Assembly (NCBI RefSeq): GCF_022489035.1
Contig: NZ_JAKVTV010000001.1
Location: forward strand, 1,302,001 to 1,366,000
Direction of reading: 5' to 3'
Origin: Christiangramia lutea
Lineage (GTDB): Bacteria; Bacteroidota; Bacteroidia; Flavobacteriales; Flavobacteriaceae
DNA: 64,000 nucleotides
The first letter of the stretch is position 1. Each line of letters begins with the position of its first letter. The notes below the pieces were generated by a model, which worked only from the letters and a program-made list of their open reading frames with translations, was not told where the DNA came from and searched no databases. Shown piece by piece: positions 1-64,000 of this stretch. A program made the translations under genes and the position numbers.

Positions 1-451
1 CAGGATACTCATCAAGAACCATATTGGTAAGATCTCCACCATCATCAAGGATCATGTTTAGTGGCGTGCGCTCTTCTCCGAAGAAAAGGGTCTGTTCGAT
101 ACACCAGTTAAATTCCTCTTCGGTCATTCCTTTCCATGCATACACAGGAATTCCGGCAGCAGCGATTGCCGCGGCAGCGTGATCCTGGGTGGAAAAAATA
201 TTACATGAACTCCAGGTTACATCTGCTCCAAGCTCCACAAGGGTCTCGATAAGCACAGCCGTCTGGATGGTCATGTGTAAACATCCCGCAATTCTCGCTC
301 CTTTTAAAGGTTTAGATTCTCCATACTCTGCACGAAGTGCCATCAATCCTGGCATTTCAGCTTCGGCAAGTTCAATTTCACGGCGTCCATACTCGGCCAG
401 CTCAATATCTTTAACTTTATAAGCGGTATACGGTACTGTTTTAGTAGACAT
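1..451 (-). CDS. ahcY: adenosylhomocysteinase, N-terminal part (runs off the window)
   Basis: Reading the minus strand from the ATG at 451 gives [20 protein letters not shown] and continues open to base 1 (150 codons). The stretches [45 protein letters not shown] and [12 protein letters not shown] are hallmarks of S-adenosylhomocysteine hydrolase, the cytosolic NAD-dependent enzyme that splits S-adenosylhomocysteine into adenosine and homocysteine and so relieves product inhibition of methyltransferases. The catalytic and NAD-binding parts lie outside the window. It is divergent from the phosphopantetheinyl transferase gene, with about 60 bp between the starts, so both promoters must sit there. 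Function is confident; only the length cannot be judged. Confidence 0.95.
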
Positions 452-513
452 ATTATTATATTTGAATATTAGCAATTTGTGCCTGCAAAAATAAGGAAAA
501 GCTTAGAAATTAT

Positions 514-1161
514 ATGCCTCTTTTTAAAACAATAACAGTTGATGAACGAACTAAAGTCTTCATTTGGAAGGTGGAAGAATCATTTGAGTGGCTTTCTGAA
601 GGTATCGATCTAACGGAACATTGCCGGAAAAGAGTAGACGGGATGAAATCTGAAATTCATCGCCGTGGATTTATGAGCATCAGGCATTTGATGGCTGAAG
701 CCGGGTATACAGATCATGATCTTTATTATGATGATCATGGAAAGCCGCATCTCAGGGATGATAAGTATATTTCTATCACTCATTCTTTCAATTTTACTGC
801 AATCATCATTAGTGATAAGGACGTTGGTATTGATATCGAGAAGCAAAGGAATAAGATCCTTGCTATCGCCAATAAATTTACACCTTTGGATGAGTATCAT
901 ACCCTGGCCAATGAAGAAGCCTTAATTCGAAAACTTACCATTGTTTGGGGGGCAAAGGAGTCTGTTTACAAGATAATCGCTCAGCCAGGAGTAGGTTTTC
1001 TACAACATATTAATGTGATAGATTTCGATTTTGATGATTCTAAAACTACCACTCATGTACGGTTTAACGGGCTTGATAACTGGTTTGATGTGAGTTTCCT
1101 GGAATTTGAAAATTTCACTTGTGTGTATGCGATGCCTTCAAATTCCAAAGCAAAAGCCTGA
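514..1161 (+). CDS. 4'-phosphopantetheinyl transferase superfamily protein
   Basis: The 215-residue product carries the two signatures of Sfp/AcpS-type transferases: VGIDIE near residues 104-110, which supplies acidic Mg2+ ligands, and WGAKESVYK near residue 145. The family moves the phosphopantetheine arm of CoA onto a conserved Ser of acyl, peptidyl or aryl carrier proteins, turning them into holo forms. The size and two-half layout resemble the Sfp group rather than the short AcpS group. Its stop codon overlaps the start of the GGGP synthase gene by one base (TGATG), so the two are translationally coupled. The carrier protein served is not visible here. Confidence 0.88.
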   Translation: MPLFKTITVDERTKVFIWKVEESFEWLSEGIDLTEHCRKRVDGMKSEIHRRGFMSIRHLMAEAGYTDHDLYYDDHGKPHLRDDKYISITHSFNFTAIIISDKDVGIDIEKQRNKILAIANKFTPLDEYHTLANEEALIRKLTIVWGAKESVYKIIAQPGVGFLQHINVIDFDFDDSKTTTHVRFNGLDNWFDVSFLEFENFTCVYAMPSNSKAKA

Positions 1162-1877
1162 TGATCGAAGTGCAATCCTACCTGGAGGAGATCCAGCAGG
1201 CATCCCGGGAGCAGCGGAAATTACTTTCGGTATTAATAGACCCGGATAAATTTGAAGAAAACCGCGCTTTAGATTTCTTTCAGAAATTACCAGAAAAGAC
1301 TACTCACGTTTTTGTTGGTGGGAGTACGGTAGAAGAGGGCAGGACCTGTGAAGTGGTAAAGGCGATCAAAAATTTAATAAATCTGCCGGTATTACTTTTT
1401 CCGGGAGATCATTCTCAGATCTCTGCTTATGCCGATGTTTTACTTTTTTTGAGCCTTATTTCAGGAAGAAATCCAGAGTTTTTGATAGAACAACAAGTTA
1501 GATCTGTAGAGAAAATAAGGAACACTGATCTCGAGATCATTCCAACGGGTTATATTTTGATAGATGGCGGGAAAGAAACTTCGGTTGAGAAAGTGAGTAA
1601 TACGAAACCACTTGATAAGGATAACATTATACAAATCGTTAATACAGCTCTGGCCGGGCAGTATTCGGGGAAAAAACTAATTTATCTGGAATCAGGAAGC
1701 GGGGCAAAATTCCCGGTTTCAGCTGATATAATTCGTTCCGTGAGATCTGTTCTGGATATTCCGTTAATTGTTGGTGGTGGAATTCGCAGCAAATCACAAC
1801 TTCAGGAGGCCTACGATGCCGGCGCCGACCTGGTGGTAATAGGAACTGCCTTTGAAAATGGTTCTTTTCAATCTTAA
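1161..1877 (+). CDS. geranylgeranylglyceryl/heptaprenylglyceryl phosphate synthase
   Basis: The 238-residue TIM-barrel protein has the PcrB/GGGPS landmarks LLSVLIDPDKF near the N-terminus, ISGRNPEFLI, YLESGSGA and the phosphate-binding VGGGIRS followed by VIGTAFE. The family joins a polyprenyl diphosphate to sn-glycerol-1-phosphate through an ether bond. This is the committed step of archaeal lipids, but homologues are established in Bacteroidota and Firmicutes. I chose the ATG at 1161 because it overlaps the upstream stop by one base and begins the conserved region; an in-frame ATG at 1119 would overlap the previous gene by 43 bp. Prenyl chain length cannot be read from sequence with certainty. 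Confidence 0.9.
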   Translation: MIEVQSYLEEIQQASREQRKLLSVLIDPDKFEENRALDFFQKLPEKTTHVFVGGSTVEEGRTCEVVKAIKNLINLPVLLFPGDHSQISAYADVLLFLSLISGRNPEFLIEQQVRSVEKIRNTDLEIIPTGYILIDGGKETSVEKVSNTKPLDKDNIIQIVNTALAGQYSGKKLIYLESGSGAKFPVSADIIRSVRSVLDIPLIVGGGIRSKSQLQEAYDAGADLVVIGTAFENGSFQS

Positions 1878-2029
1878 GGGTTTTCAGGCAATTCATAGTG
1901 ACCGGTCTTAGCCCAGATTTTTTTCATTTTTTGAAAAGCATAAATGACAAGAAATGAGAAAAAACTCCCCTTTACCGTCTATACCAAAATAGCTTAAATT
2001 AGAGCTGTTTAATTTCTAATCAATAAGTT

Positions 2030-2416
2030 ATGAAAGTTGAGAATCCTGTAGTATGGTTTGAAATCTATACCAACGATCTGGACCGGGCCAAAAAATTCTA
2101 CGAAACCGTATTTAAAGTTGAATTAACCGAACTTGAAAATCCTGAAGGTGATGGTTTAAAAATGTTTTCCTTCCCTGGGGATATGGAATCCAAGGGACGT
2201 GCTTCCGGAGCCCTGGTTCATGTGCAAGGTATGGAAGCTGGAGGTAACAGCACCATAGTTTATTTTGACAGTGAAGATTGCAGCATTGAGGAAGCTAGGG
2301 TGGAAGCCGCCGGCGGAAGGGTAGAGAGGTCTAAGATGTCCATCGGAGAATATGGTTTTATTAGTCTAGTTTTCGATACCGAAGGAAATATGATCGGGAT
2401 TCATTCTATTAAATAG
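2030..2416 (+). CDS. VOC (glyoxalase/bleomycin-resistance fold) family protein
   Basis: This 128-residue protein starts MKVENPVVWFEIYTNDLDRA and has the betaalphabetabetabeta repeat pattern of the vicinal-oxygen-chelate superfamily: WFEIYTNDLDRAKKFYETVF in the first half and a second half ending LVFDTEGNMIGIHS. Members bind a divalent metal and act on small molecules or bind ligands. A single domain of this size would work as a dimer. The substrate cannot be inferred, and neighbours give no clue. It stands alone, followed by hairpin repeats. Confidence 0.85.
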   Translation: MKVENPVVWFEIYTNDLDRAKKFYETVFKVELTELENPEGDGLKMFSFPGDMESKGRASGALVHVQGMEAGGNSTIVYFDSEDCSIEEARVEAAGGRVERSKMSIGEYGFISLVFDTEGNMIGIHSIK

Positions 2417-2461
2417 ATCTTTTAAATACCATAACTAAAAATCGCTTATTAAAAATTTATC

Positions 2462-2520
2462 GTCACCCTGAATTTATTTCAGGGTCTAAATTTGAGATGC
2501 TGAAACAGTTCAGCATGACG
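2462..2520 (+). repeat. double-hairpin intergenic repeat, type A, copy 1
   Basis: Two hairpins sit side by side. CCCTGAA/TTCAGGG (2467-2484) is separated by a short linker from ATGCTGAA/TTCAGCAT, and the unit is framed by GTCA and TGAC. The same design recurs at 2628, 18547, 25274, 26531, 37261 and inside leuS. Confidence 0.85.
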
Positions 2521-2627
2521 TTGTGTTTTGGAAGGTTATACTGAGCGTAGAAGAAAACTTTCAGTCGTTTCTACTAGAGAGAGAAATCTATTTGGAGCCA
2601 AGATTCCCTTTGTTCCCATTGACCTGG

Positions 2628-2688
2628 CGTCACCCTGAATTTATTTCAGGGTCTTATTTTGAGATGCTGAAACCAGTTCAGCATGACG
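2628..2688 (+). repeat. double-hairpin intergenic repeat, type A, copy 2
   Basis: This copy is nearly identical to the one at 2462: GTCACCCTGAATTTATTTCA begins the first hairpin, and ATGCTGAA...TTCAGCATGACG forms the second. The linker differs slightly. Two near-identical copies 100 bp apart suggest recent local duplication or independent insertion. Confidence 0.85.
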
Positions 2689-2701
2689 AGAGTAAACTAT
2701 T

Positions 2702-2728
2702 GTCATTTCGACCGTAGGGAGAAATCTC
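2702..2728 (+). repeat. TCATTTCGACC-type short repeat, copy 1
   Basis: GTCATTTCGACCGTAGGGAG followed by AAATCTC can pair ATTTC with GAAAT. A second copy with a slightly different loop lies at 25354-25380. It is frequently next to type A repeats. Confidence 0.65.
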
Positions 2729-2804
2729 ATTTGACTTGTTTCTTCGAAAAGATTTCGCAGTCACCTTGTTTTTTCGAAATGATCGATTCAGTATTAATAG
2801 AAGT

Positions 2805-2826
2805 ACTTCGACAGGCTCAGTGCGCC
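2805..2826 (+). repeat. ACTTCGACAGGCTCAGT-type short repeat, copy 1
   Basis: This partner of the 25241-25263 hairpin TGCACTTCGACAAGCTCAGT keeps the core ACTTCGACA(G/A)GCTCAGTGC. Its left flank has drifted so that only part of the stem forms. Confidence 0.6.
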
Positions 2827-2924
2827 AAACTTTTTATTTCTATTTGTCAATTTTCAATTGTCCATTCTCAATTGTTCAATTTCCATTTTGTTTTGGTTAT
2901 TTTTGGTCGGCAAAACAGAAAGCT

Positions 2925-3185
2925 ATGAACATTTCAGTAGAACTAACCTTAACCCCAATTCAGGATGAGTACGAACCTGCGATCATTAATTTTATCAAAA
3001 AAATGAGGGATTCGGGATTAACCGTTAAGGAAAATCCATTAAGCACTCAGGTTTATGGAGATTATGATGAGGTAATGGGATTATTGAATAAAGAGATCAA
3101 AAACGCATTTGAAGCTATAGACCGCGGACTTATGTATGTGAAAATCGTAAAATCTGACCGTAGCGAGTATGCAGCCGATTTTTGA
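2925..3185 (+). CDS. thiamine-binding-fold protein (MTH1187/YkoF-like, DUF77)
   Basis: The 86-residue product MNISVELTLTPIQDEYEPAI... has the ferredoxin-like pattern of the MTH1187/YkoF family: a first beta-strand with L-T-P-I, a helix FIKKMRDSGL, the strand PLSTQVYGDYDEVM, and a helix with the C-terminal strand MYVKIVKSDRS. In the known families this fold binds thiamin or related hydroxymethylpyrimidine compounds. I chose the ATG at 2925 because upstream codons only translate repeats. It overlaps the pnuC start by 17 bp, implying joint expression and a role with that transporter, possibly in vitamin salvage. The ligand is inferred from the family only. Confidence 0.75.
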   Translation: MNISVELTLTPIQDEYEPAIINFIKKMRDSGLTVKENPLSTQVYGDYDEVMGLLNKEIKNAFEAIDRGLMYVKIVKSDRSEYAADF

Positions 3186-3801
3186 TTTTTTCTTTGATCA
3201 GTATTCCGGGTATCCTACACTTTTTATAATTCTAGAGATCATTGCGGTGATCTTTGGTTTTTTATCTGTTTGGTATTCCAAGCAAAATAATATTCTGGTA
3301 TACCCAACCGGTATAGTAAGTACGCTGATTTTTGTTTATTTACTTTGGCAATGGGAGCTCTTGGGAGATATGATGATAAACGCCTATTATTTCTCGATGA
3401 GTATTTACGGCTGGTATATATGGACCAGGAAAGTAGATCCGGAACATTATACACCCATCACGAGCACTACCAGAAAGGAGCAATTTCAGTCGGTTTTTAT
3501 TTTTCTGGGCACAATGATCTTTGTCTTCGCGGTCTATGAGTACTTCGATAAATGGAATAACTGGACTGCTTATGTAGATACTGTGACCACAGGTATTTTC
3601 TTTGTGGGAATGTGGTTAATGGCGAAACGAAAAATTGAGAACTGGATCTACTGGATCATTGGTGATATTATTTCTGTTCCACTCTATTTTTACAAAGGTC
3701 TTACCTTTACAAGTCTGCAATACCTGGTATTCACTATTATTGCGATATACGGCTACAAAGCATGGAAGAAAAACTTGCGCAACGACCTGCGTCCTGCATA
3801 A
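3169..3801 (+). CDS. pnuC: PnuC-family vitamin transporter (nicotinamide riboside or thiamin)
   Basis: The 210-residue protein is almost entirely hydrophobic, with about seven membrane segments (roughly residues 17-37, 43-60, 64-84, 108-124, 134-150, 158-172, 178-196). It has the PnuC landmarks NNILVYPTGI, INAYYFSMSIYGWYIW and ENWIYWIIGD...LYFYKGL. PnuC proteins are facilitators whose substrate is trapped inside by a kinase; such a kinase is the next gene, overlapping by 40 bp. That favours nicotinamide riboside. The preceding gene encodes a thiamine-binding fold, and Bacteroidota also have PnuT thiamin transporters of this family, so the substrate is open. The start overlaps the upstream gene. 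Confidence 0.88.
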   Translation: MQPIFDFFFDQYSGYPTLFIILEIIAVIFGFLSVWYSKQNNILVYPTGIVSTLIFVYLLWQWELLGDMMINAYYFSMSIYGWYIWTRKVDPEHYTPITSTTRKEQFQSVFIFLGTMIFVFAVYEYFDKWNNWTAYVDTVTTGIFFVGMWLMAKRKIENWIYWIIGDIISVPLYFYKGLTFTSLQYLVFTIIAIYGYKAWKKNLRNDLRPA

Positions 3802-4328
3802 AAATTGTCCTTTTTGGACCTGAATCTACCGGAAAGACGACACTTTCTGAAGACCTTGCTGAATACTACAAGGCTCCAATGGTAAAGGAATTCATGCGGG
3901 AATATTTACAGAAAGTCTGGGATGCTGAAAAACGTATTTGTCAACCCCGTGATATCATTCCCATTGCTGAAGGCCAGATGGATGCTGAAAATCAACTTTC
4001 GCAAAAGGCAGATGATCTGTTAATTTGCGATACAGACCTTTTGGAACTAAAGGTTTATTCTGAAGCATATTACGATGGGTTTTGCGAGCCTCAACTTCTT
4101 AAACATGCGTTAAACAACCACTATCATCTCTACTTTTTAACGTATATTGATGTCCCCTGGACTCCCGATGATCTAAGGGATAAGCCTCATGACCGTGAGG
4201 GCATGTTTCAAAGGTTTGAAAAAGCCCTGAAGCAAGCGAACAAACCCTACATTATTTTGAATGGAGACCGGGAAACGCGGTTAATTACCGCTGTGAAAAA
4301 GATAGACGAATTTTTAAAAAATCGATAG
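3762..4328 (+). CDS. NadR-like P-loop kinase (ribosylnicotinamide kinase domain)
   Basis: This 188-residue P-loop protein has Walker A GPESTGKTT near residues 20-28 and EFMREYLQ. Its LICDTDLLELKVY segment and DVPWTPDDLRDKPHDREGMF lid are typical of the C-terminal nicotinamide-riboside kinase domain of NadR. The DNA-binding and NMN adenylyltransferase domains of full NadR are absent, so it is a stand-alone kinase. It would phosphorylate the vitamin brought in by the overlapping PnuC protein and trap it in the cytosol. With a thiamin-related neighbour, a thiamin kinase role cannot be excluded. Confidence 0.82.
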   Translation: MEEKLAQRPASCIKIVLFGPESTGKTTLSEDLAEYYKAPMVKEFMREYLQKVWDAEKRICQPRDIIPIAEGQMDAENQLSQKADDLLICDTDLLELKVYSEAYYDGFCEPQLLKHALNNHYHLYFLTYIDVPWTPDDLRDKPHDREGMFQRFEKALKQANKPYIILNGDRETRLITAVKKIDEFLKNR

Positions 4329-4329
4329 T

Positions 4330-5868
4330 GTGAATTTTAGCGAGAAGGATACTCAGCAAATAAATAAAAAAGGAATTTCTATCCAGGAGGTGGAAGAACA
4401 GATTGCAATTTTTAAAAGAGGAAATATAAAGGTAAATATTACTGAAGCTGCCACTGTTGGGAAGGGGATTAGCAACATAGAGACAGCCGAAAAACACGAC
4501 CTGATAGAGTTTTATGATTCTGAAAAGGCAAAACATAGCCTTTTGAAGTTCATTCCGGCCTCCGGAGCAGCTTCAAGGATGTTCAAGGCACTGCATAACT
4601 TCGTTGGTGATTTCGATCCTGAAAAACATGAACTTCGAGAGTACCTGGATTCTACAGGAGATTCAAGCCTGCAAAGGTTTTTTAATCATCTTGAAAAGCT
4701 TCCATTTTATGAACATGCTTTGGAAAAAGCTAAAAAGAACAATAAAGATTATGACAACCTGTCCACCGATGCTCAGCATAAGGTATTGGTGAGAACCATT
4801 CTTGAATCGGACGGACTTTACTTAAGTAATTTACCAAAAGGTCTGGTGCCTTTTCATAAATATGACCAGCATATCGCAACGGCTTTTGAAGAGCATCTTT
4901 TGGAAGCAGCAAAATTCCTGGAGGTAGATGGAGTGGCTAAACTGCATTTTACAGTTGCAGAAGGCGATAAAGAAAAGTTCCAGGGAGAATGGAAGGAAAT
5001 AGGGAGTAGAGTTGAAGAAAAGACCGGGGTTAAATTCGAGATAGAATACTCCTATCAGGACCCAAAGACAGATACCATCGCAGTAAATAATGATTTCGAG
5101 CCATTTAGAACCGAAAACGATAAACTTTTCTTCAGGCCGGGTGGCCATGGAGCCCTTATCGAAAATATGAACCAACTGGAAGAAGAGATAGTTTTTGTCA
5201 AAAATATCGATAATGTGGTCACTGAAGACAATGTCCAGAACGTTGTAGATTTTAAAAAAATGCTTGGAGGTAAGCTATTCCAGGTTCAGCAAAAAGTATT
5301 TAACTATCTGGAAGTTCTGGGAAAAGGCAATGTTCCTTCTGAAAAACTTGATGAAATTCAGGATTTCCTAAATACTGAGCTTAATATAAAAGGATCATCT
5401 TCCAAAGATCTTTTTATAGAATACCTGAAGGAAAAATTAAATCGTCCGCTTCGAGTTTGCGGTATGGTCAAGAATGAAGGAGAACCTGGAGGAGGTCCAT
5501 TCCTGGTAAAGGATAAGAACGGTGAAATTTCACTTCAGATTATTGAGGGGGCTCAAATAGATAGTGATAATCCTGAACAGGCCAAAACTGCCAGGGAAGC
5601 AACCCACTTCAATCCTGTAGATATTGTTTGTAGCCTGAAAGATCATAAGGGCAACTCTTATGATTTGAATAAATTTGTAGACGAGGACATGAGCTTTATT
5701 GCCGATAAGACCAAAGACGGTAAGCCTCTCAAGGCTCTGGAACGACCAGGACTATGGAACGGGGGAATGGCAAAATGGAATACCATTTTCGTTGAAGTGC
5801 CTGTGGAGACTTTTAATCCCGTGAAAACGGTTTCAGACTTACTCAAAGAATCCCATCAGCCAAAATAA
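4330..5868 (+). CDS. DUF4301 family protein
   Basis: This 512-residue cytosolic protein has no signal peptide or membrane segment. It begins with GTG one base after the kinase stop. FIPASGAASRMFKAL near residues 75-90, RVCGMVKNEGEPGGGPF near 375 and RPGLWNGGMAKWNTIF near 480 match the Bacteroidota family DUF4301, which has no assigned activity. The first motif resembles the glycine-rich nucleotide-binding loop of sugar nucleotidyltransferases, and the late GGMAKWNTIFVEVP has the look of the same fold's active-site edge; that is inference only. Its place between a nucleoside kinase and ArfB probably reflects an operon. Confidence 0.8.
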   Translation: MNFSEKDTQQINKKGISIQEVEEQIAIFKRGNIKVNITEAATVGKGISNIETAEKHDLIEFYDSEKAKHSLLKFIPASGAASRMFKALHNFVGDFDPEKHELREYLDSTGDSSLQRFFNHLEKLPFYEHALEKAKKNNKDYDNLSTDAQHKVLVRTILESDGLYLSNLPKGLVPFHKYDQHIATAFEEHLLEAAKFLEVDGVAKLHFTVAEGDKEKFQGEWKEIGSRVEEKTGVKFEIEYSYQDPKTDTIAVNNDFEPFRTENDKLFFRPGGHGALIENMNQLEEEIVFVKNIDNVVTEDNVQNVVDFKKMLGGKLFQVQQKVFNYLEVLGKGNVPSEKLDEIQDFLNTELNIKGSSSKDLFIEYLKEKLNRPLRVCGMVKNEGEPGGGPFLVKDKNGEISLQIIEGAQIDSDNPEQAKTAREATHFNPVDIVCSLKDHKGNSYDLNKFVDEDMSFIADKTKDGKPLKALERPGLWNGGMAKWNTIFVEVPVETFNPVKTVSDLLKESHQPK

Positions 5869-5869
5869 T

Positions 5870-6271
5870 ATGAATGAAGAGATCATTCTGAATGAACTGG
5901 ACTTTAAAGCCGTAAGAAGCTCTGGTCCGGGTGGACAGCATGCAAATAAAACTGCGACCAGGGTAGAGTTGAGTTTCGAAATTTCAGCTTCCCAGGCCCT
6001 AAGTGAAAAGGAGAAAGAAAGAATATTCAAAAAGCTTTCCGGGCGTATCAACAAGGAAGGTGTGCTAAAGATGGCCAGCGAGGATTCCAGGAGTCAGCAT
6101 TCAAATAAAGAACTGGTTATTCAAAACTTTCTTTTTGAACTTAAAGAGGCTCTTAAAAAACCAAAACCCAGGAAAAAAACAAAACCTACAAAGGCTTCAA
6201 AGATCAAGAGATTAAAAGCCAAAAAGAAGAAATCTGAGATCAAGGCAAATAGGAAAGATCCTTTGAAATAA
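5870..6271 (+). CDS. arfB: alternative ribosome-rescue factor ArfB (peptidyl-tRNA hydrolase)
   Basis: The 133-residue product contains the release-factor catalytic motif SSGPGGQHANKTATRVEL, with GGQ at residues 21-23, and ends in a Lys/Arg-rich tail (KKPKPRKKTKPTKASKIKRL). This is the layout of ArfB/YaeJ. The tail enters the empty mRNA channel of stalled ribosomes while GGQ hydrolyses the peptidyl-tRNA. It is too short and lacks the codon-recognition domain of RF1/RF2. It starts one base after DUF4301 ends, at the end of the operon; a terminator-like hairpin appears 240 bp further on. Confidence 0.92.
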   Translation: MNEEIILNELDFKAVRSSGPGGQHANKTATRVELSFEISASQALSEKEKERIFKKLSGRINKEGVLKMASEDSRSQHSNKELVIQNFLFELKEALKKPKPRKKTKPTKASKIKRLKAKKKKSEIKANRKDPLK

Positions 6272-6771
6272 AAACTGGGGAAATTTTACTCAATTTCTGA
6301 GGTGTTTCTACAGTTTTTTTGTGGAAATTAAAGAAGTGGCTTTCTTGATAAAATTCATAAATGACTGTTTTATAGTATTATCGGTTGATTAGTGCATGTT
6401 TTTTTTGAGTGGTACGATTTTTACTATTAAGTAAGTAGGTTAGTATTGGGAATGGAATAGATTATAACTAACTAATTTATTCTGTTTTATAATTTAGATT
6501 TTCGGATTGAAAAGGCTCCTTTTGGGAGCCTTTTCTATTTATGAGTGTTTTAAAGCTGAATTAAAATTATTGGAGTGAGGTGATATTTCCACATTTTATG
6601 TTTCCAAATTCATGATTTTCTACATAAAATTTTGTGAATAAATTAATGCAAGTCTCTGTTAGCTGTTTGAAATACAGCTATATGAGTGAAATTAATGAAA
6701 TTGGCATAATTATTCTAATATATAAGATAAGAAACCTGATCAAATTAAAAAGATCAATAAAAACTATAATT
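6272..6771. other. 500-bp gene-free stretch with one terminator
   Basis: No gene is supported. The left half is AT-rich with no recognised RNA. A strong intrinsic terminator lies at 6510-6537. The right part is the upstream region of the small secreted protein at 6772. The distance from ArfB to the terminator leaves room for a short untranslated RNA, but nothing identifies one. Confidence 0.6.
6510..6537 (+). terminator. intrinsic terminator
   Basis: GAAAAGGCTCC and GGAGCCTTTTC form an 11-bp perfect stem with a four- to six-base loop, followed by CTATTT. It ends transcription coming from the pnuC-arfB direction. Confidence 0.85.
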
Positions 6772-7107
6772 ATGAAAAGGATTGCATTAAGTATTATGAC
6801 GATGGGGGCTATGTTTTTTGCTACCCAAATGCATGCGCAGGAAGAGGAAATAGCGTCTGCAGAAACTACTGCAGAGATGGTCCAGGAAGAATTTGCCAGT
6901 GTAGATGTGCAGGAATTGCCTGAGGCAGTTAAAGATGCCTTAAGTACAGACCATGCTAATGCTACTGTTACCGAAGCCTGGATAAAAACTATGGGTGAAA
7001 CCCAGGTTTATAAATTAAAACTGGATGTGGAAGGAGAAACTAAAAAAGTCTATATAGACCAGGATGGATCCTGGGTAGATATGAAAGATCATTCAGGTAG
7101 TTATTAA
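6772..7107 (+). CDS. small secreted PepSY-like/DUF2874-type protein
   Basis: I chose the ATG at 6772 because it opens a textbook signal peptide (MKRIALSIMTMGAMFFATQM, cleaved after HAQ), leaving a mature acidic domain of about 88 residues. Upstream in-frame Met codons give no sensible protein. The segment ELPEAVKDAL...TEAWIKTMGETQVYKLKL followed by KKVYIDQDGSWV resembles the helix-then-beta pattern of PepSY-like periplasmic proteins (DUF2874, BLIP-like) common in Bacteroidota. Function is unknown, probably periplasmic. It is monocistronic, between a terminator and a structured intergenic region. Confidence 0.75.
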   Translation: MKRIALSIMTMGAMFFATQMHAQEEEIASAETTAEMVQEEFASVDVQELPEAVKDALSTDHANATVTEAWIKTMGETQVYKLKLDVEGETKKVYIDQDGSWVDMKDHSGSY

Positions 7108-7351
7108 TTAAAGTCCGGTGTGGGAGAAACCAACTCCCCGGTAGCAGATAAATGAAAAAGCTTTTTGAAGTAATATCTACCCCGGCAAACTTGCAAAAAA
7201 GTGACTGTTTTCAGGATTATTCCTGATGACTTACAACCAGAAAACTAACACTATAAAAGGTCACTTTTTTGCTTGTTTACCAAAAAGTAGTAGAAAATCT
7301 GTTAAATGGGAATTAGTTTTTGGCAATTGGATAACCATAAAATTGCCTTAT

Positions 7352-7384
7352 AAGAGAGGAACGAAAGTTACCTCTCTTTTTTAT
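7352..7384 (+). terminator. intrinsic terminator
   Basis: AAGAGAGG and CCTCTCTT form the stem, and a run of T follows. It lies before the promoter-like TACCTTTG of the NtrC-type regulator gene. Confidence 0.8.
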
Positions 7385-7418
7385 GTTTTCTTTTAAAAGC
7401 TAATGCTTTAAAGATTAT

Positions 7419-7426
7419 TACCTTTG
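7419..7426 (+). promoter_or_regulatory. -7 box of a Bacteroidota promoter
   Basis: TACCTTTG matches the TAnnTTTG -7 element. It lies 24 bp before the ATG of the response-regulator gene and just after a terminator. The -33 box is not clear. Confidence 0.55.
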
Positions 7427-7449
7427 TTAAGCTTTTATAAAATTTTTCT

Positions 7450-8802
7450 ATGTCTAAAGTATTGGTCGTTGAGGACGATGTAGCATTTGGAACTATGTTA
7501 AAAACCTTTTTGGAGAAAAGGGATTATAAGGTAGCTTTGGTCTATTCCGCTGAAGAAGCCTTCAAAAAGATTGCTTCAGATAAATTTGACCTCGTACTAA
7601 CCGATGTAAGGCTTCCAGATAATGATGGTCTTGAAATACTTAAGAATGTTAAAGACGAGAATCCTGCTACCCAGGTGATCGTGATGACCAGTTATGCTGA
7701 AATTAGTATGGCGGTTAATGCAATGAAGGAAGGAGCTTTTGATTATGTTTCTAAGCCTTTCAGGCCGGAGTCTATCCTTCAAACTATAGAAAATGCCCTG
7801 CATACTAATGAGGTTGCTCCTAAAGTTGAAAAATCTAAGCCTGCTAAAAAAAGTACTGGTCCTTTAAATGAAAATAAGGACATGGTTAAAGGCGTAAGCG
7901 AGCCTTCACGAAGACTTAGCGATTATGTAGAGTTAGTTGCCCCAACTAATATGTCTGTACTTATTACCGGGGAAAGTGGAACCGGGAAAGAGCAGATCGC
8001 GAAAAGCATTCACCTACAAAGTAAAAGGCAGAATGCTCCCTTTATAGCTGTGGATTGTGGTGCTATTCCTAAAGAAATTGCTTCAAGTGAATTTTTCGGC
8101 CACCTAAAAGGTTCTTTTACCGGTGCAATTAACGATAAGACCGGCCATTTTGCTGCTGCGAATGGCGGAACCTTATTCCTGGATGAAATCGGGAATCTCA
8201 CTTACGAATTACAGGTTCAGTTATTAAGAGCTTTGCAAGAAAGAAGGATAAAGCCTGTGGGAAGTAATAATGAGATTGAGGTAGATATTCGTGTAGTGAC
8301 GGCTACAAACGAAGACCTTTCAGAAGCGGTTAAAGAAGGTGATTTCAGGGAAGATCTTTATCACAGGTTAAATGAGTTTTCTATAAAAGTTCCTGCATTA
8401 AGGGAAAGAAAGGAAGATCTTATGCTTTTTGCCAATCAATTCCTGGATGAAGCCAATGCAGACCTTGAAAAAAATATTGTTGGTTTTTCAGACGAGGCCA
8501 TTCATGCTTTCAAGAACTATAACTGGCCTGGAAACCTTAGGGAGCTTAAGAATATGGTGAAACGGGCCGTACTTCTAACAAAAGATGATCTTATTCCGCT
8601 AAAAGTTCTTCCGCATGAGATCGCTACTTCCAGTCGTACCAATGAGAATGATTACGGTTTGTTCAAAAACAAAAATGAGGAACAACTGATTCTTGATGCG
8701 CTTGAGAAAACAGGCGGTAATAAGAGTAAAGCGGCGCGAATGTTATCTATAGATAGGAAAACCCTGTATAATAAACTTAAGCAATACGGGATTAAGCTGT
8801 AA
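7450..8802 (+). CDS. sigma-54-dependent response regulator (NtrC family)
   Basis: The 450-residue protein has three domains. A receiver (1-120) has the phospho-acceptor Asp52 in LVLTDVRLP and Lys in SKPF. An AAA+ domain (about 145-370) has Walker A GESGTGKE, the sigma-54 contact loop GSFTGA in place of the usual GAFTGA, Walker B GGTLFLDEIGN and arginine fingers. A Fis-type helix-turn-helix at the end reads GNKSKAARMLSIDRKTLYNKL. Phosphorylation should drive oligomerisation and ATP-powered opening of sigma-54 promoters. The hybrid kinase gene ends against it on the other strand with an 11-bp overlap and is a candidate partner, though convergent orientation means separate control. The Ala-to-Ser change in the loop is known in active members. 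Confidence 0.93.
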   Translation: MSKVLVVEDDVAFGTMLKTFLEKRDYKVALVYSAEEAFKKIASDKFDLVLTDVRLPDNDGLEILKNVKDENPATQVIVMTSYAEISMAVNAMKEGAFDYVSKPFRPESILQTIENALHTNEVAPKVEKSKPAKKSTGPLNENKDMVKGVSEPSRRLSDYVELVAPTNMSVLITGESGTGKEQIAKSIHLQSKRQNAPFIAVDCGAIPKEIASSEFFGHLKGSFTGAINDKTGHFAAANGGTLFLDEIGNLTYELQVQLLRALQERRIKPVGSNNEIEVDIRVVTATNEDLSEAVKEGDFREDLYHRLNEFSIKVPALRERKEDLMLFANQFLDEANADLEKNIVGFSDEAIHAFKNYNWPGNLRELKNMVKRAVLLTKDDLIPLKVLPHEIATSSRTNENDYGLFKNKNEEQLILDALEKTGGNKSKAARMLSIDRKTLYNKLKQYGIKL

Positions 8803-11239
8803 TACTGGTATTGAGGCTGGACATTAATTCGAAAATCTTATTTTCAAAATTATCAAATTGTTGCTCGGTGATTTCTTCCCGGGACTCAAGTTTCATAAGA
8901 ACCACAATTACTTCATTCGCCCTCATCTGTCTTAACATAGGGAGCATTCTATGTGCGAGTTTGCCCATCCTATCTGTATCCTTTTCATCAAAGGCATCTC
9001 TCAATTCCTCAAGACTGTCCTGAGCGCCATTCAGAAATGCCTGTATAATAGTATGCATGGCATCCTCGTCCTGACCTGAAAATTCATAAATGTCAGTCAA
9101 ATCGTAATTATCAGATTTTAACTGAATATTGGTCAATGCTGGCTCAACTTTCTCTTCTTTTTCCTCATAATTCAGATGTAACAGGTTGGCAATACTCTGT
9201 TTTAGTTCCTTGGTTTTATAAGGTTTTAAAAGTTTATTATTAAAGCCAACTTCTGTATATACTTCTCTTTCAATATCGGTTCTTCCGGAAAGTGCTATTA
9301 CCGGCAGATCTTTAAAATTTTCATCGGTTCTTACCCTGTTTATTAATTCAAAACCATCTAAAATCGGCATTTGAATATCAGTAAGGATAAGGTCAAATTT
9401 ATTAGATCTTAATTTTTCAAGCCCAATTTTCCCATTCTCTGCGGTCTCTATTTCGAACCCCATAGACTTAGCCACTTCTACGGTTAGAGATAACTGTCCG
9501 GGTTCATCATCTATAATAAGTACTTTTTTTCCTGAAGCATCAAGGTCCAGGCTTTCTTCAGTCTGGTCCGTCAGCTCTTCTCTTTCCGGTTCCTCACGGG
9601 TTTCAGAAATCTTAACTACAGGGATTAGAATGGTGAATTTGCTGCCCTCTCCCTGTTCACTTTCTAGGGTGATATCTCCATCTAAAAGTTTTGCCAGCCT
9701 TTTGGTGATGGCCAGTCCAAGTCCCGAACCTCCAAAACGCTTTTCTATACTACTGTTTTCCTGAGAAAATTCCTCAAAAATACTTTCCTGCATTTCTTTG
9801 GAAATTCCTATTCCGGAATCTTCTACGCTTATTTCGAGAAGGTGGTTTTTATCTGAAGTATTTTTTAATTCTGCCGAAATCACAATTTCACCTTCTTCGG
9901 TAAATTTCCAGGCATTGGAAATAAGGTTGGCCAGGATCTGTTTAATTCTAAAAGGATCACTTTGTATCTGAACATTAGTCTCATCAGATACCTCTATAAT
10001 AATATCTACATCCTTTTTCTTTTCTGCCGGAATCACATTATTCACTGTATCATGAATAAGTTTTTTAGGATTGAAAGAAAGTTTTTCAATGAGCATCTTT
10101 CCAGCTTCCAGTTTTGATAGATCTAGAAGGTCGTTTACCAGTCTTAGGATGAATTCAGAAGATTTTTTTATCTGGTTCAGGTAATGTTTTTGCTTGTCGT
10201 TGAGGTCTGTTTTCTGTATAAGATCTGTATAACCCATTACGGTTGTAAGCGGACTTCTTAAGTCATGCGTAATGGCAGCCATAAATTGCTCCCGGCTGGC
10301 CAGTAAAGATTCGGCAAAATCTTTAGCCTCTTCCAGTTCTGCTCTATACCGCTGACTTCTGGTGATGTCACCAATAATGTTTATGATGAAATAGAGGATA
10401 ATGAGGAGAATAATACAACCTCCAATAATGATAATATTAGAGGTTTTATTAAGCATATTCTGGAAAACCTCTGCTCTTTCTACCGTATTTTCACGTTCCT
10501 TTTGTTCCAGTCCAGCCAATAAACTTTGAAGCTGCTGGTTTAGGATCATGTCGTTATTAAGCAACTCGTTTTCTTTCTGGATTACTTCATTCTGAAATTG
10601 CCTGTTGGCAAATTCCAGATCGGTAAGTACTCGCTTAACCGATTTTACAACCGAGTCCAGCCGTTGGGTGGTGATGCGTTCGGCATTATCCTCTCGGGAA
10701 TATTCCAGCCATTTAACCAAGACATCCTTTTGGTAAGGCTTTAAATTCCTGAATCGGTTTTCGTAATTATAATCTTTAAAGGAGGCATCTATGTTCTTTA
10801 GTTCGCTTAAAGCTTTAGAATAATAATTCGTATTTCTATCGGTGTCTCTTAAAGCTACCAGCTCCTTGAGGTTTTCGGTTTTCTGGTCCAGAAGTTTATT
10901 TATGCTATCGGTCTCTTTCTCAAGATCTATGTTCTCGTATGTTTCCTCCAGTTTACGTAGCTTCCCTTTGATAGAATCAATCTGGGCATTGTAGATCTTC
11001 AGTTCTTCTTGTTCACCAGATTGAATAAGCCTTCGGCTGGTATTCTCTGATTCGTTTAGATTGGTGCTTATTTCGCTTACCAGGATTAACTGCTGATTGT
11101 TTTCGGTGTTGGATTGAGCGATCTGGGAATATGCGATTACCTGATCATAAACATACCATACGGCCAGGCTCGCAAGGATGGCCACAATAACATATCCGGT
11201 AACTACTTTTACGGTGATGGAGCGTTTTGCACTTAACAT
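8792..11239 (-). CDS. hybrid sensor histidine kinase with receiver and HPt domains
   Basis: This 815-residue membrane protein has an N-terminal membrane helix (about 10-32), a 230-residue charged, coiled-coil-rich periplasmic sensor, and a second helix near 268-290. HisKA follows with the phospho-His near residue 325 in ITHDLRSPLTTV, then an ATPase domain with N box NLISNAWKF and G boxes EDSGIGIS and FGGSGLGLA. The receiver has its Asp near 619 in LILTDIQMP, and a C-terminal HPt-like helical bundle carries LAHRMLPMLRQ. Several phosphorelay steps could therefore occur within one chain, passing phosphate to a separate regulator. The convergent NtrC-type regulator is the nearest candidate. No ligand is suggested by the sensor. 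Confidence 0.92.
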   Translation of the reverse strand: MLSAKRSITVKVVTGYVIVAILASLAVWYVYDQVIAYSQIAQSNTENNQQLILVSEISTNLNESENTSRRLIQSGEQEELKIYNAQIDSIKGKLRKLEETYENIDLEKETDSINKLLDQKTENLKELVALRDTDRNTNYYSKALSELKNIDASFKDYNYENRFRNLKPYQKDVLVKWLEYSREDNAERITTQRLDSVVKSVKRVLTDLEFANRQFQNEVIQKENELLNNDMILNQQLQSLLAGLEQKERENTVERAEVFQNMLNKTSNIIIIGGCIILLIILYFIINIIGDITRSQRYRAELEEAKDFAESLLASREQFMAAITHDLRSPLTTVMGYTDLIQKTDLNDKQKHYLNQIKKSSEFILRLVNDLLDLSKLEAGKMLIEKLSFNPKKLIHDTVNNVIPAEKKKDVDIIIEVSDETNVQIQSDPFRIKQILANLISNAWKFTEEGEIVISAELKNTSDKNHLLEISVEDSGIGISKEMQESIFEEFSQENSSIEKRFGGSGLGLAITKRLAKLLDGDITLESEQGEGSKFTILIPVVKISETREEPEREELTDQTEESLDLDASGKKVLIIDDEPGQLSLTVEVAKSMGFEIETAENGKIGLEKLRSNKFDLILTDIQMPILDGFELINRVRTDENFKDLPVIALSGRTDIEREVYTEVGFNNKLLKPYKTKELKQSIANLLHLNYEEKEEKVEPALTNIQLKSDNYDLTDIYEFSGQDEDAMHTIIQAFLNGAQDSLEELRDAFDEKDTDRMGKLAHRMLPMLRQMRANEVIVVLMKLESREEITEQQFDNFENKIFELMSSLNTSITA

Positions 11240-11292
11240 TACTCAGGATTTATCTAAAATTAAGCCAAATCTGTGAAATCTCCTCAAATGTA

Positions 11293-11322
11293 TTGGATTT
11301 CTAAAAAAGCATATTACTTTTG
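11293..11322 (+). promoter_or_regulatory. promoter for the riboswitch-controlled receptor
   Basis: TACTTTTG at 11315-11322 matches the -7 TAnnTTTG element. TTGG at 11293 lies about 18 bp upstream in the place of the -33 box. The expected start would be just before the TPP riboswitch. Confidence 0.6.
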
Positions 11323-11336
11323 CGCCACAATCTCAT

Positions 11337-11407
11337 AAGGGGTGCCACTTTTTTGTGGCTGAGATCATACCCAATGAACCTGGGCAGGTAATGCTGCCAA
11401 GGGAATT
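11337..11407 (+). promoter_or_regulatory. TPP riboswitch (thi box)
   Basis: The stretch GGGGTGCC...GGCTGAGATCATACCC is followed by TGAACCTGGGCAGGTAATGC and then TGCCAAGGGAA. This reproduces the conserved TPP aptamer core: CUGAGA, ACCC, UGAACCUG, the GG-UAAUGCC pyrophosphate arm and the final AGGGA. It binds thiamin pyrophosphate and lies directly upstream of a TonB-dependent receptor gene, with a terminator in between, so high TPP should stop transcription. Confidence 0.93.
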
Positions 11408-11430
11408 GCGCGAAAGCGCAGTGTATGCAC

Positions 11431-11467
11431 TCCTGATATTGCCGAATGGCAGTCTCAGGATTTTTTA
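11431..11467 (+). terminator. riboswitch expression-platform terminator
   Basis: TCCTGA pairs with TCAGGA around an inner TTGCC/GGCA stem, followed by TTTTTTATTT. Upstream, TGCGCGAAAGCGCA (11407-11420) is a stable GNRA-capped hairpin that closes the aptamer region. The placement before the start codon fits transcription attenuation. Confidence 0.8.
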
Positions 11468-11522
11468 TTTTAATCTAAAATCAAAAGAATAATCGCCCCT
11501 TTTATTCGTGAAATATTTACGA

Positions 11523-13904
11523 ATGAAAAATGTATTATTTTTTGCAGGCTTTTTAATATTTTCTTTACAAGCCTTTGCGCAAGAATTCACTGTTTCCGGT
11601 ACCGTAACTGAGAATGGAGAACCACTCGAGAAAGCATCGGTGTATCTCAGAAGCACTGGCAACGGGACGCTTACCGATGAAAATGGAAATTATGAACTCT
11701 TTTTAGAGGAAGGGAATTATACCCTTGTTTTTTCTTTTGGAAACCAGAAGACCCAAAAAATAGTCTTAGATCAGGATATTCAGATTAATATGGATCTGGC
11801 CGGAGCCGAAGAAGCTCTGGATGAAGTATTTCTATCTGCTGTAAGGGTCAATCAGCAATCACCCATCACCTATAGCAATCTTTCTAATGAGGAGATCGAA
11901 GACAGGAATCTTGGACAGGATATCCCGGTTTTGATGAACTATATGCCCAACGTGGTGACTACTACTGATGCTGGTAACGGAGTAGGATATACCGGAATTA
12001 GGGTTCGTGGTAGTGATGCTACCAGGGTGAATGTAACTATTAACGGAATTCCTTATAACGATGCCGAGAGTCAGGGAACTTTTTGGGTGAACCTGGGGGA
12101 TTTTGCCTCATCTGTGGAAAATTTGCAACTACAACGAGGAGTAGGAACATCAACCAATGGAGCTGGAGCATTTGGAGCTAGTTTAAACATTTTAACCGAT
12201 TCTTATAATGAAGAGGCGCAGGCCGAAATTGCCAATAGCGTTGGTTCTTTCAATACCTTTAAGCACACGGTTAAGTTTAGCACCGGCTTATTCAATGATC
12301 ATTGGGCCTTCGCTGGAAGAGCTTCAAAAATTCGTAGTGACGGTTATATAGACCGGGCAAGTAGTGACCTGAAATCTTATTTTCTGCAGGGTACTTTTGT
12401 TGATGATAATACTTTAATTAAAGCTCTCACTTTTGGGGGTACAGAAAGAACATACCAGGCTTGGTATGGGATAGACGCTGAAACTCTGGAAAATGACCGG
12501 ACTTTTAATCCTGCCGGGATCTACACAGATGAAGATGGAAATACGAGGTTCTACGATAATCAAACCGATAATTATTCCCAGGATCACTACCAGCTTATGT
12601 GGAACCAGGATTATGGAAGCAGCTGGTCTTCTAACATAGCTTTCCACTATACCTATGGGAGAGGTTATTATGAAGAATATGAGGAGGATGCCAGTCTCAC
12701 CGATTTTGGCCTGGAACCATTTATTTCTGGTGGGGAAGAGGTTAATACTTCAGATCTAGTTGGCACTAAATGGCTGGATAATCATTTCTACGGAACTGTT
12801 TTTAGCCTGAATTATCAGAATACAAATTGGGATGTTACTCTTGGTGGTGGCTGGAATAAATATGAAGGTGATCATTTTGGAGAAGTGGTTTATACAAGAT
12901 TTGCCAGAAATAACGATCCTTATGAGCCTTATTATTTCAACCAGGCAGACAAAACAGATTTCAACCTCTATGGAAAAGCAAATTTTGCTATCACCGAAAA
13001 ACTGGCTGGTTATGCCGATCTTCAGATTAGAACGGTGAATTATGAAACCGATGGCCTTCTAGATGACCAAACCAGGTTCTTGAATGAGGATAGCTTTAGC
13101 TTTTTCAATCCAAAAGCCGGCCTTACGTATGAGTGGGACAACCTGAATCAGCTCTATTTTTCATATGCCAGGGCCCACCGTGAGCCTAGCCGGAACGATT
13201 ATGAGAATGGCGACCCGGAGCCGGAGGAGCTGAACGATTTTGAACTTGGCTGGAGACATAAAAGCAGGTCTTTCCAGTTGAATACGAATCTTTATTATAT
13301 GGCCTATGAAAACCAATTGGTGTTAACTGGAGGAATAGACGATGTTGGCGCGTTTATACGCCAGAATAGTGGGAAAAGTTACAGGCTGGGACTTGAAGTA
13401 GATGCAACAGTTAGGCTGTCAGACAGATTTACAATTAGGCCTAATATCGCCCTGAGCAGAAATAAAAATGTAGATTTTGTTTCACCTTTCAACGGGGAGC
13501 TGGTAGAGTATGGTGATACAGATATTTCATATTCGCCAGAAATCGTAGCCGGTAATATTTTCAATTACGAACCGGTAAATGGTCTGGAATTGAAACTGCT
13601 TTCAAAATATGTTGGGGAGCAATATATGAGCAATGTTGAAGCTGAAAATTCTAAACTGGAAAGCTACTTCACGAACGATTTCAATATCCAGTATAACTGG
13701 GAAAATCCCTGGATTTTTAAGGAAATCGTGATCACAGGTTTGGTGAATAATATCTTCAATGAGAAATATGTCTCTAATGGATATTATTACACCTTCGATA
13801 TTTCTAATGATGACCTGCCTTCTGGGGTGCAGACTTTAGATGGGGCAGGATATTATCCCCAGGCCACTACTAACTTTCTATTAGGACTTACATTGAAGTT
13901 CTAG
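11523..13904 (+). CDS. TonB-dependent outer-membrane receptor under TPP control (probable thiamin uptake)
   Basis: This protein of about 793 residues begins with a signal peptide (MKNVLFFAGFLIFSLQAFAQ). A carboxypeptidase-regulatory-like beta domain (FTVSGTVTENGEPLEKASVY...) is followed by a plug (ITYSNLSNEEIEDRNLGQDIPVLMN...VRGSDATRVNVTINGIPYND) and a long beta-barrel ending in Phe (LGLTLKF), as barrel proteins do. Such receptors import scarce ligands using the TonB-ExbBD system. The upstream TPP riboswitch and terminator indicate that the cargo is thiamin or a precursor. I took the ATG at 11523; a GTG at 11508 adds five residues. No partner transporter follows directly; a PnuC gene lies 8 kb away. 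Confidence 0.92.
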   Translation: MKNVLFFAGFLIFSLQAFAQEFTVSGTVTENGEPLEKASVYLRSTGNGTLTDENGNYELFLEEGNYTLVFSFGNQKTQKIVLDQDIQINMDLAGAEEALDEVFLSAVRVNQQSPITYSNLSNEEIEDRNLGQDIPVLMNYMPNVVTTTDAGNGVGYTGIRVRGSDATRVNVTINGIPYNDAESQGTFWVNLGDFASSVENLQLQRGVGTSTNGAGAFGASLNILTDSYNEEAQAEIANSVGSFNTFKHTVKFSTGLFNDHWAFAGRASKIRSDGYIDRASSDLKSYFLQGTFVDDNTLIKALTFGGTERTYQAWYGIDAETLENDRTFNPAGIYTDEDGNTRFYDNQTDNYSQDHYQLMWNQDYGSSWSSNIAFHYTYGRGYYEEYEEDASLTDFGLEPFISGGEEVNTSDLVGTKWLDNHFYGTVFSLNYQNTNWDVTLGGGWNKYEGDHFGEVVYTRFARNNDPYEPYYFNQADKTDFNLYGKANFAITEKLAGYADLQIRTVNYETDGLLDDQTRFLNEDSFSFFNPKAGLTYEWDNLNQLYFSYARAHREPSRNDYENGDPEPEELNDFELGWRHKSRSFQLNTNLYYMAYENQLVLTGGIDDVGAFIRQNSGKSYRLGLEVDATVRLSDRFTIRPNIALSRNKNVDFVSPFNGELVEYGDTDISYSPEIVAGNIFNYEPVNGLELKLLSKYVGEQYMSNVEAENSKLESYFTNDFNIQYNWENPWIFKEIVITGLVNNIFNEKYVSNGYYYTFDISNDDLPSGVQTLDGAGYYPQATTNFLLGLTLKF

Positions 13905-13920
13905 GAAATTGTGGGTTTTT

Positions 13921-13968
13921 AGCCGCCTCCTTTCTTTATTGTAGGGGTAACAGGAAGGGGGCTTTTTT
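13921..13968 (+). terminator. intrinsic terminator, possibly shared by both strands
   Basis: AGCCGCCTCCTTTC and GGAAGGGGGCTTTTTT pair imperfectly between the convergent receptor and lipoprotein genes. The T run follows the plus-strand gene. Confidence 0.65.
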
Positions 13969-14395
13969 AATTAAAAACTTCCAAAACATTGCCTGAGCGT
14001 TGTACTCTGTAAGGTTTCATGGTATATTGACCATCACCTTCTGAAAGCTCACCGGTAATTATATTATATTTATTGTCATCGCAGTTGCAGCTGGCAAGAA
14101 CTCCATTAACGGTCATTGTTGAACAGTTGCTAGGTGGATGATTAGGATCACTAAGTTCGAATGCGGCGTATTGATTATTGTTGATATTGTAAATTACAAT
14201 GCCTTTGATTCCCTGGTTGTAAGTTGAATACGAATTTCCCGGATAAGCCAGGTCATTGTATTCTGGTAAGTTCAGATTCAATTGCAGGTTGACTCTAACA
14301 TCTGGCAGATTTGGATTATTACGGAAATTGTCATCAGATTGGGAACAACCTGTTACAAGCAAAAATATGGAGAATATTAGAAGAGCTTTTTTCAT
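13967..14395 (-). CDS. Rieske-like lipoprotein lacking the usual His ligands
   Basis: The 142-residue product has a lipoprotein signal (MKKALLIFSIFLLVTGCSQ, lipobox with Cys17) and would be anchored in the envelope. The rest, from INLNLP-like strands through PNHPPSNCSTMTVNGVLASCNCDDNKYNIITGE to MKPYRV, follows the order of a Rieske fold. In true Rieske proteins two C-x-H pairs hold a 2Fe-2S cluster. Here the Cys positions are partly kept (NCS and SCNC) but the paired His residues are absent, so a normal cluster is unlikely. It faces the TonB receptor gene tail to tail. Role unknown. Confidence 0.65.
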   Translation of the reverse strand: MKKALLIFSIFLLVTGCSQSDDNFRNNPNLPDVRVNLQLNLNLPEYNDLAYPGNSYSTYNQGIKGIVIYNINNNQYAAFELSDPNHPPSNCSTMTVNGVLASCNCDDNKYNIITGELSEGDGQYTMKPYRVQRSGNVLEVFN

Positions 14396-14449
14396 AAAAC
14401 TTTGAATTATGGCGAAAATAATATAATTGTACCTAAAGATTAAATTTCT

Positions 14450-14457
14450 TACATTTG
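14450..14457 (+). promoter_or_regulatory. -7 box ahead of greA
   Basis: TACATTTG matches TAnnTTTG, and transcription should begin near 14464. That is directly at a terminator-like hairpin, leaving a leader of about 185 nt before greA. Confidence 0.45.
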
Positions 14458-14464
14458 TTTAAAG

Positions 14465-14490
14465 AAATCCCGCTAACTATGGGATTTTTT
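14465..14490 (+). terminator. terminator-like hairpin in the greA leader
   Basis: AAATCCC pairs with GGGATTT across a nine-base loop and runs into TTTTTT. No plus-strand gene precedes it, so it may be an attenuator or a start-proximal hairpin rather than the end of a gene. Confidence 0.55.
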
Positions 14491-14648
14491 CAGTTAATGA
14501 TACAATAGTTTAAACCTGGTGAGCTAAAAACTTTTAGAACCGGGCAATCCTGCGTCCAGGGATTAATTTTATTACTAAAATCATTATAAGGTATGGTTTC
14601 CGGTTTTAGGATTATTTCTAATACCGCGGATAATAAAACGATAAAGTT

Positions 14649-15125
14649 ATGAGTAAAGTATCTTATTATACCCCCGAAGGTTTAAAAAAGCTTCGTGATG
14701 AGCTTAATCAGCTTAAAGATGTGGAAAGACCAAAGGCTTCTCAGGCTATTGCAGAGGCAAGAGATAAAGGAGATCTAAGTGAGAATGCTGAATATGATGC
14801 TGCCAAGGAGGCACAGGGGTTATTGGAAATGAAGATCTCTAAGTTAGAGGAAGTAGTGGCCAATGCACGGGTGATAGATGAATCACAACTTGATACATCT
14901 AAAGTCCTGGTGCATTCCCACGTGAAGATTAAGAATAAAACGAACGGAGCTGAAATGGAATACAAGCTTGTAGCCCAGAGTGAAGCCGATCTAAAATCGG
15001 GGAAGATATCTGTAGATTCTCCCATAGGTAAAGGCCTGCTTGGAAAAGAAGTAGGAGACACCGCAGAGATCCAGGTTCCCAATGGAACTGTAAAGTTCGA
15101 GGTTATTGAGATCTGGAGAGAATAA
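14649..15125 (+). CDS. greA: transcription elongation factor GreA
   Basis: The 158-residue product starts MSKVSYYTPEGLKKLRDELN and has the acidic coiled-coil tip motif ARDKGDLSENAEYDAAKEAQ, which places acidic side chains in the RNA polymerase secondary channel. The C-terminal FKBP-like domain includes VDSPIGKGLLGKEVGD. GreA triggers transcript cleavage in backtracked RNA polymerase. Length and motifs are normal. A dyad with a T-rich tail follows it before the HIT gene, so partial termination is possible. Confidence 0.97.
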   Translation: MSKVSYYTPEGLKKLRDELNQLKDVERPKASQAIAEARDKGDLSENAEYDAAKEAQGLLEMKISKLEEVVANARVIDESQLDTSKVLVHSHVKIKNKTNGAEMEYKLVAQSEADLKSGKISVDSPIGKGLLGKEVGDTAEIQVPNGTVKFEVIEIWRE

Positions 15126-15148
15126 AGCTCCGGGTTCTGTTAAGATTT

Positions 15149-15202
15149 AATCCTTTTCTTTCATTTGTATTTTCGGATTTGAGAAAAGGATTCTTTATTT
15201 TT
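15149..15202 (+). terminator. terminator-like dyad after greA
   Basis: AATCCTTTTCT (15149-15159) and AGAAAAGGATT (15182-15192) are perfect complements with a 22-base loop, followed by CTTTATTTTT. Confidence 0.65.
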
Positions 15203-15221
15203 ATGAAAAATCAACCTAGTC

Positions 15222-15617
15222 ATGTCAACATTATTTACAAAGATCGTTAAAGGAGAAGTGCCGGCATATAAGGTGGCTGAAAATAGTCAGTTTCTGGCAT
15301 TTTTAGATATCAGGCCAAATGCAAAGGGACACGTTTTATGTATTCCCAAAAAAGAGGCTGATAAGATCTGGGACCTGGAAGAGGAGATGTATCAGGAATT
15401 AATGCGATTCACCAGACGTGTCTCAATTGCGCTTGAGAAAACAGTGCCTTGCAAGCGCGTGGGAATGGCAGTAGTTGGTTTGGAGGTCCCTCATACCCAT
15501 GTTCATTTAATACCGCTGAATAGCATGAGAGATATGGACTTTTCCAATCATGTTGAAATGAGCGATCAGGAATTCAAAGATCTGGCAGCTGCCATTGGTG
15601 AAAATGTAGATTTGTGA
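15222..15617 (+). CDS. HIT family nucleotide-binding protein
   Basis: This 131-residue protein begins MSTLFTKIVKGEVPAYKVAE and has the histidine-triad motif HTHVHLIPL near residues 97-105. The N-terminal FLDIRPNAKGHVLCIPK also belongs to the family. HIT proteins hydrolyse or transfer AMP from phosphoramidates and similar adducts. It may work as a Hint-type hydrolase in the cytosol. Its stop overlaps the GTG of the thioesterase gene by four bases, so the two are co-translated. Confidence 0.92.
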   Translation: MSTLFTKIVKGEVPAYKVAENSQFLAFLDIRPNAKGHVLCIPKKEADKIWDLEEEMYQELMRFTRRVSIALEKTVPCKRVGMAVVGLEVPHTHVHLIPLNSMRDMDFSNHVEMSDQEFKDLAAAIGENVDL

Positions 15618-16027
15618 GCGAATATTCAGATTATAAACTAAGTGTTGATATTAGGGTAGACTGGAGCGATCTCGACATATACGAGCATGTAAATAATGTT
15701 TCTTATATGCGCTTTCTTCAAAGCGGACGAGTGAATTTCTGGGAAGCTTCAGGGGTCTATGATTATTATAGAAAATCTAACCAGGGAACTATGCTGGTTT
15801 CTACAAAATGTGATTTCAAAAAATCTCTCTTTTATCCAGGAAAAGCAATTATAAAAACCAAACTCGATTTTATTGGAAATACAAGTTTTGGTTTAAAACA
15901 TGTTATTCTCAATGAGAATGGAGAACTGTGTGCTGAAGGAAATGATGTGATTGTTTGTTTCGATTTCGATAAAAATGAAACATTTCCGGTGCCAGAATGG
16001 TTAAGGGAAAGTTTCTCGAAACTTTAA
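15614..16027 (+). CDS. acyl-CoA thioesterase (4HBT hotdog fold)
   Basis: The 137-residue protein has the hotdog core VDWSDLDIYEHVNNVSYMRFL with catalytic-site Asp/Glu and the HVNN turn, as in 4-hydroxybenzoyl-CoA and YbgC-like thioesterases. A GTG start overlapping the HIT stop by four bases was chosen. Members hydrolyse acyl-CoA or acyl-ACP thioesters as oligomers; acyl specificity cannot be read. Its 3' end overlaps the oppositely oriented histidine kinase by four bases. Confidence 0.88.
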   Translation: MSEYSDYKLSVDIRVDWSDLDIYEHVNNVSYMRFLQSGRVNFWEASGVYDYYRKSNQGTMLVSTKCDFKKSLFYPGKAIIKTKLDFIGNTSFGLKHVILNENGELCAEGNDVIVCFDFDKNETFPVPEWLRESFSKL

Positions 16028-17172
16028 ACCTTCTTCAGGCTTATTTGAAAAGTAGTTCCTTTATTAATTTCACTTCTGGCTACTTTTATCTTCCCTCTAT
16101 GATATTCTTCAATGATCCTTTTAGCCAGCGATAGGCCTAATCCCCATCCTCTTTTTTTAGTGGTTTGGCCGGGTTCAAAGATCAGTTTAAATTTATTCTT
16201 GTCTATTCCCTTACCTGTATCTGTTATATAGATATGGGCCGCTCTCATATCCTGTTTAATCTCGATCATTAATTCACCTTTTCCCCGCATCGCATCGATT
16301 GCGTTTTTAACCAGGTTCTCAATGGTCCAGCTATAAAGCTGTTCATTCAGCATCACATAAATGGGCTGCCTTGGTGATCTTAGACTAAAATCGATTAGGT
16401 TAGAACTTCTTGCTTTCAGATAATTGAAGCTTTCCCTGGTGGCTGCAACAATATCGGTTTGCTGTAAATTCGGGGATGAACCAATCTTTGAAAACCTTTC
16501 TGTGATTGTTCTTAATCTGTCTATATCTTTTTCCATTTCTTCCACATAGGAAGGGTTTACGTTTTCGGTCTTGAGAATCTCGGTCCAGCCTATAAGCGAA
16601 CTTAGTGGTGTTCCTATTTGATGAGCGGTCTCTTTTGCCATTCCGGCCCAAAGTTTATTTTGTTCACTATTCTTTGTAGTAGTGTAGAAAAAGTAAACCA
16701 CTCCAATAAATAAAAATCCGATCAGGGTAAGGCCTATAGGGTAATATTTCAGTTTGTTCAGTGCAGGAGAGTTTCCATAATATAGATACTGAACCTGATT
16801 GTCGCCAAGGTCTACGATTATGGGTTCATTTTCGTCCTTCAGATCTTCAAGGTATTCCTGGGTTCTTTCCGGATCTTCAAGAATGGCCGGGTCTATATTC
16901 GTGGTATAATCGATTTCTCCATTTTCATTGGTGTGGATAATGGGGATAGTAGTATTGTTGTTCAGGATCTCAAGAATAAGACTAAGGTCGGCATCCTCGG
17001 GAGCATTACTTAGCTCCTCCTGTGCCTGAGCCCAGATATTCATTTTGGCTCTTTCATCCTCTTTAAGTCGCTGAAAAAAAATACTTGTATTCCAGAGCAC
17101 CAGAACGATGACCACCAGGCAGGAAATTATGATAAACCAGCGATTAAAGCTGCGTTCGTCGGGTAGATTCAT
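16024..17172 (-). CDS. membrane sensor histidine kinase
   Basis: This 382-residue protein has membrane helices near residues 12-32 and 139-159 enclosing an acidic periplasmic domain of about 105 residues. The phospho-His lies in KETAHQIGTPLSSLIGWTEI near 183. The ATPase region has N box ENLVKNAIDAM, G1 DTGKGID and G2 KRGWGLGLSLAKRII. The HQIGTPLSS box replaces the usual HExRNP-like box and is a recurrent Bacteroidota variant. No response regulator is adjacent, so its partner is unknown; it stands alone on the minus strand. Confidence 0.9.
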   Translation of the reverse strand: MNLPDERSFNRWFIIISCLVVIVLVLWNTSIFFQRLKEDERAKMNIWAQAQEELSNAPEDADLSLILEILNNNTTIPIIHTNENGEIDYTTNIDPAILEDPERTQEYLEDLKDENEPIIVDLGDNQVQYLYYGNSPALNKLKYYPIGLTLIGFLFIGVVYFFYTTTKNSEQNKLWAGMAKETAHQIGTPLSSLIGWTEILKTENVNPSYVEEMEKDIDRLRTITERFSKIGSSPNLQQTDIVAATRESFNYLKARSSNLIDFSLRSPRQPIYVMLNEQLYSWTIENLVKNAIDAMRGKGELMIEIKQDMRAAHIYITDTGKGIDKNKFKLIFEPGQTTKKRGWGLGLSLAKRIIEEYHRGKIKVARSEINKGTTFQISLKKV

Positions 17173-17264
17173 GTAGTTTTCCGGCTTTTAATCAAAAATA
17201 AATATAAGCGTTTTAAAACTATTTTTATTGTAATGCATTGCTTTTCATTCCCTGCGTGATTCTT

Positions 17265-17272
17265 TATCTTTG
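17265..17272 (+). promoter_or_regulatory. -7 box of the flavin reductase gene
   Basis: TATCTTTG matches TAnnTTTG 15 bp before the ATG at 17287, giving a very short leader. A clear -33 box was not found at the expected distance. Confidence 0.5.
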
Positions 17273-17286
17273 GCAAAAATTAATCT

Positions 17287-18159
17287 ATGTTAAGTATAGA
17301 ACCTAAGGACATAAGTGTCGGGAAATTACATCAGTATCTTTTGGGTGCCATAGGTCCAAGGCCAATTGCCTTTGCCAGCACTGTAGACGAAGATGGAAAA
17401 CCGAACCTTTCTCCTTTTAGTTTTTTTAATGTTTTTGGATCTAATCCACCGGTTTTGATCTTTTCACCAGCAAGAAGAGGTCGAGATAATACCACCAAGC
17501 ATACTTTTGAAAATGCGAAGAAAGTAGACGAAGTAGTGATCAATATCGTGAACTTTGATATTGTGCAGCAAATGTCGCTTTCAAGTACCGAATATGCCGA
17601 AGGAGTAAATGAGTTCGAAAAAGCTGGTTTGACCATGCAAAAGTCTGACCTGGTAAAGCCATTTCGGGTTGCTGAATCTCCAGTGCAATTCGAATGTAAG
17701 ATCAAGGAAGTGATTGAAACTGGTTCTGAGGGCGGTGCAGGAAATCTTGTGGTTTGCCATGTAGTGAAAATGCACATCAAAGAAGATATCCTAGATGAAA
17801 AAGGATTTATAGACCAGTATAAAATAGACCAGGTTGCCCGTATGGGAGGAAACTGGTATTCCAGGGCCAGGGAAGGAATGTTTGAAGTGCCTAAGCCACT
17901 TTCAACCCTGGGAATAGGCGTAGATGCTATGCCGGAAGAAGTGAGAACAAGTAAGATCCTTACCGGGAATGACCTTGGGAAACTGGGTAATGTGGAAGCT
18001 TTGCCCGAAAATGGTGAAATTGAAGCATTCCTGAAGCAGAATACTCAGGAAGCAGAACTTGTAAAAACTGGCGATAAGGAAAAAATTCATAAGCAGGCAC
18101 AGGTTTACCTTGAGAAGGGACAACCGGAAGATGCCTGGAAAATATTATTAGCAAAATAA
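17287..18159 (+). CDS. flavin reductase family protein (FMN-binding split barrel)
   Basis: The N-terminal 200 residues of this 290-residue protein follow the flavin-reductase split barrel. LLGAIGPRPIAFASTVDEDG and NLSPFSFFNVFGSNPPVLIF form the FMN site, RRGRDNTTKHTFEN and FVVNIV-like strands follow, and VVCHVVKMHIKE closes the barrel. These enzymes use NAD(P)H to reduce FMN or are flavin-dependent oxidoreductases. A Lys/Glu-rich helical extension of about 80 residues at the C-terminus is unusual for single-domain members but common in Bacteroidota. The DUF3127 gene follows seven bases later and is probably co-transcribed. Confidence 0.85.
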   Translation: MLSIEPKDISVGKLHQYLLGAIGPRPIAFASTVDEDGKPNLSPFSFFNVFGSNPPVLIFSPARRGRDNTTKHTFENAKKVDEVVINIVNFDIVQQMSLSSTEYAEGVNEFEKAGLTMQKSDLVKPFRVAESPVQFECKIKEVIETGSEGGAGNLVVCHVVKMHIKEDILDEKGFIDQYKIDQVARMGGNWYSRAREGMFEVPKPLSTLGIGVDAMPEEVRTSKILTGNDLGKLGNVEALPENGEIEAFLKQNTQEAELVKTGDKEKIHKQAQVYLEKGQPEDAWKILLAK

Positions 18160-18166
18160 AGAGACA

Positions 18167-18541
18167 ATGGAAGTACAGGGAAAAATCAAATTAATCGGAG
18201 ATACTAAGACATTCGGTAGCAACGGATTTCAGAAGAGAGAAGTTGTAGTAACTACCGAAGAGCAATATCCGCAGCATTTGCTCATCGAGTTTGTTCAGGA
18301 TAAATGTAGCCTTTTAGATTCTTACCAGGTTGGGCAACCGGTGAAGATCGGTGTGAATTTAAGAGGTCGTGAGTGGGTAAGCCCACAGGGAGAAACAAAA
18401 TATTTTAATTCTATCCAGGGTTGGAGAATCGAAAACCTTGCTGCACAACAGCCATCAGGTGGCTCAAATGTTCCTCCACCAGACCAGTTTGAACCAGCGA
18501 ACGACCTGAATGAAGAGGATTATGATGATCTTCCTTTCTAG
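18167..18541 (+). CDS. DUF3127 family protein
   Basis: This 124-residue protein reads MEVQGKIKLIGDTKTFGSNG and contains FQKREVVVTTEEQYPQHLLIEF, GQPVKIGVNLRGREWVS and KYFNSIQGWRIE, the conserved core of DUF3127 from Bacteroidota. The strand pattern and acidic tail (DLNEEDYDDLPF) resemble single-stranded DNA-binding OB-fold proteins such as SSB, whose C-terminal acidic tip also ends in DDLPF-like residues. A nucleic-acid-binding role is therefore a fair inference but is not proven. It is followed by a repeat and terminator. Confidence 0.82.
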   Translation: MEVQGKIKLIGDTKTFGSNGFQKREVVVTTEEQYPQHLLIEFVQDKCSLLDSYQVGQPVKIGVNLRGREWVSPQGETKYFNSIQGWRIENLAAQQPSGGSNVPPPDQFEPANDLNEEDYDDLPF

Positions 18542-18546
18542 ATTTT

Positions 18547-18605
18547 GTCATGCTGAACTAGTTTCAGCATCTCTCGAGAGCCCCTGAAACAAGTTCAGGG
18601 TGACG
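18547..18605 (-). repeat. double-hairpin repeat, type A, copy 3
   Basis: ATGCTGAACTAGTTTCAGCA forms the first hairpin and CCCTGAAACAAGTTCAGGG the second, framed by GTCA and TGACG. The order of the hairpins is the reverse of the 2462 copy. It lies between DUF3127 and its terminator. Confidence 0.8.
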
Positions 18606-18642
18606 TAATTTAGGTTAGGTATCTAAAATTCTGATAAAAATC

Positions 18643-18676
18643 AAAGTCCGGCGGTAATTCTCCCCGGACTTTTTTA
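18643..18676 (+). terminator. intrinsic terminator
   Basis: AAAGTCCGG and CCGGACTTT form a nine-base stem, followed by a T-run. It closes the flavin reductase-DUF3127 unit and lies 26 bp before aat. Confidence 0.85.
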
Positions 18677-18701
18677 TTTTCAAACTCTAAATTCGAATCC
18701 T

Positions 18702-19340
18702 TTGTATTTCATTTATCCAAATCAGGCGTTTCCTCCGGTAGACTTTGCAGATGAAGACGGTTTGCTTGCAGTTGGTAGAGATCTAAGTCCTGAAAGGTTA
18801 AAAGAGGCTTATTATAAAGGGATCTTCCCCTGGTATAATGAAGGTCAGCCGGTACTTTGGTGGTCGCCAGATCCCAGAATGGTGCTTTTTCCGGAGAAGT
18901 TGAAAATTGCCAAAAGCATGAGGCCATTTCTAAATCAGGAAAAATTTCAGGTAACCTTTAATCAGCAGTTTGAAAGAGTGATCGAGAACTGTGGGAATGT
19001 GGATAGAAAAGGGCAGGACGGCACCTGGATCACTCAGGATATCAAGAAGAACTACCTTCAATTATTCCTTGAAGGAATGGCATTTTCTACAGAAGTTTGG
19101 GATGGGGCTAATCTTGTAGGTGGTTTATATGGCATATATTTAAGGGATAAAAATGTTTTCTGTGGCGAAAGTATGTTTTCCACGGCTAGTAATGCTTCAA
19201 AATTTGGTTTTATTAAGCTCGTTCAAAAGCTAAAACAAGAAGGGGTGAAATTACTGGATTGCCAGATTTATACCAGTCACCTTGAAAGCTTGGGAGCTGA
19301 AGAAATTCCCCGTAACGAGTTCCTGGAATATCTTAAATAG
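18702..19340 (+). CDS. aat: leucyl/phenylalanyl-tRNA-protein transferase
   Basis: The 212-residue product has the Aat landmarks FPPVDFADEDGLLAVGRDLS, YYKGIFPWYNEGQPVLWWSP, DPRMVLFP and FCGESMFSTASNASKFGF. Aat transfers Leu or Phe from its tRNA to N-terminal Arg or Lys of proteins, making N-degrons for ClpAP/S. The start is TTG at 18702; no ATG fits because the conserved region begins immediately. Its end overlaps the tail of the convergent DUF2490 gene by eight bases. Confidence 0.95.
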   Translation: MYFIYPNQAFPPVDFADEDGLLAVGRDLSPERLKEAYYKGIFPWYNEGQPVLWWSPDPRMVLFPEKLKIAKSMRPFLNQEKFQVTFNQQFERVIENCGNVDRKGQDGTWITQDIKKNYLQLFLEGMAFSTEVWDGANLVGGLYGIYLRDKNVFCGESMFSTASNASKFGFIKLVQKLKQEGVKLLDCQIYTSHLESLGAEEIPRNEFLEYLK

Positions 19341-20016
19341 AGATCGTAAGCCCTCCTATAAGGAACAGGCCGTGAAAAGAATTAAGATTGTACTCCTCAA
19401 GTCTGTATTGCAAACCCAGGTCGGCTTTGTTCCCGCCTCCAATATCCTTGCCCAGTGAAATATCGAACCTTTGTCCTAGTTCCGGCTTTTCTTCTTTGGT
19501 AAAGCTCCATAAGGCTTCGGCGCTCATAACCAGGAAATATTCATTTCGATCTATCCTTTCGCCATTCAGTGGATATTCAACCGAGAACTGGTATCTGCCG
19601 CGATAAATAGTTAATTCCCTAATCCTTTGTTCGAATCTGAACCGGTGTGCTACCTTAAGTGCATTATACTTGCGGGACCGGCTATACTGCTGGGTGATCC
19701 TTATTTCATCTTTTCTCCTATCCTCGAAAAGCTCATTGAAGCGGTACCTCAGGCCGAGACTTAGTTTTCCGTAAAAACCTACCTCGTAACTGGTGAAATG
19801 ACTTAATTCGACAAAATTCACTCTGAACTGGCTGGTCTTATCAAAATATAAAAGATCCCGATTGGTGATCCCAAAATTAAAGGACCAACGGTTTGGGCGG
19901 TCGATATTTATGGCGATTTCGGGCTCGGCTTGAATAACGAAATTTTGCGATTGAGAGATCGTACTCACAAAAAGAAAAGCCAGAAGATAAAATAATCTAG
20001 AAGATGAGGTAGTCAT
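19333..20016 (-). CDS. DUF2490 outer-membrane beta-barrel-like protein
   Basis: This 227-residue protein begins with a signal peptide ending SQSQ and then alternates hydrophobic and charged residues in strand pairs (YEVGFYGKLSLGLRYRFNEL, RITQQYSRSRKYNALKVAHR, RYQFSVEYPL). It ends LFLIGGLTISI, as small barrels of the DUF2490 family do. No enzyme motif is present. It overlaps the preceding gene by about 20 bp at its start, so it is in the same operon. Envelope location is inferred from the signal and strands; function is unknown. Confidence 0.78.
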   Translation of the reverse strand: MTTSSSRLFYLLAFLFVSTISQSQNFVIQAEPEIAINIDRPNRWSFNFGITNRDLLYFDKTSQFRVNFVELSHFTSYEVGFYGKLSLGLRYRFNELFEDRRKDEIRITQQYSRSRKYNALKVAHRFRFEQRIRELTIYRGRYQFSVEYPLNGERIDRNEYFLVMSAEALWSFTKEEKPELGQRFDISLGKDIGGGNKADLGLQYRLEEYNLNSFHGLFLIGGLTISI

Positions 20017-20578
20017 ATGAATTTCTGATTATTTCTCTTTCATTTTTAAAATTCCCCTTAGCATCAAAAAGCATCTCATATTTCTTCAATTTCCCTTTGT
20101 TCTTGGTCGCCACAATAAGTTCAAAGTGATCTGGGAAGTTCGAATCGAATTTTTTTGCTCGCTTCATGGTAAGTTCAGGATCTTCCTTGTTTGAGAGATA
20201 TTGTGCCTGGATCTTTTCGATCTTGAACCGGTCATGCTTTGTATCTAAATAATGCTCAATTTTTTTTAGAATTTCATTTTTAAGGTCTTTTTTCTTTACC
20301 TGCACCTCGATGTCTTCCAGAATTCCATCTTCATCGAACTCAACACTAAACCTATGACGGTTAAACTTAAACTTGGCTTCATAGCTTTCCTTTTCACCGT
20401 CGGTTTCAAAATAATGCCTTAGTTTATAGATGTCTTCAGGGATGTTTAGCAATAAAAATTCCTGAGCCCTTTCAGGCATTTCTTCTCTGTCTATATCCTC
20501 TTCCTTTTCGATCTTTTTATCCTGGGACGAGGCAAATATCGGAAGCATTAGAATAATTATAAGTAACCAATGTTTCAT
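19997..20578 (-). CDS. secreted protein of unknown function
   Basis: The 193-residue product has a signal peptide (MKHWLLIIILMLPIFASSQ) and a mature part very rich in Lys and Glu. The pattern includes paired regions, FKFNRHRFSVEFDEDGILED and FELIVATKNKGKLKKYEMLFD, each suggesting a beta-hairpin as in PepSY-like domains. The two halves look like an internal duplication (KFK..F.VEFDE.G..ED versus ELI.ATK..G.LKKYE). It is coupled to tag by a 4-bp overlap and to the DUF2490 gene by 20 bp. I do not recognise a function. Confidence 0.65.
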   Translation of the reverse strand: MKHWLLIIILMLPIFASSQDKKIEKEEDIDREEMPERAQEFLLLNIPEDIYKLRHYFETDGEKESYEAKFKFNRHRFSVEFDEDGILEDIEVQVKKKDLKNEILKKIEHYLDTKHDRFKIEKIQAQYLSNKEDPELTMKRAKKFDSNFPDHFELIVATKNKGKLKKYEMLFDAKGNFKNEREIIRNSYDYLIF

Positions 20579-21171
20579 GTAAGCTTCATTTTCTTTCCTA
20601 ACTCCTTAACTTCCTTATATCGAAAACAATCTACCTGATGATCGTTTACCATACCCGTGGCCTGCATATGCGCGTAGATAACTGTGGAGCCCACGAACTT
20701 AAAACCTCTTTTCTTTAAATCTTTGCTCAGCTTGTCACTAATCTCTGTAGTGGAGGGAGCATTTTTATAGTCTTTAACCTCGTTTTGAATAGGCGCTCCG
20801 TCTACAAATTGCCAAATGTATTTGCTAAAACTGCCAAATTCCTCCTGAATTTTCATGAATTCCCGGGCGTTGGTTACGGTAGCTCTAATCTTCATCTGGT
20901 TTCTAATAATTCCGGTGTTTTGCATCAGCTCGGTTACTTTGGCATCATTATACTGAGCTATTTTTCGATAATTGAAATTATCAAATGCCTTCCTGAAATT
21001 GTTTCTTTTTCGAAGCACCGTTATCCAGCTTAATCCAGCCTGGAAGGTTTCAAGGGTTAAAAATTCAAAAAGTGTTTCATCATCCAGTACTGGAACTCCC
21101 CATTCATGATCGTGGTATGCTTCATATAGTGGATCGCCTTCACACCATCCGCAACGTTTTATTTCTTCCAT
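20575..21171 (-). CDS. tag: DNA-3-methyladenine glycosylase I
   Basis: The 198-residue protein begins MEEIKRCGWCEGDPLYEAYH, which includes the zinc Cys and the Tag motif DHEWGVP. It has FEFLTLETFQAGLSWITVL (the alkyladenine pocket) and ends with the conserved zinc His/Cys region MQATGMVNDHQVDCFRY. It removes 3-methyladenine from DNA in base-excision repair. Length is typical. It ends by overlapping the secreted protein gene by four bases, which probably reflects operon structure rather than function. Confidence 0.95.
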   Translation of the reverse strand: MEEIKRCGWCEGDPLYEAYHDHEWGVPVLDDETLFEFLTLETFQAGLSWITVLRKRNNFRKAFDNFNYRKIAQYNDAKVTELMQNTGIIRNQMKIRATVTNAREFMKIQEEFGSFSKYIWQFVDGAPIQNEVKDYKNAPSTTEISDKLSKDLKKRGFKFVGSTVIYAHMQATGMVNDHQVDCFRYKEVKELGKKMKLT

Positions 21172-21176
21172 AGTTT

Positions 21177-21902
21177 CTAGGATCTAAAATGATAGGTAAT
21201 CGTTCCGGGTTGTGCATTTCGGCCGGAAAGTTTTGAGAACTTCGCTCCGGCCGAATATTCCAGCGCACGATCGGTTAAACATTCATTGGTCGTATTTGAA
21301 CTCGCTTTGTTAACCGAAGAGTCTATTACATAACCATTAGCATCTACCGTGATGTTTATAACGACCTTGCCTGCGGTATCGCAGGTATACACCGGATTTG
21401 GAATTTTCACTGCTCTCCTTCCTTTTAAAGAAAAAGAAATAGAACTGTAATCGTAAACGGCCGATTTCTGTGATACTTCTTCGCCTGAATCATCACCATC
21501 TGACCGATTTTTCTTTTCGTCGGAATTCTTCCTGTTTAAAGCGTAATTTCCTTCGGAACTTTCGGAATCCTCATTTTCGGCCTCCTCCTGTTCAGTTGAA
21601 TTCTTTTTAAATATCTCGTCCAGTTTATTTTTAAAATCGGCTTCGCGGGTTTCTTTATCCTGATTATAGGCCTGGTGGGTTTGAATATTTCTTCTGCTTT
21701 TTTGCTGAGGCTGTTTTTCTTCAGGTTGAACTTCTTCTTTTTCGGCAATTTTATACTGTTCCAGGTCTACGAGCATTTCAGCAGTTTCCTGGTTCCCGTT
21801 GGCTAGCTTAAAATTATAAAGGGCTAGCATCAAAACTAAAAATGACAGCGTGGTAAGGATAAGCGCCTTGTGCTTATCGAAAAAATTATCGAAAAAATCC
21901 AT
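21177..21902 (-). CDS. TonB-like energy-transducer protein
   Basis: This 241-residue protein has one N-terminal membrane helix (about 14-32) and then a long Lys/Glu/Gln-rich spacer (30-165) with acidic clusters. The C-terminal domain has IPNPVYTCDTAGKVVINITVDANGYVIDSSV and ends GTITYHFRS. The order fits TonB-family proteins, which span the periplasm to drive outer-membrane receptors. The terminal domain has Cys residues (YTC, NEC) that most TonB lack, and the spacer is acidic-basic rather than proline-rich. Its place between tag and truB gives no clue. A TonB-related role is inferred. Confidence 0.7.
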   Translation of the reverse strand: MDFFDNFFDKHKALILTTLSFLVLMLALYNFKLANGNQETAEMLVDLEQYKIAEKEEVQPEEKQPQQKSRRNIQTHQAYNQDKETREADFKNKLDEIFKKNSTEQEEAENEDSESSEGNYALNRKNSDEKKNRSDGDDSGEEVSQKSAVYDYSSISFSLKGRRAVKIPNPVYTCDTAGKVVINITVDANGYVIDSSVNKASSNTTNECLTDRALEYSAGAKFSKLSGRNAQPGTITYHFRS

Positions 21903-21924
21903 ATCTAATTAACAGTCAGCCGAC

Positions 21925-22641
21925 TTAATTATTCTCTCGTGAAGGTAGCAATTTTTCGAAAGATTCGATATTCATCGCATTTTCTACGGAATAATCACCA
22001 ATGGCAGTTCTTCGCAATTCAGAAAGATGTGCGCCACTATTCAGGGCTTGCCCGAATTCATTGGCAAGACTTCTAATGTAAGTACCCTTGCTGCAAACCA
22101 CTCTGAAATCTACTTCAGGAAAATTGCTTGTGTTAATCTCAAATTCTGAAATTTCCACCTTCCTCTTTTTAACCTCAACTTCCTTGCCTTCGCGGGCATA
22201 TTCATAAAGTCTTTTTCCGTCTTTCTTTAGAGCTGAAAAAACAGGCGGAGTTTGCTCGATCTCACCGATGAATTTTTTTGTGGTTTCCTGAAGTAGTTCT
22301 TCGGTGATATGATCTGTGGGGAAATTCTGGTCAATTTCGGTTTCCAAATCGAATGATGGAGTAGTAGCTCCAATGGTAAAAGTCCCGGTATATTCTTTGA
22401 TCTGTCCCTGGAGTTCGGGAATTGTTTTAGTGAATTTTCCAGTACAAATTATAAGTAATCCGGTAGCTAATGGGTCTAAAGTTCCTGCATGTCCAACCTT
22501 AATCTTTTTGATCTTGCAGCTTTTTTTGATAAGCCATCTTACCTTATTTACTAACTGGAAAGAGGTCCAGTTCAAAGGTTTGTCAAAAAGTAAAACCTGG
22601 CCGGTTTTGAATTCTTCGAGGGTTAATTCCTTATTGCGCAT
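21925..22641 (-). CDS. truB: tRNA pseudouridine(55) synthase TruB
   Basis: The product of about 238 residues has the TruB motifs LLFDKPLNWTSFQLVNKVRW, KVGHAGTLDPLATGLLI with the catalytic Asp, TPPVFSALKKDGKRLYEYAR and CSKGTYIRSLA. It makes pseudouridine at position 55 of the T loop in most tRNAs. I chose the ATG at 22641 (MRNKELTLEEF); one two codons upstream is possible. It overlaps the end of uppP by 11 bp, so the two are translationally linked. Confidence 0.96.
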   Translation of the reverse strand: MRNKELTLEEFKTGQVLLFDKPLNWTSFQLVNKVRWLIKKSCKIKKIKVGHAGTLDPLATGLLIICTGKFTKTIPELQGQIKEYTGTFTIGATTPSFDLETEIDQNFPTDHITEELLQETTKKFIGEIEQTPPVFSALKKDGKRLYEYAREGKEVEVKKRKVEISEFEINTSNFPEVDFRVVCSKGTYIRSLANEFGQALNSGAHLSELRRTAIGDYSVENAMNIESFEKLLPSRENN

Positions 22642-23425
22642 ATGCAAAAATAATGGCCGCCAATCCCACTACAAAACAATAGATGGCAAACCATGAAAGT
22701 TTAGATTTTTTAACCAGGGAGATCATCCAGGTACAGGCAACCAGGCCGGCTATAAATGCTGCTACGAAACCAACTGCTAGAATAGAAAAACTGGTAGAGC
22801 TTTCCATCAACTCTCCGCTTAAAATATCCTTGGCGATCTTTCCGAAGATCAGGGGAACAACCATCAGAAATGAGAATCTGGCTGCTTTGGTCTTATCATT
22901 ACCAAGTAAAACTGAAGTGGAAATGGTAGCACCGCTACGGGAAATTCCAGGTAGCATAGCTATCGCCTGGGAAACACCAATTACGAATGCATTTGGGTAA
23001 CTTACTTTCTTCCCGGTATCCTTTGCTTTATCTGCCAGCCACAATAAAAGGGCAGTGATTAGAAGCATAAAACCTACAAATAGGATATTTCCTCCGAATA
23101 ATGCTTCTAATTGTTCTTCGAATAATAGTCCCACAACTACTGCAGGGATCATCGAGATTATGATCTTTAATGAAAATTGAGTTTCCTCGTTCCATTTAAA
23201 ACTTAAGAGTCCGCCAACGATCTCAAAAACATCTTTTCTGAAAACTACCAAAGTACTCAAAGCCGTAGCGAAGTGGAGGACAACGGTGAATAATAAAGAT
23301 TCTTCTGGAAGACTGGTGTCACCTAAGAGCGCTTTTCCAAGTTCAAGATGGCCACTGGAAGAAACAGGTAAAAATTCGGTTAGTCCCTGGATTATTCCAA
23401 GGATCACGGCATCTAATACGTCCAA
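22631..23425 (-). CDS. uppP: undecaprenyl-diphosphatase UppP (BacA)
   Basis: This 264-residue integral membrane protein has about eight helices. It carries the two conserved boxes GLTEFLPVSSSGHLELG near residues 14-31 and PGISRSGATISTS near 160, which build the active site. It dephosphorylates undecaprenyl diphosphate so that the lipid carrier for cell-wall and surface polysaccharides is recycled. It is one of the ftsX-DUF3098-uppP-truB chain. Confidence 0.96.
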   Translation of the reverse strand: MDVLDAVILGIIQGLTEFLPVSSSGHLELGKALLGDTSLPEESLLFTVVLHFATALSTLVVFRKDVFEIVGGLLSFKWNEETQFSLKIIISMIPAVVVGLLFEEQLEALFGGNILFVGFMLLITALLLWLADKAKDTGKKVSYPNAFVIGVSQAIAMLPGISRSGATISTSVLLGNDKTKAARFSFLMVVPLIFGKIAKDILSGELMESSTSFSILAVGFVAAFIAGLVACTWMISLVKKSKLSWFAIYCFVVGLAAIIFAYAQ

Positions 23426-23430
23426 ACTTT

Positions 23431-23688
23431 TTATTTTTTATTGGGATTCAACAAAATGGCGTATACCTCGATGGCAAAACCTATTAACACCAGGGCTGGT
23501 GCAAGTCGAATTCTCTGAAAATTATAGATCGCATCGTTGAATTCATTAGGGTCTTCGCTACCTCCGCCCGACATCAAGATAAATCCCAGGGCGATCACTG
23601 CGATCCCGATGAACATAAAAGTATAGTTCTTCTTTCCGAAAACGAAGCCGGTATTAAAACTTCCTTTTATTTTATTTTTTTCTGTCAT
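23431..23688 (-). CDS. DUF3098 family small membrane protein
   Basis: The 85-residue product (ATG at 23688; an upstream in-frame Met would include the inverted repeat) has two membrane helices, KKNYTFMFIGIAVIALGFIL and APALVLIGFAIEVYAILL. They are separated by a Gly/Ser/Asp/Glu loop, MSGGGSEDPNEF. This is the DUF3098 pattern, found in Bacteroidota beside ftsX and uppP. Function is unknown; a part in envelope or division-linked lipid metabolism is suggested only by neighbours. Confidence 0.85.
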   Translation of the reverse strand: MTEKNKIKGSFNTGFVFGKKNYTFMFIGIAVIALGFILMSGGGSEDPNEFNDAIYNFQRIRLAPALVLIGFAIEVYAILLNPNKK

Positions 23689-23701
23689 AATTGTTTTATT
23701 T

Positions 23702-23718
23702 GCCACGAATGCACTAAT
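23702..23718 (+). repeat. left inverted repeat of the GxxExxY cassette
   Basis: GCCACGAATGCACTAAT matches the complement of the right end at 15 of 17 positions. Confidence 0.75.
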
Positions 23719-23721
23719 AAC

Positions 23722-24096
23722 TCATAGAACTATTCTCTGGTGCATTAATTTATCCGGTTCAAAATTAGCCAATATTGCCAATTTATTACCCGAAACTTTT
23801 AGGTAATTAATACATTGCGCTATATGTCGGTCATTCAATGCTGCTACAGATTTAATTTCAAGAATTATTTTGTCGAAAATCACAAAATCTGCAATAAACT
23901 GATGTGGTAGGACTATTTCTTTATAATTGACCTGATATCGCTTTTCTCTTTCAAAAGGAATATTCCTAGAATTTAATTCATACTCTATTGCATCAGAGTA
24001 AACAGCCTCAAGAAAACCACCTCCTAACTCATTATGAACATCAAATAGAACGCCTATGATCTCATAACTTTCCTGTTTATAAGTAAGATTGGCCAT
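23722..24096 (-). CDS. GxxExxY family protein (PD-(D/E)xK nuclease-like)
   Basis: The 124-residue product has the namesake motif GGGFLEAVYSDAIEYEL, plus FIADFVIFDKIILEIKSVAAL, which carries the D...ExK residues of the PD-(D/E)xK fold, and NYLKVSGNKLAILANF. GxxExxY proteins are short, widespread in Bacteroidota, and have no settled function; a nuclease activity is suggested by the conserved acidic and Lys residues. The gene lies inside a 17-bp inverted-repeat pair and interrupts the ftsX-DUF3098 neighbourhood, a sign of acquisition. Same strand as the host operon. Confidence 0.88.
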   Translation of the reverse strand: MANLTYKQESYEIIGVLFDVHNELGGGFLEAVYSDAIEYELNSRNIPFEREKRYQVNYKEIVLPHQFIADFVIFDKIILEIKSVAALNDRHIAQCINYLKVSGNKLAILANFEPDKLMHQRIVL

Positions 24097-24190
24097 TTAA
24101 AATTTTTGATTTAAATCTATTTGCATAGGATGCACGAATGATTTAAATGTTAAATCCGGTTTCTTCTTATCCTTAAAATAGGGATAAAAT

Positions 24191-24207
24191 ATTCGTGCAT
24201 TAGTGGC
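24191..24207 (-). repeat. right inverted repeat of the GxxExxY cassette
   Basis: ATTCGTGCATTAGTGGC lies ten bases past the end of ftsX. With GCACGAAT at 24132 it can also form a hairpin of eight pairs around a 51-base loop. Confidence 0.75.
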
Positions 24208-24216
24208 TAAAGCCTG

Positions 24217-25095
24217 CTAATAATAAAGTTCATCCGTTTTCAGGTTAAGAAAACGCGAGGTGGCAAAATACGTACTTATCCATGTAATTACAATTCCCAT
24301 TAGGAAAATCCCGATAAAGAGGGTTGCCAGCATTTTAATATCTCCTAAAAGATTTAATTCTGAAAAACTGTTATTCAGGTAATATAAGACGGCCGCCATT
24401 CCTATTAAGGCTAGAATTGCCCCAATAAGTCCAAGTTTAACGCTTTGCCATATGAATGGTCTTCTAATAAAACCTTTGGTTGCACCAACCATTTGCATGG
24501 TTTTGATGATAAATCTTTTCGAATATACTGCAAGTCTTATACTGCTGTTTATCAATAAAACTGCAATAAAAGTAAAAACGGCACTGGCTATTAAAACCCA
24601 GAAACTGATCTTTTTCACATTGTCATTCAATAAAGCGATCAGAGGTTTGTCATAAACTACCTCGTCTACAAAATTCTTGGCGGTAAGATTTCTGGCGATT
24701 TTATCAACCTGTTCTGAAGACACAAAATCGGCATTCATAAAGACGTCGATCGAATTTTGCAAGGGATTATAGCCAAGGAATTCCATGAAATCTTCCCCAA
24801 TTTCCTCACTATGTGCCTCGGCAGCATCTTCTTTGGAAACATAGTTGGTGGATTTGGTATAATCGGCCATGGCCAGGCTCTTCTTCAATTGTTCTATCTC
24901 AACTTCCTTAGCGCTGTCCTTTAGATAAACGGTTAGTGCGATCTGCTCTTTAAAATGATCAGCTACTTTTTTAGTGTTTAGGACCAAAAGACCCAGCATT
25001 CCTAAAAGGAAAAGGACCAGGGAAATACTGATTACAACTGAAAAATAGGAAGATATAAGTCGGCGTTTCTGATACCTTTCAAAAGATGTGGTCAT
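24217..25095 (-). CDS. ftsX: cell-division ABC-transporter-like permease FtsX
   Basis: This 292-residue protein has the FtsX layout: a cytoplasmic start (MTTSFERYQKRRLISSYFSV), a membrane helix near 18-40, a large periplasmic domain with VYLKDSAKEVEIEQL and FVDEVVYDKPLIALL, and three further helices. Between helices lies NSSIRLAVYSKRFIIKTMQMVGATKGFIRRPF, the conserved coupling region. FtsX works with FtsE and activates cell-wall hydrolases during division. ftsE is not adjacent, which is usual in Flavobacteriia. It is the first gene of the minus-strand run. Confidence 0.93.
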   Translation of the reverse strand: MTTSFERYQKRRLISSYFSVVISISLVLFLLGMLGLLVLNTKKVADHFKEQIALTVYLKDSAKEVEIEQLKKSLAMADYTKSTNYVSKEDAAEAHSEEIGEDFMEFLGYNPLQNSIDVFMNADFVSSEQVDKIARNLTAKNFVDEVVYDKPLIALLNDNVKKISFWVLIASAVFTFIAVLLINSSIRLAVYSKRFIIKTMQMVGATKGFIRRPFIWQSVKLGLIGAILALIGMAAVLYYLNNSFSELNLLGDIKMLATLFIGIFLMGIVITWISTYFATSRFLNLKTDELYY

Positions 25096-25201
25096 AGAGT
25101 GACTTCAGATTTTTTGTAAAAATAATAAAGTTCAGCATTCTCAATTCTTAAAACGTTTAAACTTTTGAAAATATTGGGAATACCTTGAATTTATTCAGGA
25201 T

Positions 25202-25227
25202 GTCATGCTGAGCGCAGTCGAAGCATG
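25202..25227 (+). repeat. GAGCGCAGTCGA hairpin repeat (type C), copy 1
   Basis: CATGCT pairs with AGCATG around GAGCGCAGTCGA. The same loop with stem ACGCC/GGCGT occurs inside leuS at 28318. Confidence 0.7.
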
Positions 25228-25240
25228 CATGAGTTTTAAT

Positions 25241-25263
25241 TGCACTTCGACAAGCTCAGTGCA
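25241..25263 (+). repeat. ACTTCGACA(A/G)GCTCAGT hairpin repeat, copy 2
   Basis: TGCACT pairs with AGTGCA around TCGACAAGCTC. It is the partner of the repeat at 2805. Confidence 0.7.
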
Positions 25264-25273
25264 ACACCAATAT

Positions 25274-25334
25274 GTCATGTTGAACTCGTTTCAGCATTTC
25301 AACCTGGAGACCCTGAAATAAATTCAGGGTGACG
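25274..25334 (-). repeat. double-hairpin repeat, type A, copy 4
   Basis: GTCATGTTGAACTCGTTTCAGCATT is a decayed first hairpin; CCCTGAAATAAATTCAGGG is a perfect second hairpin, ended by TGACG. Confidence 0.75.
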
Positions 25335-25353
25335 AAAAGCTATTTCTTGTTTA

Positions 25354-25380
25354 GTCATTTCGACCAAAGCGAGAAATCTC
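25354..25380 (+). repeat. TCATTTCGACC-type short repeat, copy 2
   Basis: GTCATTTCGACCAAAGCGAG followed by AAATCTC is the same unit as 2702-2728. Confidence 0.7.
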
Positions 25381-25438
25381 TTTGTTTTACGAATTTTCTC
25401 AATCATTTCCCTTCTTCGAAAAGGCATAGGCATTAACC

Positions 25439-25500
25439 CGTCATGCTGAAGTTGAATTCAGTATCTCTTCTTGGAGACCTTGGAATCAGTTCAGGGTGAG
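25439..25500 (-). repeat. double-hairpin repeat, type A, copy 5 (degenerate)
   Basis: CGTCATGCTGAAGTTGAATT begins a first hairpin whose right arm reads TTCAGTAT. The second is CCTTGGAATCAGTTCAGGG. Both stems have mismatches, so this looks like an older copy. Confidence 0.65.
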
Positions 25501-25539
25501 GTTCGATTTAAGTTTCCTAAATTTGGTAAAAATCAAACG

Positions 25540-26472
25540 ATGGAAATACTGGTTTACGGAATTGGCGGCGTTGGAGGGTATTTTGGGGGAAAGCTTGCAG
25601 AAGCGGGCCACGAGGTGAGTATGATCGCCCGGGGAGAGCACCTGAAGGAGATCCAGAAGCATGGACTTGAGGTGGAAAGTATTAAAGGGAACTTTAAGGT
25701 AAAGCCCAAAAAGGCCACATCAGATGTGTCTGAGGTTCCGACTCCAGATCTTATAATTCTTGGAATAAAATCCTGGCAAATTCCCGAAGTCGCAAAAGAG
25801 TTGGAGCCAATAATTGGGGAAAACACAATAATTCTTCCCTTACAGAACGGAGCTGATAATTATGAAAAACTGATCCAGATCCTTCCAGAGAAAAATATAC
25901 TGGCAGGTTTGTGTTTTATAGTGAGTTTTATCGAGGTCCCCGGTAAGGTAAAGCATGCTTCCTATGAACCAAAGATCGTTTTTGGAGAGGCAGATAATTT
26001 ACAGTCACAACGAGTAAAGAAAATTCAGGATATACTGGATGAGGCCGGTGTTGAAAATAATGTTCCAGAAAATATTCAGCTGGAAATATGGAAAAAGTTT
26101 CTCTTTATTTGTACGGTTAGTGGTATTGGCGGCTTAACCCGGGTTCCAATTGATAGAATTCGGAGTAGTGAATACCTACATGAAATGATGATAAATACGG
26201 CAAAAGAGATCATCGAGGTAGCCAAGGCTAAAAATATCCCGCTAACTGAAAAACACCTGGAAATGGTTTTTGAGATCATCAATTCCCAACCTGAAGGGAC
26301 CACTGCGTCTACCCAAAGAGATATTATGAATGGAAAGCCGTCTGAACTAGAAAATTTCAACGGTTATATTGTAAAGGAAGGGGATAGACTTGGTGTTGAA
26401 ATTCCGGTGAATCGCTATATCTATGAATGTCTGAAACCTATGGAAGAAGCGGCTCGAAAAAGCCGGGAATAA
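25540..26472 (+). CDS. panE: 2-dehydropantoate 2-reductase (ketopantoate reductase)
   Basis: The 310-residue product starts MEILVYGIGGVGGYFGGKLA, an NADPH-binding GxGxxG loop. It has LGIKSWQIPE, LPLQNGADN and a C-terminal helical domain with KFLFICTVSGIGGLTRVPID and the ApbA/PanE pattern STQRDIMNGKPSELENFNGYIVKEG. It reduces ketopantoate to pantoate in coenzyme A synthesis; related reductases act on other 2-oxo acids. The ATG at 25540 was chosen since upstream in-frame codons translate a repeat. Confidence 0.9.
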   Translation: MEILVYGIGGVGGYFGGKLAEAGHEVSMIARGEHLKEIQKHGLEVESIKGNFKVKPKKATSDVSEVPTPDLIILGIKSWQIPEVAKELEPIIGENTIILPLQNGADNYEKLIQILPEKNILAGLCFIVSFIEVPGKVKHASYEPKIVFGEADNLQSQRVKKIQDILDEAGVENNVPENIQLEIWKKFLFICTVSGIGGLTRVPIDRIRSSEYLHEMMINTAKEIIEVAKAKNIPLTEKHLEMVFEIINSQPEGTTASTQRDIMNGKPSELENFNGYIVKEGDRLGVEIPVNRYIYECLKPMEEAARKSRE

Positions 26473-26508
26473 GCTTTACAATCATTCCGCATAAGTCCTT
26501 TAAAATTG

Positions 26509-26516
26509 TATTTTTG
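26509..26516 (+). promoter_or_regulatory. -7 box of the leuS promoter
   Basis: TATTTTTG matches TAnnTTTG. Transcription from here would put the repeat at 26531-26591 inside the leuS leader. Confidence 0.55.
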
Positions 26517-26530
26517 CGTTTTACAAATAC

Positions 26531-26591
26531 CGTCAAGCTGAACTTGTTTCAGCTTCTCATTTTTAGACCCTGAAACAAGTTCAGGGTGACG
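26531..26591 (-). repeat. double-hairpin repeat, type A, copy 6 (leuS leader)
   Basis: AAGCTGAACTTGTTTCAGCTT forms the first hairpin and CCCTGAAACAAGTTCAGGG the second, between CGTC and GACG. The stem AAGCTGAA/TTCAGCTT differs from ATGCTGAA/TTCAGCAT by paired changes. Confidence 0.8.
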
Positions 26592-26614
26592 TAGATTAAT
26601 AAGAAAGACAGAAG

Positions 26615-29524
26615 ATGAGTTACCACTTTAATAAGATCGAAGAGAAATGGCAGAAATACTGGGCAGAGAACCAAACTTTCAAAGCCAAGAACGATTCTGA
26701 AAAACCTAAATATTATGTTTTAGACATGTTTCCTTACCCTTCAGGTGCAGGATTGCATGTGGGACACCCGCTGGGATATATCGCCAGTGATATCTATGCC
26801 CGTTACAAAAGACATAAAGGGTTTAACGTGTTGCATCCCCAGGGTTATGATAGTTTCGGACTTCCGGCAGAACAATACGCCATTCAAACCGGTCAGCATC
26901 CCGCGGTAACTACTGAAAATAATATCGCTCGTTATCGCGAGCAACTGGATAAGATCGGATTTTCTTTCGACTGGAGTCGTGAGGTGAGAACCAGCGAGCC
27001 AGATTATTATAAATGGACGCAATGGATCTTTATCCAGCTTTTTGAAAGCTGGTATGATCAGGAGGCTGATAAGTCTCGTCCTATCTCCGAGCTGGAAGAG
27101 ATTTTTGCTTCAGAAGGTAACTCTAGAGTGAATGCTGCCTGCGACGATGATGTGGAAGAATTTTCGGCTGAAGACTGGAAGGCTTATTCACACGATGAAA
27201 AGGATCAGGTCTTATTAAAATATAGGCTGACTTACCTGGCGGAAGCCGAGGTGAACTGGTGTCCGCAATTAGGAACCGTGCTGGCCAACGATGAGATCGT
27301 GAACGGAGTTTCTGAACGTGGCGGATATCCTGTGGTTAGGAAGAAAATGACCCAATGGAGCATGAGAATTTCGGCTTTTGCTGAAAGATTGCTTCAAGGC
27401 TTGAATAATATTGATTGGACAGAAAGTTTAAAGGAAAGTCAGCGAAACTGGATCGGGAAATCGGTTGGAGCAATGGTTCATTTCAATCTTTATGGAGAGA
27501 CCCTGAAACAAGTTCAGGGTGATGCTAGTTCAGCATCTCAACCAAAGATTTCTGTTTTTACAACCCGACCCGATACGATTTTTGGGGTTAGTTTTATGAC
27601 GCTTGCGCCAGAACATGAACTGGTTCAAAAGATCACTACGGAAGATAGAAAAGAGGAAGTTCAGGCATATATCGAAGCTACGGCAAAGAGAAGTGAACGC
27701 GAACGAATGGCCGATGTTAAGACCATAAGCGGAGTTTTCACCGGAGCCTATGCAGAGCATCCATTTACCAAAGAACCGGTGCCAATCTGGATAGGAGATT
27801 ACGTACTTGCCGGCTACGGAACCGGAGCGGTGATGGCCGTTCCATGTGGTGACCAGCGAGACCATGATTTTGCGAGACATTTTGATCTGCCAATTCCGAA
27901 TATTTTCGAAAATGTGGATGTCTCTGAAGAGGCTTTTGTTGGCAAGGAAGGTACTGTGATCGCTAATTCAGATTTTCTTAGCGGACTTGAATACAAGGAA
28001 GCACTTCAAAAAGTGATCCTGGAACTGGAAAAAACAGGTCAGGGTTACGGAAAAACAAATTACAGGCTTAGAGATGCGGTTTTCAGTCGCCAAAGATATT
28101 GGGGTGAACCATTCCCCGTTTATTATGTGAATGGTCTTCCGAAAATGATAGACTTAGATCATCTTCCTTTAAGACTTCCTGAGGTTGAGAAATATCTTCC
28201 AACTGAAACAGGCGAACCGCCACTTGGTAACGCGACCGACTGGGCCTGGGATACAAAAAATAATAAAGTGGTTTCAAATAAGATGCTGAAACAAGTTCAG
28301 CATGACGAAGATGGAGGTGTCACGCCGAGCGGAGTCGAGGCGTCTGAAGATAACGGAGTATATCCACTGGAGTTGAACACCATGCCGGGATGGGCAGGAA
28401 GCAGCTGGTATCTTTTCAGATATATGGATGCAGGCAATCCAGATCGTTTCGTTTCAGAAGAAGCCCAGCAATACTGGGAAAATGTAGATCTATATATTGG
28501 AGGTAGTGAACATGCGACTGGCCACTTATTATATTCAAGATTCTGGACTAAATTCCTGCACGATCGTGGATGGTTAACTGTGGAAGAACCGTTCAGAAAA
28601 CTGATCAACCAGGGGATGATCCTTGGAACCAGCGCATTTGTTTACAGGCTTGAAGGTGAAAATGTATTTGTTTCTAAGAACCAGATCAAAGGAAATAATG
28701 TTCAGCCAATTCATGCCGATGTTTCCTTGGTGAATGCTTCAGATGAGCTGGATATTGAAGCCTTTAAAAAATGGCGACCTGAATTTGCAGATGCTAAATT
28801 CCTTACCGAAGATGGAAAATACATTGTTGGACGGGAAGTGGAAAAAATGTCCAAATCCAAGTACAACGTGGTGAATCCTGATGAGATCTGTAAAGATTAC
28901 GGGGCAGATACTTTAAGAATGTATGAAATGTTCCTGGGGCCTCTGGATCAGGCGAAACCATGGAATACTGCCGGGATAACCGGTGTACATAATTTCCTTA
29001 AAAAGCTTTGGAAACTATATCATAATGGAGAGGAGTTTTACGTTTCAGATGAAAAAGCTTCAGCAGATTCCTTGAAAAGTCTGCATAAAACCATTAAAAA
29101 GGTGACAGAGGATATTGAGGATTTCAGCTTTAATACTTCGGTTTCTACTTTTATGATCTGCGTAAATGAACTATCCGCTCAAAAATGCGATAGCATAGAA
29201 GTTCTTGAGCCTCTTGCGGTCTTGATTGCTCCTTATGCTCCGCATATCGCGGAGGAACTGTGGGAGAAGTTAGGCAATTCTGAATCTGTAACCACAGCTA
29301 CTTATCCTGTCTACGAAGAAAAGTACCTGGTGGAAAGCACTAAAAATTATCCAGTTTCCTTTAATGGAAAGATGAGGTTTACCAAAGAACTTCCTTTAGA
29401 TATGGGGAAAGATGATATTGAGAAAAATGTGCTTGAAGATGAAAGAACGAAAAATCAGCTTGACGGGTCTACCCCTAAAAAAGTGATCGTTGTTCCGGGT
29501 AAAATTATAAATATCGTAATTTAA
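26615..29524 (+). CDS. leuS: leucine-tRNA ligase with two in-frame repeat insertions
   Basis: This 969-residue class I synthetase has the HIGH-type motif PYPSGAGLHVGHPLGY near residues 40-55, the editing domain with TRPDTIFGVSFMTLAPEH (T-rich region) and PCGDQRDHDFA, and the KMSKSKYN signature near 744. It charges tRNA-Leu in the cytosol. Two stretches are not expected from the family. ETLKQVQGDASSASQ (about 292-307) lies just before the editing domain. MLKQVQHDEDGGVTPSGVEA (about 556-577) lies before PLELNTMPGWAGSSW. Their DNA is identical in design to the intergenic hairpin repeats. All catalytic motifs and the frame are intact, so the enzyme is presumably functional. Confidence 0.96.
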   Translation: MSYHFNKIEEKWQKYWAENQTFKAKNDSEKPKYYVLDMFPYPSGAGLHVGHPLGYIASDIYARYKRHKGFNVLHPQGYDSFGLPAEQYAIQTGQHPAVTTENNIARYREQLDKIGFSFDWSREVRTSEPDYYKWTQWIFIQLFESWYDQEADKSRPISELEEIFASEGNSRVNAACDDDVEEFSAEDWKAYSHDEKDQVLLKYRLTYLAEAEVNWCPQLGTVLANDEIVNGVSERGGYPVVRKKMTQWSMRISAFAERLLQGLNNIDWTESLKESQRNWIGKSVGAMVHFNLYGETLKQVQGDASSASQPKISVFTTRPDTIFGVSFMTLAPEHELVQKITTEDRKEEVQAYIEATAKRSERERMADVKTISGVFTGAYAEHPFTKEPVPIWIGDYVLAGYGTGAVMAVPCGDQRDHDFARHFDLPIPNIFENVDVSEEAFVGKEGTVIANSDFLSGLEYKEALQKVILELEKTGQGYGKTNYRLRDAVFSRQRYWGEPFPVYYVNGLPKMIDLDHLPLRLPEVEKYLPTETGEPPLGNATDWAWDTKNNKVVSNKMLKQVQHDEDGGVTPSGVEASEDNGVYPLELNTMPGWAGSSWYLFRYMDAGNPDRFVSEEAQQYWENVDLYIGGSEHATGHLLYSRFWTKFLHDRGWLTVEEPFRKLINQGMILGTSAFVYRLEGENVFVSKNQIKGNNVQPIHADVSLVNASDELDIEAFKKWRPEFADAKFLTEDGKYIVGREVEKMSKSKYNVVNPDEICKDYGADTLRMYEMFLGPLDQAKPWNTAGITGVHNFLKKLWKLYHNGEEFYVSDEKASADSLKSLHKTIKKVTEDIEDFSFNTSVSTFMICVNELSAQKCDSIEVLEPLAVLIAPYAPHIAEELWEKLGNSESVTTATYPVYEEKYLVESTKNYPVSFNGKMRFTKELPLDMGKDDIEKNVLEDERTKNQLDGSTPKKVIVVPGKIINIVI
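27498..27540 (+). repeat. hairpin repeat inside the leuS coding sequence, copy 7
   Basis: AGACCCTGAAACAAGTTCAG followed by GGTGATGCTAGTTCAGCATCTCA forms one full hairpin (CCCTGAA/TTCAGGG) and a shortened second one (GATGCT/AGCATC). It is translated in frame as LKQVQGDASSAS. Confidence 0.85.
28281..28343 (+). repeat. two hairpin repeats inside the leuS coding sequence, copy 8
   Basis: ATGCTGAAACAAGTTCAGCA (28282 onward) is the type A half-element. It is followed at 28318-28343 by ACGCC-GAGCGGAGTCGA-GGCGT, the type C hairpin with a compensated stem. Both are in frame, encoding MLKQVQHDE and VTPSGVEAS. Confidence 0.85.
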
Positions 29525-29544
29525 CCCCTTTAAAAATATACTTT

Positions 29545-29587
29545 AGGGGTGTCAAATGCGAAAATATGCATTTTACACCCCTTTTTT
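29545..29587 (+). terminator. intrinsic terminator of leuS
   Basis: GGGGTGT-AAATGC pairs with GCATTT-ACACCCC (one bulge), followed by TTTTTT. The long stem and T-run are a strong terminator. Confidence 0.9.
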
Positions 29588-29628
29588 AATTTTGTTTATT
29601 ATTTTTCGGGAGCTAAAAACTTTCTATT

Positions 29629-30729
29629 ATGAAAATTGGTATCCCTAAAGAAATAAAAAATAACGAAAACAGGGTGGGAATGACTCCTGCCGGTGTGCTT
29701 GAACTTTCCAAAAAAGGACATGAAGTATTTGTGCAATCTACTGCTGGAGATTGCAGTGGTTTCGATGATAAAGATTATCACGCGGCCGGCGCCACTATTT
29801 TACCTTCCATAGACCGGGTTTACGAGGCAAGTGAGATGATTGTAAAGGTAAAGGAGCCTATCGAGCAGGAGTACAGTTTAATCAAGGAGAATCAAATCGT
29901 TTTCACTTATTTTCATTTTGCTTCAAATCAAAATTTAACCGAAGCGATGATGAATAATAAGTCTGTTTGTATCGCTTATGAAACGGTTGAGGACGATGAC
30001 GGTACTCTGCCTCTTCTAACTCCAATGTCTGAGGTTGCCGGAAGAATGGCTATTCAGCAAGGTGCGAAATATCTTGAAAAACCTGTAAAAGGTAAAGGTT
30101 TACTTCTAGGCGGCGTGCCGGGTGTACCTCCTGGAAAAGTTCTTGTTCTGGGTGCCGGAACTGTTGGTATTCAGGCAGCGAAAATGGCAGCAGGCCTAGG
30201 TGCGCAGGTTACCGTTCTGGATGTGAATATGAATAAACTCAGGTATGTGAACGATATCATGCCGAGCCATGTAGTCACAGAATTTTCTAACGAATATAAT
30301 ATCAGGAAACATCTCCAAACTAGCGATCTTGTGGTTGGTGGAATTTTAATTACAGGTGCAAAAGCTCCAAAATTGATTACCAGGGATATGTTAAAACTAA
30401 TGCAGCCAGGTGCAGTAATCGTGGATGTGGCGGTAGATCAGGGTGGTTGTGTTGAAACCACAAGACCAACTACTCACGAAGATCCTGCTTATATTATAGA
30501 TGGCGTTGTTCATTATTGCGTGGCGAATATGCCGGGAGCTGTTCCTTATACTTCAACTTTGGCACTTACTAATGTGACCTTACCTTATGTATTGAACCTT
30601 GCTGAAAATGGCTGGGAAAACGCATGTGAGAAAAATAATTCTCTTGCCAAAGGTTTAAATATTGTGAAAGGGACTATAGTTTGTGAGCCTATTCTAGCGG
30701 CCTTTGACTGGAACAAATCTTTTGCCTAG
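29629..30729 (+). CDS. ald: alanine dehydrogenase
   Basis: The 366-residue product begins MKIGIPKEIKNNENRVGMTP and has the Ald/PNT pattern KVKEPIEQEY, TYFHFAS, the NAD-binding GKVLVLGAGTVGIQAAKMA and DVAVDQGGCVETTRPTTHEDP. It converts L-alanine to pyruvate and ammonia with NAD and can run in reverse, so it serves in alanine catabolism or nitrogen assimilation. Lys near residue 74 and His near 95 are where the catalytic pair is expected. Its end overlaps rimM by four bases tail to tail. Confidence 0.95.
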   Translation: MKIGIPKEIKNNENRVGMTPAGVLELSKKGHEVFVQSTAGDCSGFDDKDYHAAGATILPSIDRVYEASEMIVKVKEPIEQEYSLIKENQIVFTYFHFASNQNLTEAMMNNKSVCIAYETVEDDDGTLPLLTPMSEVAGRMAIQQGAKYLEKPVKGKGLLLGGVPGVPPGKVLVLGAGTVGIQAAKMAAGLGAQVTVLDVNMNKLRYVNDIMPSHVVTEFSNEYNIRKHLQTSDLVVGGILITGAKAPKLITRDMLKLMQPGAVIVDVAVDQGGCVETTRPTTHEDPAYIIDGVVHYCVANMPGAVPYTSTLALTNVTLPYVLNLAENGWENACEKNNSLAKGLNIVKGTIVCEPILAAFDWNKSFA

Positions 30730-31253
30730 CCAAGGTAGAGATCGATAAGGCCTTCCGGGGTATTGACTTTCAGAAGTCTGTTGTTTTTGTCAACCTTTTC
30801 TATGAATTCATCATTCATGGGAATAAGGATCTGCTTGCCGTCCTTTTCAATTTCGAAAAGTGCCTGCGCGGTAGAATCATTTATAGAAACGATTTTGCCA
30901 ATATTTCCATGTTCGGTATCATGGACATCGAAACCAATGATCTCATGAAAATAGAACTTATCTTCAGGAAGTTTTGGAAGCAGGTTAAGTGGAAGGTATA
31001 ATTCTGCTCCTATCATATCTTCAGCATCTTCTTCAGAATCTATGTCTTCAAATTTGACGCGAAGCAGTGTGCTTTTGTGCAGGTAGGATCTTTCAATAAA
31101 AAATGGAACCAGATTATCGTTGTATTCAACGAAAACTGATTCCATTTCTGTGTAAGTTTCAGGTTCATCGGTGTCCAGTTTTATGAGCACCTCACCTTTA
31201 AAGCTAAATTTCGCAACGATTTTTCCCAGGTAGAAGCATTCTTCCTTAGTCAT
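30726..31253 (-). CDS. rimM: ribosome maturation factor RimM
   Basis: The 175-residue product has the RimM N-terminal domain (YLGKIVAKFSFKGEVLIKLD) and the PRC-barrel C-terminal domain (FYFHEIIGFDVHDTEHGNIG ... ILIPMNDEFIEKVD). RimM binds ribosomal protein S19 and helps mature the 30S head. It follows rpsP by 13 bp, the usual order in many bacteria, though trmD is not next. Confidence 0.94.
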   Translation of the reverse strand: MTKEECFYLGKIVAKFSFKGEVLIKLDTDEPETYTEMESVFVEYNDNLVPFFIERSYLHKSTLLRVKFEDIDSEEDAEDMIGAELYLPLNLLPKLPEDKFYFHEIIGFDVHDTEHGNIGKIVSINDSTAQALFEIEKDGKQILIPMNDEFIEKVDKNNRLLKVNTPEGLIDLYLG

Positions 31254-31266
31254 CGCGAGTTGCTAT

Positions 31267-31860
31267 TTAAGCGTCTTTTTTGTCTTCAGTTTTAGCTTCT
31301 TCTGCGGTAGCAGCGCCCACTTCTTCTTCAGCATTTTCTACAGTAGCTTCATCTGTCGCTTCTGCAGTAGCAGCTTCAGCCTCAGCCGCTGCAACAGCCT
31401 CTGCTTCTTCAGCTTCTTTTACTTCAGCTTCACGCTTAGCGTTTACTTCTTTTTCGGCTTCAAGAGCCTTCGCTTTTTCAGCTTCTTTAGCTTTTTCTAA
31501 AGAATCTTTTTTAGCATCTACTTTTCCTTCTTTTTCCTCTAACCATGCTTTGAATTTCTCTTCAGCCTGCTCTTCAGTCAAAGCTCCTTTTCTCACTCCA
31601 CCTGCAAGGTGTTTCTTAAGAAGGGCTCCTTTGTAAGAAAGGATAGCGCGAGCGGTATCAGTTGGCTGGGCACCGTTTTGTAACCATTTAACAGCTCCGT
31701 CTACATCAAGTTCGATTGTAGCTGGATTAGTGTTAGGGTTATAGATTCCCAATTTCTCCAAAAATTTACCATCTCTTTTTGCGCGGGTATCCGCTGCAAC
31801 GATCCAGAAAAAAGGTTTTCCTTTTTTACCGTGTCTTTGTAATCTTAATTTTACTGGCAT
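31267..31860 (-). CDS. rpsP: 30S ribosomal protein S16 with long acidic/alanine tail
   Basis: The first 95 residues are bS16: [41 protein letters not shown] and [17 protein letters not shown]. Residues about 100-197 are an added tail of Glu, Ala, Lys and Val ([20 protein letters not shown], followed by long Ala/Glu runs), roughly doubling the protein. Such tails occur in several Flavobacteriia. It would project from the small subunit; a predicted helix without obvious partner is all that can be said. It is first in the rpsP-rimM pair. Confidence 0.95.
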
Positions 31861-31906
31861 AAAAATTAAATTTTGGGGTTCTCGACCCCGGTTATTAATA
31901 AGTGTG

Positions 31907-31914
31907 CAAAGATA
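31907..31914 (-). promoter_or_regulatory. -7 box of the rpsP promoter
   Basis: On the minus strand TATCTTTG matches TAnnTTTG, 47 bp upstream of the start. GTTGAA, 17-18 bp further upstream (31931-31936), fits the -33 position. Confidence 0.65.
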
Positions 31915-32128
31915 CTACATTTTTCTAATTTTCAACTTTTTATCGATATAATTTTTTGTAGGCTAATTATGTGTAGTTCAGGCTCTTCTGGCAGGTTCTT
32001 TAGGAAGAATTTTAGTTAAAATACAGGTCTGCTGTTAAAAGAGGTTAATTAGTGCTAAACCCTGTTAAATAGATTGTTAGAGCAGGTTGTCGACCTTATC
32101 TTTACCTGAATGAAAAAGAAAATTATCC

Positions 32129-32575
32129 ATGAGTTATTCAAATCAAATTGCTGAAAAATTAAACGAATTATTACAAAAGAATTATGATGCAGAGAAAGGT
32201 TATAAGCTTGCTGCTGAAAAAGTTAAGAATGAGCGGCTAAAAAGTTTCTTTTCTGAACGAGCATCTGAAAGATATGACTTCGGACATGAATTAAAGTCTG
32301 AAATAAGGAATTTTGGTGAAAATCCCGAAAAAGGTACTAGCCTGGCGGGAGATGCACATAGGTCCTGGATGAATTTAAAAGCTAGTCTTTCAAATGATAA
32401 AGATGAGGCAGTTCTTGAAGAAGCCGTTCGCGGTGAGAAATCTGCAGTTGAAGAATATGAGAACATTTTGAAGGAATCTGAATTGCCTGCCTCTACCGGC
32501 AACATTTTATTGAAACAGAAGAATGCGATCATAGCGTCATTAAACGAAGTAAAAGCACTGGAAAACCAGGCATAA
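32129..32575 (+). CDS. PA2169/DUF2383 family four-helix-bundle protein
   Basis: This 148-residue, all-helical, charged protein includes LNELLQKNYDAEKGYKLAAE, FFSERASERYDFGHEL and SWMNLKASLSNDKDEAVLEEAVRGEKSAVEEYENIL. That is the DUF2383 pattern of ferritin-like bundles, with regularly spaced Glu and His/Tyr that could bind metal. Members are linked to stress or stationary phase in some bacteria, but no function is fixed. It stands alone and is followed by a terminator. Confidence 0.85.
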   Translation: MSYSNQIAEKLNELLQKNYDAEKGYKLAAEKVKNERLKSFFSERASERYDFGHELKSEIRNFGENPEKGTSLAGDAHRSWMNLKASLSNDKDEAVLEEAVRGEKSAVEEYENILKESELPASTGNILLKQKNAIIASLNEVKALENQA

Positions 32576-32697
32576 TTTACTACTATAAAGATCTTTCGGG
32601 AAAATCACCCCAATGACACGATACTGAAGGATTCATATACCCAAAGATGCGAGCAATGTTTGATTGAAGTAGTAGTAGTTTTTAGTGTTCGTATCAG

Positions 32698-32743
32698 GCC
32701 TCACAAATTATCTGATTTTTCAGAATTTTGTGAGGCTTTTTTT
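32698..32743 (+). terminator. intrinsic terminator
   Basis: GCCTCACAAA and TTTGTGAGGC enclose an inner TCTGA/TCAGA stem, then a T7 tail. It separates the DUF2383 gene from dnaE. Confidence 0.88.
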
Positions 32744-32812
32744 ATGGTTAATAATTCCTGAAAACAAAGTTTTATTTCAGGAATAATGTTCCTTATTTTA
32801 GCCCGGATGGTT

Positions 32813-32820
32813 TAATTTTG
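32813..32820 (+). promoter_or_regulatory. -7 box of the dnaE promoter
   Basis: TAATTTTG matches TAnnTTTG 43 bp before the ATG. Confidence 0.5.
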
Positions 32821-32863
32821 CAAACCATATTTTTACTTCATTAAGGCATAAAATCTCTAAGGA

Positions 32864-35800
32864 ATGTACCTCATTTTTGATACTGAAACAACCGGACTTC
32901 CCAAGCGCTGGGACGCTCCTTTAACCGATTCTGATAACTGGCCGCGATGTATACAGATCGCATGGCAGGTGCACGACGAGATGGGGAACCTGGTGGAAAA
33001 TCAGGATTACCTGGTGCAGCCGGAAGGTTTTGATATTCCTTATGATTCTGAACGTATTCATGGTATTTCTACAGACCTTGCCAAGGAGCAGGGAATTCCT
33101 CTTGATGAGGTTTTGGAAAAGTTCAATGCGGCTTTGCAAAAATCGAAGTTCGTCGTAGGTCAGAATGTAGGTTTTGACCTTAATATTATGGGCGCAGAAT
33201 TCATCAGGAGGGATTTTGATAATTCCTTGCAGGAAATGCCGGTTCTTGACACCTGTACAGAAAAGACTGCTGAGTTGTGTAAGATCCCCGGAGGTCGTGG
33301 AGGTAAATTCAAATTACCAACCTTAACCGAATTACACGAATTCCTATTCGACGAAGCCTTTGCAGAGGCTCACAATGCTACTGCCGACGTAGAAGCGACT
33401 ACCCGTTGTTTTCTTGAACTTGTTAGGCAGAGAATCTACACTGTAGAAGAGCTGGATGTGCCTTCAGATTATTTTGAGAATTTCTCTGAGCAGAATCCAA
33501 ATAGGATTGAACTTATCGGGTTGAAGCATATTAACCTTAAAAAAGCTTCAGATAAGATCAGGAAAAGGCTGGAAAAACAACAGCCTTCAGATGATATCTC
33601 AAAGGAAGAAATCCAGGAGAATCTGGAAAAACTGGATGAGGTTCCTTTTGCACACTTGCATAACCATTCACAGTTTTCAGTATTACAGTCTACTATAAGT
33701 ATCCCAGATCTTGTTGCCGCGGCAGCAGAAGAAGATATGAATGCCGTTGCGCTAACCGATCATGCCAACATGATGGGGGCCTTTCATTTTGTAAAGGAAA
33801 TTGGAACCTATAATAAGAGTATAAAAGAACATAATGCGACCGCGGAAGAAAATGGTGAGGACCTGAAAAAGCCATTAAAGGCCATCGTAGGTTGTGAATT
33901 CTTCGTGTGTGAAAATCATACTGACAAAAGCCGGAAGGATAATGGTTACCAGGTGGTGATGTTAGCCAAGAATAAAAATGGTTACCATAACCTGGCGAAA
34001 ATGTCTTCCCTGGCCTATACAGATGGATTCTATTATGTGCCGCGTATAGATAAGGAAGTCATAAAAAAATATAAAGAGGATGTGATCGTCCTCACTGGGA
34101 ATCTCTATGGAGAAGTTCCAAGTAAGATCCTGAATGTTGGAGAAAAGCAGGCGGAAGAAGCATTGTTTTGGTGGAAAGCAGAATTTGGAGAGGATCTTTA
34201 CATAGAAATTATGCGTCACAACCAGGAAGATGAAAACAGGGTAAACCCTATCCTGGAAGAGTTCTCTAAAAAGCATGATATAAAAATAGTTGCGACCAAT
34301 AATACTTATTACTGGAAACAGGAAGATGCCAATGCCCACGATATTTTACTTTGTGTGAAAGATGGGGAGAAGCAGGCGACGCCAATAGGTCGTGGTCGTG
34401 GTTACAGGTACGGACTGCCGAATGAAGAATATTACTTCAAATCTGGTAGCGAGATGAAGAAACTTTTCAAGGATCTGCCTGATGCGATTTCGAATATCCA
34501 GGAGATCGTTGATAAAATTGAGCCTTTTGAGCTTGCCAGGGATGTATTACTTCCAGCTTTTGAGATCCCGGAAGAATTTCAGAGTGAAGAAGATCTGGTT
34601 GACGGCGGAAAAAGAGGGGAAAATGCTTTTTTAAAACATATCACTTTTGAAGGTGCAAAAAAGCGTTATCCTGAAATCACCCCGGAAATAGAAGAACGTC
34701 TAAACTTCGAATTATCAGTAATTGAAAATACCGGTTATCCCGGTTACTTCCTTATTGTGGAAGATTTTATCCGGGCTGCACGGGAAATGGGCGTTTCGGT
34801 AGGGCCGGGACGTGGTTCTGCTGCAGGATCTGTGGTAGCCTACTGTCTCTGGATCACCAATATCGATCCTATGAAGTATGATCTGCTTTTTGAGCGTTTC
34901 CTGAATCCGGACCGTGTGAGTATGCCCGATATTGATATTGATTTTGATGATGAAGGTCGAAGCCGGGTTATGGATTACGTGATCAAGAAATACGGTGCTA
35001 ATCAGGTAGCTCAGATCATCACTTATGGTACCATGGCCGCGAAATCTTCTATTCGCGATACGGCCAGGGTACTAGACCTTCCTTTAATGGAAGCTGATAG
35101 AATAGCGAAACTTATCCCGAACACAAAACTCGGAAAACTTTTCGCGATGGACGATAAGACGATCAAGTCTAAGTTCCGTGGAGATGAAGTGGAAAAGATC
35201 AATGAGCTTTTCAATATTTCAGAAGGAGATGATCTGGAAGCGGAAACCATTAACCAGGCTCGAGTTCTGGAAGGTTCCGTTCGAAATACGGGAATACATG
35301 CCTGTGGGGTGATCATTACCCCGGGTGATATTACTAATTATGTACCGGTTTCGGTTGCTAAGGATTCCGACCTTTATGTCACCCAGTTCGATAACTCGGT
35401 AGTGGAAAGCGCCGGTCTATTAAAAATGGATTTCCTGGGTCTTAAAACGCTAACCTTAATTAAGGATACCGTAAAGATCGTAAAGGGTAGACATAATATT
35501 GATCTTGATCCGGATAGTTTCCCGCTTGATGATGAGGAAACCTACAAATTATTCCAGAGAGGTGAGACCATTGGGATATTCCAGTATGAATCTCCAGGAA
35601 TGCAAAAGCACATGCAGTCTTTAAAACCAACGGTTTTTGATGACCTCATTGCCATGAATGCTCTTTACCGTCCTGGACCAATGGAATATATACCAAGTTT
35701 CATTGCCCGGAAGCACGGCGAGGAAGAGATCGCTTATGACCTTCCGGAAATGGAAGAATATCTTGAAGAAACCTACGGGATTACGGTCTACCAGGAGCAG

Positions 35801-37249
35801 GTGATGCTTCTGTCGCAGAAGCTTGCCGGATTTACCAAGGGTGAAGCCGATATGCTTCGTAAAGCCATGGGTAAAAAGATCGCTGCGCTTCTTGCAGAAT
35901 TGAAACCGAAATTTATTGGCGGGGGAGAGGAAAAAGGACATCCTACTGAAGTTTTAGAGAAGATCTGGAAAGACTGGGAGGCTTTTGCTTCTTATGCCTT
36001 TAATAAATCTCACTCCACCTGTTATGCCTGGATTGCCTACCAGACAGCTTACTTAAAAGCACATTATCCTGCGGAATACATGGCGGCGGTGCTTTCGAAT
36101 AACATGAACGACATCAAGCAGGTTACTTTCTTCATGGAAGAATGTAAACGTATGAAGCTTAACGTTCTTGGGCCTGATGTGAATGAATCTTACTATAAAT
36201 TCTCGGTAAATAAAGACAACGCAGTTCGGTTTGGAATGGGAGCGATCAAGGGAGTTGGAGCCGGAGCTGTGGCTACGATCGTAGAGAATAGAAAAACAAA
36301 AGAAGGTCCGTATCGTTCTATTTTCGATATGGCCAAAAGAATAGACCTTAGGGCCGCCAACAAAAAAGCCTTTGAAAATCTTGCATTAGCCGGAGGGTTT
36401 GATGGGTTTGGAAATACACATAGAGCTCAATACTTCCATGATGATGGAAGCGGAATGAGCTTTCTGGAAAAGGTGGTTAAATACGCTCAGAAGTTTCAGG
36501 AGAATCAGAATTCATCACAGGTGAGCCTTTTCGGTGAATCCAGTGATGTTCAGATCCCGGAGCCTGAAGTTCCTCCTTGTGATGAATGGGGGACCATGGA
36601 GAAATTACGCCGCGAAAAAGAAGTAGTAGGAATCTATATTTCTGGTCACCCGCTTGATGATTTCAAAATAGAGATGAATTATTTCTGTAACGGCAAACTT
36701 TCAGATTTTAGAGACCTGGAAACAATTGTGAATCGAGAGCTAACCGTTGGATGCGTAGTTGTGGATGTGCAACACAGGGTTTCTAAAAATGGAAAAGGCT
36801 GGGCCATCTTTACCGTGGAAGATTACGATGAATCTTATGAATTCAAGATCTTCGGGGAAGAGTATTTGAAGATGAAACATTTCTTTGTTCCGAATAACTT
36901 TATTCATATGAAAGCCTTTGTAAAGGAAGGCTGGACTAATAAGGATACCGGGAAGAAAGGTGAGCCACGAATACAGTTCAGGGATATGAACCTGTTGCAT
37001 GATATAATGGATAAGAATGCTAAAAAGCTGACTATCCAGATGAATATTGATGATCTTAAGAATGAGAAAATAGAGTGGTTGAAAGACACATTTTTATCGC
37101 ATAAAGGCGATTGTCATCTGAATTTCGTGGTGTATGAAATGAAGGAGCAGGTAAAACTGAGAATGCCTAGCAGAAAGCATAAGATCAAGATCTCCCAGGA
37201 ACTTATTGAAATGCTGGAGAAGGAACAATTTATGTATAAGTTGAACTAG
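32864..37249 (+). CDS. dnaE: DNA polymerase III alpha subunit fused to an N-terminal 3'-5' exonuclease
   Basis: This 1461-residue protein starts with a DnaQ-like exonuclease (1-200) holding the DEDDh residues: FDTETTG, NVGFDLNIM and HNATADVEAT. The DnaE body follows with the PHP domain (HNHSQFSVLQ, LTDHANM), the palm with PGRGSAAGSVVAYCLW and the catalytic aspartates in MPDIDIDFDDEGR near 690, and NKSHSTCYAWIAYQTAYLKA. HhH and an OB domain near 1290-1370 come last. It replicates the chromosome, and the attached exonuclease can proofread in place of, or alongside, a separate epsilon subunit. Length exceeds the 1160 residues of E. coli DnaE by the exonuclease. All key residues are present. Confidence 0.96.
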   Translation: MYLIFDTETTGLPKRWDAPLTDSDNWPRCIQIAWQVHDEMGNLVENQDYLVQPEGFDIPYDSERIHGISTDLAKEQGIPLDEVLEKFNAALQKSKFVVGQNVGFDLNIMGAEFIRRDFDNSLQEMPVLDTCTEKTAELCKIPGGRGGKFKLPTLTELHEFLFDEAFAEAHNATADVEATTRCFLELVRQRIYTVEELDVPSDYFENFSEQNPNRIELIGLKHINLKKASDKIRKRLEKQQPSDDISKEEIQENLEKLDEVPFAHLHNHSQFSVLQSTISIPDLVAAAAEEDMNAVALTDHANMMGAFHFVKEIGTYNKSIKEHNATAEENGEDLKKPLKAIVGCEFFVCENHTDKSRKDNGYQVVMLAKNKNGYHNLAKMSSLAYTDGFYYVPRIDKEVIKKYKEDVIVLTGNLYGEVPSKILNVGEKQAEEALFWWKAEFGEDLYIEIMRHNQEDENRVNPILEEFSKKHDIKIVATNNTYYWKQEDANAHDILLCVKDGEKQATPIGRGRGYRYGLPNEEYYFKSGSEMKKLFKDLPDAISNIQEIVDKIEPFELARDVLLPAFEIPEEFQSEEDLVDGGKRGENAFLKHITFEGAKKRYPEITPEIEERLNFELSVIENTGYPGYFLIVEDFIRAAREMGVSVGPGRGSAAGSVVAYCLWITNIDPMKYDLLFERFLNPDRVSMPDIDIDFDDEGRSRVMDYVIKKYGANQVAQIITYGTMAAKSSIRDTARVLDLPLMEADRIAKLIPNTKLGKLFAMDDKTIKSKFRGDEVEKINELFNISEGDDLEAETINQARVLEGSVRNTGIHACGVIITPGDITNYVPVSVAKDSDLYVTQFDNSVVESAGLLKMDFLGLKTLTLIKDTVKIVKGRHNIDLDPDSFPLDDEETYKLFQRGETIGIFQYESPGMQKHMQSLKPTVFDDLIAMNALYRPGPMEYIPSFIARKHGEEEIAYDLPEMEEYLEETYGITVYQEQVMLLSQKLAGFTKGEADMLRKAMGKKIAALLAELKPKFIGGGEEKGHPTEVLEKIWKDWEAFASYAFNKSHSTCYAWIAYQTAYLKAHYPAEYMAAVLSNNMNDIKQVTFFMEECKRMKLNVLGPDVNESYYKFSVNKDNAVRFGMGAIKGVGAGAVATIVENRKTKEGPYRSIFDMAKRIDLRAANKKAFENLALAGGFDGFGNTHRAQYFHDDGSGMSFLEKVVKYAQKFQENQNSSQVSLFGESSDVQIPEPEVPPCDEWGTMEKLRREKEVVGIYISGHPLDDFKIEMNYFCNGKLSDFRDLETIVNRELTVGCVVVDVQHRVSKNGKGWAIFTVEDYDESYEFKIFGEEYLKMKHFFVPNNFIHMKAFVKEGWTNKDTGKKGEPRIQFRDMNLLHDIMDKNAKKLTIQMNIDDLKNEKIEWLKDTFLSHKGDCHLNFVVYEMKEQVKLRMPSRKHKIKISQELIEMLEKEQFMYKLN

Positions 37250-37260
37250 CTCTAATTCCT

Positions 37261-37320
37261 TATCCTGAACTAGTTTCAGGATCTTTTTTCTTGAGAAGCT
37301 GAAACAAGTTCAGCTTGACG
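37261..37320 (+). repeat. double-hairpin repeat, type A, copy 9
   Basis: ATCCTGAACTAGTTTCAGGAT (first hairpin) and AAGCTGAAACAAGTTCAGCTT (second) lie directly after dnaE, ending TGACG. Both stems are perfect with bases unlike those of other copies, so pairing is preserved. Confidence 0.8.
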
Positions 37321-37346
37321 GAATCTCCAATGAAAAGGAAATGATC

Positions 37347-37420
37347 TGGGCCAGGGATAGAGGCGAGCTACCATGTAGCGCCGAAAGCCCGACCACTCGC
37401 GTAAGCGAGGGGAGGCCCCC
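37347..37420 (+). ncRNA. candidate structured RNA (three-way junction), upstream of trxA
   Basis: GGGCC (37348-37352) pairs with GGCCC (37414-37418) to close a multiloop. Inside are GCTAC-CAT-GTAGC within GGCGA...GCC (37362-37382) and CTCGC-GTAA-GCGAG (37396-37409) with a GNRA tetraloop. The linker GCCGAAAGCCCGACCA is strikingly G/C-rich against an AT-rich background. No gene overlaps. I believe similar sequences recur in Flavobacteria, but could not assign a family. It may be an RNA motif or another repeat. Confidence 0.5.
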
Positions 37421-37535
37421 AAATAAGACGAACCAATATGCTCATAGTCAAATGTAATATTGGTGTTGTAAGGAATATTTATTTTATTGACTACTTTTAC
37501 GAATCAAATTAAAAACAATAAAAAAATAACATATT

Positions 37536-37853
37536 ATGGCTGTTGAAATAACTGACGCGAATTTTGAAGAACAGGTACTTAAAAGTGATAAGCCTGTAAT
37601 GGTAGATTTTTGGGCTGCATGGTGCGGACCTTGTAGAATGGTTGGACCAATCATCGATGAAATTAGTACTGAATATGACGGGAAAGCCGTTGTTGGTAAG
37701 CTTGATGTTGATGCGAACCAGGAATTTGCTGCTAAATATGGAGTAAGAAACATTCCTACCGTTCTTGTTTTTCAAAATGGAGAAGTTGTAGGACGTCAGG
37801 TTGGAGTAGCTCCAAAACAAACTTATGCTGATGCAATAGACCAGTTATTGTAA
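37536..37853 (+). CDS. trxA: thioredoxin
   Basis: The 105-residue product has the active site FWAAWCGPCRMVGP near residues 27-40, the cis-Pro region VRNIPTVLVFQNGEVV and the usual fold length. It reduces protein disulfides in the cytosol with electrons from thioredoxin reductase. It is monocistronic, flanked by the structured element and a terminator. Confidence 0.97.
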   Translation: MAVEITDANFEEQVLKSDKPVMVDFWAAWCGPCRMVGPIIDEISTEYDGKAVVGKLDVDANQEFAAKYGVRNIPTVLVFQNGEVVGRQVGVAPKQTYADAIDQLL

Positions 37854-37879
37854 TAATAACTGAAATCATATAAAAATTG

Positions 37880-37907
37880 AGCCTCGCTATTTGCGGGGCT
37901 TTTTTTA
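37880..37907 (+). terminator. intrinsic terminator of trxA
   Basis: AGCCTCGC and GCGGGGCT pair around TATTT, with TTTTTTT after. Confidence 0.88.
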
Positions 37908-37938
37908 TTCATAAACTTGAATTACTTTAAGGCATCTT

Positions 37939-38868
37939 ATGAATATTGAAAAAGAACTTCACGAAACCGGCGGGTTTTTAAACCTTGACCTCCTCGCTAA
38001 ACAGGTGGTGGAAGGTTATATTTCTGGAATACACAGGAGTCCGTTTCACGGCTTTTCAGCTGAATTTGCTGAACATAAGATCTATAATACCGGCGAGAGT
38101 ACCCGGCATATAGACTGGAAGCTTTTTGCCAAGACCGATAAGCTCTATACCAGGCGGTATGAGGAGGAAACCAATTTAAGGTGTCACTTAATATTAGATA
38201 ATTCCGCCTCGATGCATTATCCGGCATTAAAAGTCCAAAATATCACTTCTTTAAATAAGATTGGATTTTCGGTTCTGGCATCGGCCTGTTTAATGCAGAT
38301 CTTAAAACGACAAAGGGACGCTGTAGGTGTTAGTATCTATAGTGATGAATTCGAGTTCTACGCGCCGGAGAAATCCAGTGAGCGGCATCACCATATGTTG
38401 TTGAACAAGTTGAATGAGATCTTAAGATCATCTGTTAAAAAAAAGAGCACTGATACCTACACTTTTTTACATCAGATCGCAGAGAAATTAAAGCGCAGGT
38501 CACTTATCTTCCTCTTTACCGATATGTTTCAGGCAGATGCCGATGAAGAACGCTTATTTGAAGCTTTGAGGCATCTAAAATATAACCGGCATGAAGTGAT
38601 CCTTTTTCATGTGATGGATGAAAAAAAGGAATTGGAATTTAGTTTTGAGAATACCCCCAGGAGATTTACTGATGTGGAAACGGGAGCTGAGGTAGACCTT
38701 TATTCAGATAATATCAGGGAAAACTATAAAAAAGCGGTAGAAAAATACCTGGCAGATCTGAAAATGCAATGTGCGAAGTATCGAATTAAGTATGTGGAGG
38801 CAGACATCAATAAAAATTTCGACAATATTATGACGGCATATTTACTTGAAAAACAAAAGTTTGGATAA
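37939..38868 (+). CDS. DUF58 family protein
   Basis: The 309-residue product has VEGYISGIHRSPFHGFSAEFAEHKIYNTGESTRHIDWKLFAKTDKLYTRRYEEE, the core DUF58 block with its conserved DWK. A von Willebrand A-like part follows (LILDNSASMHYP, LIFLFTDMFQ). DUF58 proteins often sit beside MoxR ATPases and are linked to metal insertion or envelope functions; no MoxR gene is next to this one. No signal peptide or membrane helix is present. It ends just before tRNA-Asp. Confidence 0.9.
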   Translation: MNIEKELHETGGFLNLDLLAKQVVEGYISGIHRSPFHGFSAEFAEHKIYNTGESTRHIDWKLFAKTDKLYTRRYEEETNLRCHLILDNSASMHYPALKVQNITSLNKIGFSVLASACLMQILKRQRDAVGVSIYSDEFEFYAPEKSSERHHHMLLNKLNEILRSSVKKKSTDTYTFLHQIAEKLKRRSLIFLFTDMFQADADEERLFEALRHLKYNRHEVILFHVMDEKKELEFSFENTPRRFTDVETGAEVDLYSDNIRENYKKAVEKYLADLKMQCAKYRIKYVEADINKNFDNIMTAYLLEKQKFG

Positions 38869-38905
38869 GGCATGAAAAATTAGTTTGAAAAATTTTAAAA
38901 AAAGG

Positions 38906-38936
38906 TTTGGTGAATCTAAAAAGGGGCGTATATTTG
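38906..38936 (+). promoter_or_regulatory. promoter of tRNA-Asp (near-perfect Bacteroidota consensus)
   Basis: TTTG at 38906-38909 and TATATTTG at 38929-38936 are separated by 19 bp, the consensus TTTG-N19-TAnnTTTG. Transcription should start near 38943, a few bases before the tRNA. Confidence 0.82.
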
Positions 38937-38954
38937 CCCTCGCAATAACGCAAC

Positions 38955-39028
38955 GGTCTGGTAGTTCAGTTGGTTAGAATACCTGCCTGTCACGCAGGGG
39001 GTCGCGAGTTCGAGTCTCGTCCAGACCG
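38955..39028 (+). tRNA. tRNA-Asp (anticodon GTC)
   Basis: The 74-nt cloverleaf begins GGTCTGG and ends CCAGACC plus discriminator G. The anticodon stem is CCTGC/GCAGG with anticodon GTC at 38989-38991, and the T loop reads GTTCGAGTC. CCA is not encoded (the next bases are CAAAATT), as is normal in this group. Confidence 0.96.
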
Positions 39029-39037
39029 CAAAATTGC

Positions 39038-39070
39038 AAAAAAGCCTCTCTTATTAGGGGGGCTTTTTTT
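39038..39070 (+). terminator. intrinsic terminator after tRNA-Asp
   Basis: AAAAAAGCCTCTC and GGGGGGCTTTTTTT pair (with G-T pairs) around TTATTA. Confidence 0.82.
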
Positions 39071-39455
39071 GGCACTAATGATTAGTTGTGTTGTTTATCC
39101 CAGGAGACTGGGATGTGTAGTTAACCGAGTTATAATCCTATGTTGTGAGGATTTGGTTAACCAATGAAAAGCTTTTTTCCATTTGATGGAAGAAGGCTTT
39201 TTTGTTTTTATAGGCTAGACGTTAATTTCTCGCTTTCGTCAAATTGTCAAGTTTTTTCTTAAAAAAGGGATTTTTAAAGGGACCTATCTACAAATAAAAA
39301 GTTGCCTCTTTTTCTTACTTTCCTTCTAGAAATATTTTAATTACCTAAATTAAGGCAAAGTTGAATTTAGAAAACTAGCAGTAAAACATTTTTTCTAATT
39401 CACAGCCTTTCTCAGGGAATAGTCAATATGTTACGTTACTGAATACTTTAGAAAT
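39071..39455. other. gene-free AT-rich start of an island, with a terminator
   Basis: No gene is supported between the tRNA terminator and the first unknown gene. The stretch holds a second terminator-like hairpin (39167-39203). After it the sequence is poor in G and C and carries no recognised signal. A stop codon at 39420 in the frame of the next gene limits how far it could extend upstream. Confidence 0.6.
39167..39203 (+). terminator. terminator-like hairpin, left member of a twin pair
   Basis: AAAAGCTTTTTTCCA and TGGAAGAAGGCTTTTTT pair around TTTGA. A very similar hairpin lies at 40356. Confidence 0.75.
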
Positions 39456-39731
39456 TTGGAGCTTTATACGAGGGCAGTGGATATAGCCAGAATAGATGAT
39501 TTCTTAATGTATATTGGAAGGTATACAACAGGTGAGGAATGTCAAGAGAAAACTTATTACGATATTGCTTATGCTACCTGGTCTAATTTATTGGAGGAAG
39601 TTCATGAATGGATTATAAGTAAGGGAGGAGAAGCAAGGATCATATCCAAATTAGCAGTACCGATAGAAAAATCGAAATTAAAGGAAGCTATAGAAAGTAA
39701 TGAAAGTATTGATATGATTCTTTGTAATTGA
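39456..39731 (+). CDS. small protein of unknown function (start uncertain)
   Basis: This 91-residue protein begins at TTG (MELYTRAVDIARIDDFLMYI) with no ATG before Met18. Features are helical: LLEEVHEWIISKGGEARI and VPIEKSKLKEAIESNES. I find no known family. The frame is closed by a stop at 39420-39422, so it could be a truncated remnant of a longer gene. Base use is AT-richer than the core genes around it, and it is bounded by two similar terminator hairpins together with the next gene. It may be accessory. Confidence 0.45.
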   Translation: MELYTRAVDIARIDDFLMYIGRYTTGEECQEKTYYDIAYATWSNLLEEVHEWIISKGGEARIISKLAVPIEKSKLKEAIESNESIDMILCN

Positions 39732-39744
39732 GAACTCTAACTAT

Positions 39745-40290
39745 ATGATTTATTTAAAACTATTTTTTACCTCAATTTGTTTTACAATTGTATATTTCAT
39801 GCGTCTACCGTTAATTTATTACCCACTAATTTTTGGGGTAGTTCTTAGCTTATTAAACATTAAAGAACACCGATTTAATCCAATTTTTGTTCTAATACTA
39901 GCAATTGCTGGGAGTTATCTAAGTTATTTTGGAGGTTTGTATATGATGGATCCCGTTTATAACTTTCTTAGAATTTTTGGCTTAAATTCAGCTGATTTTT
40001 TAGCTCTTCAATCAGGTATTAATATAATTCCGCCGATTATTTTATTTATATCCTATTCTTATATTTTTAAGGTAGATAGAGATAAAACCACAATTTTGAT
40101 TTTTCTATTCTCCATTATTCTTTTGATTATCTTAAATAATTTATTTGATGGCAGTTCTAGTAATCCACCGAGAAAACCAAAACCTTATCTTCCCTTCCTT
40201 ATCTGGCCGGTTATAGTTAGTATTGGTTTCCAAGTAGCTCTTTATTGGAAGAAACTTACTAGAGATTTACACCAGATTAGTATATTTTAA
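39745..40290 (+). CDS. integral membrane protein of unknown function
   Basis: This 181-residue protein has about five hydrophobic segments (residues 2-18, 26-42, 47-66, 90-110, 116-134) and one more near 149-166. Charged loops lie between them, and there is a cytoplasmic-type GSSSNPPRKPKPY turn. No motif was recognised. It starts 13 bp after the small unknown gene and is likely co-transcribed. Strong AT bias and isolation beside a tRNA suggest horizontal origin. Confidence 0.6.
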   Translation: MIYLKLFFTSICFTIVYFMRLPLIYYPLIFGVVLSLLNIKEHRFNPIFVLILAIAGSYLSYFGGLYMMDPVYNFLRIFGLNSADFLALQSGINIIPPIILFISYSYIFKVDRDKTTILIFLFSIILLIILNNLFDGSSSNPPRKPKPYLPFLIWPVIVSIGFQVALYWKKLTRDLHQISIF

Positions 40291-40609
40291 AAATGATAAA
40301 AGTGAATTTTCATCAAAAATTGCATTTTGTAGGTATATCCTAAAAGCGTCATTTGAAAAGGCCTTTTTCCATCGAGATGGAAGAAGGCTTTTTTTTAGAG
40401 TTAAGGGTTGATTCTCTTCTATTTCCGATAGCACTTCATCTTTAAATTATCTAAGATTTCGAGGGTGTACTTAATAGTTCCAATTTTCAATTTAAATTGT
40501 TGTAGTTGGTCAGTTGAAATGAGTCAAACAACTATAAATCAATTAAATAGGGGTGTAAATCCAAAAAAATTCTTAATATAATCTAATCTTTAACTAAATA
40601 GATTCGATT
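40291..40609. other. 319-bp intergenic stretch with the second twin terminator
   Basis: It holds the terminator-like hairpin at 40356-40395. The rest is AT-rich upstream sequence for the secreted-protein gene at 40610, with no recognised element and no gene. Confidence 0.55.
40356..40395 (+). terminator. terminator-like hairpin, right member of the twin pair
   Basis: AAAAGGCCTTTTTCCATC and GATGGAAGAAGGCTTTTTTTT pair. Its right arm (GATGGAAGAAGGCTTTTTT) is the same as the right arm of the 39167 hairpin. Confidence 0.82.
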
Positions 40610-41344
40610 ATGAAAAACTACATTATGTGCGTATTAGCGGGGTTTTTATGTTTTACCTCGGTTAATGCTCAGGAAGACAGTGAACCCAAATCCCTTTACG
40701 AAACCATGTATATGATACCTAAACCGGGTATGAATAAGCAATTTGAAGAAGGCGTAGCAGCCCACAACCAGAAATTTCATGCCTCAGGAAATGATAATCA
40801 GTCCATGCTTAGAAGGGTTGAATATGGTAATAAAGCTGGTTGGTATGTATGGGTGATGAATGGAACCTATGCTTCCCTGGACAATCGACCAAATGACGAT
40901 GCTCATTCCAGTGACTGGGAAGATAAAGTAGGCGAGTATGTTGAGGAATATGGTACTGTAGATCTCTGGTCACTTAATAAAGAGCTTTCTTCTGGAATGG
41001 ATAAATTCCGTAATCAAAAAAGATACGAGGTATGGGCGGTATACCTGAAACCCTGGGAGGGATACAGGTTCGATGAATCGATGAAGAAAATTCAGAAAGC
41101 CTTTGAGAAGATGGGGAACCGCAGTATGCTAGTGTTCGATTCTGAAGTGAGTCGCAAAGGCGGTGCCGATGTTGGTCTGGTTTGGGGATATGATAAGTTC
41201 GCAGATATGGAGAACGATAGTAAACTGGTGGACACCTACGAGGAGATCAATGGTAAAGGTTCCTGGAGACTATTCCTTGAAGAGTGGAGAGATGTGGTTG
41301 AAGATATAGATATGGAACACCGGGTGAAAGTTGGTGATATGTAA
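40610..41344 (+). CDS. secreted protein of unknown function
   Basis: The 244-residue product has a signal peptide (MKNYIMCVLAGFLCFTSVNA, cleaved before QED) and a mature part built from two similar halves: LYETMYMIPKPGMNKQFEEGVAAHNQKFH and RYEVWAVYLKPWEGYRFDESMKKIQKAFE. Each half has a ferredoxin-like/dimeric alpha-beta-barrel look, as in NIPSNAP or ABM-type proteins, but I recognise no family. It is periplasmic or secreted. A terminator follows at 41368, so it stands alone. Confidence 0.65.
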   Translation: MKNYIMCVLAGFLCFTSVNAQEDSEPKSLYETMYMIPKPGMNKQFEEGVAAHNQKFHASGNDNQSMLRRVEYGNKAGWYVWVMNGTYASLDNRPNDDAHSSDWEDKVGEYVEEYGTVDLWSLNKELSSGMDKFRNQKRYEVWAVYLKPWEGYRFDESMKKIQKAFEKMGNRSMLVFDSEVSRKGGADVGLVWGYDKFADMENDSKLVDTYEEINGKGSWRLFLEEWRDVVEDIDMEHRVKVGDM

Positions 41345-41367
41345 TAATAGAAACCTGAAAAATAGTT

Positions 41368-41396
41368 AAAGCTCCTGCCTGCAGGAGCTTTTTATT
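41368..41396 (+). terminator. intrinsic terminator
   Basis: AAAGCTCCTGC and GCAGGAGCTTT form a perfect stem, with a T-rich tail. Confidence 0.9.
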
Positions 41397-41577
41397 TTAG
41401 TAATCTTAAGGAATTTTCTCACTTTCCAGCTAATCTTCAAAATTGTTATTTAGAGAAACTATTCCCGGATTCTCCATTAATCATTTAAAACTAGAGGTTT
41501 TCCGAAATTTTTGATTCATTAACCAGAATTGTCTTCCGAAAAATATCTTTAGAATCAAGATAATAGATCAAAAATTC

Positions 41578-41585
41578 TATTTTTG
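41578..41585 (+). promoter_or_regulatory. -7 box for the TPR/HTH regulator gene
   Basis: TATTTTTG matches TAnnTTTG. The leader would be about 57 bases. Confidence 0.5.
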
Positions 41586-41648
41586 CCCGCGATAAAATGT
41601 GAATAAGATCAAAATTTGTTTCAAAAGAGCGCTAGCAGATTTTAAGCA

Positions 41649-43238
41649 ATGAGGAAAATTTTATACTTATTTTTCTTAATAAGTATTTGTGCTTCTGCAC
41701 AAGAGGATAAACTGACTCCGGCCGATAGCCTTTATTACTCACAATTCTACCAAAAAGCTACTCAATTAAGGGAGACTAACCTGGATTCAGCTTTATACTA
41801 TTACCAAAAGCTCGAAGTTTTCCTGACGGAAAATGATTATTCTAAAAAGCGATTTCGTGTAATGCTGGACATGGGTAATGTGTACCTCACGCAGGGACAG
41901 TCAGACAGGGCTCTGGAAACTTACCTGAAAATAGCTGAAGCTTCTCAGCTTGGTGAGGACGTTCAGTTTAAACTATATGCCGAGATTAGTATTGCGAACA
42001 TCTATCTCGATTCCGAAGAATATCAAAAAGCACTGGAGCGCTTTGAGAATATCCGGGAAAATCATAGCGTGACCGATTCTTCAAAGGTAAATTTACTGCC
42101 ATACTGCGTAATTTATAATAATGAAGGTATTGCCAATGAAAACCTTGGTATGTATGATGCGGCCGAAGAACTCTATCATAGATCCATCTCCCTTTCTAAA
42201 AAGTTAAATGAGCCATACAATTTGGCCAATGCATTTAGTAATATGGGGTCTTTGGAAGTGAAAAGGGAGAATTACCCAAAAGCTCTGGATTGGCATAAAA
42301 AGGCATTGAAAATTAGAGAGGAGGCTAACTTAACGCTTGGGATTACTCAATCACAGACGCATATTGGTGGCATTTTACTAATTCTTGGTAAGCCGGAAGA
42401 AGCAGAGGTGTATTTAAGAAGATCCCTGGAGCGATCAATGCAAATGGGCTATGAAAAGCAAAATATTGAGAACACCGAAGCTCTAAAACAGATTTATTAC
42501 CAAAAAGGCGATTATCAAAAAGCCTTTGAAATTCAGCGGCTGGAAATGGATTCCCGTGCGGCGGTTTTTGACGAAGAAAGTATCAAGAACCAGGAAAGGC
42601 TGAAAGCAAAATATGAATATGAGCTCGAAAAGCAGATCGAGGAGAAGAACCGTGAATACCGTGAGACCGTATACAAGTTCATATTTGGGTTATTGGTGCT
42701 ATTGCTAATTATAGCATTTATCTTATACCGGCTTCAGACTATCAAAACCAGGCAGCAGCAATTAAAAACTGAAAACATCAGGAAAGAAAAACACCTTTTA
42801 AATCAGGAACTGGATTATAAGAATAAAAAACTGATGTCTAACCTGATGTTCCTCCTCCAAAAGAATGAGATGATCTCGGGTTTGATTGAAAAACTGCGGG
42901 AAACCAAAAAACTAACCAAAACCCAAACCGATAAAAACATTACCTCGATCATCCGGGAATTAAAGCATTCTCATAACAAGGAATCCTGGGACGAATTCGA
43001 TTTGTACTTCCAGGAAGTTCATTCCGAGTTTTACGAGAAGCTATCATCCAATTACCAGCTAACGCCAAACGAATTGAAACTGGCAGCCTTCACCAAGCTC
43101 AAACTTTCCTCCAAGGAGATCTCCTCTTTAACCGGTCAAAGTATCCGAACTATTGACGTTGGCAGATACAGATTGCGTAAGAAATTAGGTATTACCAATT
43201 CAGAAACTAACCTTATCACATTCCTGAACAGTTTGTGA
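41649..43238 (+). CDS. TPR-containing membrane protein with C-terminal LuxR-like HTH
   Basis: This 529-residue protein has a signal peptide (ending ICASAQ) and about six TPR units between residues 25 and 300 (e.g. YDAAEELYHRSISLSKKL, ALDWHKKALKIREEANL). A membrane helix lies near 343-361, followed by a long coiled coil. The C-terminal DNA-binding-type region (about 465-525) reads LTPNELKLAAFTKLKLSSKEISSLTGQSIRTIDVGRYRLRKKLGI, as in LuxR/GerE helix-turn-helices. A periplasmic TPR domain with a cytoplasmic HTH recurs in Bacteroidota. It may report an envelope cue to the secretion genes that follow; that link rests on position only. Confidence 0.82.
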   Translation: MRKILYLFFLISICASAQEDKLTPADSLYYSQFYQKATQLRETNLDSALYYYQKLEVFLTENDYSKKRFRVMLDMGNVYLTQGQSDRALETYLKIAEASQLGEDVQFKLYAEISIANIYLDSEEYQKALERFENIRENHSVTDSSKVNLLPYCVIYNNEGIANENLGMYDAAEELYHRSISLSKKLNEPYNLANAFSNMGSLEVKRENYPKALDWHKKALKIREEANLTLGITQSQTHIGGILLILGKPEEAEVYLRRSLERSMQMGYEKQNIENTEALKQIYYQKGDYQKAFEIQRLEMDSRAAVFDEESIKNQERLKAKYEYELEKQIEEKNREYRETVYKFIFGLLVLLLIIAFILYRLQTIKTRQQQLKTENIRKEKHLLNQELDYKNKKLMSNLMFLLQKNEMISGLIEKLRETKKLTKTQTDKNITSIIRELKHSHNKESWDEFDLYFQEVHSEFYEKLSSNYQLTPNELKLAAFTKLKLSSKEISSLTGQSIRTIDVGRYRLRKKLGITNSETNLITFLNSL

Positions 43239-43411
43239 GTTAAAATACTGTAGATAAGACAGATGAGTCTTATTGTATAGGTATTGTAACACTAATTATG
43301 AGGCCTGTATAGATTTTGTTACGCCAAAATTTAAAGTTGTCTTAACAATATTTTTTCATTTGAGAAATCAATAACCGGTGCTATGCAAAAAGCGCTAAAA
43401 ACTAAACTCAA

Positions 43412-44482
43412 ATGAAAAAAATATTATTTTTCTTTCTCCTGATACCTTTAAGCATGAAGGTAGGATTTGCGCAGGAGAGTTCTGGGGGGCAACCTACGGC
43501 CGCACCCTTTCTTTTAATCGTACCAGATGCCCGAAGTGGAGGAATGGCAGATATGGGAGTTGCAACGTCTACAGATGCTTACTCTCAATTCTTTAATCCT
43601 TCAAAATATGCCTTCATGGAGGGTGATATGATCCTGGGATTAAATTACACTCCTTGGTTGAGGAATCTAACCAATGATGTATTTCTGGGAAGCTTTTCTT
43701 TCGCCAGAAGAATAAATGAGAGAAGTACCTGGGGAGTAGGAATGCGTTATTTTTCCTATGGGTCTATGGAACTGTCTGATGCTACCGGTAACAGCATGGG
43801 AAGTCAGAACCCATACGAGGTTGCTATCGACGGAAGTTATTCCTTGAAGCTTAGCGAGAACTTTTCTACGGCAGTAACCGGAAGGTACGTACGGTCAGAT
43901 TATGCCCTGGCAGACGAAGGTTCAGACCTGAACACTTTCGTAGCAGATGTTGGAGCCTATTACCAGTCAGACCTGATGAAATTAGGGAAGAACCAGGGTA
44001 TCTGGCGTGCAGGAATGGCCTTAAGCAATATAGGATTCAACGTAGAGCTTGTAGAAAATGGACCTAAATCTCAAATGCCTACCAACCTTAAACTAGGTTC
44101 TGGTTACGAACTTCTAATGGATCCAAAGAATTCCATTGCTGCCAACGTTGAGATCAATTCTCTACTGGTTAAAGACAGTGATTTTGGATCTTTGGTTTAT
44201 GCACTTGGTGCAGAATACAAGTACAATAATGTTTTCGCTTTGCGTACCGGATATTTCCATGAGGCTGAATCTGTCGGAAACAGACAGTTCGCCACCGTTG
44301 GAGGAGGAGTTTCCTTTAAAAGCGCAAGGCTTGACCTTTCTTACCTGTTCAACACTTCAGATGTTGCCAGTCCTTTAGAAAATACACTTCGATTTTCTCT
44401 TAGTTATGCTTTTGGGAATCATAATAGAAGTAGTAGTGAGGTCATTGATGATGCTGAAGTAGAAGTAGCTGAAACCAAATAG
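43412..44482 (+). CDS. PorV-family outer-membrane protein (type IX secretion)
   Basis: The 356-residue product has a signal peptide (ending GFAQ) and the PorV pattern PTAAPFLLIVPDARSGGMAD...ATSTDAYSQFFNPSKYAF, ATGNSMGSQNPYEVAIDGSY and LKLSENFSTAVTGRYVRSDYA. It has beta-strand alternation to a C-terminal LSYAFGN. PorV proteins escort T9SS cargo from the translocon to the attachment complex. The porU gene usually beside porV is missing here; instead a giant T9SS cargo starts six bases after the stop. It may therefore be a paralogue reserved for that cargo, although it could be the only copy. Confidence 0.82.
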   Translation: MKKILFFFLLIPLSMKVGFAQESSGGQPTAAPFLLIVPDARSGGMADMGVATSTDAYSQFFNPSKYAFMEGDMILGLNYTPWLRNLTNDVFLGSFSFARRINERSTWGVGMRYFSYGSMELSDATGNSMGSQNPYEVAIDGSYSLKLSENFSTAVTGRYVRSDYALADEGSDLNTFVADVGAYYQSDLMKLGKNQGIWRAGMALSNIGFNVELVENGPKSQMPTNLKLGSGYELLMDPKNSIAANVEINSLLVKDSDFGSLVYALGAEYKYNNVFALRTGYFHEAESVGNRQFATVGGGVSFKSARLDLSYLFNTSDVASPLENTLRFSLSYAFGNHNRSSSEVIDDAEVEVAETK

Positions 44483-44649
44483 AAGGAATGAAGAAGCTGG
44501 ATAACGAAAGCGTGGACAGCTGGCTCAACCGAAATGCCTCTCAGCGAAAGGCACTTCAGTCTATGTTAAATGTACTGAAGAGCAAAGAGTTACCTGAGTT
44601 TGAGGCTGAGGTTAATCATGATAAGAGTATTACAACTAAAAATAAAATA

Positions 44650-47600
44650 ATGAATAAAATTACACAGTTCTTTAAAAAACTGGGAATCCTAACAATGATG
44701 TTATGGCTAGCCGGTTCTTTAAATCTAATGGCTCAAAACAGCGATTTTGTGCCGGGAAAAGTCCGGATTAAAATTAAACCGGATAAGGTAGAATTGGTCG
44801 TTAAAGACTTGAACAAGGCTTCTGCCAATGGAGTTCTGAAAACAGGGCTAAGCAGTTTTGATAAAATCAGTGCAAGGTATTCAGCCTCCAAAATGCGTCG
44901 TCTTTTCCCACATGCCGGAAAAAATGAGGAAAAACATATAAAGCATGGTCTTCACCTTTGGTATGAAATAAATGTTCAAACCGAGGCCAATATGGAGGCT
45001 GTGGCAAGAGAATATGGCGGAAATGAATATATCATTACGGCAGAGCCCATCCGTCAAAAATCGGTGAATACATCTGGAGTAACCCTGGCAGAAAATCCTG
45101 CTGCACCAACTATGGAAACGGTTACAAATGACCCATATCTTCAGGATCAATGGCATCTTTCCAATGATGCAAGCCTGGAAGGCTCGGTTGCTGGATCTGA
45201 TATCAATGCGCCCAAGGCTTGGGACATTAGCATGGGTACATCCAATGTGATTGTTGCCGTGGTTGATGGTGGTGTAGATACAGATCATGAAGATCTTAAA
45301 GATAATATGTGGATAAATACCGCAGAATTGAACGGTATACCAGGAGAAGATGATGACTTTAACGGGTATATCGACGATATATATGGATATAACTTCGCTG
45401 AGAACCAGGGAGAGATCACAGATCAGGACCATGGAACTCACGTTGCCGGAACGGTAGCTGCCACCAGCAACAACGGAAAAGGTGTAGCCGGCGTTGCAGG
45501 TGGATCTGGTAACGGAGACGGGGTTAAAATAATTTCTGCCCAGGTATTTAGCAATAACGGGTCAGGAAGCTTTGCACCTGCCATCGTATATGGTGCAGAT
45601 AATGGTGCTGTTATTTCTCAAAATTCCTGGGGATATCAGTCTGCAGGTGCATTTGAGCAGGCAGTACTTGACGCCATCGATTATTTTATCGAAGAAGCAG
45701 GGCATTATCCTGGAAGCCCAATGAAAGGAGGAGTTGTGCTATTTGCCGCAGGAAACAATGGGAAGGATGAAATTCACTATCCTAGTTACTACGACCAAAC
45801 AATAGCCATTGCATCTACCGGAACAAATTATGCAAAGGCCGATTATTCCAATTATGGAAGCTGGGTAGATCTTACAACTACTGGTGGAAACGTAAGACAG
45901 GGGAGTAAGAGTCAGGTTTTGAGCACCTTGCCAGATAACCGCTATGGTTATATGCAGGGTACTTCCATGGCTACGCCTCATGCCTCTGGTATTGCTGCTC
46001 TTGTTATTTCTAAGTATGGTTCGGAAACTTTCACTAATGAAGACCTGAAAAAAAGACTATTTACAGGAGTTCGTGAAATAGAATCTTATAATCCCGATTT
46101 TAAAGGGAAACTTGGACTGGGCTTCATGGATGCTTACCTGGCACTAGCTCCCAACGACGAACAGGCTCCGGCTACTATTAGTGATCTTAGCCTTTTGGGG
46201 ACTTCAGAAGATTTTGCTACCCTGAATTTCACAGTACCCACAGATGCCGGAGATCTAACTCCTTACGCATATAGATTAATGTGGTCTAAAAATACCGACA
46301 TGTCTGAGGCTTCTGAAATGACGATTAAGAACGATTTCAGAGAGGTAGGAGACCTTATCGAAACTACTGTGGAAGACCTTGATTTCGAAACTACCTACTA
46401 TTTCTCTATCGTAGCAATAGATAGATGGGAAAATGCCTCGGCGATGTCTAACGTGGTGGAGGCAACTACCAATCAGGGACCAGATATTGCCACCGACCTG
46501 GCAAACCTAAATTTTGAAATAGATACCCAGGTAGATACAAATGCCCTGGATACCATCAAAATCCTGAATAAACAATCAGGAATTCTTAATTGGAATGCTG
46601 AAACCAGGCAGGTTTCTAATTCGCCATCGTATACCAGTGCAGCCTTGCCGGCAAGAGGAACTACGATTAACCCCAGCCAGTTGACTGTGAAAAAGGAGCC
46701 GGTAGAGCTTATTCAGAAATTCGAAACTCGCGGGGCGGTTCAAAATTCATGGGAGGCATCAGAGAAAAAATTTTTTGGTAGCAATCCAATTTATATTATC
46801 GGAGAAATTGATACTACCGCGACGAACTCTTCGGCAACACGATTTACCGTGGAGGAACCAGATGGCTTCAACCTAACTTCGGTAAAGGCCTATTTAAACC
46901 TTGATCAGGAAGATGGTCCGGCAGTTCTGGAGATCTATAAAGGAGAAGAGATAAAAGAAGATAATCTTATCTACTCAGATGATCAGTTTAGAGGTCGGGA
47001 TGAAAATGATTCCAGGTTTCATACCAATAGTTTGAACGAACAGTTGTTTTTCGAACAGGGAGAAACTTTCTGGATCGTTATTCATGTTCCGGCAGGAAAT
47101 TTATATCCGCTTGGTGTAGGTCCGGAACTTAGCCCGGAACATTCTGATAAGGCCTTGATGAGTTTTGATCTTGGAGAAACCTGGGTTCCACTCGCTGGCG
47201 CCATGGATAACGATCAGTTTGTTTGGGCTGTTACGGCCTTAAGCCAGATCGAACCCCTTTACAAATATGTGAACCTTACCCCTAATGAAGGACAAATCCT
47301 GGGTGAAGGTGAGTTGGATATGGAAGTGGCGGTTGATGCAAGCCAGTTGATCAATGGTAATTACAAGTCTAATATCGTGATCAATTCCAACGATTCAGAT
47401 ACTCCTATTCACAGAGTACCCGCAGAAGTCAAAGTTACAGGCCATAAACCTGTGCTCTCTACTAATAACATTCTTGACTTCGGAAGTGTTTTTAACGGAC
47501 TTTCCTCTACGAAGGAAATGACCATTCAGAATACTGGTTTAGGAAGGTTCAGAACGCAGTCTATTACTTCTTCCAGCCCTAATTTCGTGGTTAATACTTC

Positions 47601-50600
47601 TGTATGGTCTTTGAATGTAGCGGCGAAGAATGAGGCTAGCATGTCTATAACCTATACACCTTCTGGGGTTGGGAACGAAAATGCAGAGATTACCCTTACC
47701 AGTTATAATGGGGATGTGCATACCTTTAATGTGTTTGGAGTAGGAACAGAGCCTGCCCAAATCGAAGCTGATCCTGCCGTAGTGAATTTTTCCGATTTAA
47801 GTGTTGGAGAAAATGCACAGGCAAGCATTACGCTTAAAAATACCGGAAAATATCCGTTACAATATGGTTTCCCGGCTTTTGCAGATGATGTAAGTCATAT
47901 TGAAAACCTGCCGGAAAACGTCCAGCGATTTCCATATGTTATGGAGAAAATGCCATATGATGGCTATGAATTCAATGATATTTCTACCTCAGGTACAGAA
48001 GTAACTGAATTTTTCATTACCAATTCATTTAGTGAATTTTTCGAGGTTGATTTAGGTTTTGATTTTCCATATTTCGGTAACTCAGTTAATTCGCTTTACA
48101 TTACCAAGCGTGGAATGCTAACTTTAGGAGAGGACGGTAATTTTAATACCTCTTCCCAGTTTCATGGCAAACATATGCCAGAAGGATACATTTCAGCCTT
48201 AAACAGAGAATGGGCTGTTGCCAAAGGTGGAAGTATTCATTACCTGCGTGAACAAGGAAAGTTCATTCTTCAGTATTCTAATGTTAGGCATGCTAATGAT
48301 AGGGATAATGTAGCTATTACCTTCCAGATAGAACTTTATAACAATGGTGATATTAAGTTCATTTACGATAAGTTCGAAGGATTGTTTTCCTATCAGTTGA
48401 GAACATTCTATGCTGCTATCGAGAATCAGTCGAAGAATGACGGAATTATAGTTAATTCCAGTTCAGACAATGTTCTTTTACCTATGCAACCGGGCCAGAT
48501 TGTTCATATCCACAGTCCGGGTCTGGGATTAATTGGAAAAGTGGAAGAAGCAAAAGGAATGATCCAGCCTGGTGATTCCAAGGAAATCACTATTAGTCTG
48601 GACGGAGAGAAATTGATAGAAGGAACGCACAAGGAATATATTTCAGTTCTTTCTAATGATCCATTTAACAGTTCTTTCCCTATCGAAGTAAATATCAACG
48701 TTGTTGACGGTGGGGAATCCAAACTGGTATTAAGTGAAACTGAAGTAGATTTTGGAGAAGTTTTCCAGACTTCAGAGGTTAGAGGTATCATTGGTGTAAA
48801 GAATGATGGATCCAAGCAAATAAGTATAGACGATATTAGCTTTACAAACGGTCAGTTGAATTATGATGGTGAGACCAGTATGGTTATTGAACCAAATCAA
48901 ACCCTGTATGTTGAATATACTTTGAATACCGCAGATCGTGGACCTGTTAACGATACTCTTGTTATTACAGATGCTGCCGATGAGACTTATGAAGTAAGTT
49001 TTAAAGGAACTATTGTGAAAGCACCTGGCATTGAGGTAGTAGAGACTGCGTATTCAGAAATGATGAATTCAGATGAGGAACTGGTAAAAGCATTTAAGGT
49101 TACAAATACCGGAGAATCTACACTGGAATACGCTATTGCGGCAAGTGAGCACGTGACCGTTCAGGAGCCAGCTGCCCAGAACAACGTTCCAGAATTCACC
49201 TATGTACACCGTTCTACCTATGATGAAACCATGAAGCCTAACGCCCAGTGGATTAAACTGGAGGAAGAAGATAAAGTACAATTTTATCTATCTGAGGGTG
49301 ATAATTGGGAAGTTCTTGATCTTCCATTTGAATTCGAATTCTACCAGGAAAAATATGGTAAGATCTGGATGGGTACCCAGGGTATCTTAAGCTTTGATGA
49401 AATCGAGGATGAGTCAAGTTCTTATTTTACACCTCCTAATGTTCCGCAGGATGATGAGTTAAACAACTTTATCGCTCCTTATTTCGCTGCCGGTGGACCA
49501 AATACCAGCCTTCCGGAAGATCAGTGGGGAAGATATATGAAGGCCTTTGAAGACAAGGTGGTATTCGAATGGAGAGGATATAATAACCTTTTCTACATTG
49601 GTAGTGAATTTAGTATCCAGGCAATACTTTACAAAAACGGAAAGATTAAGTTTCAATATAAGCATGATCCAAATCTGCCAATCAGAGCCTTTTATGGTTT
49701 AATTGGAATTGAGAGTAAAAATGGAGCTGATGGAACCCAAATTGCCTATTACCAGGATTATCTGGCCAATGGAGTTGCAGTAGAGTTCAGTCCTGCGGTT
49801 AAAGAAACCTTAGAAGCAGGTGAATCCAGAGAATATGATCTTACTTTTAATACAATGGGCACCAATGCAGGCACCTATGAGGAGTCATTGAAAGTGATCA
49901 ATAATACGCCGTTAACTCCTGAAGTAACCGTACCTATCGATCTAGAAGTAGCTGGCGAAGCAAAACTGGTCTTTATTCCGGATACGCTGGACCTGGGCGA
50001 AAAAATGGTTAGACCAGATGCAGCTTACCTAGCCGATGTGGCGTTTAAAAATACAGGAAAGAAGACTTTTACAGTTCATAATCTTAGAACCGAAGATGGT
50101 TCAACGGCACAGCTAGACCAGCTTATCTATAACATCAGATGGGGGTGGCAATGGGTTCCGGTTAGACCTACCGATGAATTCACAATTGAACCCGGATTCG
50201 AATCTGAGACTTTCAGATTAACTGTGAGTCCTGATGGTCCAGATTCAGATTATACCAATAAAGTTCTTGTTGATACCGATTATGGGACTACCGAGGAAAT
50301 GCTTGTTAAGGCAGATTTTAAATTGCCTCCAACATTTACGGTGAACAGCGAGGAAATCTATCACTTAGCATTTAATGATGATGTATATACGCATACCCTT
50401 AATCTGGGGAATGCTGAAGGACAGTCTCCACTGGTATATACTATTGGAATGAATTACCTTAGAAGTGATGTGATGCCAGCAGCAGCACCGCAAGATTCAG
50501 ATAGCGATGCCATATTGTTACGTCATGATTTAGACTTTGAGCCGAATAATTTGATCACGCAACTTGATGAAGAATTTGCAACGGTTCTTAATCATGATAA

Positions 50601-52083
50601 CAAGGATAATCCGTGGACTTCTGTTGGATTTAACGGAACTAGTGAGTTTACAAGCTCTACGAGGTTCGTGGCACCTGAAACAGGATTCAATCTTTCGCAC
50701 ATTCAAACCTGGTATGCCTGGGGAGAGTGGCTGGAATCTGATTTGAAAGTTGAAATTCGAGTTGGTGATAATATTGAAAATGCAGATGTACTTTATAAAG
50801 AAACATTAAGTTATGTCGCAGAGGAAGAAAATGGAGATGGAGAGCTAATTACTCTGGATTTGGGTGAAACGGTAGAGCTGAATCCTTATGAGAAATTCTA
50901 TGTGGTAATAACCTATCCACTCGGAGCCGGCTTCCCTCAGGGGGTAGCCTATGTAGATGCACACCAAAGTAACCGATTCAAATATTATAGTGGTGGTTTC
51001 TGGTGGGACATTGACGGTGCTGGATTAGCCGACTCTGGTTGGATGGTTCGTGCGGCTGAAGTTGAAGTTGCTGAAAAGAACTGGTTATCAATTACCGGTG
51101 AAGCGAATGGTGATATACCTGCAGGAGGTAGTTTAGATACCAATATAGAGTTACATCCTGCAAGAGCTACTCAGCCAAATAACTATGCGATGCTTACTAT
51201 CGAATCTAACGACCCAGATAGGGAGTTCGTAAGTATTCCGGTTACCCTGGATATTAACCAGGCGCCAGATCTTGTTGTTGATGACATGTACTATGTGAAT
51301 GAGAACGAAACGCTTAATATAAGCCTTTCTACTTCAGATCTTGAAGGAGATGTGGTTGCCGGAGCCAGAATGGCAGAAAGCAATCCTAAGACTGAAATTA
51401 ACTTCGCCGAAGGAATGGTAGACTTCTCATTCAGCCCAGATTTTGAGGATGCTGGTTTCCATACCTTTGATGTGATTCTAGAAGATGAGAATGGAATCGA
51501 AGGAACTTCTACTATCAAGGTTGAGGTGATCGATGTGAACAGGGCTCCTGAAGCTAACCTGATCGCAGACCAGACTCTTAACCTTTACACCGGGCAATAT
51601 CGTCTGGATCTGAATTCAGTATTTATCGATCCAGATGGAGACCAGGTAACTACATTGACTCCTACCGCAAGTAATGGAGTGGTTGAGATCTTCGTGAACG
51701 ATAATAACATGCTGGTTAGCCCATCTGCTCTAGGTACCTCTACCATAACCCTTCAGGGTGTTGACGGAAGAGGAGGAGAGATCACTACCACTTTTGATGT
51801 ACTTGTAGTAAACAAGGTTACCAAAGACAGTGATCTTGAAGAAAGCTGGAAAGTTCATCCAAACCCTGTTAACGAGGTGATGTACATTAAAATGTACAGC
51901 CCTGTCATGGAAAAGATGAGCATCAAATTTTATAATACACTTGGAGCCCTGGTTAAGACTTCTCAGTCTGAAGGATCAGATTCGATGATCGAAGTGCCAG
52001 TGGCCAACCTTAGTCCGGAAATATACTTTGTAGAAATAACTACTGAGAATGCCCGTTCTGTAAAAAAGATTGTAAAAAATTAG
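44650..52083 (+). CDS. giant secreted subtilisin-like (S8) protease with T9SS sorting domain
   Basis: This protein of about 2477 residues starts with a signal peptide (NKITQFFKKLGILTMMLWLA...LMAQ). The S8 domain has Asp205 in VAVVDGGVDT, His261 in DHGTHVAGTVA and Ser439 in GTSMATPHASG. An FN3-like region and a string of choice-of-anchor/ASPM-SPD2-Hydin type beta domains follow (DFGSVFNGLSSTKEMTIQNTG, VDFGEVF..., LDLGEKMV...). Near 2290 come cadherin-like segments, then a type-A sorting domain of about 75 residues beginning WKVHPNPVNEVMYI. It should be exported by T9SS and act at or outside the surface. I prefer the ATG at 44650 because the signal peptide starts there; an in-frame ATG at 44488, with AAGGA abutting it, adds 54 residues. 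Confidence 0.9.
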   Translation: MNKITQFFKKLGILTMMLWLAGSLNLMAQNSDFVPGKVRIKIKPDKVELVVKDLNKASANGVLKTGLSSFDKISARYSASKMRRLFPHAGKNEEKHIKHGLHLWYEINVQTEANMEAVAREYGGNEYIITAEPIRQKSVNTSGVTLAENPAAPTMETVTNDPYLQDQWHLSNDASLEGSVAGSDINAPKAWDISMGTSNVIVAVVDGGVDTDHEDLKDNMWINTAELNGIPGEDDDFNGYIDDIYGYNFAENQGEITDQDHGTHVAGTVAATSNNGKGVAGVAGGSGNGDGVKIISAQVFSNNGSGSFAPAIVYGADNGAVISQNSWGYQSAGAFEQAVLDAIDYFIEEAGHYPGSPMKGGVVLFAAGNNGKDEIHYPSYYDQTIAIASTGTNYAKADYSNYGSWVDLTTTGGNVRQGSKSQVLSTLPDNRYGYMQGTSMATPHASGIAALVISKYGSETFTNEDLKKRLFTGVREIESYNPDFKGKLGLGFMDAYLALAPNDEQAPATISDLSLLGTSEDFATLNFTVPTDAGDLTPYAYRLMWSKNTDMSEASEMTIKNDFREVGDLIETTVEDLDFETTYYFSIVAIDRWENASAMSNVVEATTNQGPDIATDLANLNFEIDTQVDTNALDTIKILNKQSGILNWNAETRQVSNSPSYTSAALPARGTTINPSQLTVKKEPVELIQKFETRGAVQNSWEASEKKFFGSNPIYIIGEIDTTATNSSATRFTVEEPDGFNLTSVKAYLNLDQEDGPAVLEIYKGEEIKEDNLIYSDDQFRGRDENDSRFHTNSLNEQLFFEQGETFWIVIHVPAGNLYPLGVGPELSPEHSDKALMSFDLGETWVPLAGAMDNDQFVWAVTALSQIEPLYKYVNLTPNEGQILGEGELDMEVAVDASQLINGNYKSNIVINSNDSDTPIHRVPAEVKVTGHKPVLSTNNILDFGSVFNGLSSTKEMTIQNTGLGRFRTQSITSSSPNFVVNTSVWSLNVAAKNEASMSITYTPSGVGNENAEITLTSYNGDVHTFNVFGVGTEPAQIEADPAVVNFSDLSVGENAQASITLKNTGKYPLQYGFPAFADDVSHIENLPENVQRFPYVMEKMPYDGYEFNDISTSGTEVTEFFITNSFSEFFEVDLGFDFPYFGNSVNSLYITKRGMLTLGEDGNFNTSSQFHGKHMPEGYISALNREWAVAKGGSIHYLREQGKFILQYSNVRHANDRDNVAITFQIELYNNGDIKFIYDKFEGLFSYQLRTFYAAIENQSKNDGIIVNSSSDNVLLPMQPGQIVHIHSPGLGLIGKVEEAKGMIQPGDSKEITISLDGEKLIEGTHKEYISVLSNDPFNSSFPIEVNINVVDGGESKLVLSETEVDFGEVFQTSEVRGIIGVKNDGSKQISIDDISFTNGQLNYDGETSMVIEPNQTLYVEYTLNTADRGPVNDTLVITDAADETYEVSFKGTIVKAPGIEVVETAYSEMMNSDEELVKAFKVTNTGESTLEYAIAASEHVTVQEPAAQNNVPEFTYVHRSTYDETMKPNAQWIKLEEEDKVQFYLSEGDNWEVLDLPFEFEFYQEKYGKIWMGTQGILSFDEIEDESSSYFTPPNVPQDDELNNFIAPYFAAGGPNTSLPEDQWGRYMKAFEDKVVFEWRGYNNLFYIGSEFSIQAILYKNGKIKFQYKHDPNLPIRAFYGLIGIESKNGADGTQIAYYQDYLANGVAVEFSPAVKETLEAGESREYDLTFNTMGTNAGTYEESLKVINNTPLTPEVTVPIDLEVAGEAKLVFIPDTLDLGEKMVRPDAAYLADVAFKNTGKKTFTVHNLRTEDGSTAQLDQLIYNIRWGWQWVPVRPTDEFTIEPGFESETFRLTVSPDGPDSDYTNKVLVDTDYGTTEEMLVKADFKLPPTFTVNSEEIYHLAFNDDVYTHTLNLGNAEGQSPLVYTIGMNYLRSDVMPAAAPQDSDSDAILLRHDLDFEPNNLITQLDEEFATVLNHDNKDNPWTSVGFNGTSEFTSSTRFVAPETGFNLSHIQTWYAWGEWLESDLKVEIRVGDNIENADVLYKETLSYVAEEENGDGELITLDLGETVELNPYEKFYVVITYPLGAGFPQGVAYVDAHQSNRFKYYSGGFWWDIDGAGLADSGWMVRAAEVEVAEKNWLSITGEANGDIPAGGSLDTNIELHPARATQPNNYAMLTIESNDPDREFVSIPVTLDINQAPDLVVDDMYYVNENETLNISLSTSDLEGDVVAGARMAESNPKTEINFAEGMVDFSFSPDFEDAGFHTFDVILEDENGIEGTSTIKVEVIDVNRAPEANLIADQTLNLYTGQYRLDLNSVFIDPDGDQVTTLTPTASNGVVEIFVNDNNMLVSPSALGTSTITLQGVDGRGGEITTTFDVLVVNKVTKDSDLEESWKVHPNPVNEVMYIKMYSPVMEKMSIKFYNTLGALVKTSQSEGSDSMIEVPVANLSPEIYFVEITTENARSVKKIVKN

Positions 52084-52107
52084 TTTGATTTAAATTCCAT
52101 TCTTTTT

Positions 52108-52140
52108 AACCCGGCTCTATTATAGAGCCGGGTTTTTTTT
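52108..52140 (+). terminator. intrinsic terminator of the protease gene
   Basis: AACCCGGCTCTAT and ATAGAGCCGGGTT are perfect complements with TTTTTTTT after. Confidence 0.95.
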
Positions 52141-52375
52141 ATGTGGTTTTAAATACAGAATGCAGGCTTTTCCCATATTCTTATAAGTTGCTTTAAATAT
52201 CTTTTAATAAAGATTTCCTGTAGGTGTTTTGAGTAATTATCTGATATTCAGTGAGTGGAAAAATGCTGTTTAACGAAAAAATACGTGATATATCGATATT
52301 TTTATTACTTTAGTTTCATAACACTTTAATTTTTTTCCAATTTCTAAATTGAATATTAACCTAATAACTAACCAA

Positions 52376-53638
52376 ATGAAAAAAAATTATCTATTCTGCA
52401 TGCTCCTTGCATGTGGCCTTTCCTTTACCAGCTGTCAGAAAGAAGATTCGATGCCAAATCCTGAAGCCTCAGAAATGAAGGATTTTAGTATTGAGGACCT
52501 TATTGATATGAAAGAAAATGGGATTAGCGATAATGAGATCTTTCAGATTTTCAATAAAAAGGCTAAAACCTTACCTACGCTAAATTCTAATAAGAACGCT
52601 GAAGCTTCTGGTGCTCTAATTGCATACGATGATGAAAAATCATTCTCTGCTTTATGTGAAAATATGAAACTTGAGAATTTTGACAAGGCAGACGCATTCA
52701 ATTTTGTTCCTTTTTCCGGCCATCTTAACTCTGCAACTTCCAATGCAATATTTTCGGAAGGCAGCATAGAAGAAGGATTAAACTTCAAATCTGAAAATAG
52801 TCAGTTGTTAATTGCCAATTTCGCACCGGCACAGCCTGCGATAGATAAGGTTCTGGCTATTGCTACTACAGATGATCTTGTAATTGAATTCAGTTCAGAT
52901 GTAAATTATGTAGGATTCGAATTATACAACATAAACTTTAACGGCTTTAAAAGTTTTACTATTGAGGCCTATGGAGAATCTGGATTAATCGGTTCTGTTG
53001 TTCGAAGTTCCCAACTTCTTGGGGGAACCTATGTAGGAATTGAAGCAGAAGAAAAAATTACTTATGTGAAAATTTATTCTGATGCTAGAGGTACTCCTGG
53101 AATTGATAATGTAAGCTTTGGAGCCTGTTTCAAGGTTGCAGACACAGATGGCGATGGAATTAATGATGAGGATGATAACTGTCCTGCAGTACCAAATCCA
53201 GATCAACTGGATACCGATGGTGACGGAATGGGAGATGTGTGTGACGAAGATGATGATAATGACGGAGTCTTAGATTCAGAAGATAACTGTAGCCTTACCG
53301 AAAATAGCGACCAGGCAGATTTTGATGGAGATGGTTTGGGTGATGCCTGTGATGATGATATTGATGGTGATGGATGTTTGAACGAAGATGACGCTTTTGC
53401 TAATTCAGATACAAGCGAAACCATTGTGATCAATGGATGTGATAGTGGTGTGGCGAATCTTGTTACCTCAACTTGCGGTGTAACTATGGCCGATGTGATT
53501 TCTGAGGCATATGCTGAGGCAAAAAATCAGGGCCAGTTTGTTAAGACAGTTGCTAAACTTACCAATGACTGGAGAAAAGAAGGCTTTATTACAAATAAGG
53601 ATAAAGGTCGTATCCAAAGTTGTGCAGCTGGAAAATAA
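52376..53638 (+). CDS. lipoprotein with calcium-binding thrombospondin type 3 repeats
   Basis: The product of about 420 residues has a lipoprotein signal ([20 protein letters not shown], Cys20). A central beta-rich part (60-255) follows, with [12 protein letters not shown] and [16 protein letters not shown] resembling carbohydrate-binding or anchor modules. Three TSP3 repeats come next ([60 protein letters not shown]), whose Asp clusters bind calcium. The C-terminal segment of about 70 residues has Cys and a helical ending. It may sit at the surface through its lipid anchor. I took the ATG at 52376, which gives a proper lipoprotein signal. Confidence 0.82.
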
Positions 53639-53672
53639 GAAAATTAGAATATAGAATAGAGAATAGAATAAG

Positions 53673-53699
53673 AAAAGCCCTTGGAAAAGGGCTTTTTTT
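53673..53699 (+). terminator. intrinsic terminator of the TSP3 lipoprotein gene
   Basis: AAAAGCCCTT and AAGGGCTTTT pair around GGAA, with a T-rich tail. Confidence 0.9.
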
Positions 53700-54018
53700 G
53701 TTCTAATAACTCATTGAATTGGTAGTTGTTCTTACTTTTAACTATTTCCAAACTCCATGAAACCTTTGAATCTGCTGATGTAGTATAGAATTCTCTAATA
53801 AAATATTTTAAACTCTTTAAGATTCAGCAGTTTATATTCCAGAGACATGTTAAAATTTATTAAATTATATTATTCATATTTTTTTCTTTCATTTTGTTCA
53901 ATAAGCCTATTAAATGATTTAATATAAGTAAGATTTTTATTGATAATTCAAACAAAATTGGAATTTCATCTAATTTACTATTCCTCTAGGTGATTGATAT
54001 TCAGAATTTTAACAGTTG

Positions 54019-54026
54019 TATATTTG
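54019..54026 (+). promoter_or_regulatory. -7 box, possible promoter of the polysaccharide operon
   Basis: TATATTTG matches TAnnTTTG. It is the only strong match between the terminator and upxY, but the -33 partner is unclear. Confidence 0.45.
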
Positions 54027-54320
54027 GTAAATGGGATCAAATATTTAAATTTATCTTAAAATTAGTTTAAAACCTAGCAGACTAATTAACCCTACATTTA
54101 ACATAAATTACCCAAATCTTTTTTGCTTTATTCTTTTTTCAAGGGCGATCTGTTTTGTGACTCTTGTGGCGAAGCCATAAATTTTTCAGAAGTCATTTTT
54201 AGAAAAGAATATAATTTACCCTCCCCCCGAAGATTATAAGTACTGAAAGCTGCTTTTCATTCTATTTTTTTGAAAGCTGACTTTTAGAAAAACTAATTCT
54301 AACCAAAAAATTATGTTAGT

Positions 54321-54803
54321 ATGGGATGGTATGTTTTGTACACTAAACGTAAATCTGAAATTAGGGTAGCCAATAGTTTAGCAAATGCCAATTTTGAAGT
54401 TTACTGTCCTACCGTTAAGGAAGTAAGACAATGGAGTGACAGAAAGAAGAAGGTGGAGAGCCCTCTGTTTAAATCATATATTTTTATACGTTTAAAAGAA
54501 AGCAACCGGGCCAAGGTATTTGGTTTTCCAGGTGTGATCCGTTATCTATACTGGCTGGGAAGACCCGCAATTGCCAGGGATGAGGAAATAGATATTATTA
54601 AGGACTGGCTGGAAAATGACGATTATGATGCTTTTGAGGTCAACGGTATTTCCCCAGGGGATAGAGTGAAAATTAAATCTGGTCCCTTTCAGGACAAAGA
54701 AGGTGTTATCCAGGAAATAGGTTCCAAAAGACTCAGACTTATATTAAGAGATATGGGAATCACCATAAATGTAAGAATTAAGGAGTTATCTATACAGGGC
54801 TAA
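54321..54803 (+). CDS. UpxY-type transcription antiterminator (NusG paralogue)
   Basis: The 160-residue product has the NGN domain MGWYVLYTKRKSEIRVANSL...EVYCPTVKEVRQWSDRKKK and a KOW domain with ISPGDRVKIKSGPFQDKEGV. This is the pattern of the NusG-like UpxY proteins that start polysaccharide operons in Bacteroidota. It binds RNA polymerase in the leader and lets it read through the long operon. It differs from the housekeeping NusG by length and by context. The surface-sugar genes start 190 bp later. Confidence 0.9.
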   Translation: MGWYVLYTKRKSEIRVANSLANANFEVYCPTVKEVRQWSDRKKKVESPLFKSYIFIRLKESNRAKVFGFPGVIRYLYWLGRPAIARDEEIDIIKDWLENDDYDAFEVNGISPGDRVKIKSGPFQDKEGVIQEIGSKRLRLILRDMGITINVRIKELSIQG

Positions 54804-54896
54804 CCGTTAGTCTGTTTTATGTGTTTCTTATCTGATAAAACAAGGTTTTTCCGATTAAAAATTCAGGTCCAAAAGACTTTTTGGATGTTGGGCATT

Positions 54897-54910
54897 ATTG
54901 TTTAAACAAT
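54897..54910. promoter_or_regulatory. perfect 14-bp palindrome between upxY and gmd
   Basis: ATTGTTTAAACAAT is a perfect 14-bp dyad in the 189-bp spacer. Just upstream, TCCAAAAGACTTTTTGGA could form a hairpin. It may be an operator or chance in AT-rich DNA. Confidence 0.25.
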
Positions 54911-54992
54911 ACTAATAGCCTCACGATATACTAAAGTTCTCTACACCCTACCAGAGAACAATTACCCAATTTATTTATTAAAACAAAGCGAT

Positions 54993-56105
54993 ATGAAAGT
55001 TGCTCTAATTACCGGAGTTACCGGTCAGGATGGCGCCTATCTTAGCGAATTCCTTTTGGGAAAAGGGTATATTGTTCATGGCCTTAAGCGAAGGTCTTCA
55101 CAATTCAATACCGATAGAATAGACCATATTTATCAAGATCCGCATCTTAAGAATAGAAATTTTATTCTTCATTATGGTGACATGACTGATAGTACTTCGG
55201 TAATTCGGCTGATTCAGCAAATCCAGCCTGATGAAATTTATAATCTGGCTGCAATGAGCCATGTAAAAGTTTCTTTCGAAATTCCCGAATATACTGGAAA
55301 TACAGATGCATTGGGCGTTCTGCGAATCCTGGATGCTGTAAGACTGTTGGGTCTGGAAAAAAAGACCAGGGTTTACCAGGCTTCAACTTCAGAACTATAT
55401 GGGAAGGTTTTGGAAGTCCCGCAAACAGAGAAAACTCCTTTTTATCCTCGAAGCCCTTACGCCATCGCTAAAATGTATGGGTACTGGATAACAGTTAATT
55501 ACCGGGAGGCATACGGTATGTTCGCCTGTAATGGAATCTTATTCAATCATGAATCACCAATTAGGGGTGAAACTTTCGTTACCCGGAAAATCACTCGCGC
55601 AGTTTCCAGGATTGCCCTGGGACTCCAGGATAAGATATACCTTGGAAATCTTGATGCCAGAAGAGATTGGGGACATGCCCGGGACTTTGTTAGAATGATG
55701 TGGATGATACTTCAAGCGGAAAAACCGGAAGACTGGGTGATCGCAACTGGTAAATCTACCAGTGTAAGAGAATTTGTAAAAATGTCGTTTGGTGAAATAG
55801 GAGTAGAACTTGATTTTCAAGGTAGGGGTCTCGAAGAAAAGGCTTTTGTGAAATATTGCTCTAACCCAGATTATCAAATTGAAATAGGTAAGGAAATTCT
55901 TTCTATTGATCCCCGTTACTTCCGGCCTGCCGAAGTAGAGCTATTAGTTGGAGATTCATCGAAAGCTCGTGAAAAATTAGGTTGGCAACCAGAATTTGAT
56001 CTACATGATCTAATAAAGGAAATGATGGAAAGTGATCTTAAGCTAATGAGAAAGGAGAAATATCTGAATGAAGTTGGTTTCAAAACCTATAATTATTACG
56101 AATAG
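54993..56105 (+). CDS. gmd: GDP-mannose 4,6-dehydratase
   Basis: The 370-residue short-chain dehydrogenase has the NADP loop [31 protein letters not shown], the SDR catalytic [27 protein letters not shown] and [15 protein letters not shown]. It makes GDP-4-keto-6-deoxy-D-mannose, the first step to GDP-L-fucose and to GDP-rhamnose-type sugars. It ends immediately before the LhgO-like gene, with no spacer bases, and fcl follows; the pair gives GDP-L-fucose for a surface glycan. Confidence 0.96.
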
Positions 56106-57362
56106 ATGCGAAATAAAACAGATTATAACTGTGATTATCTCATAATAGGAGCTGGGATTATGGGTATGACCATAGCCTATGAGATCCTGGAAGAACTACC
56201 CACCGCCAGTATTGCCATTATTGAAAAGGAAGCGGAGGTAGGCAAGCACGCAAGTGGCAGGAATAGTGGAGTATTGCATGCCGGGTTCTATTATACTCCA
56301 GATTCTTTGAAAGCTCGATTTACCAGGGACGGTAACAGGCTTATGAAGGAATTTTGCAAAGCCAATGGAATAAATATCAATAACTGTAAGAAGGTAGTGG
56401 TAGCAAAGGATGAAGAGGAACTACAGTCTTTATTTGAACTCGAAAGAAGGGGAAGAAAGAATGGAGTGGATCTAGCCTTGATAAGCGAAGAAGAGCTTCA
56501 TGAGATCGAGCCGAATGCAAAAACATACAGGAAAGCACTCTATTCTCCAACCACAGCGACGGTAGATCCTCTCGAGGTTTGTTTGAAGATTAAAGAAGTC
56601 CTTCAGGAAAAGGGAGTTCGATTCTTTTTAGATTGCAGGTATACTGGTAATTCTGAAGATAATGTGTTTACTACCCGTGGTATATTCAGTGCAGGATTTA
56701 TAATAAATACTGCCGGTTTATATGCAGATCTAATTGCCCGGGATTTTGGCTTTTCCCGTTATTACACCATAATACCATTCAAGGGGAGGTATTTAAAATA
56801 TAATGGGGATGATATGCCCGTAAAAATGAATATTTATCCCGTACCTAATCTAAAGAATCCATTTCTGGGAATTCATTATACCATCACCTCAAATAATGAG
56901 GTCAAAATTGGGCCTTCTGCTATGCCGGCATTCTGGAGAGAAAATTATGGTGGATTAAGTAAATTTAATTTAAATGAATTTCTGAACATAATATACTTCG
57001 AGTTTATCCTGTTTGTTCGAAATTCCTTCAATTTTAGATCACTTGCCTGGAGTGAAATAAAAAAATCAAATAAAAAGTATTTTTCAGGATTGGCTAAAAA
57101 ACTGGTCTTGAAATGCGATATCGAAAACTTTAACCAATGGGCCCAACCGGGGATCAGAGCTCAACTGCTTAATAAACGAACCTTTAAATTAGAAATGGAC
57201 TTTATTATGGAAGGCGACGAAAGGTCTCTTCATGTCCTAAATGCCGTTTCGCCAGCCTTTACTTGCAGTTTTGCTCTCGCTAAATATATAGTGAAAGAGA
57301 AGTTACCTGCAGAAATTATTGAACAGAGGACTAAGCAGGTTAAATCAGTAGAAATAAATTAG
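56106..57362 (+). CDS. FAD-dependent oxidase of the LhgO (L-2-hydroxyglutarate oxidase) family
   Basis: The 418-residue protein has the FAD-binding loop YLIIGAGIMGMTIAYEIL, the LhgO signature GKHASGRNSGVLHAGFYYTP near 47-66, and FIINTAGLYADLIARDFG and GAPGIRAQL-like ends (WAQPGIRAQLLNKRT). Members oxidise L-2-hydroxyglutarate or similar hydroxy acids, usually at the membrane. Its place between gmd and fcl in a surface-sugar operon is not typical, so it may act on a hydroxy-acid or sugar-acid decoration. The sugar or acid substrate cannot be read. It is likely co-transcribed. Confidence 0.85.
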   Translation: MRNKTDYNCDYLIIGAGIMGMTIAYEILEELPTASIAIIEKEAEVGKHASGRNSGVLHAGFYYTPDSLKARFTRDGNRLMKEFCKANGININNCKKVVVAKDEEELQSLFELERRGRKNGVDLALISEEELHEIEPNAKTYRKALYSPTTATVDPLEVCLKIKEVLQEKGVRFFLDCRYTGNSEDNVFTTRGIFSAGFIINTAGLYADLIARDFGFSRYYTIIPFKGRYLKYNGDDMPVKMNIYPVPNLKNPFLGIHYTITSNNEVKIGPSAMPAFWRENYGGLSKFNLNEFLNIIYFEFILFVRNSFNFRSLAWSEIKKSNKKYFSGLAKKLVLKCDIENFNQWAQPGIRAQLLNKRTFKLEMDFIMEGDERSLHVLNAVSPAFTCSFALAKYIVKEKLPAEIIEQRTKQVKSVEIN

Positions 57363-57393
57363 AAAGGATCCTACAAGACCAATAATTACAATT

Positions 57394-58518
57394 ATGCTTA
57401 AGAATTCTAAAATATACATTGCCGGCCATAGAGGCCTGGTGGGGAGAGCAATTATTAAAAGATTGAAGGATAAGGGATATCGGAATTTCATTACCAGGGA
57501 CAAAACCGAACTGGACCTTCGAGAGAGTGAATCTGTAGAAAAATTTTTTCAGAAAGAAAAACCAGAATTTGTTTTCCTTGCTGCTGCCAAGGTTGGCGGA
57601 ATCGTTGCTAATAATAAGTACAGGGCAGATTTTCTATATGAGAATTTGATGATACAAACCAATGTAATCCATCAAAGTTACCTAAGCGGCGTTAAAAAAT
57701 TAATGTTCCTGGGCAGTACCTGTATTTACCCGAAAAATTGTCCTCAACCAATAAAAGAGGAATATATGCTTACAGGAAGTCTTGAGTACACTAATGAGCC
57801 CTATGCAATTGCAAAAATTGCTGGAATGAAAATGTGTGAAGCCTATAATCTGCAGTATGGAACAAATTTTATCTCGGCAATGCCAACCAATTTATATGGT
57901 CCCGGAGATAATTTTGACCTTGAAAAATCACATGTTCTCCCCGCTCTTTTAAGAAAGATGTTTATAGGTAAGTTAATTGAAAATAAAGATTGGGATGGAT
58001 TGCGTAATCATTTAGCACAAAAGCCTCTCCCGAACCTGCAATCTTCAGAGAGTGAAAAAGCGATTCTAGAACATCTTCGGAAGTATGGGATACTGGTAGA
58101 TGAGGGAAGAGTTAAAGTTGAAATTTGGGGAAGTGGAAAACCCTTAAGGGAGTTTTTATGGAGTGAGGATATGGCCGATGCTTGCGTTTTTTTGATGGAA
58201 AAAATTAATTTTTCAGATGTAGTTTCTTCCATTAAATCCAAGGAAATTAGGAATACTCATATAAATATTGGTTCCGGGCTTGAAGTTTCTATTAAGGAGC
58301 TGGCCTGGCTTATCAAAGAAATTGTTGGTTTTGAAGGCGAATTATTCTTTAACACAGATAAAAAAGACGGAACTATGAGAAAAGTCACCGATACCTCTAA
58401 ATTGGAAGATCTTGGCTGGACATATTCTGTCAAACTAACGGAAGGAATAAAAAGAATGGTTTCTGAAATTGAAAAAAAGGAGTTTAATACTCAGGGATCA
58501 GAAGTAATTGTACAGTGA
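57394..58518 (+). CDS. fcl: GDP-L-fucose synthase
   Basis: The 374-residue SDR enzyme has the NADPH loop IAGHRGLVGRAI, FLGSTCIYPKNCPQPI, the catalytic YAIAKIAGMKMCEAYN, MPTNLYGPGDNF, and WGSGKPLREFLWSEDMADA. It epimerises and reduces GDP-4-keto-6-deoxymannose to GDP-L-fucose. It is about 55 residues longer than the usual 315-320, owing to an insert (about 195-235) between FIGKLIEN and VEIWGSGKP; that insert occurs in Bacteroidota versions. Its stop overlaps the next start by three bases. Confidence 0.95.
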   Translation: MLKNSKIYIAGHRGLVGRAIIKRLKDKGYRNFITRDKTELDLRESESVEKFFQKEKPEFVFLAAAKVGGIVANNKYRADFLYENLMIQTNVIHQSYLSGVKKLMFLGSTCIYPKNCPQPIKEEYMLTGSLEYTNEPYAIAKIAGMKMCEAYNLQYGTNFISAMPTNLYGPGDNFDLEKSHVLPALLRKMFIGKLIENKDWDGLRNHLAQKPLPNLQSSESEKAILEHLRKYGILVDEGRVKVEIWGSGKPLREFLWSEDMADACVFLMEKINFSDVVSSIKSKEIRNTHINIGSGLEVSIKELAWLIKEIVGFEGELFFNTDKKDGTMRKVTDTSKLEDLGWTYSVKLTEGIKRMVSEIEKKEFNTQGSEVIVQ

Positions 58519-60158
58519 ATGAATCACCCACTTGCTTTAAATCGAGAAATTCTGGAAGAATTCATCTGCGGAAAAATCGAAGAATGTTAGAAGGCTTTGG
58601 AATTACTAACAAAAAGTTCTGGAAATTTTGGGGTCTGACTTTAATAATCATCTCGGCCATTTTCATTGCAGAAATGGATGTAGCTCCCTATCTGGATGAA
58701 GATGAATTTATGATCGTTGATCTTGGCCGGATTATCCTTCATCCCGAAACTGGATGGTCAATCACCTGGATGATGGATAGAAATGAGCCTGCTTTCGTGT
58801 TCTTTTATATTGGCCCAGTGATCTTTGAATTATCCTACCAGCTCTTAGGTGAGTTTGGCCCACGCCTCTTGGGTTTATTAGGTGCTTTATTTGCTTCTAC
58901 CATGATACTTTTATGGTTAAAGTCCAGGAATACAAAATTATTATTTGCCGCCATATTGAGTTTAGTATTTCTCCTGGATCCGGTCTTTGTCCAGTCTTAT
59001 ACCCTGGGAAGATTAGATGGCTGGGCGATTGGATTCTGCTTGCTTGCTTGCTGTATACTTAGGTCTGGATTGGGTAAGGAAAGTGTAAATGGGCAAATAA
59101 TTGCGGCCGGAGTTTGTTTTTCACTTGCATTATTTGTCTGGCCTTCAGCAGCTTTTCTGTTTCCCTTAATTCTTGGGGAGCTGTATTTTTTAATGATTTC
59201 TCAGAATGTTCATCAGAATTTCAAAGTTAAAATTCTGAAACCCTTATCGGTTTTTTCAATTACCGTGGTAATCGTAAGTGTTGCACTTTTAATTCCCATC
59301 GCCACTAAGTTTTACGCTTATTTCACGAACATTCTTGACGGAATTTTAGTAAATGTTTTTCGAGGTCAGAATGTGGGTGAACAGTCAGGTCAGATTTTAA
59401 GTTTAGACCCGGCTTTGGAACTACTTAGAGGATTAAAGTATACACCTGTTTTATTCATTCTGGCAATTACCGCGGCAATTTTAAAGAGAGATCTTGTTCT
59501 GATTTTAAGTAGCCTTGCTGCTATCTTAATGATGTATTTGACCGTTGTTTATTTGCACAGGATACAATATTTACTGCCCTATCTTGTGGCCCTTACGGCT
59601 GGATTGTACCAGGAAAGATCTTTTAATACCGGTCTCACCATACTTAAACTTAGAACTTCAAATTTAAAATATCTTTCCGGAGCTGTATTGTTATTTTGGG
59701 TTGTGGCTGTGTCTCTGGTAATTCGTTCGTTTCTGGCGATCGAAAATAGCCAGGAAAGGGATAGAGATCTTGTTTTTCAGGCCGCGGTGAATATGATAGG
59801 CCCAGGTGATCACCACGTTTATATTAGTGCTCCGGAATTTTATATAGCGGGGAGAACCCTTGGATGGAAAATGTTTCGACGCTATGGTGCAATTGGCGAT
59901 CCGCTTACTTCTGAGTCCATAAAACCCATTGTGCCTAAAATGGAATATGTGATTTTGAGGGAATGGGAAGTCACCGAGAATTTTGATAGTCTTCTTGACG
60001 AAAAAGGCTTTTCTAGAGCTGAATGGTATACTTTGTATAAAGAGCCAGTATCTGGTTTTGATGGCCAAATAACTAATGAACATCGTTTGCGTAATTTGTT
60101 TTCAATTTTTGAACATCCTTATGGGCCCTATAAGTTGTATTCGAGGCAAGCTGATTAA
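58515..60158 (+). CDS. multi-spanning membrane protein, GT-C glycosyltransferase-like, copy 1
   Basis: This 547-residue hydrophobic protein has around ten membrane helices. The first exterior loop carries PYLDEDEFMIVDLGRIILHP, similar to the acidic motif of GT-C (PMT/ArnT-like, GT39) transferases. Near the C-terminus is a soluble stretch with AGRTLGWKMFRRYG. Such proteins transfer sugars from a lipid donor on the outer face of the inner membrane. The GTG at 58515 overlaps the fcl stop by three bases; an ATG at 58584 gives a start closer to the first helix. It is a clear paralogue of the next gene. No donor sugar can be assigned. Confidence 0.65.
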   Translation: MNESPTCFKSRNSGRIHLRKNRRMLEGFGITNKKFWKFWGLTLIIISAIFIAEMDVAPYLDEDEFMIVDLGRIILHPETGWSITWMMDRNEPAFVFFYIGPVIFELSYQLLGEFGPRLLGLLGALFASTMILLWLKSRNTKLLFAAILSLVFLLDPVFVQSYTLGRLDGWAIGFCLLACCILRSGLGKESVNGQIIAAGVCFSLALFVWPSAAFLFPLILGELYFLMISQNVHQNFKVKILKPLSVFSITVVIVSVALLIPIATKFYAYFTNILDGILVNVFRGQNVGEQSGQILSLDPALELLRGLKYTPVLFILAITAAILKRDLVLILSSLAAILMMYLTVVYLHRIQYLLPYLVALTAGLYQERSFNTGLTILKLRTSNLKYLSGAVLLFWVVAVSLVIRSFLAIENSQERDRDLVFQAAVNMIGPGDHHVYISAPEFYIAGRTLGWKMFRRYGAIGDPLTSESIKPIVPKMEYVILREWEVTENFDSLLDEKGFSRAEWYTLYKEPVSGFDGQITNEHRLRNLFSIFEHPYGPYKLYSRQAD

Positions 60159-60188
60159 GTAATTATTCGGGAAAATGATAGCAGCATT

Positions 60189-61868
60189 TTGATTAGGTTT
60201 TTTCAAAATTTAGAGAATATTCCTCGTTTTGGCTGGATAACCTGGATTCTTATACTTGTTTTAGTATTTGCTATTCAGTTAATAACCTTAGACGATCTGT
60301 TACATATTTATAAAGACCAGGTCCAGATTACAGATTATGGCAGGTTAACCCTAAACCCCGGAAGTGAGTGGTCTTTAACCTGGAGATTAGCAGAGGAAAA
60401 ACCAATTTTATTATGGTCTTACTTAGGGCCTATGATCGCGGAATTGAGTTATCATCTTAGTGGAGCCTCTGGAATAGGTTCCCGGATCGCAGCTCTCCTG
60501 GGAGGGATGTTTGCGGCAACTATGATGTTTGGATGGTTGAAATCCATGAAAGTTTCAGCTTATGCTGCTTTTGGATTGAGCCTGGCAATTCTCCTTGATC
60601 CTTTGTTCGTCCTGTCTCAACGTCTAGGAAGGATGGATAGCTGGGTGATCGCTCTTTGTGTAGCAGCTTGCTGGGTATTACGGGAAACATCCAATAGAAG
60701 ATCAGGCTCAGTTAAAAATCTGATACTGGCAGGTTCACTGGCTGTAATTGCGGGGATGACCTGGCCTTCAGCAGTATTTTTGTATCCGCTCATAATTCTG
60801 GAGCTAATCAAATCTGAACAGGGCGAAAGAACTTTTGGTGAGAATTGGAAAAAAGTAGGGTTGAAACTTGGCTACTTTTGTCTAGGCGGCTTAATTACTG
60901 GCATAGTTTTATTAATTCCCATTCGGGAGAACCTAATGATAATCTTTGGGGATATGTCTACGATGGTTTCCAGGAATGTGAATTCTTCTGAGGGTATTTT
61001 TAAAAGTCTATTTTCTTTTTTCGACCTTCAGGTTTGGTTCAAACTAATTAAAATTCATTTAAAAACCCTAAGTGTTTTTCTTCCCCTCCTAGCACTTGTA
61101 GCAATCGTTTTTAAAAGGAATAAAGGATTAATAATCGTAACCTTAGTAAGCATTTTTCTAATCTTTTCTTCTCTGGTTTATGAATTCAGAGCTTTATATC
61201 TACTTCCATATTTCACTGCACTTTCAGGTACAATTTTTCTTGAAAATAAAGGGGAACCAATTAAAATTAGATTTGTAAAGCTTGGAAATATTGGACTGTC
61301 GGTTCTGGTGCTATGGTCAATAGGAATTTCACTTTTTTTAAGAACGGGGATGGCTATGGATAATAAGTCTGACGGATTTCTGAATAATATCTATGAATCA
61401 GCCAGTTCTACAATTGGTGAGGGACCATTTAAAGTCTTTCTTGGTTTTAATTATGAATTTTATTTCGCCGGGCGTTCCCTGGACTGGCAATTATACAACC
61501 CTTACGTAAAGTATGAATTTGACGAGGAGGGAAACTGGATTAGCGACAATAAGTACGAACCGAAAGCTCAGTTCGAAAATCTGCTTTCAAAGATGGATTA
61601 TGCCATTTTTAAAGAAAGTGAGATGAACAACGAACTGGAGAAACAATTAATAAATTCAGGATTAATTTATCGTAGAGTCTTGAATCCTGATGAAAAGATA
61701 GCCTCTAGTAAGAGGGTTTTCGAGAATCCAACGAAAGAAAAAATTCTTTGGTATCTAAACGGAGGGGATACTAAGGTCTCATATCTTCTTTATGGCAGGA
61801 CAATTCTGCAAGAAAAAGAAAAGAAGGATGAGCTCAGCCATAAGCTGAACCTAGCTCAGAAAGAATAA
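60189..61868 (+). CDS. multi-spanning membrane protein, GT-C glycosyltransferase-like, copy 2
   Basis: The 559-residue paralogue of the previous gene has the same order of helices and loops: TDYGRLTLNPGSEWSLTW, GPMIAELSYHLSGASGIGSR, ALLGGMFAATMMFGWLKS and LGRMDSWVIALCVAACWVLR. It starts at TTG (60189); the nearest ATG upstream is out of frame or closed. The acidic stretch LDEDEF of copy 1 is replaced here by IYKDQV, so one acid is kept and the other is amide. Either catalysis differs or it is a partner. It probably acts on the same glycan. Confidence 0.62.
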   Translation: MIRFFQNLENIPRFGWITWILILVLVFAIQLITLDDLLHIYKDQVQITDYGRLTLNPGSEWSLTWRLAEEKPILLWSYLGPMIAELSYHLSGASGIGSRIAALLGGMFAATMMFGWLKSMKVSAYAAFGLSLAILLDPLFVLSQRLGRMDSWVIALCVAACWVLRETSNRRSGSVKNLILAGSLAVIAGMTWPSAVFLYPLIILELIKSEQGERTFGENWKKVGLKLGYFCLGGLITGIVLLIPIRENLMIIFGDMSTMVSRNVNSSEGIFKSLFSFFDLQVWFKLIKIHLKTLSVFLPLLALVAIVFKRNKGLIIVTLVSIFLIFSSLVYEFRALYLLPYFTALSGTIFLENKGEPIKIRFVKLGNIGLSVLVLWSIGISLFLRTGMAMDNKSDGFLNNIYESASSTIGEGPFKVFLGFNYEFYFAGRSLDWQLYNPYVKYEFDEEGNWISDNKYEPKAQFENLLSKMDYAIFKESEMNNELEKQLINSGLIYRRVLNPDEKIASSKRVFENPTKEKILWYLNGGDTKVSYLLYGRTILQEKEKKDELSHKLNLAQKE

Positions 61869-61998
61869 TTTAAGCTTTAAAATTTCAACGGCTTCTGTTT
61901 ATTATTTAGGTAAAGGATGATTTTCTTCAAATAACATCCGGCTGCATTACTCGTCTAGATCTGAATTTAAATTAAATAACAATTAAAATTTTTCAACC

Positions 61999-63036
61999 AT
62001 GGTAAACGTAGGTATAATTGGATATGGATATTGGGGTCCTAATCTCGTACGTAATTTTTTTGCAGCAGACGGGTGTTACGTAAAAATGGTCGCAGATGCG
62101 CGTCTGGGGAGATTGGAACAATTGAAAAAAGTTTTTCCTTCCATTCTCGCGGTTAAATCTGCAGAGGAGATCATTAAAAACCCCGATATCGATGCCGTGG
62201 TAATTGCGACGCCGGTTTCTGCTCATTTTGAACTTGCTAAAAAAGCTTTACTTCAAGGAAAACACGTGCTGGTTGAGAAACCTATGACCGCTTCCGTGGA
62301 AGAGGCTGAGATCCTTATAAATATTGCCGAACAGAAAGGATTATTATTAATGGTAGATCATACTTTCCTTTATACTGGTGCAGTTCAGAAAATGAGGCAA
62401 TTAATTAATAATAATGAACTGGGGAATATAAAATACGTTGATTCTACCAGGATCAATCTGGGGCTCTTCCAGTCTGATATTAATGTGCTGTGGGACCTTG
62501 CTCCGCACGACCTGTCAATATTAAGTTATCTGGTAGATGAGACAGCTTACAGTGTAAATGCTCGCGGTATCACCCACACCTGTAACGGCATTGAAAACAT
62601 TGCTTACCTCACTGTGAATTTTCCATCAGGACTTATTGCTCATTTTAATTGTTCCTGGACCAGTCCGGTTAAAGTTAGAATGATGCTTATTGGGGGAGAT
62701 GAAAAGATGATACTTTACAATGATCTGGAAAACACAGAAAAGATAAAAGTATACGATACCGGATATACTTATTATAACGATGAAGAGAGGCAACAGGTTC
62801 TGGTAGATTACAGAACTGGTGATATTCATGTACCTAAAGTGAGCACCACAGAAGCTCTCCTGAATATGGCGAATGATTTTATTTCCTGCATACAAACTGG
62901 GAATAAACCAGAATCTTCATGTAATCTAGGTCTGGAGGTGGTTAAAATTCTAGAAGCTTCTACTATTTCAATCAAAAACCAGGGCCGGGAGGTTGTTGTT
63001 GAAAATCAATCAACACCAGTTGCTTTTAACGTATAA
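61999..63036 (+). CDS. Gfo/Idh/MocA-family sugar dehydrogenase (WbpB-like)
   Basis: The 345-residue product begins MVNVGIIGYGYWGPNLVRNF, a Rossmann NAD loop. It has VVIATPVSAHFELAKKAL, the EKP motif in VLVEKPMTASVEEAEIL, and the C-terminal domain with INLGLFQSDINVLWDLAPHD. The family oxidises sugars or nucleotide sugars. With the acetyltransferase and aminotransferase after it, it fits WbpB, which oxidises C3 of UDP-GlcNAcA. A UDP-GlcNAc 6-dehydrogenase (WbpA) is not in the window. It could also act on another 3-keto nucleotide sugar. Confidence 0.85.
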   Translation: MVNVGIIGYGYWGPNLVRNFFAADGCYVKMVADARLGRLEQLKKVFPSILAVKSAEEIIKNPDIDAVVIATPVSAHFELAKKALLQGKHVLVEKPMTASVEEAEILINIAEQKGLLLMVDHTFLYTGAVQKMRQLINNNELGNIKYVDSTRINLGLFQSDINVLWDLAPHDLSILSYLVDETAYSVNARGITHTCNGIENIAYLTVNFPSGLIAHFNCSWTSPVKVRMMLIGGDEKMILYNDLENTEKIKVYDTGYTYYNDEERQQVLVDYRTGDIHVPKVSTTEALLNMANDFISCIQTGNKPESSCNLGLEVVKILEASTISIKNQGREVVVENQSTPVAFNV

Positions 63037-63048
63037 ATATTATTAGTC

Positions 63049-63552
63049 ATGGAAACGATTTCAAGCGATGAGAATTATAGGGTTCTCAATAATGTCCGGA
63101 TAGGGAAGGATGTAAAGATCTTCAGTTTTGTGAATGCCTATGGTTGCAGCATAAATGACGGGAGTAAAATCGGGACGTTCGTCGAGATTCAGAAAGGTGC
63201 AAGCATTGGCAGAAATTGTAAAATATCCAGTCATACCTTCATTTGTGAAGGTGTAGAAATTGCCGACAGGGTATTTATTGGGCACAACGTAACTTTTATA
63301 AACGACAAATTCCCACGTGCTACTAATGAAGATGGCACTCCCCAAACAGAAGCCGACTGGAATTGTGAGAAAACATATGTACAGGAAGGAGCATCTATAG
63401 GTTCCAGCGCAACTATTCTTTGTGGAATCACTATAGGCAAGGGCGCTATTATCGGTGCCGGTTCTGTAGTGACCAAAGACGTTCCGGAAAATGCTGTGGT
63501 GGCAGGTAATCCTGCCAGGGTAATTAAGTATTTAGAAAAAAAACTAGTTTGA
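63049..63552 (+). CDS. hexapeptide-repeat sugar N-acetyltransferase (WbpD-like)
   Basis: The 167-residue protein consists of left-handed beta-helix hexapeptides ([58 protein letters not shown]) and closes [16 protein letters not shown]. The catalytic-type His is in [10 protein letters not shown]. Members acetylate amino groups of nucleotide sugars with acetyl-CoA. It sits between the dehydrogenase and aminotransferase of the trio, 12 bp after the former and 1-2 bp before the latter, so its substrate is probably the 3-amino sugar they make. Confidence 0.9.
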
Positions 63553-63553
63553 G

Positions 63554-64000
63554 ATGATCAATTCAACTGTAAATATGCATATACCTTTTTTGGATTTAAA
63601 AGGTCAGCACCAGCAAATAAAAAATAAGGTTTTTGAAGCCTTTGAAGAGGTTTATGAAAATACGGCATTTTCGGGCGGATCTTTCGTTGAGAAATTTGAA
63701 GATCGTTTCGCAGAATTTTGTGATACCAAATATGCCGTAGGTGTTAATAATGGAACTTCCGCCTTACAGCTTGCGATCATTGCCCTTGGTATTGGTGCTG
63801 GTGATGAGGTGATAATTCCGGCAAATACATTCATTGCTACCGCCTGGGGAGTATCCTATAGTGGTGCTACTCCGGTGTTCGTAGACTGTACTTCAGATAC
63901 CTGGCAGTTGGATGCCTCTAAAATTGAAGAGAAAATAAATAGTAAAACAAAAGCAATTATTGGGGTTCACTTGTATGGGCAGCCTTTTGATATCAGTGAG
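63554..64000 (+). CDS. DegT/DnrJ/EryC1/StrS aminotransferase, N-terminal part (runs off the window)
   Basis: From the ATG at 63554 the frame stays open to the end of the window (149 codons): MINSTVNMHIPFLDLKGQHQ, AFSGGSFVEKFEDRFAEFC, GVNNGTSALQLAIIALGIG, VIIPANTFIATAWGVSYSG and IIGVHLYGQPFD. These are features of PLP-dependent sugar aminotransferases such as WbpE. It starts one base after the acetyltransferase stop. The PLP-binding Lys is beyond the window. It presumably aminates the 3-keto sugar made by the Gfo/Idh protein. Confidence 0.92.
   Translation, partial: MINSTVNMHIPFLDLKGQHQQIKNKVFEAFEEVYENTAFSGGSFVEKFEDRFAEFCDTKYAVGVNNGTSALQLAIIALGIGAGDEVIIPANTFIATAWGVSYSGATPVFVDCTSDTWQLDASKIEEKINSKTKAIIGVHLYGQPFDISE

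Follow-up and report, generated by a model that had tools for sequence, protein, structure and literature searches.

How does the gene of an essential enzyme come to carry, in frame, the hairpin-forming repeats that otherwise lie between genes? The question is raised by leuS (26615..29524, plus strand) in a 64,000-nucleotide stretch of the Christiangramia lutea genome, hereafter the window. Open reading frame, profile match (NCBIfam leuS_bact, 915.9 bits against a cut-off of 548.4) and the presence of editing domain PF13603 point to an intact leucyl-tRNA synthetase (LeuRS, LeuS) of 969 residues. The protein contains PYPSGAGLHVGH, KMSKS and TTRPDT, which we take to be the intact synthetase and editing motifs of LeuRS, and by these motifs it is predicted to be functional. 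As this is the single, intact leuS match of its genome, open without a stop through both of the stretches in question, a broken or duplicated copy is ruled out; since both stretches are also present in a genome of the same genus whose LeuS is 95% identical (L195), so is a sequencing error.

The first-pass annotation had proposed that the two stretches are built in frame from intergenic hairpin units and add about 13 and 20 residues, one at the edge of the editing domain and the other ahead of the catalytic core. This placement holds: site 1 lies close to where the editing domain starts, and site 2 precedes the catalytic core. When LeuS is aligned with that of 80 named relatives, the usual loops comprise 14 (site 1) and 23 (site 2) residues against 27 and 42 in the window, giving inserts of 13 residues, as claimed, and of 19 rather than 20. 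The short loop is found in 51/80 of these relatives at site 1 and in 69/80 at site 2, so most orthologues compared lack the repeat-matching stretches. Site 1 consists of a first REP palindrome (ACCCTGAAACAAGTTCAGGGT; 27500..27520, plus strand), read within ETLKQVQGD, whose core recurs elsewhere in the genome, and of a second, shortened one (ATGCTAGTTCAGCAT; 27522..27536, plus strand), common to L195 with one change. At site 2, a first REP palindrome (ATGCTGAAACAAGTTCAGCAT; 28283..28303, plus strand), read within KMLKQVQHD, is followed by a second with a GAGCGGAGTCGA core (28320..28345, plus strand), read within VTPSGVEAS. The predicted RNA fold is stable at site 1 (z -3.9; 1/200 shuffles equally stable) and less so at site 2 (z only -1.6; 12/200). 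Alignment with LeuRS chain 1h3n places site 1 between residues 239 and 240 and site 2 within the unaligned stretch 462-493. Both loops are presumably exposed hairpin tips of LeuRS, site 2 being in a former zinc module; the structure model of the window LeuS itself is poor (pLDDT 66.7), too weak to read loop exposure.

The intergenic origin of the units is borne out by identical copies between genes, in the window and in the rest of the genome. With at most one mismatch, TGAAANNARTTCA occurs 21 times in the window against 8.8 expected, a number reached by none of 100 shuffles, and GAGCGNAGTCGA twice against 0.30 (4/100 shuffles). Over the whole genome, CTGAAACAAGTTCAG (at most two mismatches, both strands) gives 149 matches against 5 for the reversed pattern, and GAGCGNAGTCGA 10 against 0. 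Among these copies, none of them assigned to a strand, are an intergenic dimer in the leuS leader (26531..26591), whose right-hand unit matches the first site-1 unit exactly, two pairs of site-type units in opposite orientation found by the TGAAANNARTTCA search (18554..18597 and 37266..37312), and a cluster found with TGAAANNARTTCA and GAGCGNAGTCGA that comprises one GAGCGCAGTCGA unit and two TGAAA-type units (25210..25326). The window also holds an ordinary S16-Flavobacteria ribosomal protein leader (RF03138; 31865-31899, minus strand).

Units were then placed relative to genes, in the window as well as in 34 regions surrounding genome matches, with at most one mismatch to CTGAAACAAGTTCAG or an exact GAGCGNAGTCGA. 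The 104 matches correspond to 103 places, and five of them are inside open reading frames of at least 120 residues: leuS accounts for three and L199, close to the ends of putative frames, for two. The remaining places are in no frame of that length, and leuS is the only clear intragenic target found in this genome. A wider search, which considered three other genomes, ruled out that LeuS is the sole gene hit in every genome, as 8/61 GAGCG matches are inside other frames: 7/24 in G175, 1/30 in G125 and 0/7 in G130, where 7 of 19 matches could be placed. The seven units of G175 are in six frames, which by eye we take to encode a SerA-like dehydrogenase, a mevalonate diphosphate decarboxylase, an A2M-like protein (hit twice), an isochorismate synthase, an RND pump and an MnmD-like protein; that of G125 is in an acyltransferase linker. 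Among 50 genomes hand-chosen from the 80, 17 with other inserts being left out, the median number of GAGCGNAGTCGA matches is 45 in the 11 with a GAGCG-type insert vs 9.5 in the 22 uninserted ones. For the ATTGCGAG type, further copies exist in 3/5 carrier genomes, the leuS copy being alone in two at the sensitivity used, and one genome with an uninserted leuS (G162) has 13 such matches.

Whether the lack of stop codons was due to chance or to selection had been left undecided by the first-pass annotation. Chance alone is disfavoured, because one frame is preferred where several are open. Three of the six frames are open in the CTGAA unit and five in the GAGCG unit. Yet 15/16 forward GAGCG units in leuS are read in one frame (the L365 and L367 units are in reverse), as are 8/8 GAGCG units in the other genes of G175 and G125, around SAVE, and 5/5 leuS inserts of the ATTGCGAG type. 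Matches to CTGAAACA[AC]GTTCAG read as EMLKQVQHD-like peptides in 8/8 forward cases and as an HSELVSES-like peptide in the one reverse case, and none of them uses the hydrophobic open frame (VMLNLFQ); these frame counts are not all independent, as L148 = L045, L132 = L040, and the window and L195 share units. Such a frame preference would fit selection on the encoded peptide.

That both sites are shared hotspots lay beyond what could be seen from the window. In a family sample of one LeuS per genus, 79 genera (72 + five + two extracted; site 1 unscored in 2 and site 2 in 6), a repeat-type insert is found at site 1 or 2 in 15/79 genera, or in 12 when three weaker classes of simple or less certain repeats (L125, L143, L165) are set aside. 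It is found at either site in 25/80 of the named relatives, which were chosen by similarity and overlap with the genus sample (L040 = L132, L045 = L148, L082 = L167). The motif classes were defined after inspection of the inserts; 12 longer site-1 loops of the genus sample, L116 among them, match none of these classes, and the DUF559 domains of L116 and L159, of a kind described below, were missed by them. The carriers differ both in the family of their insert (EMLKQVQHD or HSELVSES, VTSSAVE, VIASEAKQS, VIPTERS, HPEPVEG, GC-rich palindromes) and in its reading phase. L007 and L013 have the insert at site 1 only, decayed in L007, and L005, L006 and L008-L012 have neither. Matches outside leuS at three or more loci are found for 14/77 inserts vs 0/231 control leuS segments, and at least one for 33/77 vs 53/231; the other 44/77 inserts gave none by same-genome matching with short flanks, the database being too small for most inserts.

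On a FastTree phylogeny of LeuS core columns, 27 presence/absence changes are counted at site 1 (35 carriers/158), against a mean of 31.9 and a least value of 27 in 200 shuffles, and 12 at site 2 (19 carriers/154), against a mean of 18.1 and a least value of 15. Site-2 occupancy thus changes less often than in any shuffle, as would be expected if a few old insertions, instead of many independent ones, had passed from species to species through recombination between leuS alleles. This could also account for a G at position -4 of site 2 in 17/21 LeuS with a longer site 2 vs 0/134 others. Against it, the 150 bases either side of site 2 show no extra likeness among carriers (88 pairs, mean residual -0.05), and repeat families and reading phases differ between them; the spread of a single site-2 haplotype is rejected by this local identity test, and we consider allele recombination in general to be an unlikely main cause.

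The two sites are not exclusive, since repeat-like units are found at other leuS positions in L063 and L082, and reverse GAGCG-type units near residue 176 in L365 and near 504 in L367. As a control gene we used DnaE, half as long again as leuS and matched in 77/79 genomes. No repeat insert was seen in the 42 DnaE read by eye (the 30 best-scoring and 12 mostly chosen by length), the remaining 35 being judged by match length alone, and the length outliers are non-repeat segments; one control gene does not suffice to make leuS unique. Three further features of these proteins were noted. The usual-length site-1 loop reads QNSEF in L154, L014, L026, L051, L054, L158 and L179. In L154 this loop is encoded by an AT repeat (ATTCAAAATTCAGAATTC), much as though a simple repeat had been written over the default loop. 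Finally, several relatives have a third variable insertion of up to ~60 residues around LeuS core columns ~644-666, with no repeat visible by eye.

Match to intergenic repeats in the window genome, sharing of the sites, in-frame reading, absence from most orthologues compared and lability are all directly observed. In Bacteroidia, the two LeuRS loops are on these grounds probably permissive sites at which palindromic repeat DNA lands and turns over. Repeat insertion would be frequent everywhere, and genes would retain only those inserts whose length is divisible by three and which are free of stops, hydrophilic and located in a tolerant loop, all others being purged; sites once occupied might tend to remain so, with their content replaced. 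In the window, the loops contain two CGTC-type REP pairs; in other genomes they contain other repeat families, or a DUF559 nuclease enclosed by GC-rich palindromes.

Conservation at silent positions is not predicted by tolerance alone, and the palindromes of the window's genus are more conserved than their coding role requires. Between the window and L195, 434/2907 leuS bases differ, with 1/83 changes in the units vs 433/2824 elsewhere (p 3e-5); at third positions, 1/28 are changed vs 360/941 (p 4e-5). The site-2 spacer has three changes in the same comparison, and the units have decayed in L007 (6/21). The palindromes around the nuclease in L164-L134 behave likewise (2/51 vs 917/3159 changes, p 1e-5), and a non-repeat insert evolves at background rate in L057-L081 (11/57 vs 440/2802, p 0.46), one of two such comparisons at background. 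Furthermore, four close relatives have three different repeats at one spot of the leuS leader, indicating that intergenic contents are swapped while the in-gene ones stayed.

These observations raise the possibility that the hairpins have been co-opted as DNA or RNA structures and are kept by nucleotide selection, for example through ribosome pausing between domains, protein binding or mRNA stability. The excess conservation is nevertheless confined to 8/16 repeat pairs (window-L195, window-L013, L029-L040, L030-L072, L133-L183, L164-L134, L164-L175 and L164-L167, p<0.05); it is absent from seven (window-L007, L029-L032, L029-L117, L030-L053, L021-L022, L021-L035 and L020-L183), and in L017-L063 the units change faster, the 16 pairs being hand-chosen and the p values, over all positions, uncorrected for the number of tests. 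One consensus may have been inserted separately in the members of some pairs, and homogenisation by gene conversion would look alike. As, moreover, most leuS compared are without repeats, the hairpin has decayed in L007 and the repeat type is interchangeable, we regard co-option as rather improbable, although it would be compatible with the landing-site explanation.

A second form of insert contains a nuclease. In the family sample, a DUF559 domain (PF04480) is present at site 1 in five LeuS (L134, L161, L164, L175 and L116, decayed in the last), and L061 has flanks like those of this form without the nuclease. Across the class, leuS was matched in 96/99 genomes, and 20 loci chosen for split or long matches were inspected together with the 29 best-scoring ones. 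DUF559, recognised with a model built partly from the same inserts, occupies, in frame, site 1 of L354-L360 and site 2 of L363-L368, amounting to 13 genomes of 12 other families; 13/96 is a lower bound and not a rate, because of the choice of split or long matches. DUF559 is absent from all 29 best-scoring loci; site 2 of one of these, L333, contains a palindrome-like insert. In L362 (G503) and L159 (G112), the LeuS frame is broken around the DUF559 insert, which could be an assembly error or a real split gene. Palindromes with arms of at least 7 bases are found in the 5' flank of 14/17 inserts (up to 171 bases searched) and in the 3' flank of 10/17 (105 bases), and in 10/500 control windows of 105 bases. 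Outside leuS, a DUF559 nuclease is in frame inside RecG of G125 (L236; recG profile score 714.7 bits vs a cut-off of 659.4), between DEQHRFGVAQRSKLW and MTATPIPRT. The same genome has a DUF559-like nuclease inside an apparent intein, as judged by eye, of a phage-head-like protein (L241).

The 17 aligned inserts share D, ExDG and then H, which are presumably the catalytic residues; they were picked by a motif requiring D/E and ExD/EG, L116 being excluded as failing it. PDB 3hrl is matched by the DUF559 domain with E 7e-19; the match to 3r3p, an entry named mobile intron protein that we take to be I-Bth0305I, is weak (E 0.0023). In a tree, the in-gene nucleases are apart from four free-standing ones (support 97) and those of the two sites are intermixed, many other supports being low. 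A plasmid search with DUF559 gave no Bacteroidota among the organism names listed.

Such inserts suggest that the sites could be homing targets, DUF559 cutting leuS at two conserved places so that the element is copied in, and the short GC palindromes being nuclease-less leftovers. The intact frames at site 1 in five leuS of the family and seven genomes of other families, and at site 2 in six more, speak for this, as do the resemblance to the 3r3p protein and the case of L368, where site 2 carries the nuclease form and site 1 a nuclease-less form whose 5' end is the same. On the other hand, no DUF559 was found in the window genome, the repeats of which differ from the GC palindromes. The identities of nuclease and LeuS are correlated (r 0.43; 0/999 permutations as high), so that much descent may be vertical, and cleavage is putative. 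Homing is therefore an explanation that we would not expect to prevail, even if it is compatible with landing in permissive loops; as co-option and homing may be partly true together, the likelihoods given to the different readings do not sum to one. A broader proposal is somewhat more plausible, while still tentative: Bacteroidia might carry a non-splicing homing element, in which DUF559 lies between GC-rich palindromes and enters in frame two leuS loops and recG. The nuclease would become a lasting LeuRS domain, the short GC palindrome pairs would be non-autonomous derivatives, and DUF559 would be the mobiliser of this repeat class.

Could the inserts, finally, be kept out of the protein by being skipped by the ribosome or spliced out? 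Translational bypass elements offer a point of resemblance for hairpin-forming inserts in essential genes. All 81 aligned LeuS nevertheless keep the frame without a stop, with one frame preferred, and the three family nuclease inserts scanned with Pfam show nuclease families only and no splicing domain, for which ~140 residues would leave little room. Skipping or splicing is hence most improbable.

Altogether, repeat DNA appears to have landed repeatedly, without splicing, in the gene of one essential enzyme. In relatives of the window genome, the same two spots of leuS have received different palindromic repeats, some of them enclosing a nuclease gene. These inserts provide natural insertion data for LeuRS loops and designate DUF559 as a candidate mover of GC-rich palindromes, and the silent-site conservation of the in-gene hairpins makes the question of REP function directly testable.

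Several known systems resemble what is seen here. In inteins and intron-borne homing endonucleases, including the weakly related 3r3p protein, a nuclease gene also lies within a conserved gene; in contrast, the inserts tested here have no splicing part, and the nuclease is a palindrome-bordered extra domain of LeuRS and, once, of RecG. As in RAYT-REP systems (REPtrons), the window genome has one Y1 transposase gene with a palindrome on both sides (L085; C1:651467-651817, minus strand), a candidate REPtron of another repeat family. Unlike in REPtrons and GTAG REPs, the flanking CCTCACAGGTTTTGGAAACCTGTGAGG palindrome of this only Y1_Tnp gene found belongs to another family than the leuS units, which leaves a Y1 transposase unsupported as their mover. 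Rickettsia palindromic elements (as described in PMC3733652) share with the leuS inserts the in-frame position of palindromes inside genes of likely functional proteins, but differ in sequence and hosts, leuS being the only clear target found in the window genome. The first-pass annotation knew of palindromes inside genes from cases like Rickettsia; this was too narrow, as that paper describes intragenic REPs in several species, in genes including those of tRNA synthetases, as well as CGTC repeats in Bacteroidetes.

The CGTC-tagged REPs are a close likeness to the window repeats: both are short palindromes with a CGTC tag, often in dimers, and such REPs occur in Bacteroidetes among others; Di Nocera et al. 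2013 (PMC3733652) found no dedicated transposase for them. These REPs have a stem of 8-9 bp, a loop of 4-5 and, at one end, a CGTC-like tag. In the window, an 8 bp stem and a 5-base loop are found in the first unit at either site; the tag is GACG after 28303 at site 2 and, at site 1, after 27520, GATG in the window and GACG in L195. The many dispersed genome copies are also a shared trait. CGTC-tagged REPs form predominantly head-to-head dimers; the window units form opposite pairs, whose tags point towards each other at site 2 and away from each other in the leader. In the search results and opening parts of abstracts that we surveyed, we met no mention of repeats or of DUF559 inserted into leuS. 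Intragenic REPs are already known; for the leuS hotspot and the DUF559 form, this search gave no prior report. REP inserts at about one site are described in recB of two Xanthomonas (PMC3733652). The inserts of Di Nocera et al. otherwise lie in other genes of one functional class and at different sites (PMC3733652), whereas leuS is entered at the same two sites across the family and the class, by several palindrome families.
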